Of a stretch of 64,000 bases of DNA, positions 1 to 64,000 are shown piece by piece. Numbering within the stretch: position 1 is the first letter of the stretch; each line of letters opens with the position of its first letter. The position numbers and the translations under genes are program-made. Source of the stretch: Pyropia yezoensis. Lineage: Eukaryota > Rhodophyta > Bangiophyceae > Bangiales > Bangiaceae. Where the stretch lies: NCBI GenBank assembly GCA_009829735.1, contig CM020618.1:32774894-32838893 (forward strand), given 5' to 3'. A model generated the notes under the pieces. It saw only the letters and a program-made list of their open reading frames with translations, made no database searches and was not told the origin of the DNA.

Positions 1-2016
1 AATCGCATACTTCCGGGATCCGAGAGCCTCGCCATTACTGCGCCGTTCTCATGCCTTTCTCGGACGTCATTGGCTGAAGTACTGTCAGCCACCTGTTGTT
101 TTGCAGTCGTGCGCATGCCCAACCGCGAAAACTGGGACTACTGCAATACGTACATACGGTGTAGAGGGTTTTGTACTCGCTTCCTGGAAACCGAGATTGA
201 CCGATTTGCGACAGTCGTGAAAAAGTTCATGTGTAAACTCTCCGTGCAGATCCGCGGATGGCCATGAGCACGATTCAGGCTCCGGCGCCCACCGCCCAGG
301 CTGTCGAAATACAATATCTGAAGAGGTCTGCTCCTCCAATCGCTCCCCACGTGACGGGAGTGGCACGCCGTCACGCGGAAGATTCTGTCGGCCCATTCTT
401 TTCACGACAGAAAGCGAGCAGCGCACAATGCACAAGCGAACGCTTCCGTAGAGAAGCGTCGACAAGTGATTCATCACGTACACTACCAAATCTCATCATC
501 AAAAAGTTTCATAGAGCAGAAGCATGTTGCTGTTATCCGAAACTTGTCCCATGGGGACAAGAGCAGGAGCAAGAGTACAAGAGCAAACTCAAGTCGCATG
601 CTGGCAGCAGAGACCTCACCCATGGCGTGCTGCAGCACGTCTATCGAAAGACGCTGATGATTGGCTACAGCCAAAACAGCCCTGGCAACCAACGCTGGTT
701 GGTCAAAACACTCTTGTTTTTTCGTCCCATCTCGCCGGTTCTTCTTCCATCTCAGGTCGTCTCTGTCAAGGACAGTGCAAAGCGCTCAGCCGCAGCAATT
801 TCTCTCCTCAAAGTGGTCATAAATCCCGAGAAAATCCCAGATCACGCTGTTCGAACAACAACTGACCCGCGTACATACCAGTCATTGGCGAGAGAGGCAC
901 CATCTGAGGTATATCATTGGTCAAATACAGGTTGTTCTTGTTCTTGTCCACTTGGGACACAATTGGGAGACTGCAGCACAGACCAGTCGCTACAGCGCCA
1001 CACAACAGACATTGTAGCTCAATCGAATGCCCCAGTCTCGAGCACGCTCGTCAATCCAAAGGCAACGTCAGAGACAGCCATAATGAGTCGTCATAGGGGT
1101 ACCCGGATTTTTCAATCAAGAACCGCAGGCAGTCTGGATGAGTTAACATGGCAAACTTTTGCTTTGAGAGTGTCTGCATCGGTCATTCGTGCAACCCTGC
1201 AGAAATCGCGAGTCACAGTCCTCCACGAAGTCCAGAGCCGCTCCCGTCCTCACTTTCCAAGACTCTTATTCTTCAGAGTCCCGAACAACATTCGGAGCGA
1301 TTCCGTGATGAGCACCGGCCACTACAGTCATCTTTTTTGTTTTGTGACTTTCGAAAAGCTTGCAGAACGGTCAAGTGCTTGTTGGTGAAACTTCGTGCAT
1401 CCAAAAATGAGAAGAATTACCTGGGGTCCTCTTGAGAACACATTGAAGGCAATGCCACGGTGCTGTTGTCTCGGTGATGTCTTTTGAGTAGGTACTTCTT
1501 GTCATCTTGGGCTTCTCAGCCATGCTGCAGTAGTTTTTTTTTAAGAGTCTCCCACGCCACTGTGGGAAAAACAAGATGTTGTGCGTTTTACGGCTCGCCA
1601 AGTAACCGAGGTACGGAACACTAACATATATATTTATCAGTGATTCTTTAGAAAGTTGAACGATAAGCTTCGCAAGTTTATGCAGAGCACGTAGGAGTTC
1701 GTGTGTGTTATAAACCTTTCTTCATTTGGGGCGTTTTGAATTTGTCGCTTGGATGTAGTATTCGATGCAGCTGGGCCAGCACTCTTTTCTCGTCCTCCTC
1801 GCTTTCCCCCTTTTCTGCATAATGCTGTGCTGCGCCTCTTTCTTTCTCTGAGAACGTCACATGTCTTCCACCAGAGTGTCGAAGACTGTCAGGTATTTCC
1901 GGAACTAAGTAGGCTACCTTCACGGAACTGGCTCGATTCACATCGGCCTTGCTGGCGCAACGGCGCCCCGCCCCGCCCGGTCCACTCGCTTCCCGGATGG
2001 GCCGACAACGGGGTGA
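1..2016. other. lower-GC intergenic DNA, no recognised gene
   Basis: The composition is clearly lower in GC than the gene-bearing parts of the window. An open frame of 376 codons runs from 258 to 1388 on the + strand. Its product has no signal peptide, repeat or motif that I recognise, and its amino-acid make-up (rich in Ser, Arg, Gln, Thr, with scattered Cys) differs from the Ala/Gly-rich proteins elsewhere. It could be a decayed transposon gene or a chance frame. I see no RNA gene here. Confidence 0.3.
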
Positions 2017-2024
2017 CACCCGAC

Positions 2025-2371
2025 TAGGAGTGTGCAACACGCTTGGGACGTGCACACGAGCTGACCCAGGCGTGTTTGAGTCGTGCTTTAGGCGTGTCAC
2101 GCCGGCACGCCCGCCAATAAGAAGGGCGTGTTCGGGGCGTGATAGAGAATTAGAGGCGCCAGATTCGGCGAGTTCTGTCACTCTGTGTCCTCTGAGGCCC
2201 TATTTAAATCGCTCAATCAGCAAATGTGGCATTAAATGAAGTTAGGAGGCCTAATGTGAGGGCGTCACTTCGGGCGTGTTGGGCGTGGTCGGCTCGTAAA
2301 GGCGTGCTGTACCGTGTTGTTGAGTGTCACGCCGACACGCCTGGCCAAAAGGGGCGTGTTGACCAACCCTA
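2025..2371. mobile_element. hAT-type MITE with 8-bp target site duplication
   Basis: This 347-bp element is complete. It is flanked by a perfect 8-bp direct repeat, CACCCGAC, at 2017-2024 and 2372-2379. Its ends are imperfect inverted repeats of about 18 bp: the left end reads TAGGAGTGTGCAACACGC and the right end, reversed, reads TAGGGTTGGTCAACACGC. An 8-bp duplication and TAGGG-like ends are hallmarks of the hAT superfamily. Inside are eight copies of GGCGTG and four of CACGCC, the subterminal motif clustering that hAT transposases bind. There is no transposase frame, so it would be moved in trans. Confidence 0.85.
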
Positions 2372-2379
2372 CACCCGAC

Positions 2380-3083
2380 CAACGACCGTGCGGCTGGTCG
2401 CCTGCAGCAGCGGAGGCATGGGCTCGAGTGCCATGCACATTCGAGATTTGTGTTCTGATTAGGGACGCTTTTAATTTTGATTAGAGCTTCGAGTGCCTTC
2501 TGAAAAGGTTCCAAGTATTTGAGTATTTGCTGCTCGCCATGTATCCAGCGATATGCATAATAATGCGGTGAAAAAGAGCACTGCAGTGGAGACATCGAAT
2601 GGTGGAGAGGAAACGCTTAGGGGGTGACGAGGGGGCGCCATCTGATGAACGGTGTTGGATGGCGGCGTCGGCGTGCGGCTCCCTCGGGCCGCTCTCGCAG
2701 ATGACTCGAGGAAAACCACGCGAGAAGAGTGCAGGCGAGGGGATGGGGGGGGATCTTCAATGTAGAAATAGGTGAGGCTTTGTGGGGCGTGGGGTGTGTT
2801 TGCGTGGGTCGCGGCCGTCCTGCCGACTGGCACACGCTGACGACGCCGCCATGCTCCGAGGGCGTCTCCTGGGTCACGTCGCGGAAGGTCATCACGGCGT
2901 GGTCCCTGGGGGTCAGCCGAGACCCGCCAGGCGTCGCCTCTCAACCAGTCGCCATCGGCTTCCGAGGCGAACAAGGAAGGATGGTCGTTTTGTCAATCGA
3001 TGTTAACCTCCTCCCCCCCCCTTCCTGCGTCGCCCGTCCCGCCCCCGCCCCCACGGCAAAGGTGTCAACTCCCCCACCGCAGT
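2380..3083. other. intergenic DNA downstream of the phospholipase C-like gene
   Basis: No gene is recognised. The stretch rises from moderate to high GC towards the 3' end of the gene encoded on the - strand. Several overlapping short frames exist on both strands without domain content. A C-rich tract lies near 3007-3060, just beyond the neighbouring stop codon. Confidence 0.4.
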
Positions 3084-4193
3084 TCATGTCATTGCCTTGG
3101 TGCGCCACAGCTCTGCCAGCCAGGTGGCGGTGGTGTCATAGCCGAGCGCCAGCGCCCGCCCCACCTCCCGGTCCACCGCCGGGTCGCCCAGGAAGCAGTA
3201 GCCGCGGTACACCACTGGCGCGTCGGGCGTCATGGTGCACGAGTCGTCGCCGTCGCCGTCGGCAAACGCGGAGATAAGGGCGGGCGCCAGCTTGTTGGAC
3301 TCGACCGACGCGGCAACAAACGCCGCCTCCACGCCTGCCCCGCGGCCGGGGCCCGACGTCGAGGACCAGCCGCCTACTGGCGGGTGGGCGGCCTGGATGG
3401 TCGGGACGTAGTACTCGGCAACGGCGTGGAGGAGCGGGGGGCTGGAAAAGGCCGAATAGCCCGACGAGTGAAAGGGCATCATGTCCGTGACGTAGTGGAG
3501 CGCGGCGCCGAGCGTCTTGCAAGTTTCTACCGACGGGTCGATGAGGGAGCCCAGCCGGCTGACCAGTGTGGCCATCTCCTTGAGCGCGCTATTGTCGGTG
3601 GACTTCCACAAGTAAGTGTAAGTAACGACTGACGTCTTGCGGCCGTCGTACCGGACGCCGCGGGCGTTGAAAAAATGAGTGCCGCGGCGGTCGCCGTCGA
3701 GTGGGTTGTCCGCCCGGCCGAGCAGGTCCTCCCCCCACATGCCCGACTCCCAAGCGTCTCGGCAGGCAGTACCGTTGAGCGCCGCCGCCGCCGCCCGGGC
3801 GGCGGGGGACGTGGACCTCGCCAGTAGGGTCACCGCCCCGTTGGCCACCCACAGGTGAGTGTTGCCCCGCCAGCGGATGGTGTGCACGCACGTGGACGGG
3901 TCGGTGCGGACGGCGCGGGGGGGGCACGCCACGTAGCACCGGTTCGGGGCCCAGGAAGGCGCCGCGCGGCCAGTGGGGCACCTGCCGCCGCCGCTGCCGC
4001 CCGTTGTGCTGGCGGGCACCCAGTCATCCCAAGCGGGCCGACTGTCGGTAACCGTCTCGGCTTCGAGAACTCCCCCGTTGCACGGGCGGTGCACGCACGC
4101 GTCGGGGCCCGCGTCCCAGGCAGCGACGGTCGCGGCGGCGGTCGCCGCCGCCACCCCGACCGACAGCAGCGTTGCGACCACGCGGACGCCCAT
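3084..4193 (-). CDS. secreted zinc-dependent phospholipase C-like protein
   Basis: A 369-residue protein probably belonging to the zinc-dependent phospholipase C / S1-P1 nuclease superfamily, which hydrolyses phosphate esters with a three-zinc centre. The frame is open 100 codons further upstream, but that part is proline-rich without family similarity. The ATG at 4191-4193 opens a clear signal peptide (residues 1-25), and cleavage before Trp26 would give the free N-terminal Trp that is a zinc ligand in this superfamily. Later come NTHLWVANGAVTLL (His113), THFF (His173), LGAALHYVTDMMPFHSSG (His233, Asp237, His242) and HAVAEYY (His256, Glu260), in the family's order and spacing. About 75 extra, Cys-rich residues separate Trp26 from His113, which is unusual and may form an added disulfide module. 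Substrate is unknown; phospholipase and nuclease activity cannot be told apart from sequence. It is a single-exon gene with no obvious partner. Confidence 0.65.
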   Translation of the reverse strand: MGVRVVATLLSVGVAAATAAATVAAWDAGPDACVHRPCNGGVLEAETVTDSRPAWDDWVPASTTGGSGGGRCPTGRAAPSWAPNRCYVACPPRAVRTDPSTCVHTIRWRGNTHLWVANGAVTLLARSTSPAARAAAAALNGTACRDAWESGMWGEDLLGRADNPLDGDRRGTHFFNARGVRYDGRKTSVVTYTYLWKSTDNSALKEMATLVSRLGSLIDPSVETCKTLGAALHYVTDMMPFHSSGYSAFSSPPLLHAVAEYYVPTIQAAHPPVGGWSSTSGPGRGAGVEAAFVAASVESNKLAPALISAFADGDGDDSCTMTPDAPVVYRGYCFLGDPAVDREVGRALALGYDTTATWLAELWRTKAMT

Positions 4194-7006
4194 AGTCGGG
4201 GTAACAAGAGGAAGGCGGTTTGGTGGCGAGGGGATGGAAAGGGGGGGGATGGGGAGGGGAAGGGCAAGTGGGACAAAGTGGGAGGAGGGAGAGGGAAGCC
4301 GTTTCAGAGAGTTTACGCGGGGGGGGGGAGAGCGTGAAGAAGGGGCGGGTGTGGGCGGGAGGCCACGACGGGAGGGAGGCAGAGCAGAGGCGGATTGCGG
4401 AGCGAGTGCGACTGTGCGTAGTGCCTTTTTCTGGAGGGGTCGAACGCGACCCGGGAGGGATCCACGTCGGAGCCCTTTGCAGGCAGGGGCCACGGACGGG
4501 GTGGCACAGCTCTACCGAATCCAGGGGGACCCTTGCACCCCACCGCCGTAACGTCGGTCCACGCTGAGGGTCGGCGTCGGCCGGCGGGCGCGGTGTTCTG
4601 CGACAGGTGGGCGCACACGAGGGGCACAAGAAACACAGGTCATCCTCCAGGTGAACGTTGGCTACAGTGTGTCCATACATCTCCATCCGCTGGCCCAATG
4701 CCGTTGGCTCCTCACGCCCTGCCAGCCCTAGCTACAGCAGTGCAATGACAACCTGTGCGTTGCCATGTGTCACTCAAATTGTGGCAACACCACTGGCTGG
4801 ATGCCCTATGGCTGCTCGTATGGCATCGACCAGACCACAGCGAAACACGTGATAGGCGATGCGAGCCTGTAGAATTGATCCCTCTCATGTACTTTTCCTG
4901 CTGCTTCAGTATTTACAGGGGGATGGCTCTTTTCTTTTCCAGCGTCGGCGTGCAATCGTGACGCCCCGCGAAGCACTTCCCGCGACCGTCACACAGCGGT
5001 GTCTTTGCTGCTTGTCACCAGGCAACGACGGCACGTGTTGGCGTGTTGCTGTGCAGTGCCTCAGGTAATATAGGCTATTTGACGGAGCAAGTTCTGCCGG
5101 GCCCCCCGTGGCGGCGCAGCGGCGACGGCGGCGGCGGCGGCAGCGGCGGCCACCGTTGGGCGGCCGCCTCTCTGGGACAGACCCCGCGACCAAGCCTGGG
5201 ATCAGATCCTTCAACGTGCATGGGGAGCCGACGCAAAGCGCAGGCACCCCCACACCAACCCACTCTCCGCCGCGGGACCGTCCGCGGATTGTTCCGACGG
5301 ATCCGGTAGGCCGTCGTGGCACCGGGCGAGGCGACGGCCACGGCGCACAACTCACCTCCTCTGCCACGCCGGCCAAAGGCGAATGTGGCCTCTAGGCGGG
5401 CGACGGTGGTGCTGGGCGACCCCGTAAAGCGGGGAGGTGGCTGCCAGGTCGCGGAGGCAAAGGCCGGCCACCAGGGGGGGACGGGGCGGAGGGAAGTGCT
5501 GCCGCTGCCCCCTCTTCATTCGAGATTGAACGACGGCGCCCGACGACGGTGGTGCTGGGCGACCCCGTAAAGCGGGGAGGTGGCTGCCAGGTCGCGGAGG
5601 CAAAGACCGGCCACCAGGGGGGGACGGGGCGGAGGGAAGTGCTGCCGCTGCCCCCTCTTCATTCGAGATTGAACGAACAGGCGGCGGTGGGGGACCTACG
5701 ACTGTTTGAGGCGGCGCGTGCGCGCCGCGGCCCGCCAGCGACCTGCCATACAGGGACGTCCGCCGTTCTTCGCCATCCAACGAAGATGTCTGGTGCAGGT
5801 TGCGTCAGCCCGGTGGAGCGAAGCCCACCATCCAGGCCCGGCGGGTGAGAGCCCCTGAGAAGCTAAGGGAGAAGGCCATCAAGCGCGAGTCGTGATAGAC
5901 AGTGCCATCGCCGGCGCCATGTGCGCCGCGCCCGATGGGGTTGTTGCCCGCACAACCTCTGCCAGTGGTGACTCAGATGGCAGCTCCCCCCCTCCAGCTG
6001 CGGCGACTCGGACGCCAACGCTTATACCGGCGGCGCCGCGCAGTCCGTTTCGCCCCGGAGGCTAGCATGTGCACCCCCCACGCTGGGAGATTTTGGGCAG
6101 AGAGGCAGGAGGAGGCAGCTGCAGCTATTCTATGGAGGATGGAAATTATCTTTTGTCTGCAATGTCCTCGTTTGTGGCGTGCTATGCCGGCGGCTCTGCC
6201 GTCGTCGTTGGTAAGCGTTGGTGACCGTGCCGCCGTTGGCGCCCGACGGCGCACGGCGCCCCTTGACCATGTGGCCGCGGTCTCTCCTCTGCCAGTCGAC
6301 GTGGTTCCCAGCAAGAATTGGGGCGTCCATGCAAAAAAGATTGAAAATAAAAGTCACGGACCGCGTGAAAAAAATGGAGACGCCATTAAACGATTTCCAA
6401 TCACTTCGACAGGGACGCGCCTCTCGGGGAACGACACCCAGGCAGGCAGTGCTGCAAAGTATGGGGCAGCGAGCATGTGCTTTCCCGTCTGGGAACGGCG
6501 CGCGCGGTCATGGAGGAGCCACCGCACAGCTGTGGGGAAGGCAACACGCAGGCCCGCCATACACGGCGGCATGGGTGGGGTGCGCACCAATGGGCGCGCG
6601 CACCTCGGCCGATTGCCCTACGGCAGGCATCCACGTGCAAAAGGCGTCGTAAAGCTTCCCAAAGGCTGAAGCGGGAAGGTCTATCCGCGCTGGAAACAAT
6701 CACGTGATAGGGTGGCCTCGACAGCCCGCCCTTGTGTCGGGCGGGTGGGCAGCTCGGCCTTTGTGAGAAGGGGGGGTCCGGCAACAGGCTATCCCCCCTA
6801 TCATTCTCACCGCTGGTGCGCGCTCGTGCCGCATGCGGTTCCATCTGTAGACGAAAAAGTGGGGAAGCATCAAGGGAGGCCCCTCCCACGGCTCGCCTCA
6901 AGGCCGCGCGCCAGCCATCGGTCCCCCGCTCGCGCGCGTGAACGCTCATAACCGCTCGCCTGGGCAGTCTCCACTGAGCAATGCTGCCGCCCGCCGCACC
7001 CCCGAG
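4194..7006. other. long intergenic region with repeats, no recognised gene
   Basis: This region separates the phospholipase C-like gene from the next secreted-protein gene. The first 450 bp are GC-rich and may carry the upstream leader of the - strand gene. A lower-GC stretch lies near 4640-5080 with nothing recognisable. A 143-bp tandem duplication is listed separately. A 255-codon open frame at 5902-6669 (+) has no signal peptide, domain or repeat that I recognise and I do not call it a gene. Confidence 0.35.
5401..5675. repeat. tandem duplication, period 143 bp
   Basis: Two nearly identical units begin at 5401 and 5544. Each runs from CGACGGTGGTGCTGGGCGAC to a shared tail near GAGATTGAACGA. 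The visible difference is one G-to-A change (AAGGCC versus AAGACC), so the duplication is recent. It lies in non-genic DNA. Confidence 0.9.
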
Positions 7007-8764
7007 ATGGTTGGGGGCGTTGCCGCAACCATGATGGCCGTTTTGGTGGGCCTTACCGTGGCCGCTGCCGCCACTGCGTCCGGGGTGGGCCCGTCCGCGA
7101 CGGTGCCGGGGAAGTCGGGCACCCTCTCGCCGCCAACCCCCCCCGATGTGGTGGGCTTTTGGCTGGTCAACGCCACCAGCGGCCGCTGGCTCCGCCGCCT
7201 CGACTACGAAGCCGCCGTGGATGTGGGCGCGGTTGGCCCGTTTTCCATTGCCGTCGCGGCCGTGGCTGGCCGCGGCGGCGCTACGCCCACCGCGGTGGTG
7301 TACACCGCCCCGAAACGGTACGCGCACGTGGAGCGGGGGAGACCGTTTTTGCTGGCGGGCGCAGACGCCACCGGCCGGCCGCGGCGGGTGGAATTGCCCA
7401 TTGGCACCCACACCGTGACTGCGATTGCAACGGCGCCGGGTGGTGGCGCGGGGGCGCCCACCACGCAGAGCGTCGGCGCGTCGGTGCGGCTCATCCTCTA
7501 CGATGGCCGCCGCCCGCCGGTGGGCCCGCTAGCCGGGGACCTGCCCGTGCCGCCGCGGCTGGCTGGGTGCGCGCAGCTGCCAAACGTGTCGACCATGGCT
7601 GGGTACACGCCAGACTGGGACGTGGGGGCTTGGGTCGGCAATTGGCACGCCCACTACTGCCCCGGCGCGCGTTTTCGATGGCGACTGTTTGTCGGACCGC
7701 TGGGCATGGGGCACCCGCCTCGGCGGGTGCGGCAGGCCGTATTTCGGGTGAGCCCGGGCTTTGAGCCGGGGGAGTACACGCGCGTGCCACACGTCTTTAT
7801 GGAACTGCGCCGCAGCTGCTGGTCCAAGGCCGTTTGGTCCGAGGTATGCGTTTCCGTGGATGGCGTACCCGCTTGTACGACAGGTGGGGTGGGTATCCTC
7901 GCCGCTCTCCCGCCGCCGGTGGTGACGCTGGCTTTCCCGTCTCCGCCCCACGCCGTCCATCTCGCACCCGGCGACGCCATGGTCCTGAAGACGCGCCTGC
8001 AGTTGCATCGCGACACAGGCAATGTCGGCATCGGCCCCGGGCCGCCGATACGCATGGTCGGCGTCGTGCAACGGCTGGACAGCACGTCGAGACGTTCGGC
8101 GGTTGTGACCAACGGCACAGTGTTTGTCAACCGGCTGCTGTCGCGGGGCGTGAGCGCCGCGGACGATGGCGCGACGGTCTACGTGGAGGTCAGCCGGCTT
8201 GACTGCCCGGCAGCAATTGCGGACACGAGCTTCGCTGGCCACTCGAGGCTGACCGTTTCCCCGGACGTCGCCCCGCTCATGCAACCCGACAGCGCTGCGC
8301 CTAGCGTGCCGGTCATCTCCTTCCCCCCGACGGTCTACGGGAAGGCCGCCAACGTGACCGCGGTGGTGAAGAACCCGGGACGGGGCTACAGACTTTTCCA
8401 AAGCCGCGGGCGGAAGGTGCGGGTGCCGACCACCCTCTCGTGGCAGTGGAACAGACAATTTTTTACCCACGGCCCCCTACCGACCTCGAGCCTTCCAGAC
8501 AAACTGACAGGCCAGACTGGCCCGGTGCTGCGCATCCCATCCGTGGGCTGCGACACGATGCTGTTCTGCGGCCGGAGCGGGTGCCCCCACCGCCGCCTGT
8601 ACACCGTCGAGGTGTGCAACACGGCCGGGTGCGTGCGGTCGTCGTCCGTGGCGCCGGCGGTGCTACAGCCGGCCAACGCGGGGCGCGCTCGGTGGCTCGA
8701 GGAAAACAAAGGGTGCTCCTGGGTCGGTCGCAAGCGCACAGGGGGAAGCACCTCCCCAGCGTAA
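7007..8764 (+). CDS. secreted protein with Ig-like/adhesin-type domain
   Basis: A protein of 585 residues with no enzymatic motif that I recognise. An in-frame ATG 23 codons upstream (6938) exists, but the ATG at 7007 starts directly at a hydrophobic leader of about 26 residues, so I prefer it. Residues about 45-165 follow a pattern common in bacterial and algal secreted proteins: a VVGFWLVNATSG strand, a DVGAVGPFSIAVAAV strand, a PFLLAGAD turn and an LPIGTHTVTAIA strand, which together look like an immunoglobulin-like beta-sandwich. Downstream parts contain several Cys pairs (for example CVSVDGVPAC, and CGRSGC with VCNTAGC near the C-terminus) consistent with further disulfide-bonded beta domains. 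NVS, NAT, NGT and NVT sequons fit glycosylation. It is probably an extracellular-matrix or cell-surface protein. The exact role is unknown. Confidence 0.6.
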   Translation: MVGGVAATMMAVLVGLTVAAAATASGVGPSATVPGKSGTLSPPTPPDVVGFWLVNATSGRWLRRLDYEAAVDVGAVGPFSIAVAAVAGRGGATPTAVVYTAPKRYAHVERGRPFLLAGADATGRPRRVELPIGTHTVTAIATAPGGGAGAPTTQSVGASVRLILYDGRRPPVGPLAGDLPVPPRLAGCAQLPNVSTMAGYTPDWDVGAWVGNWHAHYCPGARFRWRLFVGPLGMGHPPRRVRQAVFRVSPGFEPGEYTRVPHVFMELRRSCWSKAVWSEVCVSVDGVPACTTGGVGILAALPPPVVTLAFPSPPHAVHLAPGDAMVLKTRLQLHRDTGNVGIGPGPPIRMVGVVQRLDSTSRRSAVVTNGTVFVNRLLSRGVSAADDGATVYVEVSRLDCPAAIADTSFAGHSRLTVSPDVAPLMQPDSAAPSVPVISFPPTVYGKAANVTAVVKNPGRGYRLFQSRGRKVRVPTTLSWQWNRQFFTHGPLPTSSLPDKLTGQTGPVLRIPSVGCDTMLFCGRSGCPHRRLYTVEVCNTAGCVRSSSVAPAVLQPANAGRARWLEENKGCSWVGRKRTGGSTSPA

Positions 8765-10220
8765 AGACCACTGCCCGTCGCTGTCCTTCCCAGCCGGGTG
8801 GCCCGGTCGGCGTCCGGGAGGAGCTCACGCGCGGCAGCCGTTCCAACCCTCATCCACGCGCGCGATGTCCAGGTGAAGCCGCACCGCCGTCGGTGGATGC
8901 GGTGGCTGCTGTCTTTCTTTCCCACCCGTTGGCAGTCGGCAAGGTGCTGCAGCGCCGACGCCACCGGTGCCGGAGGCAGAAGAGCTGGGGGGGGGAGAGG
9001 CGGGGGGGAATCATGAATGTCAATCACAACTTTGCTTCCGACGCGTGACAAGGTTTTTCAAGCAGCATGCATGCTCCCACTGGGGTTCGGGCGCGGATGA
9101 GGGCGAGTGCACTGATTGGATCGGATCAAGGGACACGCACACCCTCGCCTGTGGCGGTGCGCCCAGCTCCGCCACGACCCGAGCCATCGCCATCTTCGGG
9201 CGCTCCGCCGACGCCGCGGCGCACGGCTGCCACGTCCCGCCCCCCTCTTGCGTCCCCTACCCTCTGCAGCTACGACGGGGGCAAATAGGACGTCACCGCC
9301 CCATTCCCTGGCCGGCCGGTCCTCTCTCCACCTCCCCCCCCCCGCCTGTGTACGGGCGCCCGCCGGGGGGGGTGAGTCCCCTCCCCCGCCCCCCTGCTGG
9401 GTGGCTCTGGTCAACCAGAAACCGGTCTCCAGTCGCACCGTTTCTCCGCCTTCCCCCCCCCCATCCGCCCCCCTTCTCGTTATGTATCCCGCCCTCCCCC
9501 CAGCGCTGGGATGCCGCCCACGTCGTCGATGTACGGCTCACCGGGGTAGCCGCTGCGTGGCGGCGTGGCGCCGCCGCCACGCCGCGGGCGCGGTGGAGTT
9601 CGGCGCGCGCTCACGGGGGGGGGGACCACGCCGCTACTGGACGAGGCCTCGTGGCGGGTGGTAGGCACGGGCGGGGGTCGTGGGCGAGAGGAGGGGCGTG
9701 GGAGCGGGGGGGGGGGGGGGGGGAGGGAATGGGGGGCGGGGAGTGTGACGGCCGCATAGACCCCCCCGCAGTGTAGGGGCCCCGTACCCCGTGCAAGGCT
9801 CGGCCCGTATAGTTGCGGCACCTGCTGGTGGGGCATGTCATCCGCGGGACTCCGAGTGGGGAGTGGGGGGTTTGGGTAGGGACACAAGAGCGGAGGGTGG
9901 GGGGGGGGACGGATGGCGGGGGCTCCGACGATGGCTGGCGCCGCCCGTCCAATCTTTGTCGGCGCACTTCGCAACCCCCTTTCTGCCTCTGCCCGCCTGG
10001 GGAGTCTACCCTGCGCCTTGTCGACTTGCCCGCCGGGGGGAGCCCCGGCCCGCCACGAACCTGGCGTTGGGCATGAGGGGAGGGGGAGGCGCTGACTGGG
10101 GCGCAGCGGGCACCGGCAGCGGCAGCGGCAGCGGCGTCGACGGCGGCCACGGCTCGCGCTGCTGCCATTTCGCTGTGGCGGTAGGAGCGGGGCGGCTGGC
10201 ACCAGTGGCACCGACGCCCG
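8765..10220. other. GC-rich intergenic region, no recognised gene
   Basis: Long homopolymeric C and G runs and overlapping low-complexity frames on both strands fill this stretch. The longest frame (9480-10811, -) runs antisense into the leader of the following gene and has no domain. I interpret the region as the 3' flank of the Ig-like gene followed by the upstream region of the repeat-protein gene. Confidence 0.35.
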
Positions 10221-10227
10221 TCGTGTG

Positions 10228-10396
10228 TGGGAGTGACGCACGTGATGGCGCCTGCCGTGCGTGGGAGTGACGTATGGTGGCCACGCGCGCGGCACCCCCC
10301 TCCGGGGCGGTGTGGTAGGGGCCAAGACGCTGAGGCGAGGCCGGGGGTCGGGCAGGGGGGGGGGGCGTTCGCACGGAGTCCCCGCGGTCGTATAAG
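10228..10396 (+). promoter_or_regulatory. candidate promoter: paired TGGGAGTGACG sites and TATA box
   Basis: Two exact copies of TGGGAGTGACG lie at 10228-10238 and 10262-10272, spaced 34 bp apart. The TGACG core resembles bZIP/CRE-type binding sites. About 120 bp further on, TATAAG at 10391-10396 sits in otherwise GC-rich DNA, roughly 200 bp before the ATG of the repeat-protein gene. The arrangement is consistent with a core promoter plus upstream activating sites. This is inference from motif and position only. Confidence 0.4.
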
Positions 10397-10593
10397 ACGC
10401 GGTCGACGGCGGCTGCGGGGAGTTGGCACTGCCGACCTGCCATGCGCAGCACACGGACCGCTGGCATAGCACCTCTCGCCCCACCTTCCCCTCCCCCGCC
10501 CCCCGGGCCGCTTCCGTCTCCCACCGCCGCCATCCCCCCCCCCCCCGTCCACTGGTAGAGCGTCCCCGTTGGGTGCGGACCCCGCCCCGCATC

Positions 10594-12329
10594 ATGGGAC
10601 CCGTCCTGCGGGTGCTGGCGGTGACGTCGGTGGGCGTGGTGCTCACGTCGGCCGCCGCGTCGGCGGCGGTCGTGGGTGGACGGTTGCGAGGTGAGGCGGC
10701 GGCCGTGGCCGGCCGTCCCGCTGAGCACACCGCCGCCGTCGCTGCTGCAATCTCTGGCGTGCTGGCGGCACCCCCCCGCGCGGTTGTGGCGGTAACCGCC
10801 AGGGAGGCCACTGGGGAGGACGGCTATGGGTACGTGGCCGGCGGGGAGGCGGCTGCGGTTGTAACCCCGACGCCCTCGGAGGAGGCCGCCGCCGAAGAGA
10901 CGGCCGAGCCGTCGGCGACGGAGGAGGTGGTGGAGGAGACGGCCGAGCCGTCGGCGACGGAGGAGGTGGTGGAGGAGACGGCCGAGCCGACGGCGATGGA
11001 GGAGGTGCTCGAGGAGACGGTCGAGCCAACGGCGACGGAGGAAGTGCTGGAGGAGACGGTCGAGCCGACGGCGACGGAGGAGGTAGCGGAGCAAGACGAG
11101 AAGCCTACGCCGACGCCGGCGGCCACGCCCACGGCGACGATGACGCCCACTCCGACCGCTACGCCCACCGCCACGATGACGCCCACTCCGACCGCTACGC
11201 CCACCGCCACGATGACGCCCACTCCGACGATGACGCCCACTCCGACCGCTACGCCACCGCCACGATGACGCCCACTCCGACCGCTACGCCCACCGCCACG
11301 ATGACGCCCACTCCGACCGCTACGCCCACCGCCACGATGACGCCCACTCCGACCGCGATGGTCACGCCCGCGCCTACGGTGATGGCCGCGGCGGTTCTGG
11401 CCAAACCCCATGTTGTTGTCACGCCCCCCCCTGCACCCGTGGTGCAGAAGCGAAAGGTGATCGTCCAGGCCGCCCCCAAGGTTGTCGTGCCGCGCCCGCG
11501 GGCGGTGCAGCAGAAGAAGGTGGTCGTCCAGCACCCGGGGGCGGTGGTGCAGCAGAAGAACGTGGTCGCCCAGCGCCCGCGGGCGGTGGTGCAGCAGAAG
11601 AAGGTGGTCATCCAGCGCCCGCAGGCGTTGGTGCAGCAAAAGGTGGTCGTCCAGCGCCCAAGGGTGGTTGTGCAGCAGCGCAAGCGCAGCAAGGTCGTGG
11701 TCAAGCGCCCCTTCGTCCCGGTGGTGCAGAATAAGGTGGTTGTCCGGGCCCCCCCGAAGGTGGTTGTCCAGCGTCCACGGGCGGTGGTGCAGCAGAAGAA
11801 GGTGGTTGTCCAGCGCCCTCGGGTGGTTGTGCAGCAGCGCAAGCAGCAGGTGGTCGTCCAACGCCCGCGGGCGGTGGTGCAGCAGAAGAAGGTGGTCGTC
11901 CAGCGCCGGCGTCCCGTGGTGCAAAAGAAGGTGGTGGTGCAGCGCAAGCGGAAGGTGGTGCAGCGTAAGCGCAAGGTGGTCGTCCAGCGCCCTCGGGTGG
12001 TTGTGCAGCAGCGCAAGCGGAAGGTGGTGGTGCAGCGCAAGCGGCCGGCGGTGCAACGCAAGCGGAAGGTGGTCATCCAACGCCCTGGGGCGGTGGTGCA
12101 GCAGCGCAAGCGGAAGGTGGTTGTCCAGCGCCGGCGGCCGGTGGCGCAAAAGAAGGTGGTGATGCAGCGCAAGCGGAAGGTGGTGCAGCGCAAGCGGAAA
12201 GTGGTGCAGCGCAAGCGCAAGGTGGTCGTCCAGCGCCCTCGGGTGGTGGCGCAGCAGAAGGTGGTGGTGCAGGCGAGCAAGCGCAAGGCCCTCCTTGGCC
12301 GCCCCACGGCGGGCAAGGTGGTGGCCTAA
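10594..12329 (+). CDS. secreted acidic/Thr-Pro/basic repeat protein, frameshifted
   Basis: The ATG at 10594 opens a signal peptide (MGPVLRVLAVTSVGVVLTS then AAASA). Three tracts follow. An acidic block of about five repeats resembles EETAEPSATEEVV. A Thr/Pro/Ala linker repeats ATPTATMTPTPT. A long basic block repeats VVVQRPRVVVQQRKRK with many QKK/RKR clusters to the C-terminus. I recognise no catalytic domain; it could be a wall or matrix scaffold in which the acidic and basic ends interact. In this sequence the frame breaks inside the linker: at about 11251-11256 one C is missing compared with the neighbouring units, so the first frame stops at 11268 and the basic block continues in another frame from 11265 to 12329. 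Either this allele is broken, or the base was lost in sequencing or assembly. Reading on through the basic block with no further stop argues that the lesion is recent or artefactual. Confidence 0.55.
11107..11373 (+). repeat. in-gene minisatellite encoding Thr-Pro/Thr-Ala repeats
   Basis: Units of about 36 bp based on ACGCCCACTCCGACCGCT and a CACCGCCACGATG segment are repeated about six times within the coding region. Replication slippage here is the likely source of the single-base loss that breaks the frame near 11254. Confidence 0.8.
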
Positions 12330-13530
12330 AGTGCGTGCGCGCCCACCGGTTGCCCTTTATCCCCCCCGCTCGTTGGACGGAACGCCATGCTGGCCGGTGG
12401 GTGTGCCATCGCGCCGCCGGTTACGAAGTGGCCGCCTGAGATGGCCCCCTGTGCCGAACCCATGCTCTTGTACATACATACGACGTGCCGGATCTGTCTA
12501 TGGCTTTAGGCCGGGTGGGGGGTTGCCGGCGTCAGGGGGAGTGGCGCTGCGGCGGCTCGCGCCGCCGTGCTTCCTTCTCGCCCACCCCCGCCCTATCCTT
12601 TCGCCGCCCTGCCTTCTTCCCGTTGGTGAGAGAGTGGTCTCCGGGCTTTGCTTCTCTTGGTTTAGGTCGTGGCCGCCACCTCCCCTTTGTATGAATTTAG
12701 GGCACAGCCGTTTCCACTGCCCACGTAAGCGGGCCTGACTGTATAGCGGGATGCCCAATGTCAATAGGTAGCCATAGGGTCTGCACGGTCACGGCTACGC
12801 TCGTTTTCCCTTTAGTTCTATTGTGGACAAGTGAAGTCACGGCTGCGCCAGAGATTTTCACCCCTTGTTTGCCCTGCACGCCGCCTCGCATTCCGCGCGG
12901 TCTCCGACGTGCGGTAACCGACGCTCGCACTGCCGTATCATCCGCCCGTCTCCCTCCAGCGCCGCTCCCAGTCCGTGCTCCGCCTCTCTCCCCAACCCAA
13001 ACAGCCCAGTGGACCATCACGCCTCGCCGTTCGCGGAGGCAGCGGTTTCGTAATCTCCACAGCTCGCTGGCTCCCACATCCCCCCTCAGCCGTCCGCGCG
13101 GCCACTCTTCGTAGCAGCGTTGGCCAGCGCTTTAGTGTCGTAGGAGAGCTGCTCATTTGTTCTCAACAGTCGCCTTCGGCGGGACTCATGCGAATGTGCA
13201 CCCCACATTAGAGAGCGCGGAGCGCAACGAACAGCCTCGGAACACGGCGTGATGCGCTAAACATACAATGGCACATCTAATTTCTGTACTGCCCCTAAAT
13301 CAAATCGTTATTGATCTCGTCATAGGATTACGACATGTCTATGGTACGTTGCACAAAAAAGATACATCGAGCATTATTTTCTTTTTTCTCCGGCGTTGTT
13401 CGGGCCACACCCCTCGGCCAATCAGGTGCCTCGGGAATTTGCCCCGGTGTAATGGACTGGTCCTGCTTGATGGTGGGCTCCTTTCGGGTGTGGTGTGCAC
13501 GCTCATTAGTCAGGCTTTTGGGAAAGTGTG
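12330..13530. other. intergenic region, no recognised gene
   Basis: The first 200 bp include a TGTACATACATAC run at 12469-12481 that could belong to the 3' end of the repeat-protein transcript. The rest is mixed-GC DNA without a gene. A fragment at about 13345-13375 is the reverse complement of a dispersed repeat found at 15.7 kb and 27.6 kb. Confidence 0.35.
13345..13375 (-). repeat. fragment of dispersed repeat, reverse orientation
   Basis: Read on the - strand this stretch gives GATGTATCTTTTTTGTGCAA followed by CGTACCATA. It matches segments near 15730-15762 and 27614-27647 with only a few differences. Outside this core the similarity is weak, so it may be a truncated copy or a shared transposon terminus. 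Confidence 0.6.
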
Positions 13531-13539
13531 CAGGGTTTT

Positions 13540-14470
13540 GACGGCCGCCGCGGTGGCCACGCCAGGGGTGTCGCCGGTGCTGCGGTCGGCGTCGGCGACG
13601 GCGGCGACGGTGGCGACGGTGGCGACGGGGGTGGCAGTGACGGCGGCGGCGTCGGTGGCGACGGCCGTGGCGGTGGCGACGGTAGCGCCTGGGGCGGCGG
13701 TGGCGACGCGGTGGCGGGGCCGACGGCCGTGGCGGTGGCGACGGCGGTAACGACTGGGGTGGCGGTGGCGACGGTGGCGACGGTGGCGACGGCGGCGACG
13801 GCGGCGGCGGCGGCGTCGGTGATGACGGCCGTGGGGGTGGCGATTGTAGCGCCTAAGGTGGCGCAGGCGACGCGGTGGCGGGGGCGACGGCCGTGCCGGT
13901 GGCGACGGCCGTGGCGACGCGGTGGCGGGGGCGACGGCCGTGGCGGTGGCGACGGCGGTGGCGACGCGGTGGTGGGGGCGACGGCCGTGGCGGAGGCGAC
14001 GGCGGTGGCGACTGGGGTGGCGGTGGCGACGGGGTGGCGGGGGCGACGGCGGCGGCGGCGGCGTCGGTGGCGACGGCCGTGGCGGTGGCGATGGTAGCGA
14101 CTAGGGTGGCGCAGGCGACGCGGTGGCGGGGGCGACGGCCGTGCCGGTGGCGACGGCGGTGGCGACGCGGTGGCGGGGGCGACGGCCGTGGCGGTGGCGA
14201 CGGCGGTGGCGACGCGGTGGCGGGGGCGACGGCCGTGGCGGAGGCGACGGCGGTGGCGACTGGGGTGGCGGTGGCGACGGGGTGGCGGGGGCGACGGCGG
14301 CGGCGGCGGCGTCGGTGGCGACGGGCGTGGTGGTGGCGACGGCGGTGGCGACGGGCGTGGTGGTGGCGACGGGGGTGGCCGTGGCGACGGGGGTGGCCGT
14401 GGCGACGGGGTTATCCGTGGCGACGGGGGTGTTGGTTGCTTTGGCTGTGGAGTGGGGGGCTTGCGTTGGT
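13540..14470. repeat. GC-rich minisatellite array (GGCGACGGNGGTGGC type)
   Basis: Nearly 1 kb consists of permuted short units of the form GGTGGCGACGGC. A higher-order unit of 248 bp is visible: the segment beginning GCGCAGGCGACGCGGTGGCG at 13861 recurs at 14109 and both copies run on almost identically. All frames stay open through the array and give Val-Ala-Thr, Gly-Asp-Gly or Arg-Trp repeats, so open frames here are not evidence of coding. Confidence 0.85.
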
Positions 14471-14499
14471 GGCGGTGGAGACGGAGAGCTTTTTCTGAC

Positions 14500-15440
14500 G
14501 GTGGGGTCGGCCACGTGTTTGGGAGAGGGGGGAAGAGGTTCGCAGTATGCGGGGGGGGGGGGTCGTGGGCGGTGTGATTTATGTGACGGGATGGGAAGCG
14601 TAGGTGGTGGCGGTGTTGCTGGTGGGGTTGTTAGGGGCGGTGATGCCGCCAGCGCTGGGTGAATCGCCGGCGTCGGCACGATTGTTTTTTTATAGTAAAG
14701 GAGGGCGGTCATGGGTGCCTTGTCGACGATGTCATAGCCAGGCAAGGTATCCCAGAATGTCTCGTGCAGGAAATCGGTGGCGGGAGTGTGGGGCGCGGCG
14801 GAGCAACGCACAATGCATGCAGACTACCCCCTCTCTCGCACCCCCGCGCAAAAGAGAACAGGCGCTTCTTTTCCCTATTCTCTTTTGCGCCCCGGCCCTA
14901 GACCACAAGAGCCATGCAGACCGTCGCGTTCCGCTTTTTTTTTTTTTCCCTCCCGTCTGCCTCCCCTTATCACCCCCCTCCCCCCGCCTCGCCCACACGC
15001 CCGGGGTGCGTTTTCCTCACCCTGGCACGCCTACCACAGCTCATCTAACGTTGAGGCTGGCGGCACCTTCTCCCTGGTTACCCCGTCCCCCTATCCCCCG
15101 AGCCACGTTGGATGCACCGAGGCTGGCACCACCTAAGTCGCCAACAATGGACCTGTCGTGCCAGGCGGGAGGAAAGGGTGGAAGGGGTTGCTTGGCACTG
15201 GCTGGCGGGAGGGGCAGGACGATGAGAGGGAACCAGAAGGCGAGAGAGGCGCTCTCCGCTTCCTCATCGGGGACCGTCGGGGCGCACGCTAACGGTCTCG
15301 AAGCATGACTAACGCATGAGCACCTGTCTTGCTCATCGACCAATCACACGAGCGCATTGGTTGAAACTATTCCCTCTCGCGAGACCATTTTATACACGAG
15401 GTCTCGCGAGCGAAAAAAGAATCTGAAAAAAGTGCCCTCC
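14500..15440. other. intergenic region, no recognised gene
   Basis: Mixed composition with a poly-T tract near 14936-14949 and C-rich runs. An 11-bp inverted repeat, CTCGCGAGACC at 15376-15386 and GGTCTCGCGAG at 15400-15410, could form a hairpin just upstream of the dispersed repeat copy. Confidence 0.35.
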
Positions 15441-15770
15441 AGCTGTCCCCGCGAAGCTCCCCTATCTCGACTACCCCCCTTCCAAGCCTCAGTTAGCACA
15501 TGGGCCCGAATCAGCCCCCGAGCAGTGCAAATCAATGCGAAAAGAAAGGCCCCATTTCAGGTTCGTCAGCATCTGGTCCACTCAGGGTGTCCCTCAGAGC
15601 GGTACACAAGCCAGGAGACCCAAGGACCTCATTAGTTCGCAAGGACCTCTATGATCCTTCTGTCAGCATAGCGGCCGTGGACCCCGTCACGGCCGATGTC
15701 CTGCCCGGGCCCGAGCAGAGAAAAACCTCGATGTATCTTTTTTCTGCAACGGACCATATCTACGAAGGAG
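15440..15770 (+). repeat. dispersed repeat, copy 1
   Basis: About 330 bp, shared in the same orientation with 27330-27650 at roughly three-quarters identity by eye. Shared landmarks in order are CTCGACTACCCC, CAAATCAATGCGAAAAG, CCCAAGGACCTCAT, GATCCTTCTGTCAGCAT and TGTATCTTTTTT. No coding frame is shared. It is probably part of an old transposon family; the two copies bracket the H3 gene and the Helitron. Confidence 0.7.
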
Positions 15771-16292
15771 CACAACAAGCTTTACCACACAAACTAAGAA
15801 ACCACATTCTAGTTGGTATGGCCAAATTCATAGACTAAAAAACAAAGAAATGTTTAGAGCAATAATCACATCCTCTGGGACTCACATGAGCCAAATCAGC
15901 TGAATCTGATGAAGATAGATATTCACAACTGAAGCTGTGCGCACAATCCTCCTCTGAGGGGTCTTCAAGGCTGGGCACGAGATCTGCGTGATGTCCACAC
16001 ACCCCGGATCTACGTGGCTGGACACGCCTCTCACTCTCATCTCAATCTCACTGTGCAGCGATAGAGTCGCTCCTCCCCAGGAGTGGGCGAGCTGCGCTGC
16101 CATCCGCCGAGAGGGTTGAACGCGACGCTGCACTCCCCCGGCGCCCCCCGCCCGCCCATGCCGCGGCCCTGCCCATTAGAGCACACAACCACTACCACGC
16201 ACGCCACTTACGCCCTCGCACGCTCCCCCACTACGCCCAACAAGCCCCCCGACCGCGGACCGACGACGTCTTCACCCTCCCGCCTGCGTGCG
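15771..16292. other. intergenic region upstream of the H3-like gene
   Basis: No gene is recognised. The final 250 bp before the ATG at 16293 are C-rich and pyrimidine-rich and probably hold the promoter and leader of the H3-like gene. No clear TATA box is seen. Confidence 0.35.
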
Positions 16293-16721
16293 ATGATTCG
16301 CAAGAAGCAGACCGCGCAGCGCCAGGACCCCACGGAGCCCGCTCGCCTGCGGCAGACTCGCAAGACTAAGAAGAAGGGCGCCAAGCGCCGTGGATCTGCG
16401 GCCGAGCCCCTACCCAAGCGTCGCTATCGTCCCGACACGAAGGCGCTACGCGACATCCGACGCTTCCAGCGCACGACGGAGCTGCTCATCCCAAAGCTAT
16501 CTTTTGAGCGGCTTGTGCGTGAGCTCGCCGCCAACTACGTCAACGGCCTACGCTTCACCGCGACGGCGGTCGAGGCGTTGCAGGAGGCGTGCGAGGCGTA
16601 TCTCGTGCTGCTCTTCGAGGACTCCGTCCTGTGTGCTGACCATGCCAACCGTGTGACTGTCCAGAGGCGCGACATGCGCTTGTCCATCCGCATTCGCGGC
16701 GGGAACGGCGCTCGATGCTGA
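16293..16721 (+). CDS. divergent histone H3 variant
   Basis: A single-exon gene for a 142-residue protein with a complete H3 histone fold. The frame is open upstream, but H3 similarity begins at the ATG at 16293: after Met removal the tail starts [10 protein letters not shown], aligning with canonical H3 positions 1-10. The core reads [32 protein letters not shown], then [36 protein letters not shown] and RIRG. Loop 1 has the canonical length, whereas most CENP-A proteins carry extra residues there; the position after FED is Ser rather than Thr. Canonical lysines 9, 56, 79, 115 and 122 appear replaced (by Arg, Arg, Val, Asn and Arg), while Lys4 and Lys64 remain. It may be a centromeric or specialised replacement variant, or a degenerating copy carried among transposons. 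That it is an H3-family histone is near certain; its role is not known. Confidence 0.9.
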
Positions 16722-17218
16722 TAAGTTAAAGTATTGTGCAGCTCGCCTGGGGTGCCGACAAGTATCCCTATGACAACTTAACATAGTAGCCACCGTCACC
16801 GTCCTTGGTGGCATCTGCGTCTTTCGGTCGTGTTTGTGACAGTAGCAATATATATCCATCCACAGATCATCCCTCCGTCACAATAGCCATTCTCTGTGAA
16901 ATAGGTGCAGGAGGCGCACCAGACCAGCCACTGCCATGCGGAGTGACGCCCGTCGCTGCCATGCATCGCCCCACACATCGCCCCACACGACAACCGCCGT
17001 TTTTTAATTTTATATCTAATGTATAGTATTCTATACATGTGCCACCTGCCTTTCTGACCTGCTCTCGCCTTCTCCGATCTTCCCCTATCTCCTCCGTCGC
17101 GGCGGTCTGAGGGATGTCGTACGAGACCATGTTGTATGCCTACAGTCTTGCTTTTTCACTCATCTGTACGCACAAATAAGACCAGGACGAAGAAGGCGCT
17201 ACACCAGTCACTGGCTGT
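16722..17218. other. intergenic DNA between H3 gene and Helitron 3' end
   Basis: No gene is recognised. Two hairpins are visible: GCCACC and GGTGGC around 16788-16812, and ATGTATAG-TATT-CTATACAT at 17019-17038. Either could be the 3'-terminal hairpin of the - strand Helitron, which should lie downstream of its protease region. I do not see a convincing CTRR end, so the boundary is open. Confidence 0.35.
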
Positions 17219-18568
17219 TCAATCAATACACCCGCGCAGAACGCCAGCAGCAAAGCGGGTGCGTATCCGCGGCATGACGCTGGCATCAAAGGCAACAGGC
17301 TGCCCGTCGGCAAGCACACGAGCAGAGTGCACGACAAAAAAGCCACAGTCGTCACCATTGTCCTGCTGCGGGGAGCGGCCATCGTAGCAGACAGAGGTTC
17401 GCTTCGTCCACAGTACTAAGCCGGACCTCTGAGCCTCTCTGTTCAGCCAAAGCGACCGGCGCTCAAAGACGTTCTCCGAGTGGGAGCCCAGCGAATTAAA
17501 CTGCATGATGATCCCTTCTCGCGGAAGAACAACAGCAAGGAACCAGTGGTCTGCTCCCTCGTGGATGGGAACATATACCGCACGCTGGGAGAAGACGTTG
17601 CGCCCGCGATGGTAGCTCAAGATGCAACCGTGGTCGGAGTTGTAGATGCTGCCCTCGACCATGGGGTAGAAGTACGGCGCAAGGAACAGACAGCTCGCAG
17701 CAGCTGTGCCAGCGGCGACTCGGCGATCGTGACGACTTTGAAGCATAAGCATGATCACGTACATTCCATCACTGGTAAGACAACCGCCAGGACGAAAAGC
17801 GCGCAGGTCGTAGCGCGCCACGGGCCCGATGCCGGGAGGTCGGGCGACCTCATCCCACTCCCCAACGCTCGGATCTCCGAGGGCCATCGCCGATTTGATA
17901 GCCTGTAGCTTTCCGTCGGAGGTCGCACCGCTCCATTCGTCGCGGACGGGCACCTGCAGCGCGGACGCGGCATCCACCGATGGCAACAGGCCGGAAATGG
18001 CCAGCTCAGACATGAGGTGACCAGGTACACGCTGCTTGAGACGGACGGGCTGCACGCAACGCAGCTTGACAGGCACGGACTCCACCGAGGGAACCGCCAG
18101 AGATACTCCAACACGAGACAGAGACGAAGAACAGGGATCCTTGGCGAGATATGTCTCACGCGCAGACTCCACGTCGCAAGCACCTCGTTGCAGTGCGCCC
18201 ATGTGGTCAGAGTCGCAGGCATGATGCACACCTGCCTGGCCTGCGCGCCGTTCAGGATTGTACCGAGGGTGATCGCGGTCGCCATTCTTGCCAACCGACA
18301 AATCTGCGCCAGAGGCAGCGTGCATCCCACAGAGCAAGCCCTGAGCCGCAGCAACGGTCAAGCGCGGCTTCCAGACGAGCACCGTCTGGATAGAAAGCGC
18401 GTTGAGGCGCCTGTCCTCGGCCAACAGTGCACGCCCTGGACCGTACTTCCTTACCGCAGCCATAAAATCCGGCTGCACCACCATCGCTGCGACAGCATCT
18501 GCGGCCGCGACAAAATCAGGTATGTTGTGCACGACGGAGAGCGACTGGTCCGCCACGCCTAAATACAC
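17219..18568 (-). pseudogene. Ulp1/SENP-like C48 protease fused behind the helicase
   Basis: 449 codons. The first 25 appear to complete the PIF1 helicase. About 230 residues of linker follow, then a C-terminal domain with the Ulp1/SENP pattern: IYNSDHGCILSYH, IHEGADHWFLAVVLP (catalytic His, codon 17546-17548), MQFNSLGSHSENV, and DNGDDCGFFVVHSARVL with SPQQ before it (oxyanion Gln and catalytic Cys). The acidic member of the triad, usually Asp in the DSL motif, is Asn here. C48 enzymes remove SUMO-like modifiers; in transposons their role is not settled. This segment has no internal stop, so the protease part is the best preserved after the HUH region. Loss of activity through Asn is possible. 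Confidence 0.8.
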
Positions 18569-19539
18569 AGAGCGCTGACGGTTGGACCCTGCAGCTTGTA
18601 CGGTGTCATGAAAAACGCCGGCGTCAGCGGAAACTGCGCCACCTGCTTAACCACGTTGTTCCCCCGGGCCGCACCAGGAAGCTGGACGCCACCGCGAAAC
18701 TTCGGCATCATCACGGGAAACGCTCCTTGACCAGCATTCAATGGAATGCAATGTAAGCGGTCATGAGATGCCGCCACGCTTTCCACCGTAATCCATACAA
18801 CTTCCGCGGGGCTGGATGGCACCATTACAATGCCCCCACCTTCGACAACGAGCTCCCGAAAGAACGTTCCCGCCTGAAACTGCACAGATGTAACCGTCGC
18901 ACGAGTCCCGTTGGCGATGCCAAGCTCTGTCGCCAAGTTCTTGGTCACGAATACGGGCAGACCGCAGTACACGTCCAGGATCATTTCCATATCCGCAGAA
19001 CCCTGGCTTGGCTTATCCATGATAGCGCTTTGCTCCTGGACCGATAATGGCCGCCTGAGCGGGCGTGCGACAGCAAACAGCCGGACAAGACGTCGTGGCC
19101 TTCTCCGCGCAACGGCCTCCATCAGAGTCATTGACATCTGCTTCCTGGTGACGTTCGTGTACGCGACGATGGCGGGTTTGCGCGTTAGCACTTTGTTGTC
19201 CATGCCGGCTGATACCGCTCGCGTGTTTAGCCGATCAAGGCACTTATCGGACAAGCGGCCAGAACGAGCCGCACGCACGATCTCTTGATACTCCTCGTCA
19301 GACTGCTGCCGCACATTCTGCGTCAATTCGATGACGTTGTTGAACAGGCGCCAAAGATGATAACCACGTCTCTGAGCGTGCACTCGGGACGTAGCTGAGC
19401 GTGCACTCGGGTCGTAGCTGGAGGACCGGGCCAAGCGAAGTCTTCGAGCCTTGATTCTTGATGACGCAAGCAATCGTCGCTCGACGAGGACCGACCGCCG
19501 TCGACAGGCGCTGAGACAGAGCAGCCCGATAGCCCACAA
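18559..19539 (-). pseudogene. PIF1 helicase C-terminal half
   Basis: Useful sequence starts near RRGYHLWRLFNNVIELTQNV and RQQSDEEYQEIVRAARSGRL, the conserved PIF1 segment after motif III, and ends with FFMTPYKLQGPTVSAL, the motif-V-like segment. The first 60-odd codons are out-of-frame sequence upstream of the 23-bp duplication. The frame is lost at about 18565, where the next segment continues the helicase's last strand with VYLGVADQSLSVVHN. Confidence 0.85.
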
Positions 19540-20063
19540 GGAGAGGGTGAGGTACGAAGAGCGACCGCGGACGGAGCGCCGCTGGATTGCCGGCGAGCAG
19601 CTGCCATGCGGGCTCTAACGATAGACCGAAGGCGCGCGTCGGACGCCGCACGGGCCGCTGCACTGTCCACAAACAGGAAAGATGCTCCAATGGGAGGCAT
19701 CTGGTAGAAGTCCCCATCGAGGCAAATGTGCAAGGCCCCAAAGTCAACGTAACACTCCATCAGCAGCCGCATGCGCCCTTCCATCTCGACCAGCTGTTCA
19801 GGCAACAGCATCGACACCTCGTCGATGATGACCATGAGTGTGCCTCCAAATGCCGCGCACTGCGACGCTGAAGGCGCCGCGGGAGTCCGCCGTCCTTTGC
19901 CTGACAGTTGCGTCAGCGCGTGCAGCGTCGAGCCGCCGATAGCAGATGCAGCCAGACCGGTAAATGCGGATGTGAATACAGCTCTCGGACGGCCCCAGCT
20001 GCGACAGAGAAAGCGCAAGTCCTCGATCACGCGCGTCTTGCCGATGCCACCTTCACCTCCCAA
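19323..20063 (-). pseudogene. PIF1 helicase N-terminal half (Walker A and B)
   Basis: It begins with GGEGGIGKTRVIEDL (Walker A), followed by TGLAASAIGGSTLHAL, VIIDEVSML (Walker B) and GDFYQMPPIG (motif III), all typical of PIF1/RecD2-type SF1B helicases. The frame goes wrong at a 23-bp tandem duplication at 19376-19421. Removing one unit would bring it into frame with the next segment. Confidence 0.9.
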
Positions 20064-20069
20064 GCAGAA

Positions 20070-20783
20070 CTAAAGCTGGCCTGCCGCAGACAGTGGGCCG
20101 CCTGTGCCGCTGACGTTTTCAGCGTGCATGCCGATGGACCCGAGCGCAGGCGCGTCCGTATCGGCTCCTCCGAGGTCGCGAAGCATACTGCGGCCAACAG
20201 CCAGGGCAAGTATGGAAAACGCTGTCATTTTCAGCTCGTTGAGGGAGAAGATGCCCCCGACAGCTCCCATGCTCAAACCACTTGGTGCTACATCCGGAAC
20301 AGGGGCTGGTACACATGCTTTCTGCGTGGGCTGCATGGTATCAAGAAGAGCCTCACGAAGAGCTTGCACCGTCACGAGTGGCATCCCCTCTGCTGGATGC
20401 TCGCCACTGACTGCAGCGTCCTCGGCGCCTTCATCAAAGGCCCCTTCGAGGTTGCCGCATCTAAGCCGTGCGCACAATTCGGCTGCCTCAGGCTCAACAG
20501 AAGCGGAATTGATACGAGGAAGCCCACAACACAGCACGTCCTCAACCTCCATGTCTGTGGCGTCAATCGTGTCGCACATATGCTGGCGTTCAGCAATCGT
20601 CCGGTGCCACCCTGCTTGAAAGTCGCATAATGCGCCTGATGTGCCAGAAGCAGTCTCAAAGATGGCGTCGGACAAGACATTGAGCGCGCCAGTGGACAAG
20701 AGTCTCTTGACCAGCGGGTCTACCGCCATTGGCGCCGCACCCGCAGCGTCCACCACGCACGCATTGACAACAGCTTCAGCCAC
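20070..20783 (-). pseudogene. Helitron Rep-helicase linker segment
   Basis: 237 codons without a strong motif of their own, connecting the Rep region to the helicase. It ends at TAG (20070-20072). The next segment starts in the same frame a few codons later with LGGEGGIGKT, so a single nonsense codon separates the linker from the helicase Walker A motif. Confidence 0.7.
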
Positions 20784-22609
20784 AGTGACGAAATCAATCG
20801 CCTGCGCACCGCACTCCGAATCGCCGCATGGAGCAAGAACCTCTCCGGCCTCATGCGGGCTGTTAGGGCCCCCTTCGTCGTCTCCGTCACCGGTCCCTGT
20901 GCCGATAGCCGCTTCCTCGGCAGATCAGGATCAGCCGCGTTCTTTGCGTCGTACCAGGATTGCATGATGACCAACTGCTTGACCGGCGCGTCGTCGAGCT
21001 CCGTCCTTGCAAAAGCGGCCGCCCATAGTTCCTCGTCGCCTCGCAGATCCCACTGGTCCCTCCAAGGTGTTAAAAGCACCAATGCACTCATGCCGTAAGC
21101 ATCTGCAACAGCCGCATCGTCTTGATCATCACGGTCAGGCAGGCGAGGGCCGTAGATGCGTGGTACACACGCTTGACGACGGCGTCGCACGCCGTGGGTG
21201 GAACGGAGGGGATGCTTCTCGGTGTATCGCAGCACGCGGCATGCCGAGCCGGGCTCGACTTCGTCCACTCCGACGATCGCATCCGAGTCGCACTGGTCGT
21301 CAGATGAATCAAATCCACCGCGCGTAGGAGCCGAGCTGCTCGACTTCGGGAGCTTCGACTGCTCCCATATCATTACATACTTGTACCAGTCGGTATCAGC
21401 AAGTGCCTCAGGCCGGCAGGAGTAGTCTGTAAAAAAGTCGACCGCCACAACTCGTCGTTCACGCGCTACACGATCGTCTAGTGCCGCCTCCGCTCCTTGC
21501 GAATCGGCCCCGAGGGAGACGGTAGCGCCACCGCCGCCATCCCGCAAACGCCGCCCACCCTCTCGCACTGGTTGAGTGGGCGACGGTACAAAAGGGACAC
21601 TCTCAGGCGGGTCCGATGCCGCTGGGAGCCTCTTCTTGAGCAGACGCAAGACGCCGCTGATGGTCTTCCCATTGAAGCGCTCCATTGCCTGTGCAAGCAT
21701 AAGACATCCAAACGTGTGCGAGGAGATGCGGCCTGGGTACCCCAGGACAATCATGCGCGCCAGCGTCGCCGGTATCTGAAGCCTCGACGACGAGTTGTAG
21801 GCCATCGACAGCACTCGACGCGTCGCCTGATCTGCCTCAGTGCCGGGCCGCCGCTCAGATGCTCCGAGCAGCCGCTTTTCAAAGTGAGCAAGGATGTCCG
21901 CCGTGCCAGGCTCCATCTCCATCTGTCCCTTGGTGGCATACTTCACAATGTAGTAAACTACAGCGCGTGCCCTCTCATTGAAAAGTAGTCTGACATCATG
22001 GTAGCACCGGCAGACCGCGTACAGCAAGGGATTGTAAGGGTTTACATATTCACACCCCAGCAAATGACGGGGCAGGAGCACGCCCTTGTCGAGCCCACCG
22101 TCGGCGAGCTTGCCAGGGAAGACATATCGACAACAGCCCATCTTGGCAGAAGCGCCCTTCTTGAAGCACGAGTCCACGTGCTCCCAGCTGCGTACCTGGA
22201 CACGGCACAAGCCCGCTTGCATTTGGGCAAAACCCCCAACTTTATAGTCCCGCGCCATCGACCAAAGCGGCAAAACAGGACTGCCGCAAAACAGTGCAAG
22301 CTGCTGCGACGTCTGGTGGTCAACCGCCATTGTACCAGTCGGTGCCTTGAATGGCACGACAGCATGCGCATCGTCCCGATGGAGGACCTCCTCGCGTGTG
22401 CCCGCAAGGCTGCACGCCTGCACGTCGTCCTTCTCTTCCGAAGAACCGACCAGTCTCCAACGCGGCCTGCTGAGCGAGGATGTCGGTTGCAGTTCCGCGC
22501 GAGCGGCATCCATCGACGGTGCACACGACCACGTATGGCTCCTTTGAAAACTTACCCGCGGGGCGTTGGGACGACTCAGGCGTTTCCCGCGCGGCCATCT
22601 CACCGCCAC
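20720..22609 (-). pseudogene. Helitron Rep C-terminal part with catalytic Tyr region
   Basis: 629 codons; Helitron-like sequence starts around VGSSEEKDDVQACSLAG. It includes LCRVQVRSWEHVDSCFKK and NPLLYAVCRCYHDVRLLFN, then VVYYIVKYATKG at about 21922-21960, the tyrosine-containing segment expected after HUH. Later residues (SRLQIPATLARMIVLGYP, SSHTFGCLM, WYKYVMIWEQSKLP) match the linker region between Rep and helicase. The frame is lost near 20830; a different frame carries on with GDSECGAQAIDFVTVAEAV. Confidence 0.8.
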
Positions 22610-24521
22610 ACGTCGAACAGGTCACACGCTCACGGGGCAGAGGAAGTGAGGCGACGACGCAGCACTTGCCCCACTGCTCAAAGCTTGCCTGAAGCTCCGG
22701 GTGCGTGACCATGGCCTGCTTGACCAAGTCCACTGTCGGGGGCATCCCCCGCACCCAGACGAGGTTGTGAGCGTGAAGCGCGCCCCTGCCTTGTGTCTCA
22801 ACGACTCCGAAGAATGCCTTGGTCACGCCAAACACTCCACCGCCCTCTACAGAGCGCCCTTCGGACTCATTCCACCCAAGAAGATCCCGCACGACAACGT
22901 TGAGCATCCTCCCGAAGAAGAGAGCGCAAGCAGCAGGATCCTTACTGACGACATTGAAGCGTTCGCAACGAGATGGCAGTGCTGCTAGCCTCTCATCAAA
23001 GAATATATCAGGGTCGGCAACACCCGCATAGTACATCACGGTGAGAGAGTTGACGTCGTCGGGGGTGACAGCAAAGAAAATGGAAGGAAACCCGAACGAT
23101 TGGCACATAGCGTACGCCTGCTGGCGCCACGTCGACCGCTCCTCGTTGGAGCCCGGGAAGCGCGACATTGTTGCGTAAACATCCCTCAGCAGTGTAGAGC
23201 ACGCGTCGTTGGAGGCTGGCATCTTCCCGTATTGTCCATGACGCTGCTTCGACCGCGCCTCCTCCTTCGCAGCAAGGTGCACCCGCAAGTCGTTCACGGA
23301 CACGCCGACAATGGGCGCATGCACCTTGGGCCGCAAGAGCGCGTGAGCCGCGCCAAGAGCCATCATTGAGGCACGCCACACGACATCGTACGCCTGCAGC
23401 GAAAACAAAATATGCTGGGCAAACCGCCGCTTGGCGTCGAGCAATAGCCGCCGATAGAAAACCGCCTGCGAGATGTGCACGGCGCGCCTCTCGTCCGGCC
23501 CTCCCCGCCCGCACGGGAACAAATCGGGAAAGCTCCCTGCAACTGTTGCAGCAGCACGATCAGGGACAATAGGCCCGCCTCTCCTGACGACGATTGCGTC
23601 GTCAAACGCCTGTGTCTCACGGACAGACTCCGGTGGCGCAGCTACATTGGCCATGACGGAGGAGGACAACGCCAGAGGCAGTTGCGCGTCGCTCTCGACG
23701 AAACCCCTGTCATGAGCGTAACACTCGCCAGCTACATCAGCACGCGCGCGCAGAACGTCTTCATCGCCAGGGTCAGATGACGCGCTGTCACATACAAAGT
23801 TGCCGGGCAAAGGGCGGCCCTCGGTCTCCAACGGTAGCCTCTCGATTGCCTCCGGATGCCGCTCAACTGATGCGTAGAGTGAGTCGTGAAGCATCAAGAA
23901 TGCAAGGAGGTCGTCCACGACCCTCCTGTGCACGTTGACAAGCCGCCGAGACACCACGTCAATGGAAGGCGTTCTGTGTCCGGCAAAATCTACGCGAAGA
24001 ATGCCGTCGCTCGCCATGTCGCCCACGACGCGAGGTAGTCGCGTTGCGGCTGGAGCGGTGCCAGTGTCGTAAAAAAAAGCGTGACCCTTGAGAGCCCTCC
24101 GTCGGCCACCAGAGAGGACAACGATGCCCGCCTTGAAGGCGACTGAGGCGAAAAGGTTGACCTCAGCGCGGGAGAGATCGGAGAATGCGGCAGGAAGCTC
24201 ACCGGTGGCGTTGGAGTTGGCCAGAGACAACTTGGGCATGTTATTACCAGGCCGACGAAGGCTACGGTGGCACACCTTGCACATCACGTACCGCGCCTCA
24301 TCAGCGGCGCCCACGTCGGAACCAAACGAAAGCGCTGAAGAGAAAGCGTCCTCTTCCATCTCGTCCACCCTGGCATCAAGGCGCTCCTGCATCATACTGT
24401 CTGACACAATCTCCAACCGTGAGAGCATCATCCACGACAGTGCAGAGTCAAAGCTGCTGAGGTCGTAATGCGACACCAGACCTGCCGGCAGGTCTGCCGA
24501 CGGCACAAGGCGAGCCCGCAT
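22320..24521 (-). pseudogene. Helitron N-terminal domain and HUH nuclease
   Basis: 733 codons. Residues about 75-190 carry YVMCKVCHRSL and LRRPGNNMPKLSLANSN, then DLSRAEVNLFASVAFKAGI and a late LPRVVGDM, a pattern resembling the DUF6570-type domain found in Helitrons. The HUH motif lies in VETQGRGALHAHNLVWVRG, with the two His codons at 22767-22775; this is the metal-binding motif of rolling-circle Rep nucleases. A further Cys pair, VTCSTCGGEM, follows. The useful frame is lost at about 22440-22520, where the continuation is found in the next listed segment. Confidence 0.85.
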
Positions 24522-24524
24522 GTT

Positions 24525-25127
24525 TCACAGAGGTAGCTGCCGCAGGAGCATCACTTTGCAACGCCGCACGAGGGTCAGCTGTTGACACGAAAGGCACACC
24601 AGCTCACCACCTTTCCCATAGAAGCCCAGGGACCGCCGGCAACGGGCGTACATGTCGTCCGCATCAGCTGCAGAGAGACTGGACAGGCGGCAGTCCTTGT
24701 CCATGGCCTCTGCCTCCGCCCCCTCGAGGCAGGTGGGGCCGACATGATGATGGAGAGCAGGATCCACGACGTGGCGCACGCAGCCCCGACGCTGTCCACG
24801 AGCCGACTTGGCAGCCTCACCACGCTTGTACGTCCCGTCGGCCCGTCGCTTCACGTTGCGCGACCGGTTTGCTTCTTGCTCACGTCCGCGCTCATCGGCT
24901 GTGTACGCCAAACGACGCCGGCGGTTGGCGTTGCGCCTCTTGAGAAGCTCCTCGACTCGCTGGCTTGGGGTGAGCGCCTCAGGCCGCCTGCGCATCGCAT
25001 CACGCCGAGCATCGCGCCTGGCAGCAAGTTTGGCTATTATCGCAGCGGCATGGAAAGAGGCATTCATCGACACGAGCAGGGGAGAGAGAGAGCACGATTG
25101 ACAGAGCACAAAGCTACACGAGACCAA
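24525..25127 (-). pseudogene. Helitron N-terminal region, Arg-rich
   Basis: A frame of 200 codons rich in Arg, with segments such as ALTPSQRVEELLKRRNANRR and repeated R-x-x-x-R patterns that often precede the Rep domain in Helitron proteins. Near its end is LVCLSCQQL, a possible zinc-binding pair. It ends at a TGA that is in the same frame as the next segment (next ATG at 24521), so one nonsense change may have split them. Alternatively it could be a separate small accessory frame. Confidence 0.6.
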
Positions 25128-27329
25128 ATATCAGCGTCCGCGCGGGATGAAAGACAGAGCTTGGAAAAACGGGGACAACGGTACGATGCGTCAGCAACGA
25201 GAGCCTCTCGGGCCAACCACATCCTCCCACGCTAGCCCAGGCATACGAAACGGAAGCACACCACCCCACCCACCAAAGCTATTGTGAGGACCCACCCATA
25301 GCCGGGGAGCCCTCAACGTGCTCGTGGGGGTGTCAGCGGGCCCTGCCAGCCAATAGGGCGGCAGGGTACGGGGAAGAGGATGGTGGTCTTGACGGGGGTG
25401 GGTCTGGGGACGAGATGGTCGCGACGTCGGTGGTGATCGAGGGTACAAAGAGGAAATGGGGTTCTTCGTCTGTGTCTGTGGTTGCCCCTCTTCTCTCCCC
25501 CGGTGGCGCCGACATCCACGCACAATATACTCGCGTCGGGGCACCCGAGGTGCCCCAAAGCATGTGTTTCCCCGTCGCGCCGCCAGTAGGCACAGAACGG
25601 CCCAAAAACAAAGCATGTCTCTCAGAACAAAGCATGGGCGGGCGTGCGCACTAAAGGAGTGCAGCCCCAGTTTGCCCGAAACGAAGAGGGTCCCGTGGAT
25701 GGCGCCCAGCGCGCCCCACCAGCCGGCTTTAAACGCCGGTCGGCCGGGAGGTCCGACCGGCTGTGAGGGCCAGCAGGGCCAAATTCAAGCAATCCCTTGG
25801 CCGGTCAGCCAGTCACCAGCCAGCAGGCCGAATTCAGTCAATCCAAAAGCCGGCGAGCCAGTCATATCACACTCAGCCGCCAGCGAGGATATGTGGTGTC
25901 CTCGGTGTCGGTTAATCATGTGACTCGTCCTTGATTGCCAGCTTTCGGCCAGCGCAGAGAATAACGTTCTGGCAGTCACAGACAGGGATGTCTTTCCGTG
26001 ATTGGTCGACGATGTCACTCGTTCCTCGTTGCCGAGTTTCGACATCCACGGCCAGGTTCCGACAGTGAGTTGACGACGGTCTTCGTGCGGCCAGCTGACG
26101 TTTGCAGAATGTCAGGAGTACAGCGTGGTGTCGCCCAGGGTAGTGGGGAGTTGATCTGTCTTGGGAGGAGTGGTGCCGCTGCCATTGTGGGGAAGGGGGA
26201 GGAGGGTGGCAGGCAGCCGCGGGGACGGTGCGCAGGGGGAGGGTGGGAGGACGGTGGGGGCACTTTGTGAGGGGGTCGGGCAGGTCGCTGGGGACGGCGG
26301 GGTCGGTGTTTTGGCTGGGAGGTGAGGTGGCGGTGGCAGCGCTAGGAGGTGGAGGGGGAGGGGTCGAAGGGCTGGTAGCTTCCCTTCTTTGGAGGAGGAG
26401 GATAGGGGATGTTGGTGGCTTTCTGCTTTGGGGGCAATCTGGTGACGCATGGCGGCGGGGTTTCTGTTTGGGCGAGAGCGGCTACGGCGATGGTGGGGGG
26501 CTTGATAGCTGGATGGGGGGGCGGGGGGAGGGTCCGTCGGCGCAAAGGGAAGCGGGCTGGGTAAAGTCACTGTTTGAATTGGAGTGAAGCGGGTGGCGGG
26601 GACAACAGTGGCGGTGGTATTAGCTGCCGGCGCCGGCGCCCGCGTCAGCGCCGGCGCTTTTCTTTCCGTTGCGAGCGCAGGGGGGCAGGCGCGGTGGCTC
26701 CGCTGGGCACAAGGCATATGAGGGACGGGGCGAGTAAATTCTGGCGCAGCAGAAGAGAGAGGAAGGTGGTGTCGGGATGGTGCAGGGCGTCGTGCGGGCC
26801 GATTTTGGGGGGGGCCTTGGGAAGGTCTGCCCGATAGGCCAAACAGCATCGAGGCACTTCGTGCTCAAAGCACGAAGTGCCTTGATGCGATGTCGTGCAC
26901 TTCCGCCCCTTCTCGAGGCATGACCCCCCCCCACGCCACGCACACGGGAGACGCCTTCCCCCTTGCTTCCTGGGTCCGCGCACTGTCAGCGGCTGTGGAG
27001 CACCCACTCCACCTGGGCATGCCCCCCCGCACTGCATTCCACCTGCCAAAGGTGGAACCGCCAGAGGGGAGCGGGCTGGGGGGGGTTGCCTCCCTTGGTG
27101 CGCCTGGTCCAGGATAGGGGTCCACGAGGGGAAGGGGGGCGAGAGGCCCGCTTCATCAGGAGCATGCGGGGCACCTGCCCGAGATGTCACCACGGGCACT
27201 GGACACATGAGGACCAGGCTTCTTCGTGGACCAATGAAGCGACCCCATGACATGGAACATTTACCCCAAGAATGGCCATCTCAAAAACGGTGACCCGCAC
27301 ACGGAAAAAGGCCATCAAAACAATGGCCT
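25128..27329. other. intergenic region, no recognised gene
   Basis: The first part may include the 5' end of the Helitron, which was not located. A stretch near 25720-25880 repeats GCCAGCCAGTCA/GGCCGG motifs. From 26112 to 26849 a proline-rich frame of 245 codons (-) is open, but it has only low-complexity Pro/Ala/Ser/Thr content and no signal peptide; I do not call it a gene. A strong hairpin is listed separately. Confidence 0.35.
26846..26888. repeat. 20-bp near-perfect hairpin
   Basis: The arms at 26846-26865 and 26869-26888 are inverted copies matching at 19 of 20 positions, around a 3-nt loop (CAA). The mismatch leaves a G-T type pair in RNA. The core arm sequence is GGCACTTCGTGCT. It sits in non-genic DNA near a frame boundary and could be a transposon relic or a structured RNA stem. 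Confidence 0.85.
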
Positions 27330-27650
27330 CCAGCCGTCCCATGGCTCCTCTCTAAACTCGACTACCCCTCTTCCAAGCCTTAGCATATGGGCCCCGACCG
27401 ACCCCCGAGCTGGGCAAATCAATGCGAAAAGGATGGCCCCATTTCAGGGTCGACAGCAGCAAGTCCACCCAGGGTGGACCTGAAAGCGGTACACCGTCCC
27501 GGGGACCCAAGGACCTCATGAGTTTGCATGGGGCTCTGTGATCCTTCTGTCAGCATGGCGCCTGTGGACCCCGCCACGGCCGGTGTGGAGCCCGGGCCCG
27601 AGCCGAGAAAAACCTCCATGTATCTTTTTTGTGCAACGTCCCATACGTGT
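27330..27650 (+). repeat. dispersed repeat, copy 2
   Basis: Same family and orientation as 15440-15770, with the same landmarks (CTCGACTACCCC, CAAATCAATGCGAAAAG, CCCAAGGACCTCAT, GATCCTTCTGTCAGCAT, TGTATCTTTTTT). It ends about 20 bp before the left terminal repeat of the TIR element at 27671. Confidence 0.7.
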
Positions 27651-28602
27651 CTGCAATGTCACCATCTCTACTTGAAAGGCCATTGGGGAGGGCAAACCGC
27701 CTCGTTGGGGGTGCAAATGCAGATTGCACAGCCGGCACTTCTGCACAATGTGCATGGTGCTCATGATACATAGAAGCAAATAACAGAGCGGATGATACGA
27801 GAGGAAAAAAGAGCTCATCAGCATGCACCCCATGCCAGGAGTTGCCAAGCGTATTCAAAACAAGCGTATTACGCGCGTATTATTTTAGCGTACTACGCGT
27901 ACGCTCTGAAAAAATCCGGATGTGCCTGGTACGCATTCGCGCTTGCCAGCCGGCAAATACGCCAAAGTATCATGCTCGAACGTACTTTGGCCAGGTACGC
28001 TATCGGGCAAATCATAGCGGCTAAGGCGTAATAAGCATCGTTTCGTTTACAGATATCAGCTGCATTAAGATCAATTGGGGAGTTCACAATACTGATTAAG
28101 TCCTTGTGAGCCTTCGTTCTGACCATTTTGCTACCAAGTACGCTCGGGGTACGCTCTTTGCTGCAATTTTGACAGTACACTTGGCAGATATCATCCGGTA
28201 GAAATACTCGAGGAAAGTACGCTCTTTCAGGCGAGTTTTAGAAAGTCGCTTGCTCGCAGTCGATGACACGCTGGTACCATGGTTGGCAAAATGCATGCAT
28301 TTTTTGAGTCGCCTTCGATTAAAGCATGCTTTAATTAATACGTTTTAATTAATCGACGATTCTAAATAATGTTTTGACATTGAACTAAAGTCGTCTGGAC
28401 TTGTGCGCCTCCCACAATGCGCGACCGTGAATTTGCGTGGTTGGGCGCCAATGAAGCAGTCGCCGTGCAACGCTTGAGTGCCAGTGACGTCCTCTTTGCG
28501 CGCCCTCTATTCCTCCCCCTTCCCACCGTGCCACGAGAAAAGCTTCGGGGGCCTTCCGTTTTCGAGTGTCGGGTCGGCTCACGATACCCATGAAGACTTA
28601 CC

Positions 28603-29121
28603 ATGGAGGTTGACTGTGCGGCAGGATCTTCTTCCGGCGCCGGCGTACCTAAAGCGTCGGAGGAAGCAGAAGCAGTAGACGCTACGGTGGGCGCTGCGGC
28701 AGCACGGGCGGGCGCTGCGGGAGCGGCGGTCTTGGCGGGCGCTAGAGACATTCCGGCACCCGCTGCCAGCAGCCGTACGACTGGTCGAAGGGCCAGTGAG
28801 ACAAAGCTGGAGTTTCAGCTGCGGCCTGGCTGCGGAGCCGTCTGCAACCACTGCCAGAAGGAGGGCGCGCCATCGGCGGCCTCTGCCGGCGATCCCCCGC
28901 GGCGCCCCCACGACCACCACTCACCTGGTGCCGCCGGGCGATGGCCGGCAGGGTGGCCAGTGCAGTGCAATGAGCGACAGTTGTTCTGCGCGCAGCAGCG
29001 GCAGCGGTGGGTACTCCGCAGCTTCGCACTCCAGCGAAAGAGTCCTCACTTATCAAGATTTCATATACTTACTGCCGATAAGTGCTGTATGATTAATGCA
29101 ACGGTCGGTTCCGGGGTTTGA
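28603..29121 (+). CDS. unrecognised ORF inside the TIR transposon
   Basis: 172 codons. The first half is Ala/Gly-rich (low complexity). Then come TGRRASETKLEFQLRPG and a CGAVCNHCQKEG Cys pair, which is reminiscent of the start of a BED-type zinc finger in hAT transposases, but the expected His pair is not evident. It may be the first exon or the remnant of a transposase, or of no function. Its position midway between the terminal repeats supports a transposon origin. Confidence 0.3.
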   Translation: MEVDCAAGSSSGAGVPKASEEAEAVDATVGAAAARAGAAGAAVLAGARDIPAPAASSRTTGRRASETKLEFQLRPGCGAVCNHCQKEGAPSAASAGDPPRRPHDHHSPGAAGRWPAGWPVQCNERQLFCAQQRQRWVLRSFALQRKSPHLSRFHILTADKCCMINATVGSGV

Positions 29122-29277
29122 TTAATCTATGCTTTAATCTATGCTTTAATGAAAAAACTAAAATGCGTGCATTAAACTCGTGACAACCATGGCTGGTACG
29201 CGTTCGCTCATCTTTAAATTCACTCAATACTCGTACGCTTAACCAAACGTGGTACGCTTGACAACCCCTGGCCCATA

Positions 29278-29452
29278 CCACTCAAGGATGTCTTAGGCGT
29301 CGTGATCGGGGCTTTATAGGCTGTTGAAGACAAACAGAAAAAACGCCAATCGATCTCTCTTAGATGGACCGGAAGTGGCAGCACTCTGGCTCTCGTTCTT
29401 GTTCTCGTCAACAGCCGATAATGCCCCGATCGCTTAATACAACCTTGAGTGG
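29278..29452. mobile_element. 175-bp MITE nested in a terminal repeat
   Basis: Terminal inverted repeats of about 55 bp begin CCACTCAAGG on both ends and include GATCGGGGC and a CAGCCNATAA-like match. The element is flanked by TA on both sides (29276-29277 and 29453-29454). It interrupts the right arm of the larger element: the sequence on both sides joins to match the left arm near 27828-27840. TA duplication and size fit a Tc1/mariner-derived MITE. It inserted after the host element had formed. Confidence 0.7.
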
Positions 29453-29612
29453 TATGGGCGGCATGCTGATGAGCTCTTCTTTCCTCTCGTATCATCCGCT
29501 CCGTTTTTTGCTTTCTGGATCATGAGCACCATGTGCTGAAGAAGTGCCGCCTGTGCAATCTGCGATTGCACCCCCAACGAGGCGGTTCGCCCTCCCCAAT
29601 GGCCTTTCAAGA

Positions 29613-31226
29613 GGGGTCCTACAGGTCAGACTATATCACAGATCCTCAGAATTTAGCACCGTGACTCAATGCGATCTCACGGAGCGATGATCTCTGAGCG
29701 CTGGTTGGCATGGGATAGCAGATGAAATAGAGACAAGATGCTTCCTCATTGGACGACGCGATTTTCATCGCCCCAAGGCGTGGAGCGCAGGCCGTTTTGG
29801 GCACTGGGCGAGCGCTACCATTTGTTTTGTGTTGTCACGTCGTAAAAAAGTCCACGTGTCAGTGTACGAAGCCGACATGCCGTGGAATGTGTCCGTCCTT
29901 GCTGTGATTGCTGGAGGGCCCACCCGGGGGCGCCGTCTGGCTTTTTCCCGTCGCCTACTCTATACAGTATGGATACTTTAGTGTGCACCGCCGTCACGGG
30001 TGTGGCTCGCGTCCAGCCGGTCTGCGAGCGAGCCGCCGACCGACTCGGTTGCCCCCCCCCTCCCAGACCCCGCCCTGCCGCTGCTGCGATCGGCTGACGG
30101 AGGCGTGCCGGGGGGGGAAGGCCGATGGGGGGGGGGCTTGTAGCCCACCCAAACCGTCACCCAACCCCCTCGCCCTTCACACGGGGTGCCCTCGCGGTAG
30201 GGGGTCCACGCCCTCCCCTTCCCCCCTTCCCCTCGACCCCCCCCGACTCGTCGCAACGCGCAGGGACAGTCCCCAACGTAGGCACCGGCGCGTGCCCCTG
30301 GGTGGGAGGACACCCCACTCGCACGCACGCGCTCGGACGCCACCGGGTGGCACCCCCCGACGGGGACGCTGTCGACGCCCACCCCTCTGCCCGTTGACAC
30401 GTTGAGCCGGGCTGCGCGCGCGCGCGCGCGCGCGCCGCCCACAGGCGGCACACGCGCACACACACGCCGCGGGCGGGACTGTAAATGGCTAAACGTATCC
30501 AACCGTGGACCGTGGCGACCGTTCAACCCTCGTCAGACATCGAAAAAGGAGGGGGCGGTCAGTAGCGGAAAACAAGACGAGGAGACCAAGGGGGGGATGG
30601 GAGCGGGGGGGTCTCTGCCTCCCCGCGCCCCCCCCCCCCCCTCCCCCCGCGCCCTCAGGCCGTTTAAGCCACGCGGCGGGTGCCCACTGTTTGCCGCCCG
30701 CCTGGCCGCACGGCAGCGGCAGGTGTCGGAGCGGCACTCGACGACGCCGCCGCGGCGCGCCAGCGCGGCGCGGAGGCGACCTGCCGCGAGCCCCCGCCCC
30801 GCTCCGCCACCACCCCGCCCCGCCAGACGCCGTTAGCCATTAGTTGGGTTGGGCGGTGCTCTGGGCCTGCTTGCGCGCGCGCGTGGGTGGTGGGGGTCGG
30901 CGTCGGTGTCATCGCTGGCCGCGCCTCTGCCGCCCCCTTCCCGCGCCAGAGCGTGCAGACGACAGCTGTGTGCACGCGGCGCAGCGTGTGGCGCGTGTGG
31001 TGTCGTCTCGCGCGCGTTGGCCGGCAATCGCCTTTCTCCCCCACCGCCTCTCCCCCCCCCCCCACCGACCCGCGCGTCCGATTCCCGGCGGCCGGGCGCA
31101 CCACATGCTGGTCGACGGCGTCCGGAGCCCGCTCACTTGCTCGCCGTCGCGTCAAGCCCCCCCCCCCCCCTTTCCCCTTGCGGGCTCTCTCCGCTTCGCG
31201 TCGGCCCCGCGCGTGCGGTACCGGCG
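29613..31226. other. intergenic region upstream of the first Hint gene
   Basis: GC rises sharply at about 29.9 kb where the gene-rich half begins. No gene is recognised. The frame of the following Hint gene is open back to 30849 but lacks a leader there. A 22-bp alternating GC tract lies at 30414-30435, and C-rich runs are frequent. Confidence 0.35.
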
Positions 31227-32903
31227 ATGGGAACGATGGCAAGCCCGCCGACCCCGGTGGGCCGGAGAGCGGTGGCCGCCGCCGCCGCAGTGATGACGGC
31301 GGCGGTGGTGGCGGCGGCCGCCCCCACCACCGCCGCGGCGGTGCCCGCCGCGCTCCCCCGCCTCCCCGCGTCGGGGGGGTGGGGGGCGTGGCTCCGCCGC
31401 GCCGCTGCGCCCGACGCTGCTGCCGATGTGGTCGGCGTCGACACGGCAGCGGCACCGCCGACGCGCGGGTGGGGCCTCCACCCCACATCCCGGGTGTTTC
31501 CCTACAGCGCCCTGGCCGCCACCTACGCGGCCACCCCGGCGGTGACGGTGGACCCGACGTGCCCCAAGGCGGTCACCGTTGGCGGTGGGGGGCAGGTGGA
31601 CCCCGCCACCAACGTCCTGATCCTGCCGCTGGGGAGCATCTCGGAGGGCACCGCCCAATGCCGGGGGGGCAGCATGAAGGTGGTGCGGCTGCCCACCATC
31701 CTCGACGCGGATGCCATGGCGGCGGCGGACCTGACCGCCATGTCCGCCGCCCTCGACGCGTCCGCCCCTGCGTCATCGACGGTCAAGTCGCTGAACGCGT
31801 CGACGGCCGACGCGCTGGTGGGGTGGGACGGCGTGGAGCGCATTTGCGGGTCGTCGACCTACCCGGCCAGCACGTTTTACTTTTTCCTCGTCGCCGACGA
31901 GGTGATTGAGGTCAAGGTGGGGGGCCAGGACCGGGGGACCATCCCGACCAACCAGCAGGCCATGATCATCGCGGCGGGTGGCACCCGCATCTGTACGCTT
32001 ACGGCGGACAAGAAGGTGGCGCCGTCACCGGCGCCGTCGCCGGCGCCGTCGCCGGGACCATCACCCGCGCCGCCCCCGGCAGTGTCCCCGGCGCCCTCTG
32101 TGGCGCCTCCGTCGCCCACTGCGGAAGCGTCGCCGTCAGGGGAGCCCGAGCCGACGGGCGGGGAGGAGGTCACCCCGTCGCCGATGCCCACCGATCCCGC
32201 CGATCCCACCGAGTCGGACGAGCCGGGAGGGTCGCTGGAGCCATCCGGGAGCCCCCTCGCGACCCCCATTGTCGCCCCCGACGATGGCTCTGCGTGCTTC
32301 CCCGCCGCCGCGACCCTTCGCCGCCCGGGCGGGGAGGCGGTGACCATGGATGCCCTCCGCGTGGGCGATGACGTTGCCGTCGGCGGCGGCCACTCGTCGC
32401 GGGTCTACCTCTTCTCCCACGCAGACGAGGCGGTGGTGTCGTCCATGGTGGCGCTCACCACCGCGGGTGCGGGCACCCTCACCGCCTCGGCAGACCATCT
32501 GGTGTACGTGGCATCGCGGGATGGCCGCGACCGGACCGCCGTGGCAGCCGACACGGTGGCCACCGGGGACGTTCTCGTGTCGGACAGCGCGGACGCTGCT
32601 GCCGCCACGGTTGTGGCCGTCGAGCGGGTGCGTGCGGCGGGCCTGTATGCCCCGCACACCTACACGGGTGACCTGGTCGTCGATGGGTTTGTGGTCAGCA
32701 GCTACACCCGGCTGCTCCCGCCGGCGGTGGCCCATGCGGTACTGGCGCCGGTGCGGGCGGCGGCGGCGGCGGGGGTGCTGCCCGCCCGGCTTGCACAGGG
32801 GGGGCTGTGGGCGGGAGGGGAGACCCCCAGGCGGGCATTTGCCGCGGCGGTCGCGGCGGTGCGGGCAGCAGTGGCAGGCGTGGCAGTCAAGTCGGACCTC
32901 TGA
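31227..32903 (+). CDS. secreted Hedgehog-type Hint domain protein 1
   Basis: 558 residues. The ATG at 31227 opens a signal peptide (VGRRAVAAAAAVMTAAVVAAA); the longer frame upstream has no such feature. Residues about 75-265 form an unrecognised globular region with a few Cys (VDPTCPKAV, GTAQCRGGSM, VERICGSS, GTRICTL). A Pro/Ser/Ala and then acidic Glu/Pro linker covers about 270-350. From Cys357 a Hint (Hedgehog/intein) domain follows: SACFPAAATL with the nucleophilic Cys, MDALRVGDDVAVGGG, RVYLFSHADE, LTASADHLVYV with His424, ATGDVLV, GLYAPHTYTGDLVVDGFVVS. Hedgehog Hint domains cleave themselves at this Cys and join the N-terminal part to a sterol or release it. Here that would free the N-terminal region outside the cell or in the secretory pathway; whether sterol transfer occurs is unknown. 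A second Hint gene lies at 43.8-45.2 kb. Confidence 0.85.
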   Translation: MGTMASPPTPVGRRAVAAAAAVMTAAVVAAAAPTTAAAVPAALPRLPASGGWGAWLRRAAAPDAAADVVGVDTAAAPPTRGWGLHPTSRVFPYSALAATYAATPAVTVDPTCPKAVTVGGGGQVDPATNVLILPLGSISEGTAQCRGGSMKVVRLPTILDADAMAAADLTAMSAALDASAPASSTVKSLNASTADALVGWDGVERICGSSTYPASTFYFFLVADEVIEVKVGGQDRGTIPTNQQAMIIAAGGTRICTLTADKKVAPSPAPSPAPSPGPSPAPPPAVSPAPSVAPPSPTAEASPSGEPEPTGGEEVTPSPMPTDPADPTESDEPGGSLEPSGSPLATPIVAPDDGSACFPAAATLRRPGGEAVTMDALRVGDDVAVGGGHSSRVYLFSHADEAVVSSMVALTTAGAGTLTASADHLVYVASRDGRDRTAVAADTVATGDVLVSDSADAAAATVVAVERVRAAGLYAPHTYTGDLVVDGFVVSSYTRLLPPAVAHAVLAPVRAAAAAGVLPARLAQGGLWAGGETPRRAFAAAVAAVRAAVAGVAVKSDL

Positions 32904-33976
32904 GGCGGTCGGGGGCGCGTAATGGAGACAGAGGGAACTAGGGAGGAGGGGGAGGGTGTACGGGCGAAGGAGACGAGGCACCCTGTCTGGATTTACCATA
33001 TGTGTCTCTTATCGCCTGCTTCCGCCTCTCTGGCCGACTGGGCTACCCTGTGAGGGAAGAGGGTGACACGCTGATATGTAGAACGTGCTTGATTGACCTT
33101 TCATTTTTCTCATACGGATCCAGGACGATACAGTACAAGCACAGCGAGTGGCCTCGCTGCTGAAGCGCCCGTCTCGTTCGTGCGTGGCCGTTGGCCACGG
33201 GCCGTTTCGCGGACACCAGCAACGGCCAGCCGACGATAACACCCGGAAAGGACGCGCGTAGATCCTCGATTTCACCCACGACGGGTGCGTTGGACGCGCC
33301 TCGCGTGCTGACGAATGAGTGCTCCGTGCAAAGAAAAAAGAAGCCGCGACAAGGAATCTGTAGGAAGCTGTCCCCGATCGGCCGACAGACCCGGTGCCGT
33401 CCGCCACCACCTTGCCGGCACGTGGCCTCGCAGCAATGCCTCTGAGACAGAATCTAATTTGCCATGTCCCGCTGACGTTTTCTTCTCACCGTAAATGGGG
33501 GCTACTCCTCAGGAAGAGCGCCCATCCAGCGGTGTGGCCTTGGTGGTCCTCGCCCCCCTCGCGCGCGCGCGCGGCGACCGACACAGCCCACGGCCGACGC
33601 CCACGGCGGTTGGCGCGGGCGCCCGCCAGCTGCTGGCCGCGGCCGCTGCTGTGCACCGTGCGCCCGCCTGACGGCGAGCCCTGCACCTGCCCGTGGGTCC
33701 CCCCCTCGCCCTCGCCCTCTGCCACTGCGGATCCCTCGCGCCGTCGCGCCGCGGCTCAGGGCTCCCTGCTTGGCTGCTGCCCCCTCTCCCCCCCCCCCCC
33801 CCCCCTTTCCCGGTGCCCCGGCAGCCGTCACGCCTCCTCAGCTCCTCTCCCCACCCGCCCCCCACCCCCCCCCCCACTCTCCCCCCTCTCCCCCCCTCCG
33901 CTCACCCCCCCTGCACCCGCCAGCGTGCCACTGCCGCGGGTGCCGCGGTGCGGCGCGGCGCGGTGCACGGGCGCCC
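32904..33976. other. intergenic region upstream of the BICRA-like gene
   Basis: It includes a TGTAC at 32957-32961 shortly after the Hint stop codon, then about 500 bp of lower GC without a gene, and then C-rich sequence that probably forms the leader of the next gene. The frame of that gene is open back to 33770 with low-complexity proline-rich content only. Confidence 0.35.
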
Positions 33977-34033
33977 ATGAACGGCCGGCCAAATGGCGCT
34001 CCACCGCCGCCGCTTGGAGGGCCACGCGGCAGC

Positions 34034-34064
<31 letters not shown>

Positions 34065-37000
34065 GCGGTGGTGGGGGGGTGGGCGGTGGTGGCGGCGGCA
34101 GCGGAGGTGGCAGGGATGGGGGTGGGGGCGGTGGCGGCAGCGGCGGCGGCGGTGCGGGGACGGGGGTGCCCGACGACCTCTTTGGGGGCTTCCTGCCGCC
34201 CCCCTACGGACTGCCATCTGACGGGGCGGACCGGGCGTCGTCGGCACTGCACGAGCTGGAGGCGGTCCTCGCCACGCCGGGCGGGGGGGGCGGGAACGAC
34301 GCTGGTGCAGGCGCTGGCGGCGGCGGGGGGGGCGGGGTTAGGGGGGGTGCGGGCGGGGCGTCGGCGGTGGACGTGCCAGGGCTGGGCGGCCTCGGCAGCC
34401 TGGCGGGGCTGCTGGAGCTAGCGGGGGGGGGGGCGGTGCGGGGGGGTGGGCCCCCTGGTGGGGACGGCGCCGACGGCGGCGGCGGTGTCGGCGGTGGCCC
34501 CGGCGGCGGTGGCCCCGGCGGCGGCGGCCCCGGCGGCGGCAGCTCCCTGCTGCCCCCCCCCGCCGCGTTTCCTTTTGACGTGTCGGGCGCGCTGGAGCGG
34601 CAGCAGCTGAGCATGGCCGCTGCCGCCTACGCAGCGGCGGCGGCTCGCGGGTCCGTCGTGCCTGGTGGTGGTGGTGGCGGCGGCGGGGGCGGGGCGGCGG
34701 GGGCTCCTCTCCCCCCCCAGGCGCCCCCCCCCGCGGCGCCCTCTACATCGGGGGCGGCCGCGTCGCAGCAGCAGCAGCTGGCGATGCTCGCCGCCGCCCA
34801 ACGGCAGCAGCGCATGACGGCCAACGAGGCGGCGCTGCGGTCTGCGCTGCTCGCCCCGTCGTCCGCATCGGCGATGCAGCATCAGCAGCAAGCCGCCGCG
34901 GTGGTGGCGGCGCAGGCAGCGGCCGCGCGTCAGCAGCAGCAGCTCGGGCAGCCACCTCTGCCGCACTCGCACGGCGGAACGTCCGTGTCGGTAGCGGCGG
35001 CAGCGGCGGCAGCGGCCGCGGCAGCGGCCACGGCGCAGCAGCAGCAGCACACTGCGGTGGCGTCGGTGCAGCAGCAGCAGCAGCAGCAGCACGCGGCGGC
35101 GGCGGCGGCGGCGGCCGCAGCCGCCGCAGCGGCCCACCACCGCCAGGTGGCGGCACAACAGCAGCAGCAGGCGCAGGCGCAGGCGGCGGCGGCAGCAGCG
35201 GCACAACAGCACATGCTGGCGGCCGCCGTCGCAGCCACGGGGAGTGGTGCTGGCGGCCGGCAGTCGTCTCTTCCTGGTGGTGGTGGCGGCGGCGGCGGCG
35301 GCGGTGGGGGCGCTCCCACTCCCCCGCCGGCCGCGTCGCCGACACGGTCGGCTGCGCGGTCGGCGGGCTCATCGGGGACCGCGGCGGCGGCGGCGGCGGC
35401 GGCGACGGCGGCTTCGCCGCCAAAGGTCGTGCCGCCCAAGCCCAAGAGCCACAAGTCCAAGGCCAAGCAGGCGGCGGCGGCCAAGGCGAAAAAGGCGGCG
35501 GCAGAGGCGGCCGCAGCCGCGGCCGCCGCGGGACTGCCCCCACCGGGGAAGGCCAAGGGGGGCAAGGGGGGCGCCAAGGGCGGCGCCAAGGGTGGGGGGG
35601 ACAAGAAGAAGGGGGGCAAGGCCGCGGCGGCCCCTGCTGCATCAGCAGCGGTAGTCTCAGACCCGGGAAAGCCCGCCCCGGCGGGTTTGCCCACTGGCCA
35701 CGCCCCCTCCCACCTGCGCCTTGCGCCGGCACCGCAGGCAGCGTACGGCGCGTCGGGCGGCGCGTCCAGCGGACCCGGGGGCGCCCTCCCCCCGCCACCT
35801 CCCCCACCTCGCCCGCCCGGTGCGCCTTCCCCTCCCTCTCATCCCGTTTCTAGCGCCCCTCGCGGCGGCGCGCCGCCAGGGTTGTCCACGGGGGCGGTGG
35901 GGGGGCTGGCACCCGCGGGGGTCACCCCGCTTGCGAGTGGCATGCCGTCCCCGCAGCAGCAGGCGGCGGTGGCGCAGCAGGCGGCCATCCTGCTGCAGCA
36001 GCAACAGATGCAGCAGCAGCAGATGATGCTCCAGCAGCGTCAGCATATGGCAGCGGCCGCTGCGGCGGCGGCTGCTGCGGGGTCATCACCTCCTTCGTCG
36101 GCGGCTGGGCCGCCCTATGATCCCACGGGCGGTGGCGCCGGGACGGGCGCCATACCTGGTGGCGGTGGCGGTGGCGGCAGCGGCGGCGGCGGCGGCAGCG
36201 GTGGTGGTGGCGTCGGCAGCGGTGGTGGTGGTGTGGGTATGTACACTCCCGAACAGCAACAGCTGCTGCAGGCGCAGTTGCAGCAGCACCACCTGTCACG
36301 TTTGGCCTCTTCGTCTGGTCTGAATGTGCAGCAGCTGCAGCTGCTGCGGCAACAGCACCTGCTGCAACAGCAGCAGGCCTACCAGCAGCAGGTGCTACTC
36401 GCACAACAACGTCATCAAGTTCAACAAGCTGCGGCACAGGCGGCGCAGGCGGCGCAGCTACAGCAGCTGCAAGAGGCGCGGATGCTGGCGGCGGGAGGAG
36501 GGGGGCAGGCGTCCCCGCCACTGGCTGCAGCTGCTGCGCCAGTGTCGTCGGCAGCTACAGCACCATCCCCCCCACTACAACCGCATCAACAGCAACAACA
36601 GCAGCTACAACAACAGCAGCAGCAGCAGCAACAGCAGCAACAACAACAACAACATCAACAGCAGCGGCAACCGCAACTGCAAGGGCAACAAGGACAACCA
36701 CCACATGGACAACAACCATCGGCGCAGCTGCAGCAGCAGCTCACCCAGCAGGCGGCTGCTGCGCAGCAGTCGCAGCTGATGGTCAACCACCAGCGGCAAC
36801 AACAGCTGCTGCAGGCACAAGCGACGCAGGCGGCACAGTTGCAGGCGCAGCAGGCACAGACAGCCGCCACAGCCGCCGCGGTGGCGGCACAGCAGCAGCA
36901 GCAGCAGCAGCAACAACAACAACAACAACGTCAGCAACAGCAAAAGCAGCAGCAGCAACAGCAGCAGCAGAAGCAGAAGCAGAAACAACTGCAGCAACGA

Positions 37001-38470
37001 CAGCAACTACAACAACAGCAGCAAGCCGGGACAACGTCGGGGGGGGCAGTGGCGCCCCCTCCACAGCGGCCATTGGTAGGGACGCCCGCCGGAGCGTCAC
37101 CTGCCGTTGCGCCGATGCGGTCCGCGGCTGCGGCGGCGGTAGCACCGACGCCGCCCCCCCCCGCCGGAGGCAGCCGCCCTCCCGCCGACGCGCGCAAGTC
37201 CGCGGGGGGTGCGGGTCCCGCCGCCGCGGGGAGCGGGCGGCCCAAACCGCCACCCGGCGGAGCGGCTAAGGCACGACCGCCCGGCAGCGGCGGCGGCGGT
37301 GGCGGCCGGCCCCCGCCTGCGGCCGGCGCGCGCCAGCCGTCGGCGGCTGCCGCGGCGGCGGCCGCGGCTGCCGCGGCGACTGCGGCAGTGGCAGCGGCGG
37401 CGGCTCGGCAGGCGGGTGGCGGCGGCGGGTCGGCGTCTGCCAAGGCGCCTGCCGGGGCGGGTGCGCCACCCGTGGCGGCAACGGGGCGGGGGGCGGCTGG
37501 CGGCGGTGCCGCCGGTGGCGGTGCGGGTGGCGGTGGTGGTGGCGGTGGTGGTGGCAGCGGCGGTGGTGGCGGACGGCTGCCGCCAGTGGGGGGGGTGGCC
37601 AAGCCCGCCGCCCCCGCGCGCGTGCGGGTGCGCAACCGGGTGGGCGCCCGCGCCCGGGCGCGGGCGGCGGCCGCTGCCGCTGCCGCCGCGGGCCTGCCCG
37701 TGAAGGGCGCCGCTGGGACAACAGCCGGGGGTGGTGGCGGCAGCGGAGGCAGCGGCAGCGGCGGAAGCCGCGGCGGTGGCGGCAGCGGGGCGGGCGGCAA
37801 GGCGTCCGCCACCACGGCTGGCGGCGGGGGCGCCGCCCCCCCCCCGACCACCACCCCCACCACCCCCGCGGTTGTGCTGTCGCCCGCAGCCGCGGCGCTG
37901 GCAGCGACGCTCGACCGGAAGCGGCGCAAGCTGGCCGACTCGCCCCTGCGGGACCAGCTGCGGGCGCTCGCGCCCGAGTCGCACCGGCCGTTTGAGTCGC
38001 GCATCGACGCGTGGCAGCGGCTGGTCGGCTACCACGTCTTCCTGCCCGTACCCCCGGCGGGGGGGGCGGAGGGCGGGGCGGACTGGGACGCCCGCCTCGC
38101 GCGCGTTGCGGGCGGCTATGGCGCGTGGCTGGCGCGCACGCAGGCGGCGTTGCCTGCAGTGCTTGCCGACTGGGACGCGGGGGGAGGGGGGGCGGCCGCC
38201 TCTGCTGCTGCCGGCGGTGGCGCCGACACCGGCGCCCCCACCGGCGCTGCCACAGGCGGCGGCGGCAGCCGCGGGGGCAGCGGTGGTGGCAGTGGCAGTG
38301 ACGGCAGTGGCGGTGGCGGCGGTGGTGGCGGCGGCGGTGGCGGTGGCGGTGGTGGCGTTGCCAATGGGGGGGGCGCTGGCGCCCCTCCGGCGGGGGCGGC
38401 GGCGTCGCCGGCATCGTCGCCGCCACCCCCCCTGCCCGTGGCGTTCGCCGCCGCCACCACCGCGGACGAC

Positions 38471-38519
<49 letters not shown>

Positions 38520-38695
38520 GCGATGGCCCACCGTTTGTGACGGGCACGGTGCTTGGGGTGGACGAGGCGCTGCTGCTGGCGGCGCTCCAGTGGGGGGACG
38601 AGGTGGCCCATGCGGGACGGCCCGCTGCCGCCGCGGCGGGCGCGCCGACGGCGGTCATGGGGGGGGGGGGGGGGGGGGGGGGGGCACGGCAGTGA
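33977..38695 (+). CDS. GLTSCR1/BICRA-domain protein, SWI/SNF subunit-like
   Basis: A single-exon gene for about 1,572 residues, dominated by poly-Gly, poly-Ala and poly-Gln tracts. The ATG at 33977 starts MNGRPNGAPPPPLGGPRG; the open frame before it is merely proline-rich. Near residue 470-510 Lys/Ala-rich basic stretches occur (KPKSHKSKAKQ). Around residue 1215-1240 comes ARVRVRNRVGARARARA. The only globular part is at about 1312-1405: DRKRRKLADSPLRDQLRAL, then HRPFESRIDAWQRLVGYHVF and a helix-like tail. PF-x-S-x-x-D-A-x-x-RL-x-x-YHVF is the signature of the GLTSCR1 (BICRA/BICRAL) domain, whose proteins are subunits of non-canonical BAF chromatin remodellers; plants have related BRIP subunits. 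By inference this is a nuclear SWI/SNF component. The C-terminus ends in a poly-G tract in DNA (about 38660-38680) where length errors would alter the last residues. Confidence 0.7.
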
Positions 38696-38926
38696 CAAAG
38701 GCGGCGGCCGCTGGGTTTGGGGGGCGCGGGGGGGGGGGGTGGGTTGGTAGCGCGATGCTATTGTGTACATACAGGGCGCCCTGCGGGGGATGCTCCCGCC
38801 AGGGGCGCCTGTTTTTTTTTTTTGTGCCTGCCCCCACCCGCGGCGACTGGCCGACCCCGCCGGCCGTCGCAGCAGAGCAGCATAGGATGCAGCAGAGGTC
38901 TGTCGCGCACCGAGCCGCCCGCTTTG
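38696..38926. other. 3' flank of the BICRA-like gene
   Basis: Contains TGTAC at 38764-38768, about 70 bp after the stop codon, and a poly-T run near 38812-38823, both plausible parts of a transcript end. No gene. Confidence 0.3.
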
Positions 38927-40240
38927 ATGCCACGTGGCTACACGCGCACCGGTCTGTGCGACCCAGCCCCCGCCGCCGCTACAGCGCGCGCCCGTGTTGA
39001 CCGCCGCCCCCGGCGCGCCCACCGCAAGCTGCGGCCAGCGGCCGCTCCTCCCCCACCCCCATTGCGTCTCCCCACCCTCGCGTCCGCCTCGCCATCTCCG
39101 CCCTCCCTCTCCCTCCCCCCCCCCCGCCTCCTTGTCGAGCCCCCCGCCGCCGGTCATGCGTACCCCCCCCCCCCCCCTCCCCCCGGGGAGACCTTCACCC
39201 CCCCCCCGCCGCCCTCCCCGCCCCCTCCCCTGGATGTGGCGCCCACCCCCCCCCCCCCGCGGATACTACGGCGGGGGCCCCCCGTGACGGTGCTGCTGCT
39301 GCCGCCGCCCACCCCGTGGGCGGCGGCGCCCACCCCCACCCTCGTCGCGGTTGGCGTCGTCCGTGACACCGCCGGTGGCGGCGGCGGCCCACACCGACCG
39401 CCCTCTGCGTGGGCGGCGGCGGCCCCGGCGGCGGTCGTTGCCGCTGTCACCGCCGCCGCCGCCGCCGCCGCTGCCGCTGCCGCCGCTGCCGCCGGCCAGA
39501 GCAGAGGGGCGGGCGACCCCGACGGCGACGACAACGGCCACCCGGACGATGGCGGGGAGGAGGTGGAGGTGCTGGAGCTGCCGTCGCCTCAACCGGCGGC
39601 GCCTGCGGCGTCGGCGTCGTCGGCATCTTGGGCGACCGCATGGGGGGGCTCGTCCGCATCAGGTGCAGCAGCAGCGGCAGGGGGGGAGGGGAATGCCCCT
39701 GGCTGTGGGCGGCAGGAGGGCGGCGGGCGCGGGGAGGCGGGGCCCCGGCTCGCCCTTACCATTGCCGGCGTGCCTGTGGCGCTCCACCCCACCGACGGCG
39801 TGGCGGTGGCGCGGATGGTGGCCGCCGCGTACGTGGCCGCGTTGGTCGACCAGGCCGCCGCCGCCGCCGCCGACGCTGCCGCCCCCCCCGCCGCCAGCGA
39901 CACCACCGCCGCCGCCGCCGGCACCGCCGCGGCCGCCGACGCGGCGGCGGCAGCAGCCGCCGCCGCCCCCGCGGCAGTGGCGCCGGCGGTCGCCGCCGCG
40001 GCCGCAGCCGAGGCGGCCCTCCGCGCCGCGTCTGCCCGCCGGTCGGCGGCGGTGGCGCGGGCGGCGACGCTCGCCGACGTGGTCGTGGGCATCAAGCGGG
40101 GGTGGCTGGCGCGCCTGACCGCCGCCGCCCCGGCTGCCGCCGCCATCGCCGTCGCCGCCGCCAGCGGTGCCGCCGCCGTCGCTGACGCCACCGCTGCGCC
40201 GGGTGCGGTCGACGGGGAGGAAGAGGAGAGCCCGTGGTAG
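38927..40240 (+). CDS. Ala/Pro-rich protein of unknown function
   Basis: 437 codons from the ATG at 38927; the frame is open to 38717, so the start is a choice. The first half is proline-rich. The middle has poly-Ala and an acidic patch (DDGGEEVEVLELPSP) that resembles a SUMO-interacting or acidic interaction motif. The more ordered part at about 275-330 reads RLALTIAGVPVALHPTDGVA then VARMVAAAYVAALVDQ. Another Ala-rich helical stretch follows, with LADVVVGIKRGWLARL near the end and a final EEEESPW. I do not recognise a family. It lies between two genes on the same strand with 460 bp to the next ATG. Ala-rich composition is common in this window, so coding status is moderate only. Confidence 0.4.
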   Translation: MPRGYTRTGLCDPAPAAATARARVDRRPRRAHRKLRPAAAPPPPPLRLPTLASASPSPPSLSLPPPRLLVEPPAAGHAYPPPPPPPGETFTPPPPPSPPPPLDVAPTPPPPRILRRGPPVTVLLLPPPTPWAAAPTPTLVAVGVVRDTAGGGGGPHRPPSAWAAAAPAAVVAAVTAAAAAAAAAAAAAAGQSRGAGDPDGDDNGHPDDGGEEVEVLELPSPQPAAPAASASSASWATAWGGSSASGAAAAAGGEGNAPGCGRQEGGGRGEAGPRLALTIAGVPVALHPTDGVAVARMVAAAYVAALVDQAAAAAADAAAPPAASDTTAAAAGTAAAADAAAAAAAAAPAAVAPAVAAAAAAEAALRAASARRSAAVARAATLADVVVGIKRGWLARLTAAAPAAAAIAVAAASGAAAVADATAAPGAVDGEEEESPW

Positions 40241-40701
40241 GCAGCGGGGGTGGTTGGGTGGGTCGGCGGGCAAGGCCGGTACTGTCCTCAGGAGTGCGTA
40301 CAGTTCATACCGTACTGTAAACATAGATTGTAAGCGCTTTGCCCCTCGGAGATCAAAAGCCGCGGCTGACACCCGCACCGTCAGCGCGGCGCATGGGCCG
40401 AGCAGCCTTAACGGCCGCGACGCCAGGCGCGTTCAGAGTGCACGCCCCTCTTCCCCCACTTGTTTTTCTCACCCAGGCAAGCCCCCCCCCTCCCCCCTGG
40501 TTTCCCTCTGCCGCGGGGGTCGGCTTGCCCGTCTTGGCCGTGGCGGGCGGGCCCCCTCGCTCCTCCTCCTCCCCGCCCCCCGCCCCCCCCCACGCACAAT
40601 CCTGCCGCTACCGCCCCTACTCGCCTCCCCCGCCCCCCCCCCTCCCTCCTTCCCTGCCTCCCTCACCCCACCCCCCTTTCCTTGCGTCTGTCTTTGCATA
40701 T
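40241..40701. other. intergenic region upstream of the LMBR1-like gene
   Basis: A lower-GC patch at 40280-40345 includes GTACAG and CGTACTGTAAAC, possibly the 3' end of the preceding transcript. The rest is C-rich and leads to ATATATGG at the next start codon. The frame is open back to 40339 but no leader-like content supports an earlier start. Confidence 0.3.
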
Positions 40702-43476
40702 ATGGAAACGGAAACGGTCGCCGTCCTCACCGCCACCGCCGCGGCGATTGCCGTGGCGGGCGGCGCCACCGCCGTCGCCGCTGCGCGGGGCGTCTCGCCG
40801 CCTGTGCGGGTGGCGGTCGCGGCGGCGGCGGCGGCGGCGCTCCTCCTCCCGGCCCTCCTGCCGGTAGACGTCGCCCTGACGGTGGCGCGCCGGTGTGTGG
40901 TGGCCGAGGCGGCGGTGGCCGCCGCAGTGGCAGAGGCGCAGGCGGCGGCCGCGGTGACGGCAGAGGCGGCAGCGGCGACGGGGGGGGGGACGGGGGCGGC
41001 AGAGGCCGCCGTCGGCGCCCCCACCTCCCCGCCAGTGGCGGCCGCCGCCACCGCCATCCCGTTTGCCCTGGTGACCGAGGCGGGCGGGGCCACCGCCACC
41101 GCCACCGCCACCGCCACCGCCACCGCCACTGCTACCGCATCCACCACTGCTGCTCCCGCACTTGGCGAGCCCAGCGCCGCGCCGCCGCCGCCGCTACCCG
41201 TCGCGGTCACGGCGACGCCAACACCAGCGGCGACTGCGCCCGCTGTCGTGCGGTGGTCCTCCCGCCAAGTGCCCGACGACAGCGTTGCGATTGCGTCACC
41301 CGCCGACCCCACCGCCGCAGGGGGCGACGACGGGGCGGGTGGCTCCCCTGTTGCGGCGGCGGCGGTGACGGCAGCGTCCACACCCTCCCTTCCCTCTCCC
41401 CCCTCCCCCCCAAGCCGCTGTTCCGGCCTGTGGGATTCCTCCCCCCGGCTGCAGCTAGCATCCCCCCTTCTCGCCGCCACCCGCGGGGCGTTTGCCACCG
41501 CCACGGGCGCGGCGTGGGTGGTGCTCCCGCTGGTTGCGTCGTACGAGGCGGCGGGCGGGTGGACGGCGCGGTCCCGCCTGGCCTCGGCTGTGCGCGCCAA
41601 CGCGGTTCTGGCGGCGGTCGCCGCGGTAGCCGCCGCCGCCGGCGTGGCTGCGGTCGCCGTCTCGACGGGCGCCTCGGCGGGGGCGGTCGCCGCGGCCGCG
41701 TCAGCGGGCGTGACGGCCGTGTCGGTGGGGGGGGGGCTCGCCGCGCTGGGCGTCGGCGCCGTCCTCCTCCCGCGGGACCTGTGGCGGGCGGGGTCCCCGG
41801 CGGCGGCGGCGGCTGCGGCCTACTGTACCGTGGCAGCCGCGGCGGAGCGGCTTGAGGACGCCAACGGGGGGCTTGCGCGTGTGCTTGGCCGCGTCGAAGC
41901 CGCGCGCCGTCGCCGTCGGGACCGGCGCGCGGCGCGACGGGGGCCGGGGGAGAGGGAGGGGGGCAGCTCGTCGTCCCTGCCGGCCACCAGCGGTGGGGGG
42001 GGGGGGGGGGGCGACCGTGCGGCGGTGGTGGATGCCGAGGTCGAGGCGCTGCTGGCGGCGGCCGCCACCCACGCAGGGGGTGTCCTCACCCGCCTCCCCG
42101 CCGCGGCTGCTGAGAGCGCCGACGCCGACGCGGACGCGGAGGCCGAGGCGGCGGCGGTGGGTGGGCCAGACGCAGCCGTCATGGCCGCCACCGACGCGGT
42201 GCTGGTGCGGATTCGGGAGGACCTTCGCGCGGCGGGGACGGAGCGCCTCAAGGCTGCCGCAGCCTACACCGCCGCCGTCTCTCGGGCGTCGCGGCTAGAG
42301 GTGCTCGCCATTGCCCGCGGCAGTGGCAGCGGCGCGGCCGCCGCTGCCGAAGGCGGCGGCGGCGGGGACCTCCCCCTTTCCCCGCCTCCCTGGGCCGACC
42401 GCGTGGCGGCCGCGGCGGGGCCCGCGCTGGCGAGAGTCACCGCGGTCGCCGCCGCCGCCGCGTCGGTCGTACTGTTAGTCTCTGAGGTGTCCCTGTGGCC
42501 CGCCCTCCTCGGCGTCGACGCGTCACCTCTTTCGTGGGCGGTCCACCGTGGGCTGGGAGGCGGCGGTGGCGGCGGCGGCGGCTCCCGCCGGAGCACCTCC
42601 CCTGCCTCCCCCCCGCTGCCGCCATCGTCGGTCGCGTCGGCGGTGACCGCGGCGGGGGTGCTTGCGTACGGCCTGGGCGTCACCGCCTACGCGGCGCGGC
42701 GGGCGGCCGCGACGCGACCGCTCACCGAAGCGGTGGCGGGCGCCACGGGGGGCGCCTCCCTGGCCGCCACCGCCCTCTGCGCGTGCCGCTTTGTCCCCGC
42801 CCTCGCCGTCAATGCGCTCGCGGTGGTGGGCGAGAGCGGTCCCGGCGCGGCCGCGGCGGGCCGCGCGGCCGCAGCCGCGGCGGTGGCGGCAGCAGCGGCA
42901 GCCTCGAGTGGTGACGGCAGCGGCGCCTTCCCCCCCCCCGCGGCCACCACAGCGGCGGCGGCGGCAGCGGCGGCTGTGGCGCCCGTCGTGGCGGCGCTGC
43001 AGCGCACGACGCCCACCCTCGGCCGCACGGCCGTGTCGGTCCTCCTCCCTGCGGTGGTGGTGCCCGCCGCGGCGGCGGCCGCCGCCGCGCGCACCCGCCT
43101 CCCGTCTGTCGCCCACCGGCTGGCCGCCGCGGTGGCGGGGGCGGGGTCGGCGGCCGCGCTCGGCGCGCCGCTGGGGGGCGTGGGGGGAGCTGCCGCCGCC
43201 GCCGCCGCCGCGGCGGGCACCACCACCGCAGGGAGGAGGACCGACGCTGCGCGCGCGGCCGCCGCCGACGCTGTCGCCGCCGCGGGGCGGGGACACGTGG
43301 CACGGGAGCGGCGGCACGCCGCGCGGGTGGCGGCGGCGGGCGGGGGGGCGGCGGGCGGGGGGGGCGGAGCGGCGGCGGCGGCCGCCGCCGCCGCCATTGC
43401 CGCCGCTGCTTCCCGGCGGGCTGCACCGCTGCTGCCAGTCGACGGAGCGGGGCAGGCGGGCGGGTGGGGGGCGTAG
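40702..43476 (+). CDS. large multi-pass membrane protein, LMBR1/LMBD1-like
   Basis: 924 residues with an Ala-rich bias that hides similarity. The N-terminus METETVAVLTATAAAIAVAG begins a first membrane helix; a second ends ALLLPALLPVDVALTVARR, recalling the P-x-D motif after helix 2 in LMBR1-family proteins. About residues 250-330 give ATGAAWVVLPLVASYEAAGG and a further hydrophobic stretch. GGGLAALGVGAVLLPRDLWR then leads into an AERLEDANGGLARVLGRVEA coiled segment and a long charged loop (about 390-560). Three to five more hydrophobic stretches follow. The order helix pair, third helix with polar exit, long cytosolic coil, then C-terminal helices fits the LMBR1 family, which includes the lysosomal cobalamin transporter partner LMBD1. 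This assignment rests on pattern rather than strong identity. Low-complexity loops, including a (CACCGC)n microsatellite at about 41095-41135, are inserted between helices. Confidence 0.45.
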   Translation: METETVAVLTATAAAIAVAGGATAVAAARGVSPPVRVAVAAAAAAALLLPALLPVDVALTVARRCVVAEAAVAAAVAEAQAAAAVTAEAAAATGGGTGAAEAAVGAPTSPPVAAAATAIPFALVTEAGGATATATATATATATATASTTAAPALGEPSAAPPPPLPVAVTATPTPAATAPAVVRWSSRQVPDDSVAIASPADPTAAGGDDGAGGSPVAAAAVTAASTPSLPSPPSPPSRCSGLWDSSPRLQLASPLLAATRGAFATATGAAWVVLPLVASYEAAGGWTARSRLASAVRANAVLAAVAAVAAAAGVAAVAVSTGASAGAVAAAASAGVTAVSVGGGLAALGVGAVLLPRDLWRAGSPAAAAAAAYCTVAAAAERLEDANGGLARVLGRVEAARRRRRDRRAARRGPGEREGGSSSSLPATSGGGGGGGDRAAVVDAEVEALLAAAATHAGGVLTRLPAAAAESADADADAEAEAAAVGGPDAAVMAATDAVLVRIREDLRAAGTERLKAAAAYTAAVSRASRLEVLAIARGSGSGAAAAAEGGGGGDLPLSPPPWADRVAAAAGPALARVTAVAAAAASVVLLVSEVSLWPALLGVDASPLSWAVHRGLGGGGGGGGGSRRSTSPASPPLPPSSVASAVTAAGVLAYGLGVTAYAARRAAATRPLTEAVAGATGGASLAATALCACRFVPALAVNALAVVGESGPGAAAAGRAAAAAAVAAAAAASSGDGSGAFPPPAATTAAAAAAAAVAPVVAALQRTTPTLGRTAVSVLLPAVVVPAAAAAAAARTRLPSVAHRLAAAVAGAGSAAALGAPLGGVGGAAAAAAAAAGTTTAGRRTDAARAAAADAVAAAGRGHVARERRHAARVAAAGGGAAGGGGGAAAAAAAAAIAAAASRRAAPLLPVDGAGQAGGWGA

Positions 43477-43813
43477 GTTGGCCGCGAGGTCGCCCCCCCC
43501 CCCCCCCCCTCCTAGATATGGTATGCGTGAGCCCACCGCCCGTGGCGGGGACGCGGGTTGGGCACTTCCCGTCTGGCGCGCTCCCGCCTGCCAGCCCCAA
43601 CAGCGGGGTCCGCTGATAACGGCGGCGCGCTGGGGGGGGAACTGGGCGGGATGAGGCGAACGCCACCCTCTCCCTCTTCCCTGGTCGGGTTGCGGCAGAC
43701 TCTTTTCTTAATGTTTTCCTCGCAACGTCGCTCCTCTCTTCCCCACCACCCCCCCCCCACCACCATCTCCCCCCCGCCCCCGTCTTCACCCCCCCCCCCC
43801 TCCCACCCCCCAC
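43477..43813. other. short convergent intergenic region
   Basis: Lies between the stop codons of two convergent genes. It is C-rich with long homopolymer runs (near 43493-43511 and 43751-43812) that may separate the two transcript ends. Nothing else is seen. Confidence 0.35.
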
Positions 43814-45247
43814 TCACCACTTGAGCACGCGGTGGGGCAGCCAGCGGTGGACCCCCCCCCCACCCCCCCGGAGCCACCCGTCCGGCCCAAGCCCCCATGC
43901 TCCCCCCGTCCCCCCCCCCACCCCCGCTGCGGCGGCCCACCAGCGGACGGGCACGAGGAGGGCGCGGCCCACCCCCACCCCCACCGCCGTCGTCCACGTG
44001 GACGCCCACACCCCCCCCACCAGCAGGTCTCCGTCAGCTGCAGCGGTGTGGGGGTTGTACAGCCCCACCCCGGCCGTCCGCCCCACCGCCGTGACGGGCA
44101 GGGGGGCGCCGGTGGGCGACCGGAGGGTGGTGCCGACGGTCAGGTCCGCGGCGGGCGTCAGCGTCCACCCCGTCACGCATGGCGTGCCGCACGTGGTGTC
44201 GTTGGCGCCGCCGCCGCCGCTGCCGTTGCCGCCTCCGCCGTCGACGCTGGTGGCCGTGTAGACAAGGTGGCCCGGCGAGAGCGTCAGCCGCCCCCCCCCC
44301 GCCGTCGAGACGGTCACCATCGTCGTCACCGCAAAGGGGTCCGCGTGGGAAAACGCCACCACCCGCGACGCACGGCCGCCGCCGGTGGCGACCCGGTCGC
44401 CCAGCCGCAGGTCCGCCATGGCCGTCGCGACGGCCGCGGGCGCGCGCGCGGTGTCGCGCCCCCCCCCCGGCGGGTACACCCACACCACCGCGTCGCCGGG
44501 GAAGCACGCGGCGTCGTCATCGTCGCCGCCGCCGCCGTCCCCGTCGGCGGCGGCGTAGACGCACGACGCGCCTCCGTCCGCGGTGGGCGCCAGCGCCACC
44601 GCCGCCACCTCCCCCGGCGGCACTGTCACCCGCGTGGTGCCATTCGCGCCCGACGCGGAGAAGGAGAGGGGCGCGGCGCGGAGCACCAGCACCACCCCGT
44701 GGGCGGCACACGCGTCCAGCGGGTCGGCGGGCGCACCCCCTTGCAGCCGCTCGCGGGGTTCCCCCACAAGCACCCCCGCCGCCCCCGCGTCGGCACCGGC
44801 GGCACCCCCACCACCCCCACCGTCCCCTCCCGATGAGGTCAACGCGAAGGCAGTGGCAAGCCAGGTGCCCCCCCCCAGGCCGTCGTACGTCGCTGCGTCG
44901 GCCGTATCGTACAGGCGCGCCGTCGCGGCAGCGGCGGCCCGCAGCGTCAGGCCGCCGGAGCACGCGCCGTCGTCATCCGAGGCCACCACAACCCCCCCAT
45001 CCCCCCCCTCACCTCCACCGCCACTTCCGCCGCCGGTGCCGCTGGGGGCGGAGGGGAGCCGCAGGGACGGCGGGCACCCCGAGCCGTCCTGGCCAGGGGC
45101 AAGCACAAACGTCGGGCGGGCGAGGAGGGTGGCCGCCTGCGTTGCGGCGGTGCGGGGGGCGTCTGCGCCCTCCGCGGTGGCCGCCGTGGATGCTGCGGCA
45201 CCCGCAAAGAGGACGACGACCGCCACCGCTGACGCCACCGTCGCCAT
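43814..45247 (-). CDS. secreted Hedgehog-type Hint domain protein 2
   Basis: 477 residues from the ATG at 45245-45247, which starts MATVASAVAVVVLFAGAAAS, a signal peptide; 46 further upstream codons are basic and not leader-like. Residues about 30-240 form an unrecognised N-terminal region with Cys in SGCPPSLRLP, GACSGGLTL, LDACAAHGVVLVL and GGASCVYAAADG. From Cys248 a Hint domain follows: AACFPGDAVVWVYPPGG, MADLRLGDRVATGGGRASRV, VAFSHADPF, LTLSPGHLVYT with His327, VGTTLRS, VGLYNPHTAAADGDLLVGG. The layout matches the Hint protein at 31.2 kb, and both share RV-x-x-FSHAD, but the N-terminal halves are not obviously alike and this copy lacks the long Pro-rich linker. Expected to autoprocess at Cys248. 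It is convergent with the LMBR1-like gene and divergent from Sec61 alpha. Confidence 0.85.
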   Translation of the reverse strand: MATVASAVAVVVLFAGAAASTAATAEGADAPRTAATQAATLLARPTFVLAPGQDGSGCPPSLRLPSAPSGTGGGSGGGGEGGDGGVVVASDDDGACSGGLTLRAAAAATARLYDTADAATYDGLGGGTWLATAFALTSSGGDGGGGGGAAGADAGAAGVLVGEPRERLQGGAPADPLDACAAHGVVLVLRAAPLSFSASGANGTTRVTVPPGEVAAVALAPTADGGASCVYAAADGDGGGGDDDDAACFPGDAVVWVYPPGGGRDTARAPAAVATAMADLRLGDRVATGGGRASRVVAFSHADPFAVTTMVTVSTAGGGRLTLSPGHLVYTATSVDGGGGNGSGGGGANDTTCGTPCVTGWTLTPAADLTVGTTLRSPTGAPLPVTAVGRTAGVGLYNPHTAAADGDLLVGGVWASTWTTAVGVGVGRALLVPVRWWAAAAGVGGGTGGAWGLGPDGWLRGGGGGVHRWLPHRVLKW

Positions 45248-46319
45248 GGCAGCGGTCGCACCACGCGCCAAGTGGGAACGGCAACCTTGACGCCTGCGGC
45301 TTGAGCGACGCGCAGACCCGCCGGCGGGGCGCCATTTTGTTACGGCGGCCGCCATGGCCGCGCTACACGTCGGGGCCAAGTGCAAAGCGGGGGGGGGGTG
45401 GGGGGATGGGAAGGGGACGGGAGGGGCGATCCGGGGAAAGCAAACCTGGCGAAGCGGAGGGGAGAAGAAGGGAACTGGAGGAGAAGAGGTGGATTGGGGA
45501 CGGATTCAGGCTGACAAGGAAAAGGAGGGGCGGGGCAGTCCCTTGCGTCGACCGCCACGGCGATGGTGATGGTCGTCGTAGGGTTGGGGGGCAGGCTGTC
45601 AGAGGTGGCCGTTTCTGGTGGGTGTGCCCGACAGGGCGGTGTGTTGCGCAGAGGGGGGGGGGGGTGCTGCAGAGCAGAGAGGGGAGCCGTCCCACGTGGG
45701 GGGCGGGCGACGTCGGCGCGATACGTTTGTGGCACACAGTGGCAACCCCGCCTCGCGGGGGTTTCCAGGAGCGGCACGCTTAATCCGGACTGGATGAGGT
45801 TGGCGTCAGGCACAAGGGGGTCATCATCTGGACTTGTCCCAACTCTAGAGAAGTGCTTCCGATGGAGCAGACTTCAGTCTTACTCTGGAATTCATTGAGA
45901 TCAGCAGTCGCCAAATCCACATCCTCCGCGTCTCGTTGCCACTTCAATTTGCTGACAGCGTTTAGTGGTTCAATCACCAGGTCGGCACTCTTTGTCCGGT
46001 CACATTACAGCGAGGTCCCCACCGTCAGCAGAACGGGCCGCCGCCGTAGTCTGCGCCTGTAGATTGACTCGGCCATCGCCATCCCCACTTGGCCGCCACC
46101 TGCGCACCCCCGGGCGCCCGCGCTTCCCTCGTGGCCGGTACGTCGCCCCCTGCCCGCGTCCATCGTCGCCCACCTCCTGCCCGCGGTGCCCGTGCTGCGT
46201 CACCGTCTGGTGGCGCCACCTCCCCCCCGCTCTTCATTCACGTTGCATTCTCTTTCCCCAACCCGCCACCACCACTGTCTGCCTGGCGGAGCGCGCGCGT
46301 CGCGCGTGGGGAGGCCACC
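45248..46319. other. divergent intergenic region between Hint 2 and Sec61 alpha
   Basis: Shared upstream region of two divergent genes. A lower-GC island at about 45780-46010 stands out. On the - strand it encodes a 65-codon frame (IEPLNAVSKLKWQRDAED) faintly like a reverse-transcriptase connection segment, which is too short to call. The last 250 bp before 46320 are C-rich leader. The Sec61 frame is open back to 46089 but lacks family similarity there. Confidence 0.35.
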
Positions 46320-47747
46320 ATGGGGTTCAAGCTGCTGAGCCTGGTGCGGCCGTTCATGCCGCTGCTCCCAGAGGTGGAACAGCCGGGCAAGAAAATCATG
46401 TTCAAGGAGAAGGTGCTGTGGACAGTGACGACCCTGCTCATCTACCTGGTCTGCTGCCAGATTCCCCTGTACGGTGTCAAGAACACCAAGAGCTCCGATC
46501 CCTTTTACGCCCTCCGCGTGGTGCTCGCCGCGTCGAACCGGGGAACGCTGATGGAGCTGGGTATCTCGCCCATTATCACGGCCGGTTTGATTATGCAGCT
46601 GCTGGCGGGGACGCGCATCATTGAGGTGGACGGCTCCTCGAGGGAGGACCGGGCGCTCTTTTCGGGCGCCCAGAAGCTGGTGGGCATCCTCATTTCTCTT
46701 GGGGAGGCGTGTATTTACGTGTGGTCGGGCATGTACGGAGACCTGAAGGTGCTGGGCTGGGGTAACGCCCTCCTCATCATCACCCAGCTGTTTGTGGCGG
46801 GGATGCTGGTGCTGCTGCTGGACGAGATGCTGCAGAAGGGCTTTGGCCTGGGGAGCGGCATCTCCCTGTTTATCGCGACCAACCTGTGTGAGACTGTCAT
46901 CTGGTCGGCGCTGTCGCCGATGACGGTCAACGTGGGGCGCGGCGTTGAGTTTGAAGGCGCCTTCATCTCGCTCTTTTACTTGCTCCTGACGCGGTCGGAC
47001 AAGATCCGAGCTCTGCGCGAGGCCTTTTTCCGGCCCGAGCTGCCCAACGTGTCGAACGTGCTGTCCACCTTTGTCGTGTTTGCCGTGGTGATCTACTTCC
47101 AGGGCTTCCGCGTGGACCTGCCGGTCAAGAGCTCCAAGATGCGCGGGCAGCAGGGCACGTATCCCATCAAACTGTTCTACACGTCCAACATGCCCATCAT
47201 CCTGCAGACCGCCCTCGTGTCCAACCTCTACTTCCTGTCGCAGATGCTGTACCGCCAGTACCCGACGAACATCCTGGTCAACCTGCTGGGCCGGTGGCGC
47301 ACGTTCAGGGACTCGAGCCACATGGTGCCCGCGGGGGGCCTCGCGTACTACATCTCCCGCCCGCCGACGGTGCTGGCGCTGGTGCAGGACCCTGTGCGCG
47401 CGTTCACATACGTGGCATTTGTGCTTGCCGCCTGTGGCCTGCTCTCTAAGTACTGGATCGAGGTGTCGGGGTCGAGTGCGCGCGATGTGGCGCGGCAGCT
47501 GCGTGACCAGCAGATGACGCTCAAGGGCCACCGCGAGACGTCGCTGGTCAAGGAGCTCAATCGGTACATCCCAACGGCCGCGGCTTTTGGCGGCATGTGC
47601 GTCGGGATGCTGACCATCCTTGCCGACTTCCTGGGTGCCATTGGCTCGGGCACGGGTATTTTGCTGGCCGTCACGATCATCTACCAGTACTTCGAGATCT
47701 TCTCGAAGGAGACTGCGAACGAGAGTGGTCTCATGTTCTTTTCATAG
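46320..47747 (+). CDS. SEC61A: Sec61 alpha, ER protein-conducting channel
   Basis: 475 residues, the normal size for Sec61 alpha (about 475). The ATG at 46320 lies in a perfect GCCACCATGG context and starts [19 protein letters not shown], the conserved N-terminus. Ten membrane helices are expected; landmarks are [20 protein letters not shown] with QIPLYGV (helix 1 and plug), [19 protein letters not shown] (helix 2), [14 protein letters not shown], the cytosolic loop [14 protein letters not shown]-like sequence with [35 protein letters not shown], and [20 protein letters not shown] at the end. The protein forms the heterotrimeric translocon in the ER membrane for secretory and membrane proteins. 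Single exon here. Conservation is strong and the call is firm. It is the best evidence that the window is eukaryotic nuclear DNA. Confidence 0.98.
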
Positions 47748-48240
47748 GGTTCCCTGCCTGGGTTGTGCTTGCTCCTTTGCTCTTCTCGCACGAAGCGTGC
47801 GTGCGTGTGCCGTTGCGCGTGCCTGTGGGCCTGGAGGGGGTGCGTCTTCTCGCTCGTCCCCGTGCGCTGCAGCGGCAGTGTCCCCCCTCCCCGAGTGCTC
47901 TCTACCCTCTGGCGTGCACAGGGCCTGTGGCGGGGGATGTCATGGCCCGGGGTCTTCTCTGTTCTGTGGATACGTTTCGTATTTTCTTTTCTTGGTACCT
48001 CTCTTCTCCTTTTATTTTGAGTCTTCTGTCCTCGTCTTGTGTGTTGCCTTGATGGTGAGGAAAAAAAAAGAAAACAACTCGTCCTTGCTCCGAACGTTGC
48101 GCTCATGCGGTGCTTGCCTACACGTCATGCTTTGCGTCTGTGGGTGTCCAAGGATTGACCTCCCCCATCAGCGGGCGCTGCTACCGGAGACACCGCCACA
48201 TCTGCCGCCGTCATCATGCCCCCACCCCCCTCTACGAGCC
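47748..48240. other. 3' flank of Sec61 alpha, convergent intergenic region
   Basis: Lower in GC than the neighbours, with T-rich sequence near 47980-48030 and an A-run at 48060-48069, consistent with a 3' untranslated region. It ends at the stop codon of the convergent GH17 gene. No gene is recognised. Confidence 0.4.
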
Positions 48241-49389
48241 TCACGCCCACCGCGCCGGTGGTGGAAGCACCCCCCCCTTGTCTCCCCGCGCACAGTCCAA
48301 CAGCCCCCACGCATAGTCGGCCCCCCCCGGGTAAGGGGACGGCGCCCACCGGCGTTTCCACTCATCATCGGCGAGGCCAATCCACGTGGCGCCCACCCCG
48401 CGCGCCGCCGCCGCCGCCTCTACCTGGATCGCGTAGGCGGCGGCAGCAGCCACCGACGGGGTGGCGGTGGTGTTGCCGCCGCCCGGGGGCGCGCGCCAAG
48501 GCGGCCCCCGCGTTGGGAAGCCCGTCTCGCTGAGCGTGACCGCCACCCCCGGGTGGGCGGCCGCCACCGCCGCGACGCGGTCGAGGACAATGCCGGACAC
48601 GTCGGCGGCGAGGGGGTCGACGCCCGCATAGTAGGGGTGCTCCTGGACGCCCAGGACATCCAAGCTACGCACCAGCGCCGCGGCGGGCGTGCCCGCCGTC
48701 GCGGCCAGCCAGTGGGCGCCAATCTCCGTCACCCCCACCCGCGGGGGGGGCGGCGGCACCCGCCCCGCCGCCGTCGCCGAGGCGGCTGCCGCTGCCACCG
48801 CCGTCCGAACGCGGTGCACGGCGCCGGCGACGGTGGCGACGGGCATGCCGTGGATGCTGGTCGCCTCGTTGCCCACCCAGATGGTGCGGATGACGTCGCC
48901 GTAGCCATCGGCAAGGACGGCGGCCAGGAGGACCACCTCCCGCTCCACCGCCGCGGCGTCGGGACCCACCCACACGCCCGCGTCGACGGTCATGCCGCCC
49001 GCCCGGGCGGCGTCGTAAATGACCCGGTTGGCCCTGTCACATACCGCCGAGTAGGTGCGGACCCGGGGGGTGAGGCCCCGCAGGCGCTCCATGTCCGCCG
49101 CCACCACCTCGGGGGAGAGGCAAAAGTCGCCGCCGTCCGCCGGGCGGAAGGGCGGGCACGTGCGACCGGGGGAGCCCTGGAAGGGCGCGTAGGCAATGGA
49201 GTGGAAGTGGGTGCCGGGGGGGGGGGGACGGGGGGGGGTGGCATGGGCGGCAGGCGATGGGCGGGACGGCCCCTCGCGGACACGGACAGCCAGCAGGGAG
49301 CCGCTGACGGGCCGCGGGAGGAGGGCCACCCCAGCCGCCATTGCCACCACCACCACCACCACCATCGTCGCCGTTGCTAGCGCCTTCAT
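48241..49389 (-). CDS. secreted GH17 family beta-1,3-glucanase-like protein
   Basis: 382 residues. The ATG at 49387-49389 starts MKALATATMVVVVVVAMAAG, a signal peptide; 20 upstream codons are open but not leader-like. After a Pro-rich spacer the (beta/alpha)8 fold of glycoside hydrolase family 17 is seen: HSIAYAPFQGSPGRTCPPF, VAADMERLRGLTPRVRTYS, VIYDAARAGGMTVDAGVWVG, TIWVGNEATSIHG with the acid/base Glu175, LDVLGVQEHPYYAGVDP, TLSETGFPTRG with the nucleophile Glu288, and a late WIGLADDEWKR. Family members cleave or transfer beta-1,3-glucans in walls; the fungal Bgl2/Scw4 type is the closest in pattern (AYAPF start). It probably acts in the wall of this alga; substrate is inferred. Both catalytic Glu are present. 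Confidence 0.88.
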   Translation of the reverse strand: MKALATATMVVVVVVAMAAGVALLPRPVSGSLLAVRVREGPSRPSPAAHATPPRPPPPGTHFHSIAYAPFQGSPGRTCPPFRPADGGDFCLSPEVVAADMERLRGLTPRVRTYSAVCDRANRVIYDAARAGGMTVDAGVWVGPDAAAVEREVVLLAAVLADGYGDVIRTIWVGNEATSIHGMPVATVAGAVHRVRTAVAAAAASATAAGRVPPPPPRVGVTEIGAHWLAATAGTPAAALVRSLDVLGVQEHPYYAGVDPLAADVSGIVLDRVAAVAAAHPGVAVTLSETGFPTRGPPWRAPPGGGNTTATPSVAAAAAYAIQVEAAAAARGVGATWIGLADDEWKRRWAPSPYPGGADYAWGLLDCARGDKGGVLPPPARWA

Positions 49390-50505
49390 GGCCGCCGGCA
49401 GGAGCGGGGACTGGCGAAACACAGGGCGTCGCGTGCAAGACGGGACCACAGAAGTGGACGCTGCAGCGCTGCAACGGCCTACACAGTACTTTCTACGGGC
49501 AAGGGGAGGAGGTAGGCAAACCGATGGGACGGCCGCCAGCCGGCCGCCCGCGGGAGGCCTTTAGGGGAGGTCCATCACGTCCGTAGCAGGCCGAGCGGCG
49601 GCCGCGGCGGCAGCAGCACGGCCAGGCGGGGGTGGTGGGCGCTCCAGCCCGCCCGTCTGCCGCGCAATGACGCGAGGTCGGATGAGATAGGGGGGGTGCG
49701 GGGAGGACGAGCCGAGCGCCGCTCGCCCAGCCACGCGGGGGAGCGTGCCCCCCGAGCAGCCCCCTGCCGCCCGCCAGTCTGCGTCGCCCGCCCTCGGGCC
49801 GGCAGCCCGCGCGGCACTCCCACAGTCGGGCACGTTGCGGCGGCGGCAGCAGCGGTCACCGCCACTGCCGCGGCCGCGGTCGGCCGGGCGGCCGGCAGAT
49901 GGGGATGGGTGGCGGTGGCAGCCGCGGTGGGGTGCCGGCATGCACCGCCGAGGGGTGGCGGGCAGTTCCGGCCACACGCCGCGCCACGCCGCCGCGCCCT
50001 CCCCCAGTCCCCCCCCCGCCCCCCCCCCGCCACCTCCCACCCCCGCCTCCCCCCCACCCCCGCCTCCCCCCCTCCCCCACTCGCCACCGCGTGGCGGCCA
50101 CGCCGGCCGGAGCGGCTGCGGGTCGTCATCGCCGGCGCCACCCCCCCTCTCAGCAGAGCACTGCGGAGGGGAGGAGGGATTGGGGGGGGGGGGGGGTGCG
50201 CCCGTGCACAGAGGAGGGGGAGGAGGCAGTGGCGGCGCGACAATGATCCCTCATGGGCACCCCCTCCCCCCCCGCACGGTGCGCAGCCAGCCCGTCCCGC
50301 CGCCCTCGGCAGCTACCGACGTGGCCGCACAGTGCGGGAGGGGGCCTCGAGAGGGGGAGGGCGCGCAATCCCCCTGGGCCGGCCAGCGGCAGTGGCTCCC
50401 CGGCACACCCCGTCGGCCCGCTCAAACGCGGCTGCCGCGGGACCACCACGTGCCGGTCAGACCAGCGGCTACCCAAATACGCCGCGCTCCCTAGCTAGCT
50501 GGCCT
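49390..50505. other. GC-rich intergenic region, no recognised gene
   Basis: Over 1 kb between the GH17 start and the stop of the next - strand gene. Long C-runs at about 50005-50080 and G-runs at about 50184-50197. A 574-codon + strand frame (49696-51420) overlaps the neighbouring dehydrogenase in antisense and has no domain, so I treat it as a GC-driven shadow. Confidence 0.35.
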
Positions 50506-51950
50506 TTACGCCTCGTCCCCCCCCCGCCCCCCCTGCCCGCCCGCCGCCTCGTCAACCAGCCGCCGCCACACCCGCCCGTCGACGCGCACGCCGTCGGCGG
50601 CGGCGGCGGCGCGGCGGGCGTCCCCCCCCACGCCCGGCAGGCGGGTGCCCCCCGCGCAGAGCGCCGCCACCATGGCCGCCGTATCCGCCGCCACCTCGGC
50701 CGCCGGCCGCAGCAGCGACGGCGACACGGCCACCACCACATTGCCCCAGCCGCGGGGGGGGTGCCCACCGCGGCCCGCTGCGGTGGCCGCGTGCGGCACG
50801 CCCGCCGCGGGGGCGCCAACGGCGGGGCCCGTCAGCCACTCCACGAGCACCCCCAGCGCCGACGCCTTGTGCGCCGCGGCGGGGCCCCCAAAAGGCAGCA
50901 GCGCGGCCGCCGCGGCGGCGGTGACGGTGGGTGTGCCCGCCGCATCGAGCGCCACGTGCGCGGGGAGGGCGGTCCCCGCCGCGGCGGCTGCGCGGACGGC
51001 CCAGTAGGAGAGCGCAGAGGTGCCAATGTCCGCCACGATGACGTCGCACGGCGGGGGAGGGGGGCGGAGGGTGCCCGCTGGCGGCTCTCCGCCACCCCCG
51101 CCGCCGCCACCACCGTCGTCCCCGCCGCCGTCGACCGGCGCGGGCACCGGGATCCCATACGCGAGCGGGTTGGTGCCGAGCAGCGGCACCCGCGCGCCCG
51201 ACGGCGCCACCAGCGGGGAGCTCCCCGACGCGGCCAGCCCAAACAGCCCCGCCGCCGCCACCCGCCGCGCATAGTAGCCAATCGCGCCACTCCCCGACGT
51301 CGTCCCCGTCGTGCCCACCACCCCCACCGTGCCCGTCAGCGTCGCCAGGCGGATGGCCTCGTCGGCCGCCGCGGCCATCGCCACCATCCCCGACCGGCCG
51401 GTCGCGTCGATGCGGGCTGAGATGGGGGAGGTGGCCACCGCCACCAGCGGCGGCGGCTGCGCAGCGCCGCCGCCGCCGTCGCCCCTGAGGCCGCCCACGC
51501 CAGACGAGACAAGCGTGGCCAGGCCCTGCGAGTTGCCCGACGCCTCCGCGTAGTGGAGGACCTCGGCCATGAGCACCGCGTCGGCCGGCGGGGTGCCCCG
51601 CCTCGTCAGCACCCGCGTGACGGTGGCAAGGACCTCTGCCGACGGAACCCGTACGTTCATCCCAGAGGGGGAGGGGGGTGCGGCTCTGTCCGTGGGGGGA
51701 GGGGGGGGCGGGTGCGCCGCCCCGCCGCCGCCGCCGACATTGCCGCCGCTGTCGCCACCGCTCGCCGCCCCTGTCCCCATGCTCAGCAGCCGCCGCCGCC
51801 GCCCGCTGCCGTTGGCGGGCGCACGGCTAGTTGCACGTCGGTAGCCGCGGTCCGGCCGGCGCGACGCAGCGCAATCGCGGCGCCATTCCCGCACCGCCGC
51901 CGCCGCGGCGGGCGGTGCGCCAAACGCGGCCGACACGGCCGCAACGCGAC

Positions 51951-51981
<31 letters not shown>

Positions 51982-52008
51982 GGCGGTCAATGGCATCGGC
52001 GGCGGCAT
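50506..52008 (-). CDS. LDH2/malate dehydrogenase-family NAD(P)-dependent oxidoreductase
   Basis: 500 residues from the ATG at 52006-52008 (a second Met is 4 codons on). About 130 N-terminal residues are Ala/Arg/Ser-rich and then Gly/Pro-rich, which suggests an organelle transit peptide. The core from MNVRVPSAEVLATVTRVL matches the Ldh_2 family: VLHYAEASGNSQGLATL, SGSGAIGYYARRVAAAGLFG, PLVAPSGARVPLLGTNPLAY, CDVIVADIGTSALSYWAV, LPAHVALDAAGTPTVT, LLPFGGPAAAHKASALGVLV. This family, unrelated to classical lactate/malate dehydrogenases, includes malate, ureidoglycolate and sulfolactate dehydrogenases; which substrate applies cannot be decided. Gly-rich insertions lengthen loops, bringing the mature part to about 370 residues against a usual 340. 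It is head-to-head with ribulose-phosphate 3-epimerase. Confidence 0.85.
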
Positions 52009-52520
52009 GGTGTTGGTAAGAAAAGGGGGGGGGGGTTGCCGCCGGGAATGGGAACACAAGCGGCGGAGGGCGGCAACAAAAGGGCGCTGTCCCTTGCAAA
52101 CCTGCCCCTACCAGATGCCGACGGCTGTCCCCCGCGGTGGTGCTACGACTCCGAGAGGGGCAATGCCCGAGCGATCATCCTCGTGCCGTCCGTCAGGGGG
52201 TACTCTGTACGGAAAGAGTGCTGTACCGTATGTACACCATGTATCGGTGTACAGTACATACATACAGTACAGTACATAAAGTACAGTACTAACATTGCAA
52301 TCGGGAGTATGTACCTCACCGTGATCCGAACAATCCCATATCCTACTCTGCAACTGTCCTCCCGCGTCCACTTCTGTCCGGCTTCCGTCTCATGGCCCGT
52401 CCCCGTTCCCCGAGTGAGCTATTTTCTTTCCCTTCTTGCCTTCCATCTTTGCCCCCCCCCCCCCTCGTTCTTGCCCAATAAACCTCCTGTGTTCCCCCCG
52501 TTCCCCGCCTCCACCGCACC
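52009..52520. promoter_or_regulatory. shared divergent promoter region with GTAC-rich hairpin
   Basis: 512 bp between the ATGs of the LDH2-family gene (-) and the epimerase gene (+). It drops in GC at about 52200-52330, where a palindrome, TGTACACC and GGTGTACA, lies at 52231-52253 with a 7-nt loop, followed by several GTACAGTACATA-type repeats. A bidirectional promoter is plausible. No certain TATA box is seen. Confidence 0.4.
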
Positions 52521-53336
52521 ATGGGGTCCCCCACCCCCCCCGGCCGCGACCGGCCTGCCACAGTCATCGCACCATCCATCCTGTCGGCGGATTTCGCTGC
52601 TCTCGGCGCGGCTGCGGCGGCCATGACCGCCGCCGGCGCCGACGCGCTCCACGTCGATGCCATGGACGGTCACTTTGTGGACAACCTGACGCTCGGCCCG
52701 CCGGTGGTGGCGGCCCTCGCAGCCGCCACCTCGCTGCCGCTGGACGTCCACATGATGCTGTCCGACCCGGGGGCGTGGGTGGGGCGCTTTGCCGCCGCCG
52801 GCGCCGCGTCGCTGACCTTTCACCTTGAAACGTGCTACGCCGACGGCGGCGCCTCGTACGACGCCGCCACCCCCACCCGCGCCATGACCGACGCGGAGCT
52901 CGCCGCCGCCCGCAGCCTGTGTGCCAAGATCCGCGACGCAGGCGTCCGCGTCGGCGTGGCTCTCAGGCCGGCGACGCCCGTGCACGATGTGGCCGCGCTT
53001 GTCGCGTCGGGGGACGTGGACATGGTGCTGGTCATGAGCGTGGAGCCGGGCTTTGGCGGCCAGTCGTTTATGGCGGGGGTGCTGCCCAAGGTGGCGGCGC
53101 TCCGTGCCGCCGCCGCGGGCGGACCGGGCCTGGCCATCCAGGTAGATGGGGGGGTGTCGCCAGACACGGTGGGGGCGGTTGCCACGGCGGGCGCCAATTG
53201 TGTGGTGGCGGGCAGCGCCGTCTTTGGCGCCCCCGACCCGCCGCGCGTCATTTCGATACTGCGGGCGGCGGTCGACGACGCGGCGTCGGCGGCGGCGGCG
53301 GTCCCAGCGGCGGCTGTTCCGACAGCCGTGGCGTAG
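52521..53336 (+). CDS. RPE: ribulose-phosphate 3-epimerase
   Basis: 271 residues in one exon; the ATG lies in ACCATGG context. It interconverts ribulose 5-phosphate and xylulose 5-phosphate in the pentose phosphate and Calvin cycles. All family signatures are present: VIAPSILSADFAALG, ALHVDAMDGHFVDNLTLGP (catalytic Asp and metal ligand region), LDVHMMLSDP, LTFHLET, VMSVEPGFGGQSFM, AIQVDGGVSPDT and VAGSAVFG, in a TIM barrel. Length minus an Ala-rich C-terminal tail of about 25 residues fits the normal 220-230. No transit peptide is evident (the N-terminus is only 15 residues longer than the barrel), so it is probably the cytosolic isoform. A 15-residue insertion (CYADGGASYDAATPTRAMTD) follows the HLET strand. 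Confidence 0.97.
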   Translation: MGSPTPPGRDRPATVIAPSILSADFAALGAAAAAMTAAGADALHVDAMDGHFVDNLTLGPPVVAALAAATSLPLDVHMMLSDPGAWVGRFAAAGAASLTFHLETCYADGGASYDAATPTRAMTDAELAAARSLCAKIRDAGVRVGVALRPATPVHDVAALVASGDVDMVLVMSVEPGFGGQSFMAGVLPKVAALRAAAAGGPGLAIQVDGGVSPDTVGAVATAGANCVVAGSAVFGAPDPPRVISILRAAVDDAASAAAAVPAAAVPTAVA

Positions 53337-54261
53337 AGAAGGGACCTCGAAAGGGGCGGGGGGGGGGTGGGGGGGGCTGCGCTGGTAGAAGTGGGTAGGG
53401 CGGCAGGGGGGACACGTCATTCTGGGGAGGGCGGGGGGGGGGCGAGGTGGGTGGAGCGGCCGTGGGCGGATTGTTGCTCGCTCACCGCTCGAAGCTCGGG
53501 ACGGGGCCTCCTGCCTTCTTTGCCGCGCACGCGGCGGGGCAAGATATGAAATGGAGGGAGTTGCGGCGTCGGTCGGGGGTCGCGACTGCCCGCGGTCGGC
53601 GGGCACCCCCTCGGCAGCAGGCGGCGTGGCCTGTTGTACCACTGTGGTGGGCGTGACGGTGCCGCCGTCGAGCTATCATGGGGACCTTGTACGGGCACGG
53701 GCCGGGGATGAAGGAAGGGGACGGAACTCGTGGACGGAACTCGTTCCGCCTCGCCTATTTTTTTTTGTACTTCCCTCGTATGTAATCTTCAACTGTCTCC
53801 TCGTCCGCCGGGAGCTTCGCTGTGAGAGCCCTCATCTGGGAGCCCTGGACAGTGGTACATATGTACACGTACGTACTATTGTACTGCACGTATGTATGTA
53901 TTAATGTGCAGTACATACATACGTACAGTACGTACAGTACGAACAGTATGTACTGTACGAACAGAGTGTACTGTACACCGATAAGATTAGTACTGGGGCT
54001 TATGTATGGGCTACTTTGTACCGCCGACGCGGGGCCGTGCACCGACGTGGAAGCCGAGCGCGTCGCCGCGGCCGGGATCCGCCTCTTGGGGTCACGCGCC
54101 TGCCGCCTCCCCTTCCCTTGCCCCTGTCTCTTCTTCCCTTGAAGAAGGAGAGGCCTCTCCGCTGCATTGGGCCTGCCTCCTTTCTCCCCGCCCGAATCCT
54201 TTTTCCTCCTGCCCTCCCCTCCTCCCGCCACTCACTTTTCCTCCCTGGCTTGCGCTACGCC
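53337..54261. other. intergenic region with GTAC-rich hairpin
   Basis: GC-rich for 400 bp, then a lower-GC stretch from 53750 to 54000. It contains the inverted repeat GTACTGCAC (53881-53889) and GTGCAGTAC (53906-53914), and many TGTAC/GTACA copies. The 14-mer CAGTACATACATAC at 53909-53922 also occurs at 52252-52265 upstream of the epimerase gene. The last 200 bp are pyrimidine-rich leader of the pdxT gene. No gene is recognised. Confidence 0.4.
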
Positions 54262-55023
54262 ATGGCCTCCCCTACGTGCCCCCTCCTCCCGCCGCCCCGC
54301 ATTGGCGTCCTGGAACTTCACGGTGACTTTGCGGAACACACGGCCATGCTTCGTGCCCGTGGGGCGGAGACGGTGCCCCTGCGGTGTGCGGCAGACCTGT
54401 CACCCACCCCTCCTCTCGACGGTCTGGTGCTGCCCGGCGGGGAGAGCAGCACCATGGCCATCCTCCTCGACGCGCTCTCCATGGCTGACCCCCTTCGAGG
54501 CCTCATTGCGGGGGGGCTCCCGGTATTTGGCACCTGCGCAGGCGCCATCCTGCTGTCGGACGAGGTGGTCGGTAAGGGGGGGGAGGCCGCGTCGGTCGCC
54601 CTGGGTGGCCTGGACGTGGCCACCCGCCGCAACGGGTACGGCACGCAGGTACACTCGTTTGAGGCAGAGACGGCGTGGCTCCCCGCCGACGTCGCCGCCG
54701 ACGCCGACGCCACCACCACCGCCCCCACCGCCGCCACCGATGACGCGGGCGCAGTGGCGCCGCTGCCTACCGGCCCCCTGCGGGTGGTGCTGATCCGGGC
54801 GCCCATCTTTGAGCGCCTCGGCCCCGGGGTGGAGGAGCTCGTCTCCCACGAAGGCCGCGCCGTCATGGTCCGCGGCGGCTCGCAGCGGCAGGTGCTTGCG
54901 GCCACCTTTCACCCAGAGCTGACCGGCGACGGGCGGGTGCACGCGCTGTTTTTGGGTATGGTCGACGAGCGGCGGCGGCGGCTGGCCGCCGACGGCGGGG
55001 GCGGCAAGAAGGCGGCGGCCTGA
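54262..55023 (+). CDS. PDX2: PdxT/SNO glutaminase subunit of PLP synthase
   Basis: 253 residues from the ATG at 54262 (GCCATGG context); 82 upstream codons are open but not homologous. It is a class I glutamine amidotransferase that supplies ammonia to the PdxS/PDX1 subunit for pyridoxal 5'-phosphate (vitamin B6) synthesis. Signatures are IGVLELHGDFAEHTAML at the start, DGLVLPGGESSTMAILL (family-specific GGESST), PVFGTCAGAILLSD with nucleophile Cys92, ATRRNGYGTQVHSFEAE, VVLIRAPIFERLG and AATFHPELTGDGRVHALFL with His217 and Glu219. The catalytic triad is intact. An Ala/Thr insertion of about 25 residues (residues about 145-170) is the only oddity. No PdxS gene is in the window. Probably cytosolic. 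Confidence 0.95.
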   Translation: MASPTCPLLPPPRIGVLELHGDFAEHTAMLRARGAETVPLRCAADLSPTPPLDGLVLPGGESSTMAILLDALSMADPLRGLIAGGLPVFGTCAGAILLSDEVVGKGGEAASVALGGLDVATRRNGYGTQVHSFEAETAWLPADVAADADATTTAPTAATDDAGAVAPLPTGPLRVVLIRAPIFERLGPGVEELVSHEGRAVMVRGGSQRQVLAATFHPELTGDGRVHALFLGMVDERRRRLAADGGGGKKAAA

Positions 55024-55239
55024 CAGCTGCGCAGCGGGAGAGCGGCCAGGCGGAAGGGACACGTCTTTTTGGGGGGGGGGTGGGGGCTGGGGGTGGAAGA
55101 GAGGGATAGTGGGGGCAGAGGGGGGTGCGGTGGGGCGAAGCGGGGAGAGGCAAGTTTCGGGAAGAGGTGGGAAGGTCAGGCAGGTAAGAGGGGGAGAGTG
55201 CCGACGGGCGTGCAGCGAGGAGTGACCCTCGTTGCTCAG

Positions 55240-57738
55240 CGACCACCTGCGGCCTGTAATAACGCAGTATGTATCCTTTTCCGGTTGCCATGCCTCACCT
55301 TTGGCGGCAGTGAGCTGGTCGAGTGCCGCCGTGGCCGCGACGGCCGCGCCCCGCCGCGCTGCGTAGAGTGCGGCGGTCAGCCGCACGGCCGCGGCGCCCA
55401 CGCTCACGGCCGCCCTCGGCGCCCCCGGGGCGCCGAGGGCGCGGCTGGCCACGTGCTGCCCCCTTCGACCCGCCCTCCCTCCCCCTCCGTCCAAGTCACG
55501 CCCTCCCAGCCCCCGCCACCTGCAATCAACCCCCCCCGCCTTCCCTCGCCTTGGCTCACGCGTCGGCAGCTTGGACGGCGGCAGCAACAGCGGCGCGTCC
55601 CCCCCCCGCGCCCCCCCCCCCCCCCCCCCAACACCCACCGCCGATGCCACCGCCCCCACAAACAGCCCCCCCGCCGCCACCTCCTCTGCCACCGCGTCAA
55701 TGCACGCGCGGACGGTGGTGGCCGACGCGGCAACGCCGCCAAATGCGCCGACCGCGGCGGCGAGCAGGTCTGCCCGCCGCGCCTCGCGCGCCGCCACCTG
55801 TGACGCCCCCGCGGCGGCAGCCGCGGCGGCTGCACCGCCGTCGGTCGCCTCGCCGCCGTCGCAACCGCTGCCACCACCGCCAGCCGCGGCAACGGCAGCG
55901 GCGGCGGTCGCGGCGGCGCGACCGACGGCGGCGGCGAGCGCCTCTGCCGTCGCCGCGGCAGCGGCGCCAGCCTCTGTCCACGCTGCCGCCTGCGCGTCGG
56001 CGCGCGCGGCGGCAGCCGCCGCCGCCGCCGCCACCGCCCGGTCGGCAACGGTGGCCGCGGCGGGCGCCGGCGCCGCGCCACTCACCGCCACCGCGGGCCA
56101 GCCGGGGGAGGTGGGACCGAGCGCGGCGACAGAGGCGGCCCAGGCGGCGCCTGCGGTTGCAAGCGCCTCCCGGATGGCGGGCGGTACGTCTGCCGACGCT
56201 GGTGGGAACGCCCGGGCGGCCGCCGCAGCGACGAGCGCGGCGAGGCGCGCCTCAGATGGCGCCGCATCTGCGGGGGGGATGAGGGTGTAGAGGGGGGGGA
56301 GCGGCTTGGGAGGGGGGGGGGGAGGGGGGGCGGGCACCCGTACCACCCGCCGCCGCCGGGGCGGCCGAGCCGCCGCAGCGGCCGCCGCCGGCTGGCTGGG
56401 GGCGGCAGCCGCCCGCGTCGCCGCCGTGGGGGTCGACCCCGCGGCCGGAGGTCCGCCGCCGGCATCCGAAGAGGCGAGTGCGGTGCGCGCCGCTGGTTGG
56501 CGTGCATGCGGCCCGCCGGGAGTGGCCGCCGCGGCCGCCGCCTCCAAAGACGCTCTGCCGCCGCTGGCTGCGCGCGGCCGGCGGCCGGCCGACCGGGATG
56601 GGGACGCCGCCGCAAGCCGCCCGCGACCGTCGGCGTCGGCCGGCGGGGAGGGAGTAGCGGCCACGCCGGCCGATCGGGTGAGTCTAGGGGACACGCGCGG
56701 AGGGGTGGTGGCCGCACCCGCTGCACCTGCTGCGCCGGCCGCTGCGAGCAAAGGCGCGGCGGCGCGGCGGGGGGACACACGCAAAGGCATCGTGCCGCCG
56801 TCGGGGTGCGCCGCGACAGCACCCGAAGCGGCCGCGGCCGGGGCAGCGTGCGGGCCAGACGCCCGGGAGAGGGGGAAGGTCGCCGCGGAAGGCGCGGCCG
56901 CACCGGCAGGTGCCGCCCCCGCGGCCGTCGACCGAGGGGTGCGCGCCGCTGAGCAGGTGCCGGTGGGTCCACCGGCCGGTACACGGGGCGTCGTCGCCGC
57001 CGCCGCCGGCGTGGCAGTGGCGGTGGACCGCGGCGTGCGGGTGGCCACCCGCGGGGGGGTGCCCGCCGCCGCCGTCGGGGCCGCTGCAGGTGCGCCGCCG
57101 GCACTCCGCCCCCGCCGGCTCGACGGTGACGCGGGCGCCCGCCCACCACCTCCGCCCACATCGACCAACGACGGGACGGCGTCCACCGTCGCCGCCGACA
57201 GAGCCGCCGCCGCCGCCCGCCGCCCCACCTTGATCGCCGACACGGCATCCGCGGCAGCGCCCGACGCTCGGCGACTGCGGCGGGGTGTCTCGCCGGTGGC
57301 CAGCCCCCCCGCGGCGGTAGACAGCGCGGTCACGCCAGCACGGCCAATGGTGGAGGGGGAGGCGCCCGCTGCGGCCGTTGCCCCAGCCGACGACAGCGTG
57401 GGCGGCAGATTGCGTCGCGCTGCACCGCCACCACCAAGACCACCCCCGTCGCCGCCGCCGTCGCCGCCGCCTCCGCCGCCGCGGCCGACGCCGCCGCCGC
57501 CTCTGGCGCGGCGGGCGCGCTTCCGAAAGTGGAATCCATCAGCGGCCGCGTCGGCGGTGGCGGCGGACGCCGCGTCCGCCGCCGGCGCAGGGGAGGAGCG
57601 GGTGGCACGGCGGGTACTCCCGCTGACAGCGGGGGGGGGGGGCGCGGCCGGCGACGCGGGTGGCGGCGCCACCGACTCGGACGCGCCCGACCGGCGGCGC
57701 TTGGTGCCCGACGGCGGGGGACGGGGCGCCGATGCCAT
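55240..57738 (-). CDS. basic Ala-rich nuclear-type protein, 3' end uncertain
   Basis: The ATG at 57736-57738 opens a long frame. The first 450 residues are low-complexity with many Ser/Thr-Pro-Arg-type sites (TPRRSRRASG, SPRRAA, PRVSPRLTRSAG) and basic patches such as FHFRKRARRARGG, suggesting a nuclear, phosphorylated protein. A more ordered part starts near PPRRRRVVRVPAPPPPPPPK, LPPLYTLIPPADAAPSEARL, then Ala-rich helices with VAAREARRADLLAAAVGAFG and TVRACIDAVAEEVAAGGLFV. No family is recognised; the arrangement recalls kinetochore or chromatin subunits but that is a guess. The frame stays open to 54400, antisense across pdxT, which is unlikely to be coding. Likely intron signals are seen, including GTGAGG to TTATTACAG (55298 down to 55254), so the true end is probably near 55.2 kb. 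End coordinate approximate. Confidence 0.5.
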
Positions 57739-59796
57739 GGCTAGGAGGTAGAGGGGGGGGGCGGTGGCGCGATCAGGAGCGGTTTGGATGAGGGCAGGGC
57801 TGTTCAGTGGGGCGGGTGGAGTGCAATGGGGTTGACGGTGGAGGAGGGGGGAGGATGATGCCAGCGGATGGAAGTTAAAAAAATAGGAGTAGGAAGAGAA
57901 TGCTCACTGGGCACACGCGCGCGGGCGGGAGAAAGCGACAGGGAGACCGAGGGATGGAGGGAGTATTGGCCAAGACGGGGACCGGTCGTCGAAGAGGGCA
58001 AGAGCGCGAGCAAGGACGGTGTGCTCATGGGGTACAACGTGAGGGGAGGCGGGGCTTGAGCCCGGACCGCTCCGTGGCGGGCGCGCACGCGTGCGCGCGG
58101 GAGCGCACGGCGGGCACCCTTTTAAAATTTTGAACATATGACTTCTGTACTTGTTTTAGGGTGTTGGAGACTGTCAGTACATTGGTGGGATTTAGCACCA
58201 CGCATCCTTCCCGTAAGTGCAATGAGATCGGAGATGAAAGAAGTTGTATTGGCCACTACCGAGCGTGAAGGGTGGAAGGGTGGCTGGGTGACGGCCACGC
58301 AGCCACGGAGAAAGCGGCTGACCCAGCGCTCCTCCGTCGCGGTGCGTTGCGGCACCCGCGGCACTCGCACGCCGCCGATGCCGTCCCGTTCGCGACCGTT
58401 GAGTCCTCCCCCCCCCCTATGTAGCTACCTCCGCCACTCAAACCGCCTTGCCCTCCCCCCGCCTTGCCCTCCCGACGGTCGCGAGACGCATTGGGCGCGC
58501 CACCGGGCCCCGCGGCCACGGACGCTCACCCCCGCCTCCACGGCCGCCGCCGCGTGCACCCGCACCTCCACCGCCACCGCCACCGCCACCGCCACCGCCA
58601 CCGCCACCACCACCGCTATCGCCCACCCTCACTGCCCAACCACACCACAGCCAACCACCATATCCACCCCCGTCGCCCACGGCTCGCCGCTCTGACGTGG
58701 CGACCGCTCTGGCGGCGGCGGCCCGCTGACGGCGCGTTGCGAGGGGAGGGAAGGGGGGGGCGTACGCCTGTAGCCCGCCCGTGCGGGCCGAGCGCGCGCG
58801 CGCGTGCCGCCTTGGGTGCCGTTGCAACCCCCCCCCCCCCCCCCTTCTCTCCCCCTTCCCGCCGCCCAGGCCGCTGCCCTCTGCCGTTGTCGCCGCGCTC
58901 GCCGGTGACCCCGGCGGCCAGCCAGCTACGATGGCGTCGGCGACGGTGGCGGGGGCTGCTGCTGCTGCATTGGCAATGCCGCGGGCGAGGGAGCTGCCGC
59001 TTCCATTGAGTGGGTGGTGTGGGGGGGTCGGGCGGTATTCAACGGAGGATGACCATCCGGAGGGGCGATGGAGGGGGGGCGGGGGGGGCTGGGTGGGAGG
59101 TTGACACTTTAGGGTGAGGGGGGGTGAGGCACCCCCCCCCCCCCTCGGCGCTAACTAGGCAGTACCGCTCGGGGGGTGGCTGGCGGGTGCGGGCTATTCC
59201 CTCCTTGCTGTGTCGTCGCACCGTCCCGCGGCGGGCGTAGGTAGACCGTCCTGGGGCCTGGCGGTGCCCCACCGGCACTGGCGACCGCGGTTACCGCGGG
59301 GGCGCGGCGGCCGCTGCTGCGAGGCGGCGGCGCGGCTGCGGCCGCCGTGGTGTGGTTGAGCGGCCGCGACTGCGTGGCACCCTGCCGTGCAGCTGGGGCA
59401 CGCGAGCACGGGGGGTGGTGGGAGGGGGGCGGGCGCAGTGAGCGTGCCTGGGCGGGGTGTTGCTCTGCAGCTGCCGCAGCGGCGGTGATGCCGCTCTTGC
59501 TCGTCGCCGCCGCCCGCCCGCCGTCGGCGGCCGGCCCCTACATGAGTGCCACAAGGATCCCGCCCCACGGCTCACATCCCCCATCCCTCGTATGCCCCGC
59601 GCCTGGCATGGCCCACACACCCGTTGCTGCCCACACCCTACCATCTGTCCGCCGCCACCACCCGGTCCCTGGGGGGGGACCTGCCCCCACGGCCAGCCGG
59701 CCTCGGTCTTGTTGCTGTACGAGGGGGAGGACTGACCGTGTCGCAGGGGGAGGCGGCGCTCGTCGGGGAGCCTGCGCCGGGCCCACACCCATCACT
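57739..59796. other. divergent intergenic region, no recognised gene
   Basis: About 2 kb between divergent genes. It holds a lower-GC part at 57850-58270, a CACCGC hexanucleotide microsatellite at about 58566-58615, and G/C homopolymer runs near 58830-58845 and 59131-59143. The lyase-like gene's frame is open back to 59347 without a leader. No domain-bearing frame is seen. Confidence 0.35.
58566..58615. repeat. CACCGC microsatellite
   Basis: About eight near-perfect tandem copies of CACCGC (or GCCACC in the other phase) in non-genic DNA. A similar tract occurs within the LMBR1-like gene at about 41095-41135. Confidence 0.8.
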
Positions 59797-62700
59797 ATGG
59801 CGAGGCCGGCGCGGTGGCGGCGCCCCGCGGGGCGGCGTCCTGGCCGACGTTGCGGGGATGGGGCGGCGTTGACGTCCGCTGCCGCTGCCGGTGCCACCCT
59901 GCTGGTGGTGGCCGTTGCGGCAACCGCGCACCTGCGGGGGGCGACGGCAAGCGTCTTGATGGGACCGTTGCGGGCAGTGGCGAGGCCGCTCGACGCGCCG
60001 GACGCGGGTGCATCACCGGCAGGGGAGCTGATGACGGGCGGGGCACCAGACGGGGGGCCCGACCGCGGTACCGTATGGTATGCTCCCCGGCTTGCCGACG
60101 TGGCGGCAAACGTGAACGTCGAGCCGTATGCCGAGCAGGGCGTCGGAGCGTATGCCGAGCAGGACGTCGAAGGGCCTGTCGAGGAGAGCGTCGATGCGTC
60201 AACCGAAGAGAGCCTAGAAGCGTCTGTAGAGGCCATTGTTGATGCCACCTTGGAGGCGATCCCCGCAGCGGCTGCCAACGACGACTATGACATGCACGCC
60301 GTCGTTGGCGAGTCGCCACCTAGTGACACGGCGGCCGCGGCCCCCGTTGGCCAGCCGTCACCCGGCGTGCACGCGTCGGCCACCCCTGAAGCACCCTCCC
60401 TGTGGGCTACCCTGGCGGCCACTTGGACGGCGCCTCCCGTGGCGGTACCGGCGCGAACGTTCGTGGCGGAGGCGACGGCTTCGGTTGGGGACAACCCAGC
60501 TGGGCTGAGCGTGTGGAAGCACGTCCAGGCAACAGCGTCGGCCACCCCAACCTTGGTGGCTGAGCAGACAGCGTCGGTGGGAAACAACCCTGCGGGGCTG
60601 AGCGTGTGGAAACATGCTGTCGAGGCCACGGCGGCAGTCTACCCGACAGCTCCCCCGACCGCCTCCCCGACGGCCGCCCCGACGGCCGAACCGACGGCCG
60701 AACCGACGGCCGCTGTGACAGTCGTCCCGACGGCCGCCCCGACGGCCGCCCCGACGGCCGCCCCGACGGCCGCTGTGACAGCCGCCCCGACGGCATCCCC
60801 GATGGCATCCCGGACTGCCTCCTTGACGGCCGCCCCCGCGGTCGCCCCGACGGCGACGGCTGAAGCTGACACGACGCCGTATGCTGCGCCTGCATCAACC
60901 CCAACGGCCACTCCTGATGCATCTCATCCATCGGTGGTGACCCCTGCCCCCGCTCCTGTCGACGCTGGTGGCAGCTATGTGCCCGTGGTGGGTGCCCCCT
61001 CCCCTCCTCCGGCTCTCAAGCCGTGGACTTCGGGGACTTTTCCCATGTGGACGGGCCGCCCGTCAGCCGGCGTGCGCTCCTTCTCCGCCCTTCCTGCGAC
61101 GGGCGTGCACCCGCGGCTCTTTTTTACTCCCGAAGACCTGCCTGCGATGCGGACGGCTCTGCTGGACCGCGAGGGGGAGCTCCCTGACGGCTGGAAGATG
61201 GATGCAGTGAGTCTGCGGGGCGCCGACCCCGCGCGCCTTCTCGGCGTCACCTCGTACCTGTTTATCCGCGATGCTGTGGCGTCTGGGTACGATTACGGCG
61301 ATCCACCCCTCTTCACGGGCGTGTTTGAGGATGTTTACAGGCGCCTTTCTGAGGGAGACCTGAGCGTGGACCTGTCCAAGATCAAACTCTACGGAACCAA
61401 CGTGGCCGGTGCTGGCCAAGGCCGCGACGGCCTCTACGGCAAGCTGTCGGGCGCGGGCTTTGTGTCACTCCTCCGGGAGGAAGGGGGCTTCCAGCGGGGT
61501 CCGCTGGCCACTGCCCTAGCCACCACTTGCGTCCTTCACGCGCGGACCTACAAGCCGGGTGGGAAGCGGGGCTTCCAACATGACATGGCCGTGGACCTGG
61601 GTATTGCGTACGACATGCTGGCGGGCGCCATGACGACTGACCAGCGCCGCGCTTGTGTGACGCTGATGGGCACTATGATTCGTGGGCGGGAGGAGCTGGG
61701 CACGGACGGCTTCCAGAAGCGGCCTTTTGCACAAAACTACAACCACATAGGCTGGCACGCCCACATTCACGTCCTCGCACACGTGATGGAAGGCGAGAAT
61801 GGGGATGGCGGCGACGAGGGCGACCTGTGGAAGACCACCCTGCCCATCGGCATCGACGTGCAGAAGAAGTTTGTCGCGCAGACCATCACGGAGGGCTCCC
61901 TCGGCCGCGAGTCGGGCGGCTACTTTTCGATGGGCTGGTACTGGGCACTTCCCGCCAACATCATCTTTGCGCGTCGGGGCTTCAACGTCTTCACCGACCC
62001 CGAGCTGGGCGACCACTTTTACCGGGGCCTCCTCTTCTTTTTCACGGCCCAGGTTCCCCTGTCGGAACCGCTGTCCTCGTGGGACGGGCGGCATCACGAC
62101 GACCTACCGTCGGGTCAGCGCCCCCGCTACCAATGTCTCATGGCGTGGCTGTACGGGTCGGACGCGCTCGCGCAACACCAGTTGGCGAACTCTTGGTCGG
62201 CCGAGATCCCCACTTCCGGTGACGCATTCATGTGCGCTCTCTTTCCACCAGACAACCGCGGGCGGGGCGTTGCTGTGGCAACGGTGGCAGAGGTCAAGGA
62301 CATCCCGCTCACCCTCTTTGACCGCGACAAGGGAGAGCTCACCGTACGTAGCTCGTGGGCAGACGACGCGGTGGCGCTCAACTTTGAGTCTCGCCTCGAC
62401 ACGTACCGTCTCGGCCACGTGCACGCGTCGCGTAACTCGTTTTATCTCTACGCCGGCGGCCGGCCGTGGGTGATCGACCAGACGCGGGCGGATGTGGAAA
62501 ACCTGGGCCACTCCACCGTGCTCATTGACGGCGTCGGGCAGTCGGGAGGAGGTGACTCGGCGGGGCGCGACCTGTGGCCCTCTTTCCCGGCCGTGTGGAA
62601 CGAAATGAGTGACGGTCCCGGCCTCACCGTCGCTGCCGCTGACGCCAAGTACGCCTACGCCTACTCCCTGCGGTGCGCGCCGCCTTACGAGTGTGTCAAC

Positions 62701-63360
62701 AACACGTTTACGGCGCAGGCCTTTGGGTACGCCCCCGACCCGTACCAGCCGGCCTGGATGGCGGGCTTCCCCGTTGGTCCCAAGACCGTGTCCATTTTCA
62801 ACCCCGTTGTACGCGCTTTTCGGACGGTGGCGTTTGCCAAGGGCCCTACTCCCTTTGTGCTCATCGTGGACGACATCCAGAAAGACACTGCTGAGCATAC
62901 GTACGAGTGGATGGTCAACGTGCCGTTGGCTGGCACCCTCTGGCGCCACGAGGAGGAGGACGTGAATGCCGACCCCGAGTACTCATCTTACGGGGGACGG
63001 GACTTGGTTCTTCGCTACACCCCTGATGGGCAAGCTGGCACCCCGCGGCTTCTGATGCGCATCCTGCGCGCTGACGGGGAGTTGATGGACGGCGGACTGC
63101 GGGTGCGGGACCGCAAGGTGCGGATCAGGGACGCCAAGGTTGCCGCGAAGAAGGGCTTCAAGCGGGAGGAGAGCATCCGCACGGCCGGCTTTGCGGTCCG
63201 CTCCGTGACTCCCCAGTTTGTGGTGCTGGCGTGGCCATTTTTGCAGGGCCAGCCGCTTCCCGAGACACGTGTGGAGGGTGGGGGTGTGGTGACTGTTGCG
63301 GGGCGGCGCTTCCAGCTGACTCCCAACGTCGACGGCCGCACGCGGGTGGCAGAGGTTTGA
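59797..63360 (+). CDS. heparinase II/III-like polysaccharide lyase with long stalk
   Basis: 1,187 residues. The ATG at 59797 starts a basic N-terminus (MARPARWRRPAGRRPGRRCG) followed by a hydrophobic helix (AGATLLVVAVAATAH), which fits a type II signal anchor or an uncleaved leader. Residues about 55-400 are a low-complexity stalk: an acidic part (EESVDASTEESLEASVEAIV), a twice-repeated SVGDNPAGLSVWKH motif, and many TAAPTA/PTAEPTA repeats. The catalytic region starts at about 435 with HPRLFFTPEDLPAMR, typical of heparinase II/III-type lyases, goes through an alpha-toroid (QNYNHIGWHAHIHVLAH at about 645-660, RYQCLMAWLYGSDAL) and then a beta-sandwich with LTVRSSWADDAVALNF and RLGHVHASRNSFYLYAGG (His873-875). 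These enzymes cleave uronic-acid polysaccharides by beta-elimination. Substrate is unknown; a role in remodelling the alga's own sulfated or uronate glycans is inferred. Confidence 0.8.
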   Translation: MARPARWRRPAGRRPGRRCGDGAALTSAAAAGATLLVVAVAATAHLRGATASVLMGPLRAVARPLDAPDAGASPAGELMTGGAPDGGPDRGTVWYAPRLADVAANVNVEPYAEQGVGAYAEQDVEGPVEESVDASTEESLEASVEAIVDATLEAIPAAAANDDYDMHAVVGESPPSDTAAAAPVGQPSPGVHASATPEAPSLWATLAATWTAPPVAVPARTFVAEATASVGDNPAGLSVWKHVQATASATPTLVAEQTASVGNNPAGLSVWKHAVEATAAVYPTAPPTASPTAAPTAEPTAEPTAAVTVVPTAAPTAAPTAAPTAAVTAAPTASPMASRTASLTAAPAVAPTATAEADTTPYAAPASTPTATPDASHPSVVTPAPAPVDAGGSYVPVVGAPSPPPALKPWTSGTFPMWTGRPSAGVRSFSALPATGVHPRLFFTPEDLPAMRTALLDREGELPDGWKMDAVSLRGADPARLLGVTSYLFIRDAVASGYDYGDPPLFTGVFEDVYRRLSEGDLSVDLSKIKLYGTNVAGAGQGRDGLYGKLSGAGFVSLLREEGGFQRGPLATALATTCVLHARTYKPGGKRGFQHDMAVDLGIAYDMLAGAMTTDQRRACVTLMGTMIRGREELGTDGFQKRPFAQNYNHIGWHAHIHVLAHVMEGENGDGGDEGDLWKTTLPIGIDVQKKFVAQTITEGSLGRESGGYFSMGWYWALPANIIFARRGFNVFTDPELGDHFYRGLLFFFTAQVPLSEPLSSWDGRHHDDLPSGQRPRYQCLMAWLYGSDALAQHQLANSWSAEIPTSGDAFMCALFPPDNRGRGVAVATVAEVKDIPLTLFDRDKGELTVRSSWADDAVALNFESRLDTYRLGHVHASRNSFYLYAGGRPWVIDQTRADVENLGHSTVLIDGVGQSGGGDSAGRDLWPSFPAVWNEMSDGPGLTVAAADAKYAYAYSLRCAPPYECVNNTFTAQAFGYAPDPYQPAWMAGFPVGPKTVSIFNPVVRAFRTVAFAKGPTPFVLIVDDIQKDTAEHTYEWMVNVPLAGTLWRHEEEDVNADPEYSSYGGRDLVLRYTPDGQAGTPRLLMRILRADGELMDGGLRVRDRKVRIRDAKVAAKKGFKREESIRTAGFAVRSVTPQFVVLAWPFLQGQPLPETRVEGGGVVTVAGRRFQLTPNVDGRTRVAEV

Positions 63361-64000
63361 GCGGAGGAGAAGTGGCGGGGCGATGCGCGCGGCGCACCAG
63401 GCGGGAGCTGCTCGTGTACTGGCCGAAGAGGGGGGGATGGGGGTCGTGGTTAACAATATGTATGCTTTTCTTCGTGCACGTTCGTTGTCGGCAAGGTCCC
63501 TGGAGGTCTGGCTCAGGCGGAAGGGCAACCAGAGGTGGGGATGGCCAAGGAGAGGAGTCGGTCCTCAAGTGGAGGTGGGCGTTGGCCGACAGTGGGCGCG
63601 TTGCGGTGGGCAAAAATTCCAAGGAGCAGGGCCTGGGACAAGGTGCAATCGAGACTCACGGCATGTTCTGTTCATTCAGCGTTCAAGAATCTCTGCAAAA
63701 CACTCCCCTCTTCCCCAACAGGCCCCAGCAGCGGGCAAGAATCTCTGCAAAACACTCCCTTCTTCCCCAACAGGCCCCAGCACTCTGCTCGACCCCCCCC
63801 ATGCGTACTCCCACCCCCTTCATCGGGATGTCATCGGTTGGAAGTGGGGCGCGCCCCCCTTGCGTACCCGCACCCCTCTACATCGGGACGTTCATCGGTG
63901 GGGGGTCACCCCCTGCGCACTCCCTCCCCCCTACATCGGGACGTTCATCGGCTGGAAGTGGAGAAGCTGCTGGACAATGGGCGTGTTATACATGACACTC
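63361..64000. other. 3' flank with tandem repeats
   Basis: TGTAC at 63415-63419, 55 bp after the stop codon, may mark a transcript end. From 63684 two tandem arrays follow. One has two units with a 52-bp period (CAAGAATCTCTGCAAAACAC at 63684 and 63736). The other has three units with periods of 60 and 53 bp sharing CATCGGGAYGTTCATCGG-like cores at 63821, 63881 and 63934. No gene is recognised. Confidence 0.6.

Follow-up and report, generated by a model that had tools for sequence, protein, structure and literature searches.

Hog proteins of the red alga Pyropia yezoensis: one Hedgehog-type tail on diverse cargo, and its possible role as a lipid-anchor module

What does a Hedgehog-type autoprocessing tail do in a red alga? 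The question is raised by two genes (here A and B) found within 14 kb of Pyropia yezoensis DNA, in a stretch of 64,000 nucleotides (the window; contig CM020618.1). The preliminary description took them for two unrelated secreted cargoes on a common Hint tail, in an organism without animal Hedgehog signalling. Their features are the following.

31227..32903, + strand: gene A, Hog protein of 558 aa plus stop (ORF, ATG picked by hydropathy, Pfam Hint)
31512..32009, + strand: gene A, four-Cys N-terminal cargo domain (leave-one-out profile, alignment)
32010..32294, + strand: gene A, Pro/Ser/Thr- and Asp/Glu-rich linker preceding Hog (sequence)
32295..32900, + strand: gene A, Hog, i.e. Hint plus a C-terminal adduct-recognition-like region (phmmer, 57-gene alignment)
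32295-32297, + strand: gene A, codon of the catalytic Cys357
32418-32420, + strand: gene A, codon of His398 (site of fly D46)
32496-32498, + strand: gene A, codon of His424, the His of TxxH
43814..45247, - strand: gene B, Hog protein of 477 aa plus stop (ORF, Pfam Hint)
44546..45124, - strand: gene B, N-terminal region, possibly a divergent four-Cys domain (profile scores)
43817..44506, - strand: gene B, Hog from the catalytic Cys248, with FSHAD and SPGH motifs (Pfam Hint, alignment)

Both ORFs lie where they had been placed and exceed the Pfam Hint cut-off of 29.7 bits, gene A with 88 bits (8.7e-25) and gene B with 44.2 bits (2.2e-11). The alignment bears out the ACFP that opens the Hint domain, the FSHAD motif and the LVY-adjacent His in A and B, as well as the positions of the catalytic Cys357 and Cys248. 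In both proteins Hog reaches the C-terminus. The Hog of gene A is matched by phmmer to the Hedgehog structures 6TD6, 6TYY and 1AT0; H398 aligns with D46 of fly Hint, and the alignment extends beyond Hint, up to chain residue 429 of 6TD6. The Pfam scan of A and B revealed no HH_signal domain and no match to any family other than Hint. The presumed lack of animal Hedgehog signalling agrees with the absence of HH_signal matches from the genome, in a search in which no positive control matched. Of the signal peptides assigned to A and B, a hydrophobic, signal-peptide-like start is present; it was read from a hydropathy scan, in a proteome rich in Ala, rather than from SignalP.

The N-terminal halves proved less dissimilar than claimed. 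Gene A clearly carries, as judged by profile score, a four-Cys domain (Cys at protein positions 112, 145, 207 and 256) that is common to over half of the 57 genes read. Tested with a profile of the domains of 30 other genes, it scored 83.4 bits (E 1e-27), a value reached by none of 998 full shuffles and by none of 1000 with the Cys fixed. This trimmed, leave-one-out test replaced a first profile, which was discarded for containing stray signal peptides and acidic linkers. A profile search of the PDB with the four-Cys domain gave no match up to E 1. The N-terminal region of gene B reached 11.6 bits, a score matched by 6 of 1000 full shuffles and by 6 of 998 with the Cys fixed. Upon iteration of the profile its E-value ranged from no hit (two of eight rounds) to 0.0025, and a single-sequence search with the region found no four-Cys paralogue. 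Its N-terminal part (247 aa) contains exactly four Cys with a spacing resembling that of the family, and the Hints nearest to gene B in the Hint tree (L032 and L034, support 85/86) both sit on four-Cys cargo. At 12.9 bits the region tops 22 of the 25 N-termini outside the four-Cys family and falls below L052 (30.5 bits), L024 (23.3) and L057 (16.8). These data suggest that (i) the N-terminal region of gene B is possibly a divergent version of the four-Cys domain; and (ii) L052, L024 and L057 may be further members.

By sequence, A and B are two of ∼76 predicted Hog proteins of P. yezoensis (84 matches to Pfam Hint, PF01079, in 76 genes). The 57 genes read all match PF01079 at E 0.01; the 19 unread ones are mostly weaker-scoring, so that the conservation counts favour intact genes. 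The pairwise identity of Hog has a median of 43% among the genes read, and 49 of the 57 have a hydrophobic start by hydropathy. Cys-Phe is present in 54/54 aligned rows that hold the block; among the other three, L056 (which matches Hint profile positions 77-162 only) has CFG, L045 has a divergent CLLG that lies beyond the aligned segment, and L038 has no Cys block. The T or S and the His of TxxH are each found in 57/57 genes, A and B among them. At the site of fly D46, where animal Hedgehog uses an Asp to activate cholesterol, 56/56 aligned rows have His. According to a review, fly D46H accepts more sterols, not cholesterol only (PMC8529194). The region past Hint is also retained (S491 and T494 in 56/57 each, R510 in 48/57), with V501, A502, A504, L506, A507, P508 and R510 each conserved in at least 40 of 57. 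Hedgehog has a Gly directly before the catalytic Cys; none of 54 rows has Gly there. The second Cys of motif J is a Cys in just 7/57 Hogs, and its mutation in animals inhibits both steps, as stated in another review (PMC4695875).

Cargo diversity on a single Hint tail, which the preliminary description had read from two genes, was recovered genome-wide. The N-termini are of clearly different kinds: beside the four-Cys domain we found carbonic anhydrase (Pfam, 1.2e-26), imelysin (3.5e-21), fasciclin (5.2e-19) and DOMON (8.4e-7, below Pfam's cut-off in that scan). L039 is one of the genes with carbonic anhydrase cargo. L061 gave an extensin-like match below Pfam's cut-off, and no kelch domain was matched among the 57 genes. 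The 58 carbonic anhydrase matches were reduced to 16 frames by dropping same-frame repeats and the numerous short fragments, which cover mainly profile positions 187-253; three of these frames, and three of four DOMON frames, have a downstream in-frame Hint. The 26 fasciclin matches lie in 17 frames, one with Hint, as counted by eye. Since 13 of the 16 carbonic anhydrase frames and 16 of the 17 fasciclin frames have no Hog, Hog is not a universal anchor.

The Hint tree, built with 54 of the 57 rows, shows that Hog is exchanged between cargoes. L043, with fasciclin cargo, is the sister of L033, with four-Cys cargo (support 100/95), and the starred branches force at least six cargo-label changes. 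Clustering of the four-Cys label on the tree was considered and rejected (17 changes vs. a shuffled mean of 17.3). The label 'other' used there covers the truncated or split genes L014, L025 and L029, which inflates the count; the L043/L033 and L010 placements are independent of these three. Missing from the tree are L038, L045 and L056, near whose matches the script detected no Cys block; on closer inspection the block of L056 sits farther upstream and that of L045 is divergent. In tandem copies near-identical DNA is confined to Hog, the N-domains being divergent. This pattern points to gene conversion of the cassette. L027/L028 and L032/L034 are tandem pairs. Clustered Hog pairs, L038 excepted, have dN/dS of ∼0.05 to 0.46; the four-Cys domain has a dN of 0.33 to 0.62 in six of seven clustered pairs and 0.07 in the seventh.

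Three frames of the genome encode Patched-family proteins, which can also act as sterol transporters. Hog is also present in organisms that have GPI anchors. The genome gave no match to PIGA (PIG-A), Gaa1 (GAA1) or Peptidase_C13 (GPI8), whereas STT3 matched at 7e-98, the controls of this search being weak (Gaa1 matched in none, PIGA once below cut-off, C13 in one bacterium). A 2013 survey reports no PIG-A in the red-algal genomes analysed, and red algae seem to be without GPI anchors (PMC3797821). Cholesterol is present in Pyropia tenera.

We propose, with a probability of about one half for the whole account, that these proteins cleave themselves and attach a sterol or other lipid to their cargo, perhaps in place of GPI. 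The precursor would be secreted, and the Hog Cys, aided by T/S-x-x-H, would attack the preceding peptide bond to form a thioester; we consider self-cleavage likely. An acceptor alcohol would then resolve the thioester. The likeliest candidate is a sterol of the membrane, which the invariant His at the site of fly D46 would activate, and we lean slightly towards a sterol or lipid as acceptor. The cargo would be freed with a C-terminal lipid, in many cases on a stalk rich in Pro/Ser/Thr or Asp. In this view Hog would be a portable C-terminal lipid-anchor module for many extracellular proteins in an alga where the GPI pathway was undetected; that it substitutes for GPI we suggest tentatively. In tandem copies, gene conversion would keep the module uniform as the cargo diverges. 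A wider generalization is rather doubtful: that Hog is a general route by which red algae fix secreted proteins to sterol or wall, a portable anchor that gene conversion spreads and keeps uniform above rapidly changing cargo, His for the animal Asp permitting non-cholesterol acceptors.

If water rather than an alcohol resolved the thioester, soluble cargo would be released into wall or medium with no lipid added. The mostly replaced motif J Cys and the non-Gly residue at -1 are compatible with such cutting, as are GFP fusions of P. yezoensis alpha-CA5 and alpha-CA9 that are extracellular in tobacco, the isoforms being unmatched to Hog-bearing genes. We nevertheless consider it unlikely, for the invariant D46-site His and the seven conserved residues past Hint would not be expected of it. 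The conserved post-Hint tail also speaks against a sortase-like transfer of cargo to a hydroxyl of cell-wall polysaccharide or to another non-sterol alcohol, and a sugar acceptor is, to our knowledge, without precedent. Wall-type cargo (fasciclin in L043, the sub-cut-off extensin-like match in L061) and the use of non-cholesterol sterols by fly D46H (PMC8529194) fit such a transfer, which we regard as improbable.

Equally improbable is an animal-like role in which the processed N-domains are secreted ligands. The diversified four-Cys domain would suit a ligand, and a search with one four-Cys core placed 16/16 hits within Hint genes or a short way upstream of them; enzymes and adhesion proteins as cargo (carbonic anhydrase, imelysin, DOMON, fasciclin), however, are not ligand-like, HH_signal is unmatched in a search in which no control matched, and the Patched-family frames may also denote sterol transport. 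That the tails are degenerate, inactive Hints on ordinary secreted proteins appears very improbable: damaged or very divergent copies exist (L038, L045 with CLLG for CFP, the partial L056), but catalytic residues are conserved even in divergent copies, and the dN/dS of clustered Hog pairs other than L038 argues against it.

The term 'undescribed system' was too strong, because red-algal Hog proteins, including two listed ORFs of P. yezoensis, were reported in 2008 (Burglin, PMC2362128). The proteins of that report share the Hog domain, N-terminal parts that in many groups have conserved Cys and a signal peptide, and a replaced motif J Cys, and an ancestral Hog protein was proposed to have added a sterol-like moiety. 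Relative to that report, the present set comprises ∼76 genes, known enzyme and adhesion cargo, Hog DNA that appears homogenised, and His at the D46 site in 56/56 rows. Cyanidiophyceae likewise have expanded Hog genes, in which a cargo domain is accompanied by a linker rich in Thr/Pro/Ala; there the cargo is kelch and the genes, 2 to 17 per species, are mostly subtelomeric (PMC9812998, PMC13353863), whereas P. yezoensis has several cargo kinds on all three chromosomes. Within the literature searched, the cargo range, the cassette homogenisation and the GPI link appear to be new.

The role of Hog outside animals has been a question since the discovery of these proteins. If Hog substitutes for GPI, this would explain how red algae keep proteins at the cell surface and would supply a function other than signalling out of which Hedgehog lipidation could have evolved. 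With carbonic anhydrase, an enzyme of known activity, as cargo, autocleavage and lipidation can be tested directly in a seaweed that is under cultivation. GPI anchoring would be alike, if the lipidation reading holds, in that a C-terminal signal is removed and a lipid put in its place; it differs in that Hog is self-catalysed, requires no transamidase and is not a member of that system. Hedgehog ligands differ from A and B in their HH_signal domain and in having Asp rather than His at the D46 site. The warthog and groundhog proteins of C. elegans resemble the algal family in carrying lineage-specific N-domains on Hog tails; nematodes, however, also have many N-only genes, as the 2008 report states (PMC2362128), whereas every hit of the P. 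yezoensis four-Cys core lies at a Hint gene.

The preliminary description had proposed a genome count of Hint genes, and a profile search of the P. yezoensis genome yielded 84 PF01079 matches that merged into 76 genes (27 on chromosome C1, 28 on C2 and 21 on C3). Seven of these lie in 0.93 Mb around the window; seven or more fell together in any one stretch of 0.93 Mb in 0.34% of 5000 random placements. Residue counts and the cargo assigned to individual genes refer to the 57 of the 76 genes that were read, the remaining 19 being mostly lower-scoring. Predicted starts and catalytic Cys residues of the window's two Hog genes (A and B) agreed with those first assigned, and both genes exceeded the Pfam Hint cut-off.

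Features of the window (positions, strand, description)
31227-32903, +, gene A, open frame of 558 aa, Cys357
33770-38695, +, long Gln/Gly/Ala-rich open frame
40654-43473, +, membrane protein of LMBR1-like type (Pfam 2.3e-18), lying between genes A and B
43814-45247, -, gene B, open frame of 477 aa, Cys248
46314-47744, +, Sec61 alpha (SecY 1.5e-71, plug domain present), adjoining gene B

Against solved structures, the gene A Hog matched Drosophila Hedgehog (6TD6, 2.8e-10; 6TYY, 5.1e-9; 1AT0, 1e-7), and it shared 75 of 188 aligned residues with the gene B Hog. The Gln/Gly/Ala-rich frame had no Pfam match at 0.001; one stretch of it is reminiscent of the GLTSCR1/BICRA domain.

Cys-Phe was present in all 54 aligned rows that hold the block; of the three genes beyond this count, L038 has no block, and beyond the aligned piece L056 carries CFG and L045 a divergent CLLG. 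The TxxH His was found in 57 of 57 genes, with Thr (n = 30) or Ser (n = 27) at the first position. The absence of Gly before the catalytic Cys (0 of 54 rows) and the rarity of the motif J Cys (only 7 of 57 genes) count against canonical chemistry. At the site that aligns with fly D46, 56 of 56 rows carry His, a family-wide feature that, as far as searched, is new. In animals, Asp at this site is reported to be required for step 2, the transfer to cholesterol (PMC4695875), and a review states that fly D46H can use a broader range of sterols (PMC8529194).

A domain of ~160 aa with four Cys (CP...C...CG...C-x-Y) recurs as N-terminal cargo, and 32 cores, including that of gene B, were aligned. Leave-one-out profiles covered 22 of the 32; for 21 of these the scores ranged from 32.8 to 155.7 bits, and none was equalled by a shuffle. 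The claim that the N-termini of A and B are unrelated falls for gene A, which is among the 21 (83.4 bits). Gene B may carry the domain too: its core scored 11.6 bits (6 of 1000 shuffles equally high), an iterated profile failed to pick it up in 2 of 8 rounds, and it had no four-Cys paralogue by single-sequence search. The Hint tree favours kinship of the gene B N-region to the domain, since the gene B Hog groups there with L032 and L034 (85/86), whose N-parts are four-Cys. All 16 genome matches to the L015 core lay inside or just upstream of a Hint gene, so no N-only four-Cys gene was seen at the sensitivity of this single-core search. The four-Cys profile matched no solved structure. In L014 (C2:4596179-4597917), four-Cys domain and Hint occupy separate open frames (790 and 449 aa), which would point to an intron, a frameshift or a misassembly.

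Other cargo above the Pfam cut-off comprised carbonic anhydrase (L039), imelysin (L019) and fasciclin (L043); DOMON in L020 (8.4e-7) fell slightly below it as scanned. Weak or sub-threshold matches were to FG-GAP in L010, to a copper mono-oxygenase domain in L055, to an extensin-like stretch in L061 and to DOMON in L044. Genome-wide, an in-frame downstream Hint followed 3 of 16 carbonic-anhydrase frames tested, 3 of 4 DOMON frames and only 1 of 17 fasciclin frames. Carbonic anhydrase is also matched, over no more than roughly its last 60 positions, by dozens of short, scattered frames that look like a repeat family with a gene fragment. Hog proteins of red algae, among them P. yezoensis, have been reported (Burglin 2008, PMC2362128), as have kelch-Hog genes of unassigned function in Cyanidiophyceae (PMC9812998, PMC13353863). 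By title, a search for hedgehog and Pyropia gave algal Hog genes only in the Cyanidiophyceae paper; family size in P. yezoensis and the cargo list are, to the extent searched, new.

Some fasciclin, DOMON and carbonic-anhydrase proteins of other organisms are GPI-anchored. PIGA, Gaa1 and Peptidase_C13 (the GPI8 family) had no match in the genome, with controls for these three weak or absent; STT3, also an ER enzyme, did match (7e-98). Because Peptidase_C13 had no match at all, neither GPI8 nor legumain was detected. In a 2013 survey, PIG-A was absent from the red-algal genomes analysed (PMC3797821). Cholesterol is reported from Pyropia tenera. On this basis we propose that Hog would supply a C-terminal lipid to such cargo proteins without GPI. 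The main texts of the P. yezoensis (PMC7423979) and Neoporphyra haitanensis (PMC8752119) genome papers, as searched, contain neither 'hedgehog' nor 'GPI', and a search for Hog domain with GPI turned up only papers on Hedgehog pathways in annelids, on secretion of Shh and on inteins.

Module exchange is visible on the Hint tree: fasciclin gene L043 is sister to four-Cys gene L033 (100/95), L010, whose N-part is not four-Cys, is nested in a four-Cys group (99/90), and starred branches force at least six changes of cargo label. Clustered copies have near-identical Hog DNA, silent sites included, and diverged N-cores.

Identity (dS) of Hog and N-core in clustered copies
L027/L028: Hog 98.9% (0.027); N-core 66.5% (0.965)
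L032/L034: Hog 95.8% (0.098); N-core 52.6% (1.54)
L005/L060: Hog 92.8% (0.274); N-core 54.8% (0.929)
L005/L008 (weaker contrast): Hog 97.7% (0.058); N-core 88.3% (0.345)

The near-identical block runs from 2 bases before the Cys codon to ~70 bases before the stop in L032/L034, and from a point no more than ~85 bases ahead of the Cys codon to about the stop in L027/L028; outside these blocks, identity drops to background. Among the 57 genes, 13 pairs had Hog DNA at least 80% identical over 350 bases. Selection at the protein level alone is disfavoured, because Hog dS is low, and gene conversion or cassette transfer would be the simplest account of the Hog-limited near-identity in these sequences. 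This homogenisation and the proposed tie of Hog to missing GPI appear new within the literature searched. In L005/L008/L060 the acidic linker is partly alike too (83-90% in the best stretches); in all three genes the linker consists of Asp-rich repeats in series, which give the impression of calcium binding. L038 (C1:10749895-10750323, ~10.75 Mb) is a Hog piece that lacks matching DNA upstream, and its DNA is 96% identical to that of the distant gene L060 at 31.9 Mb, as either a dispersed cassette copy or a pseudogene would be.
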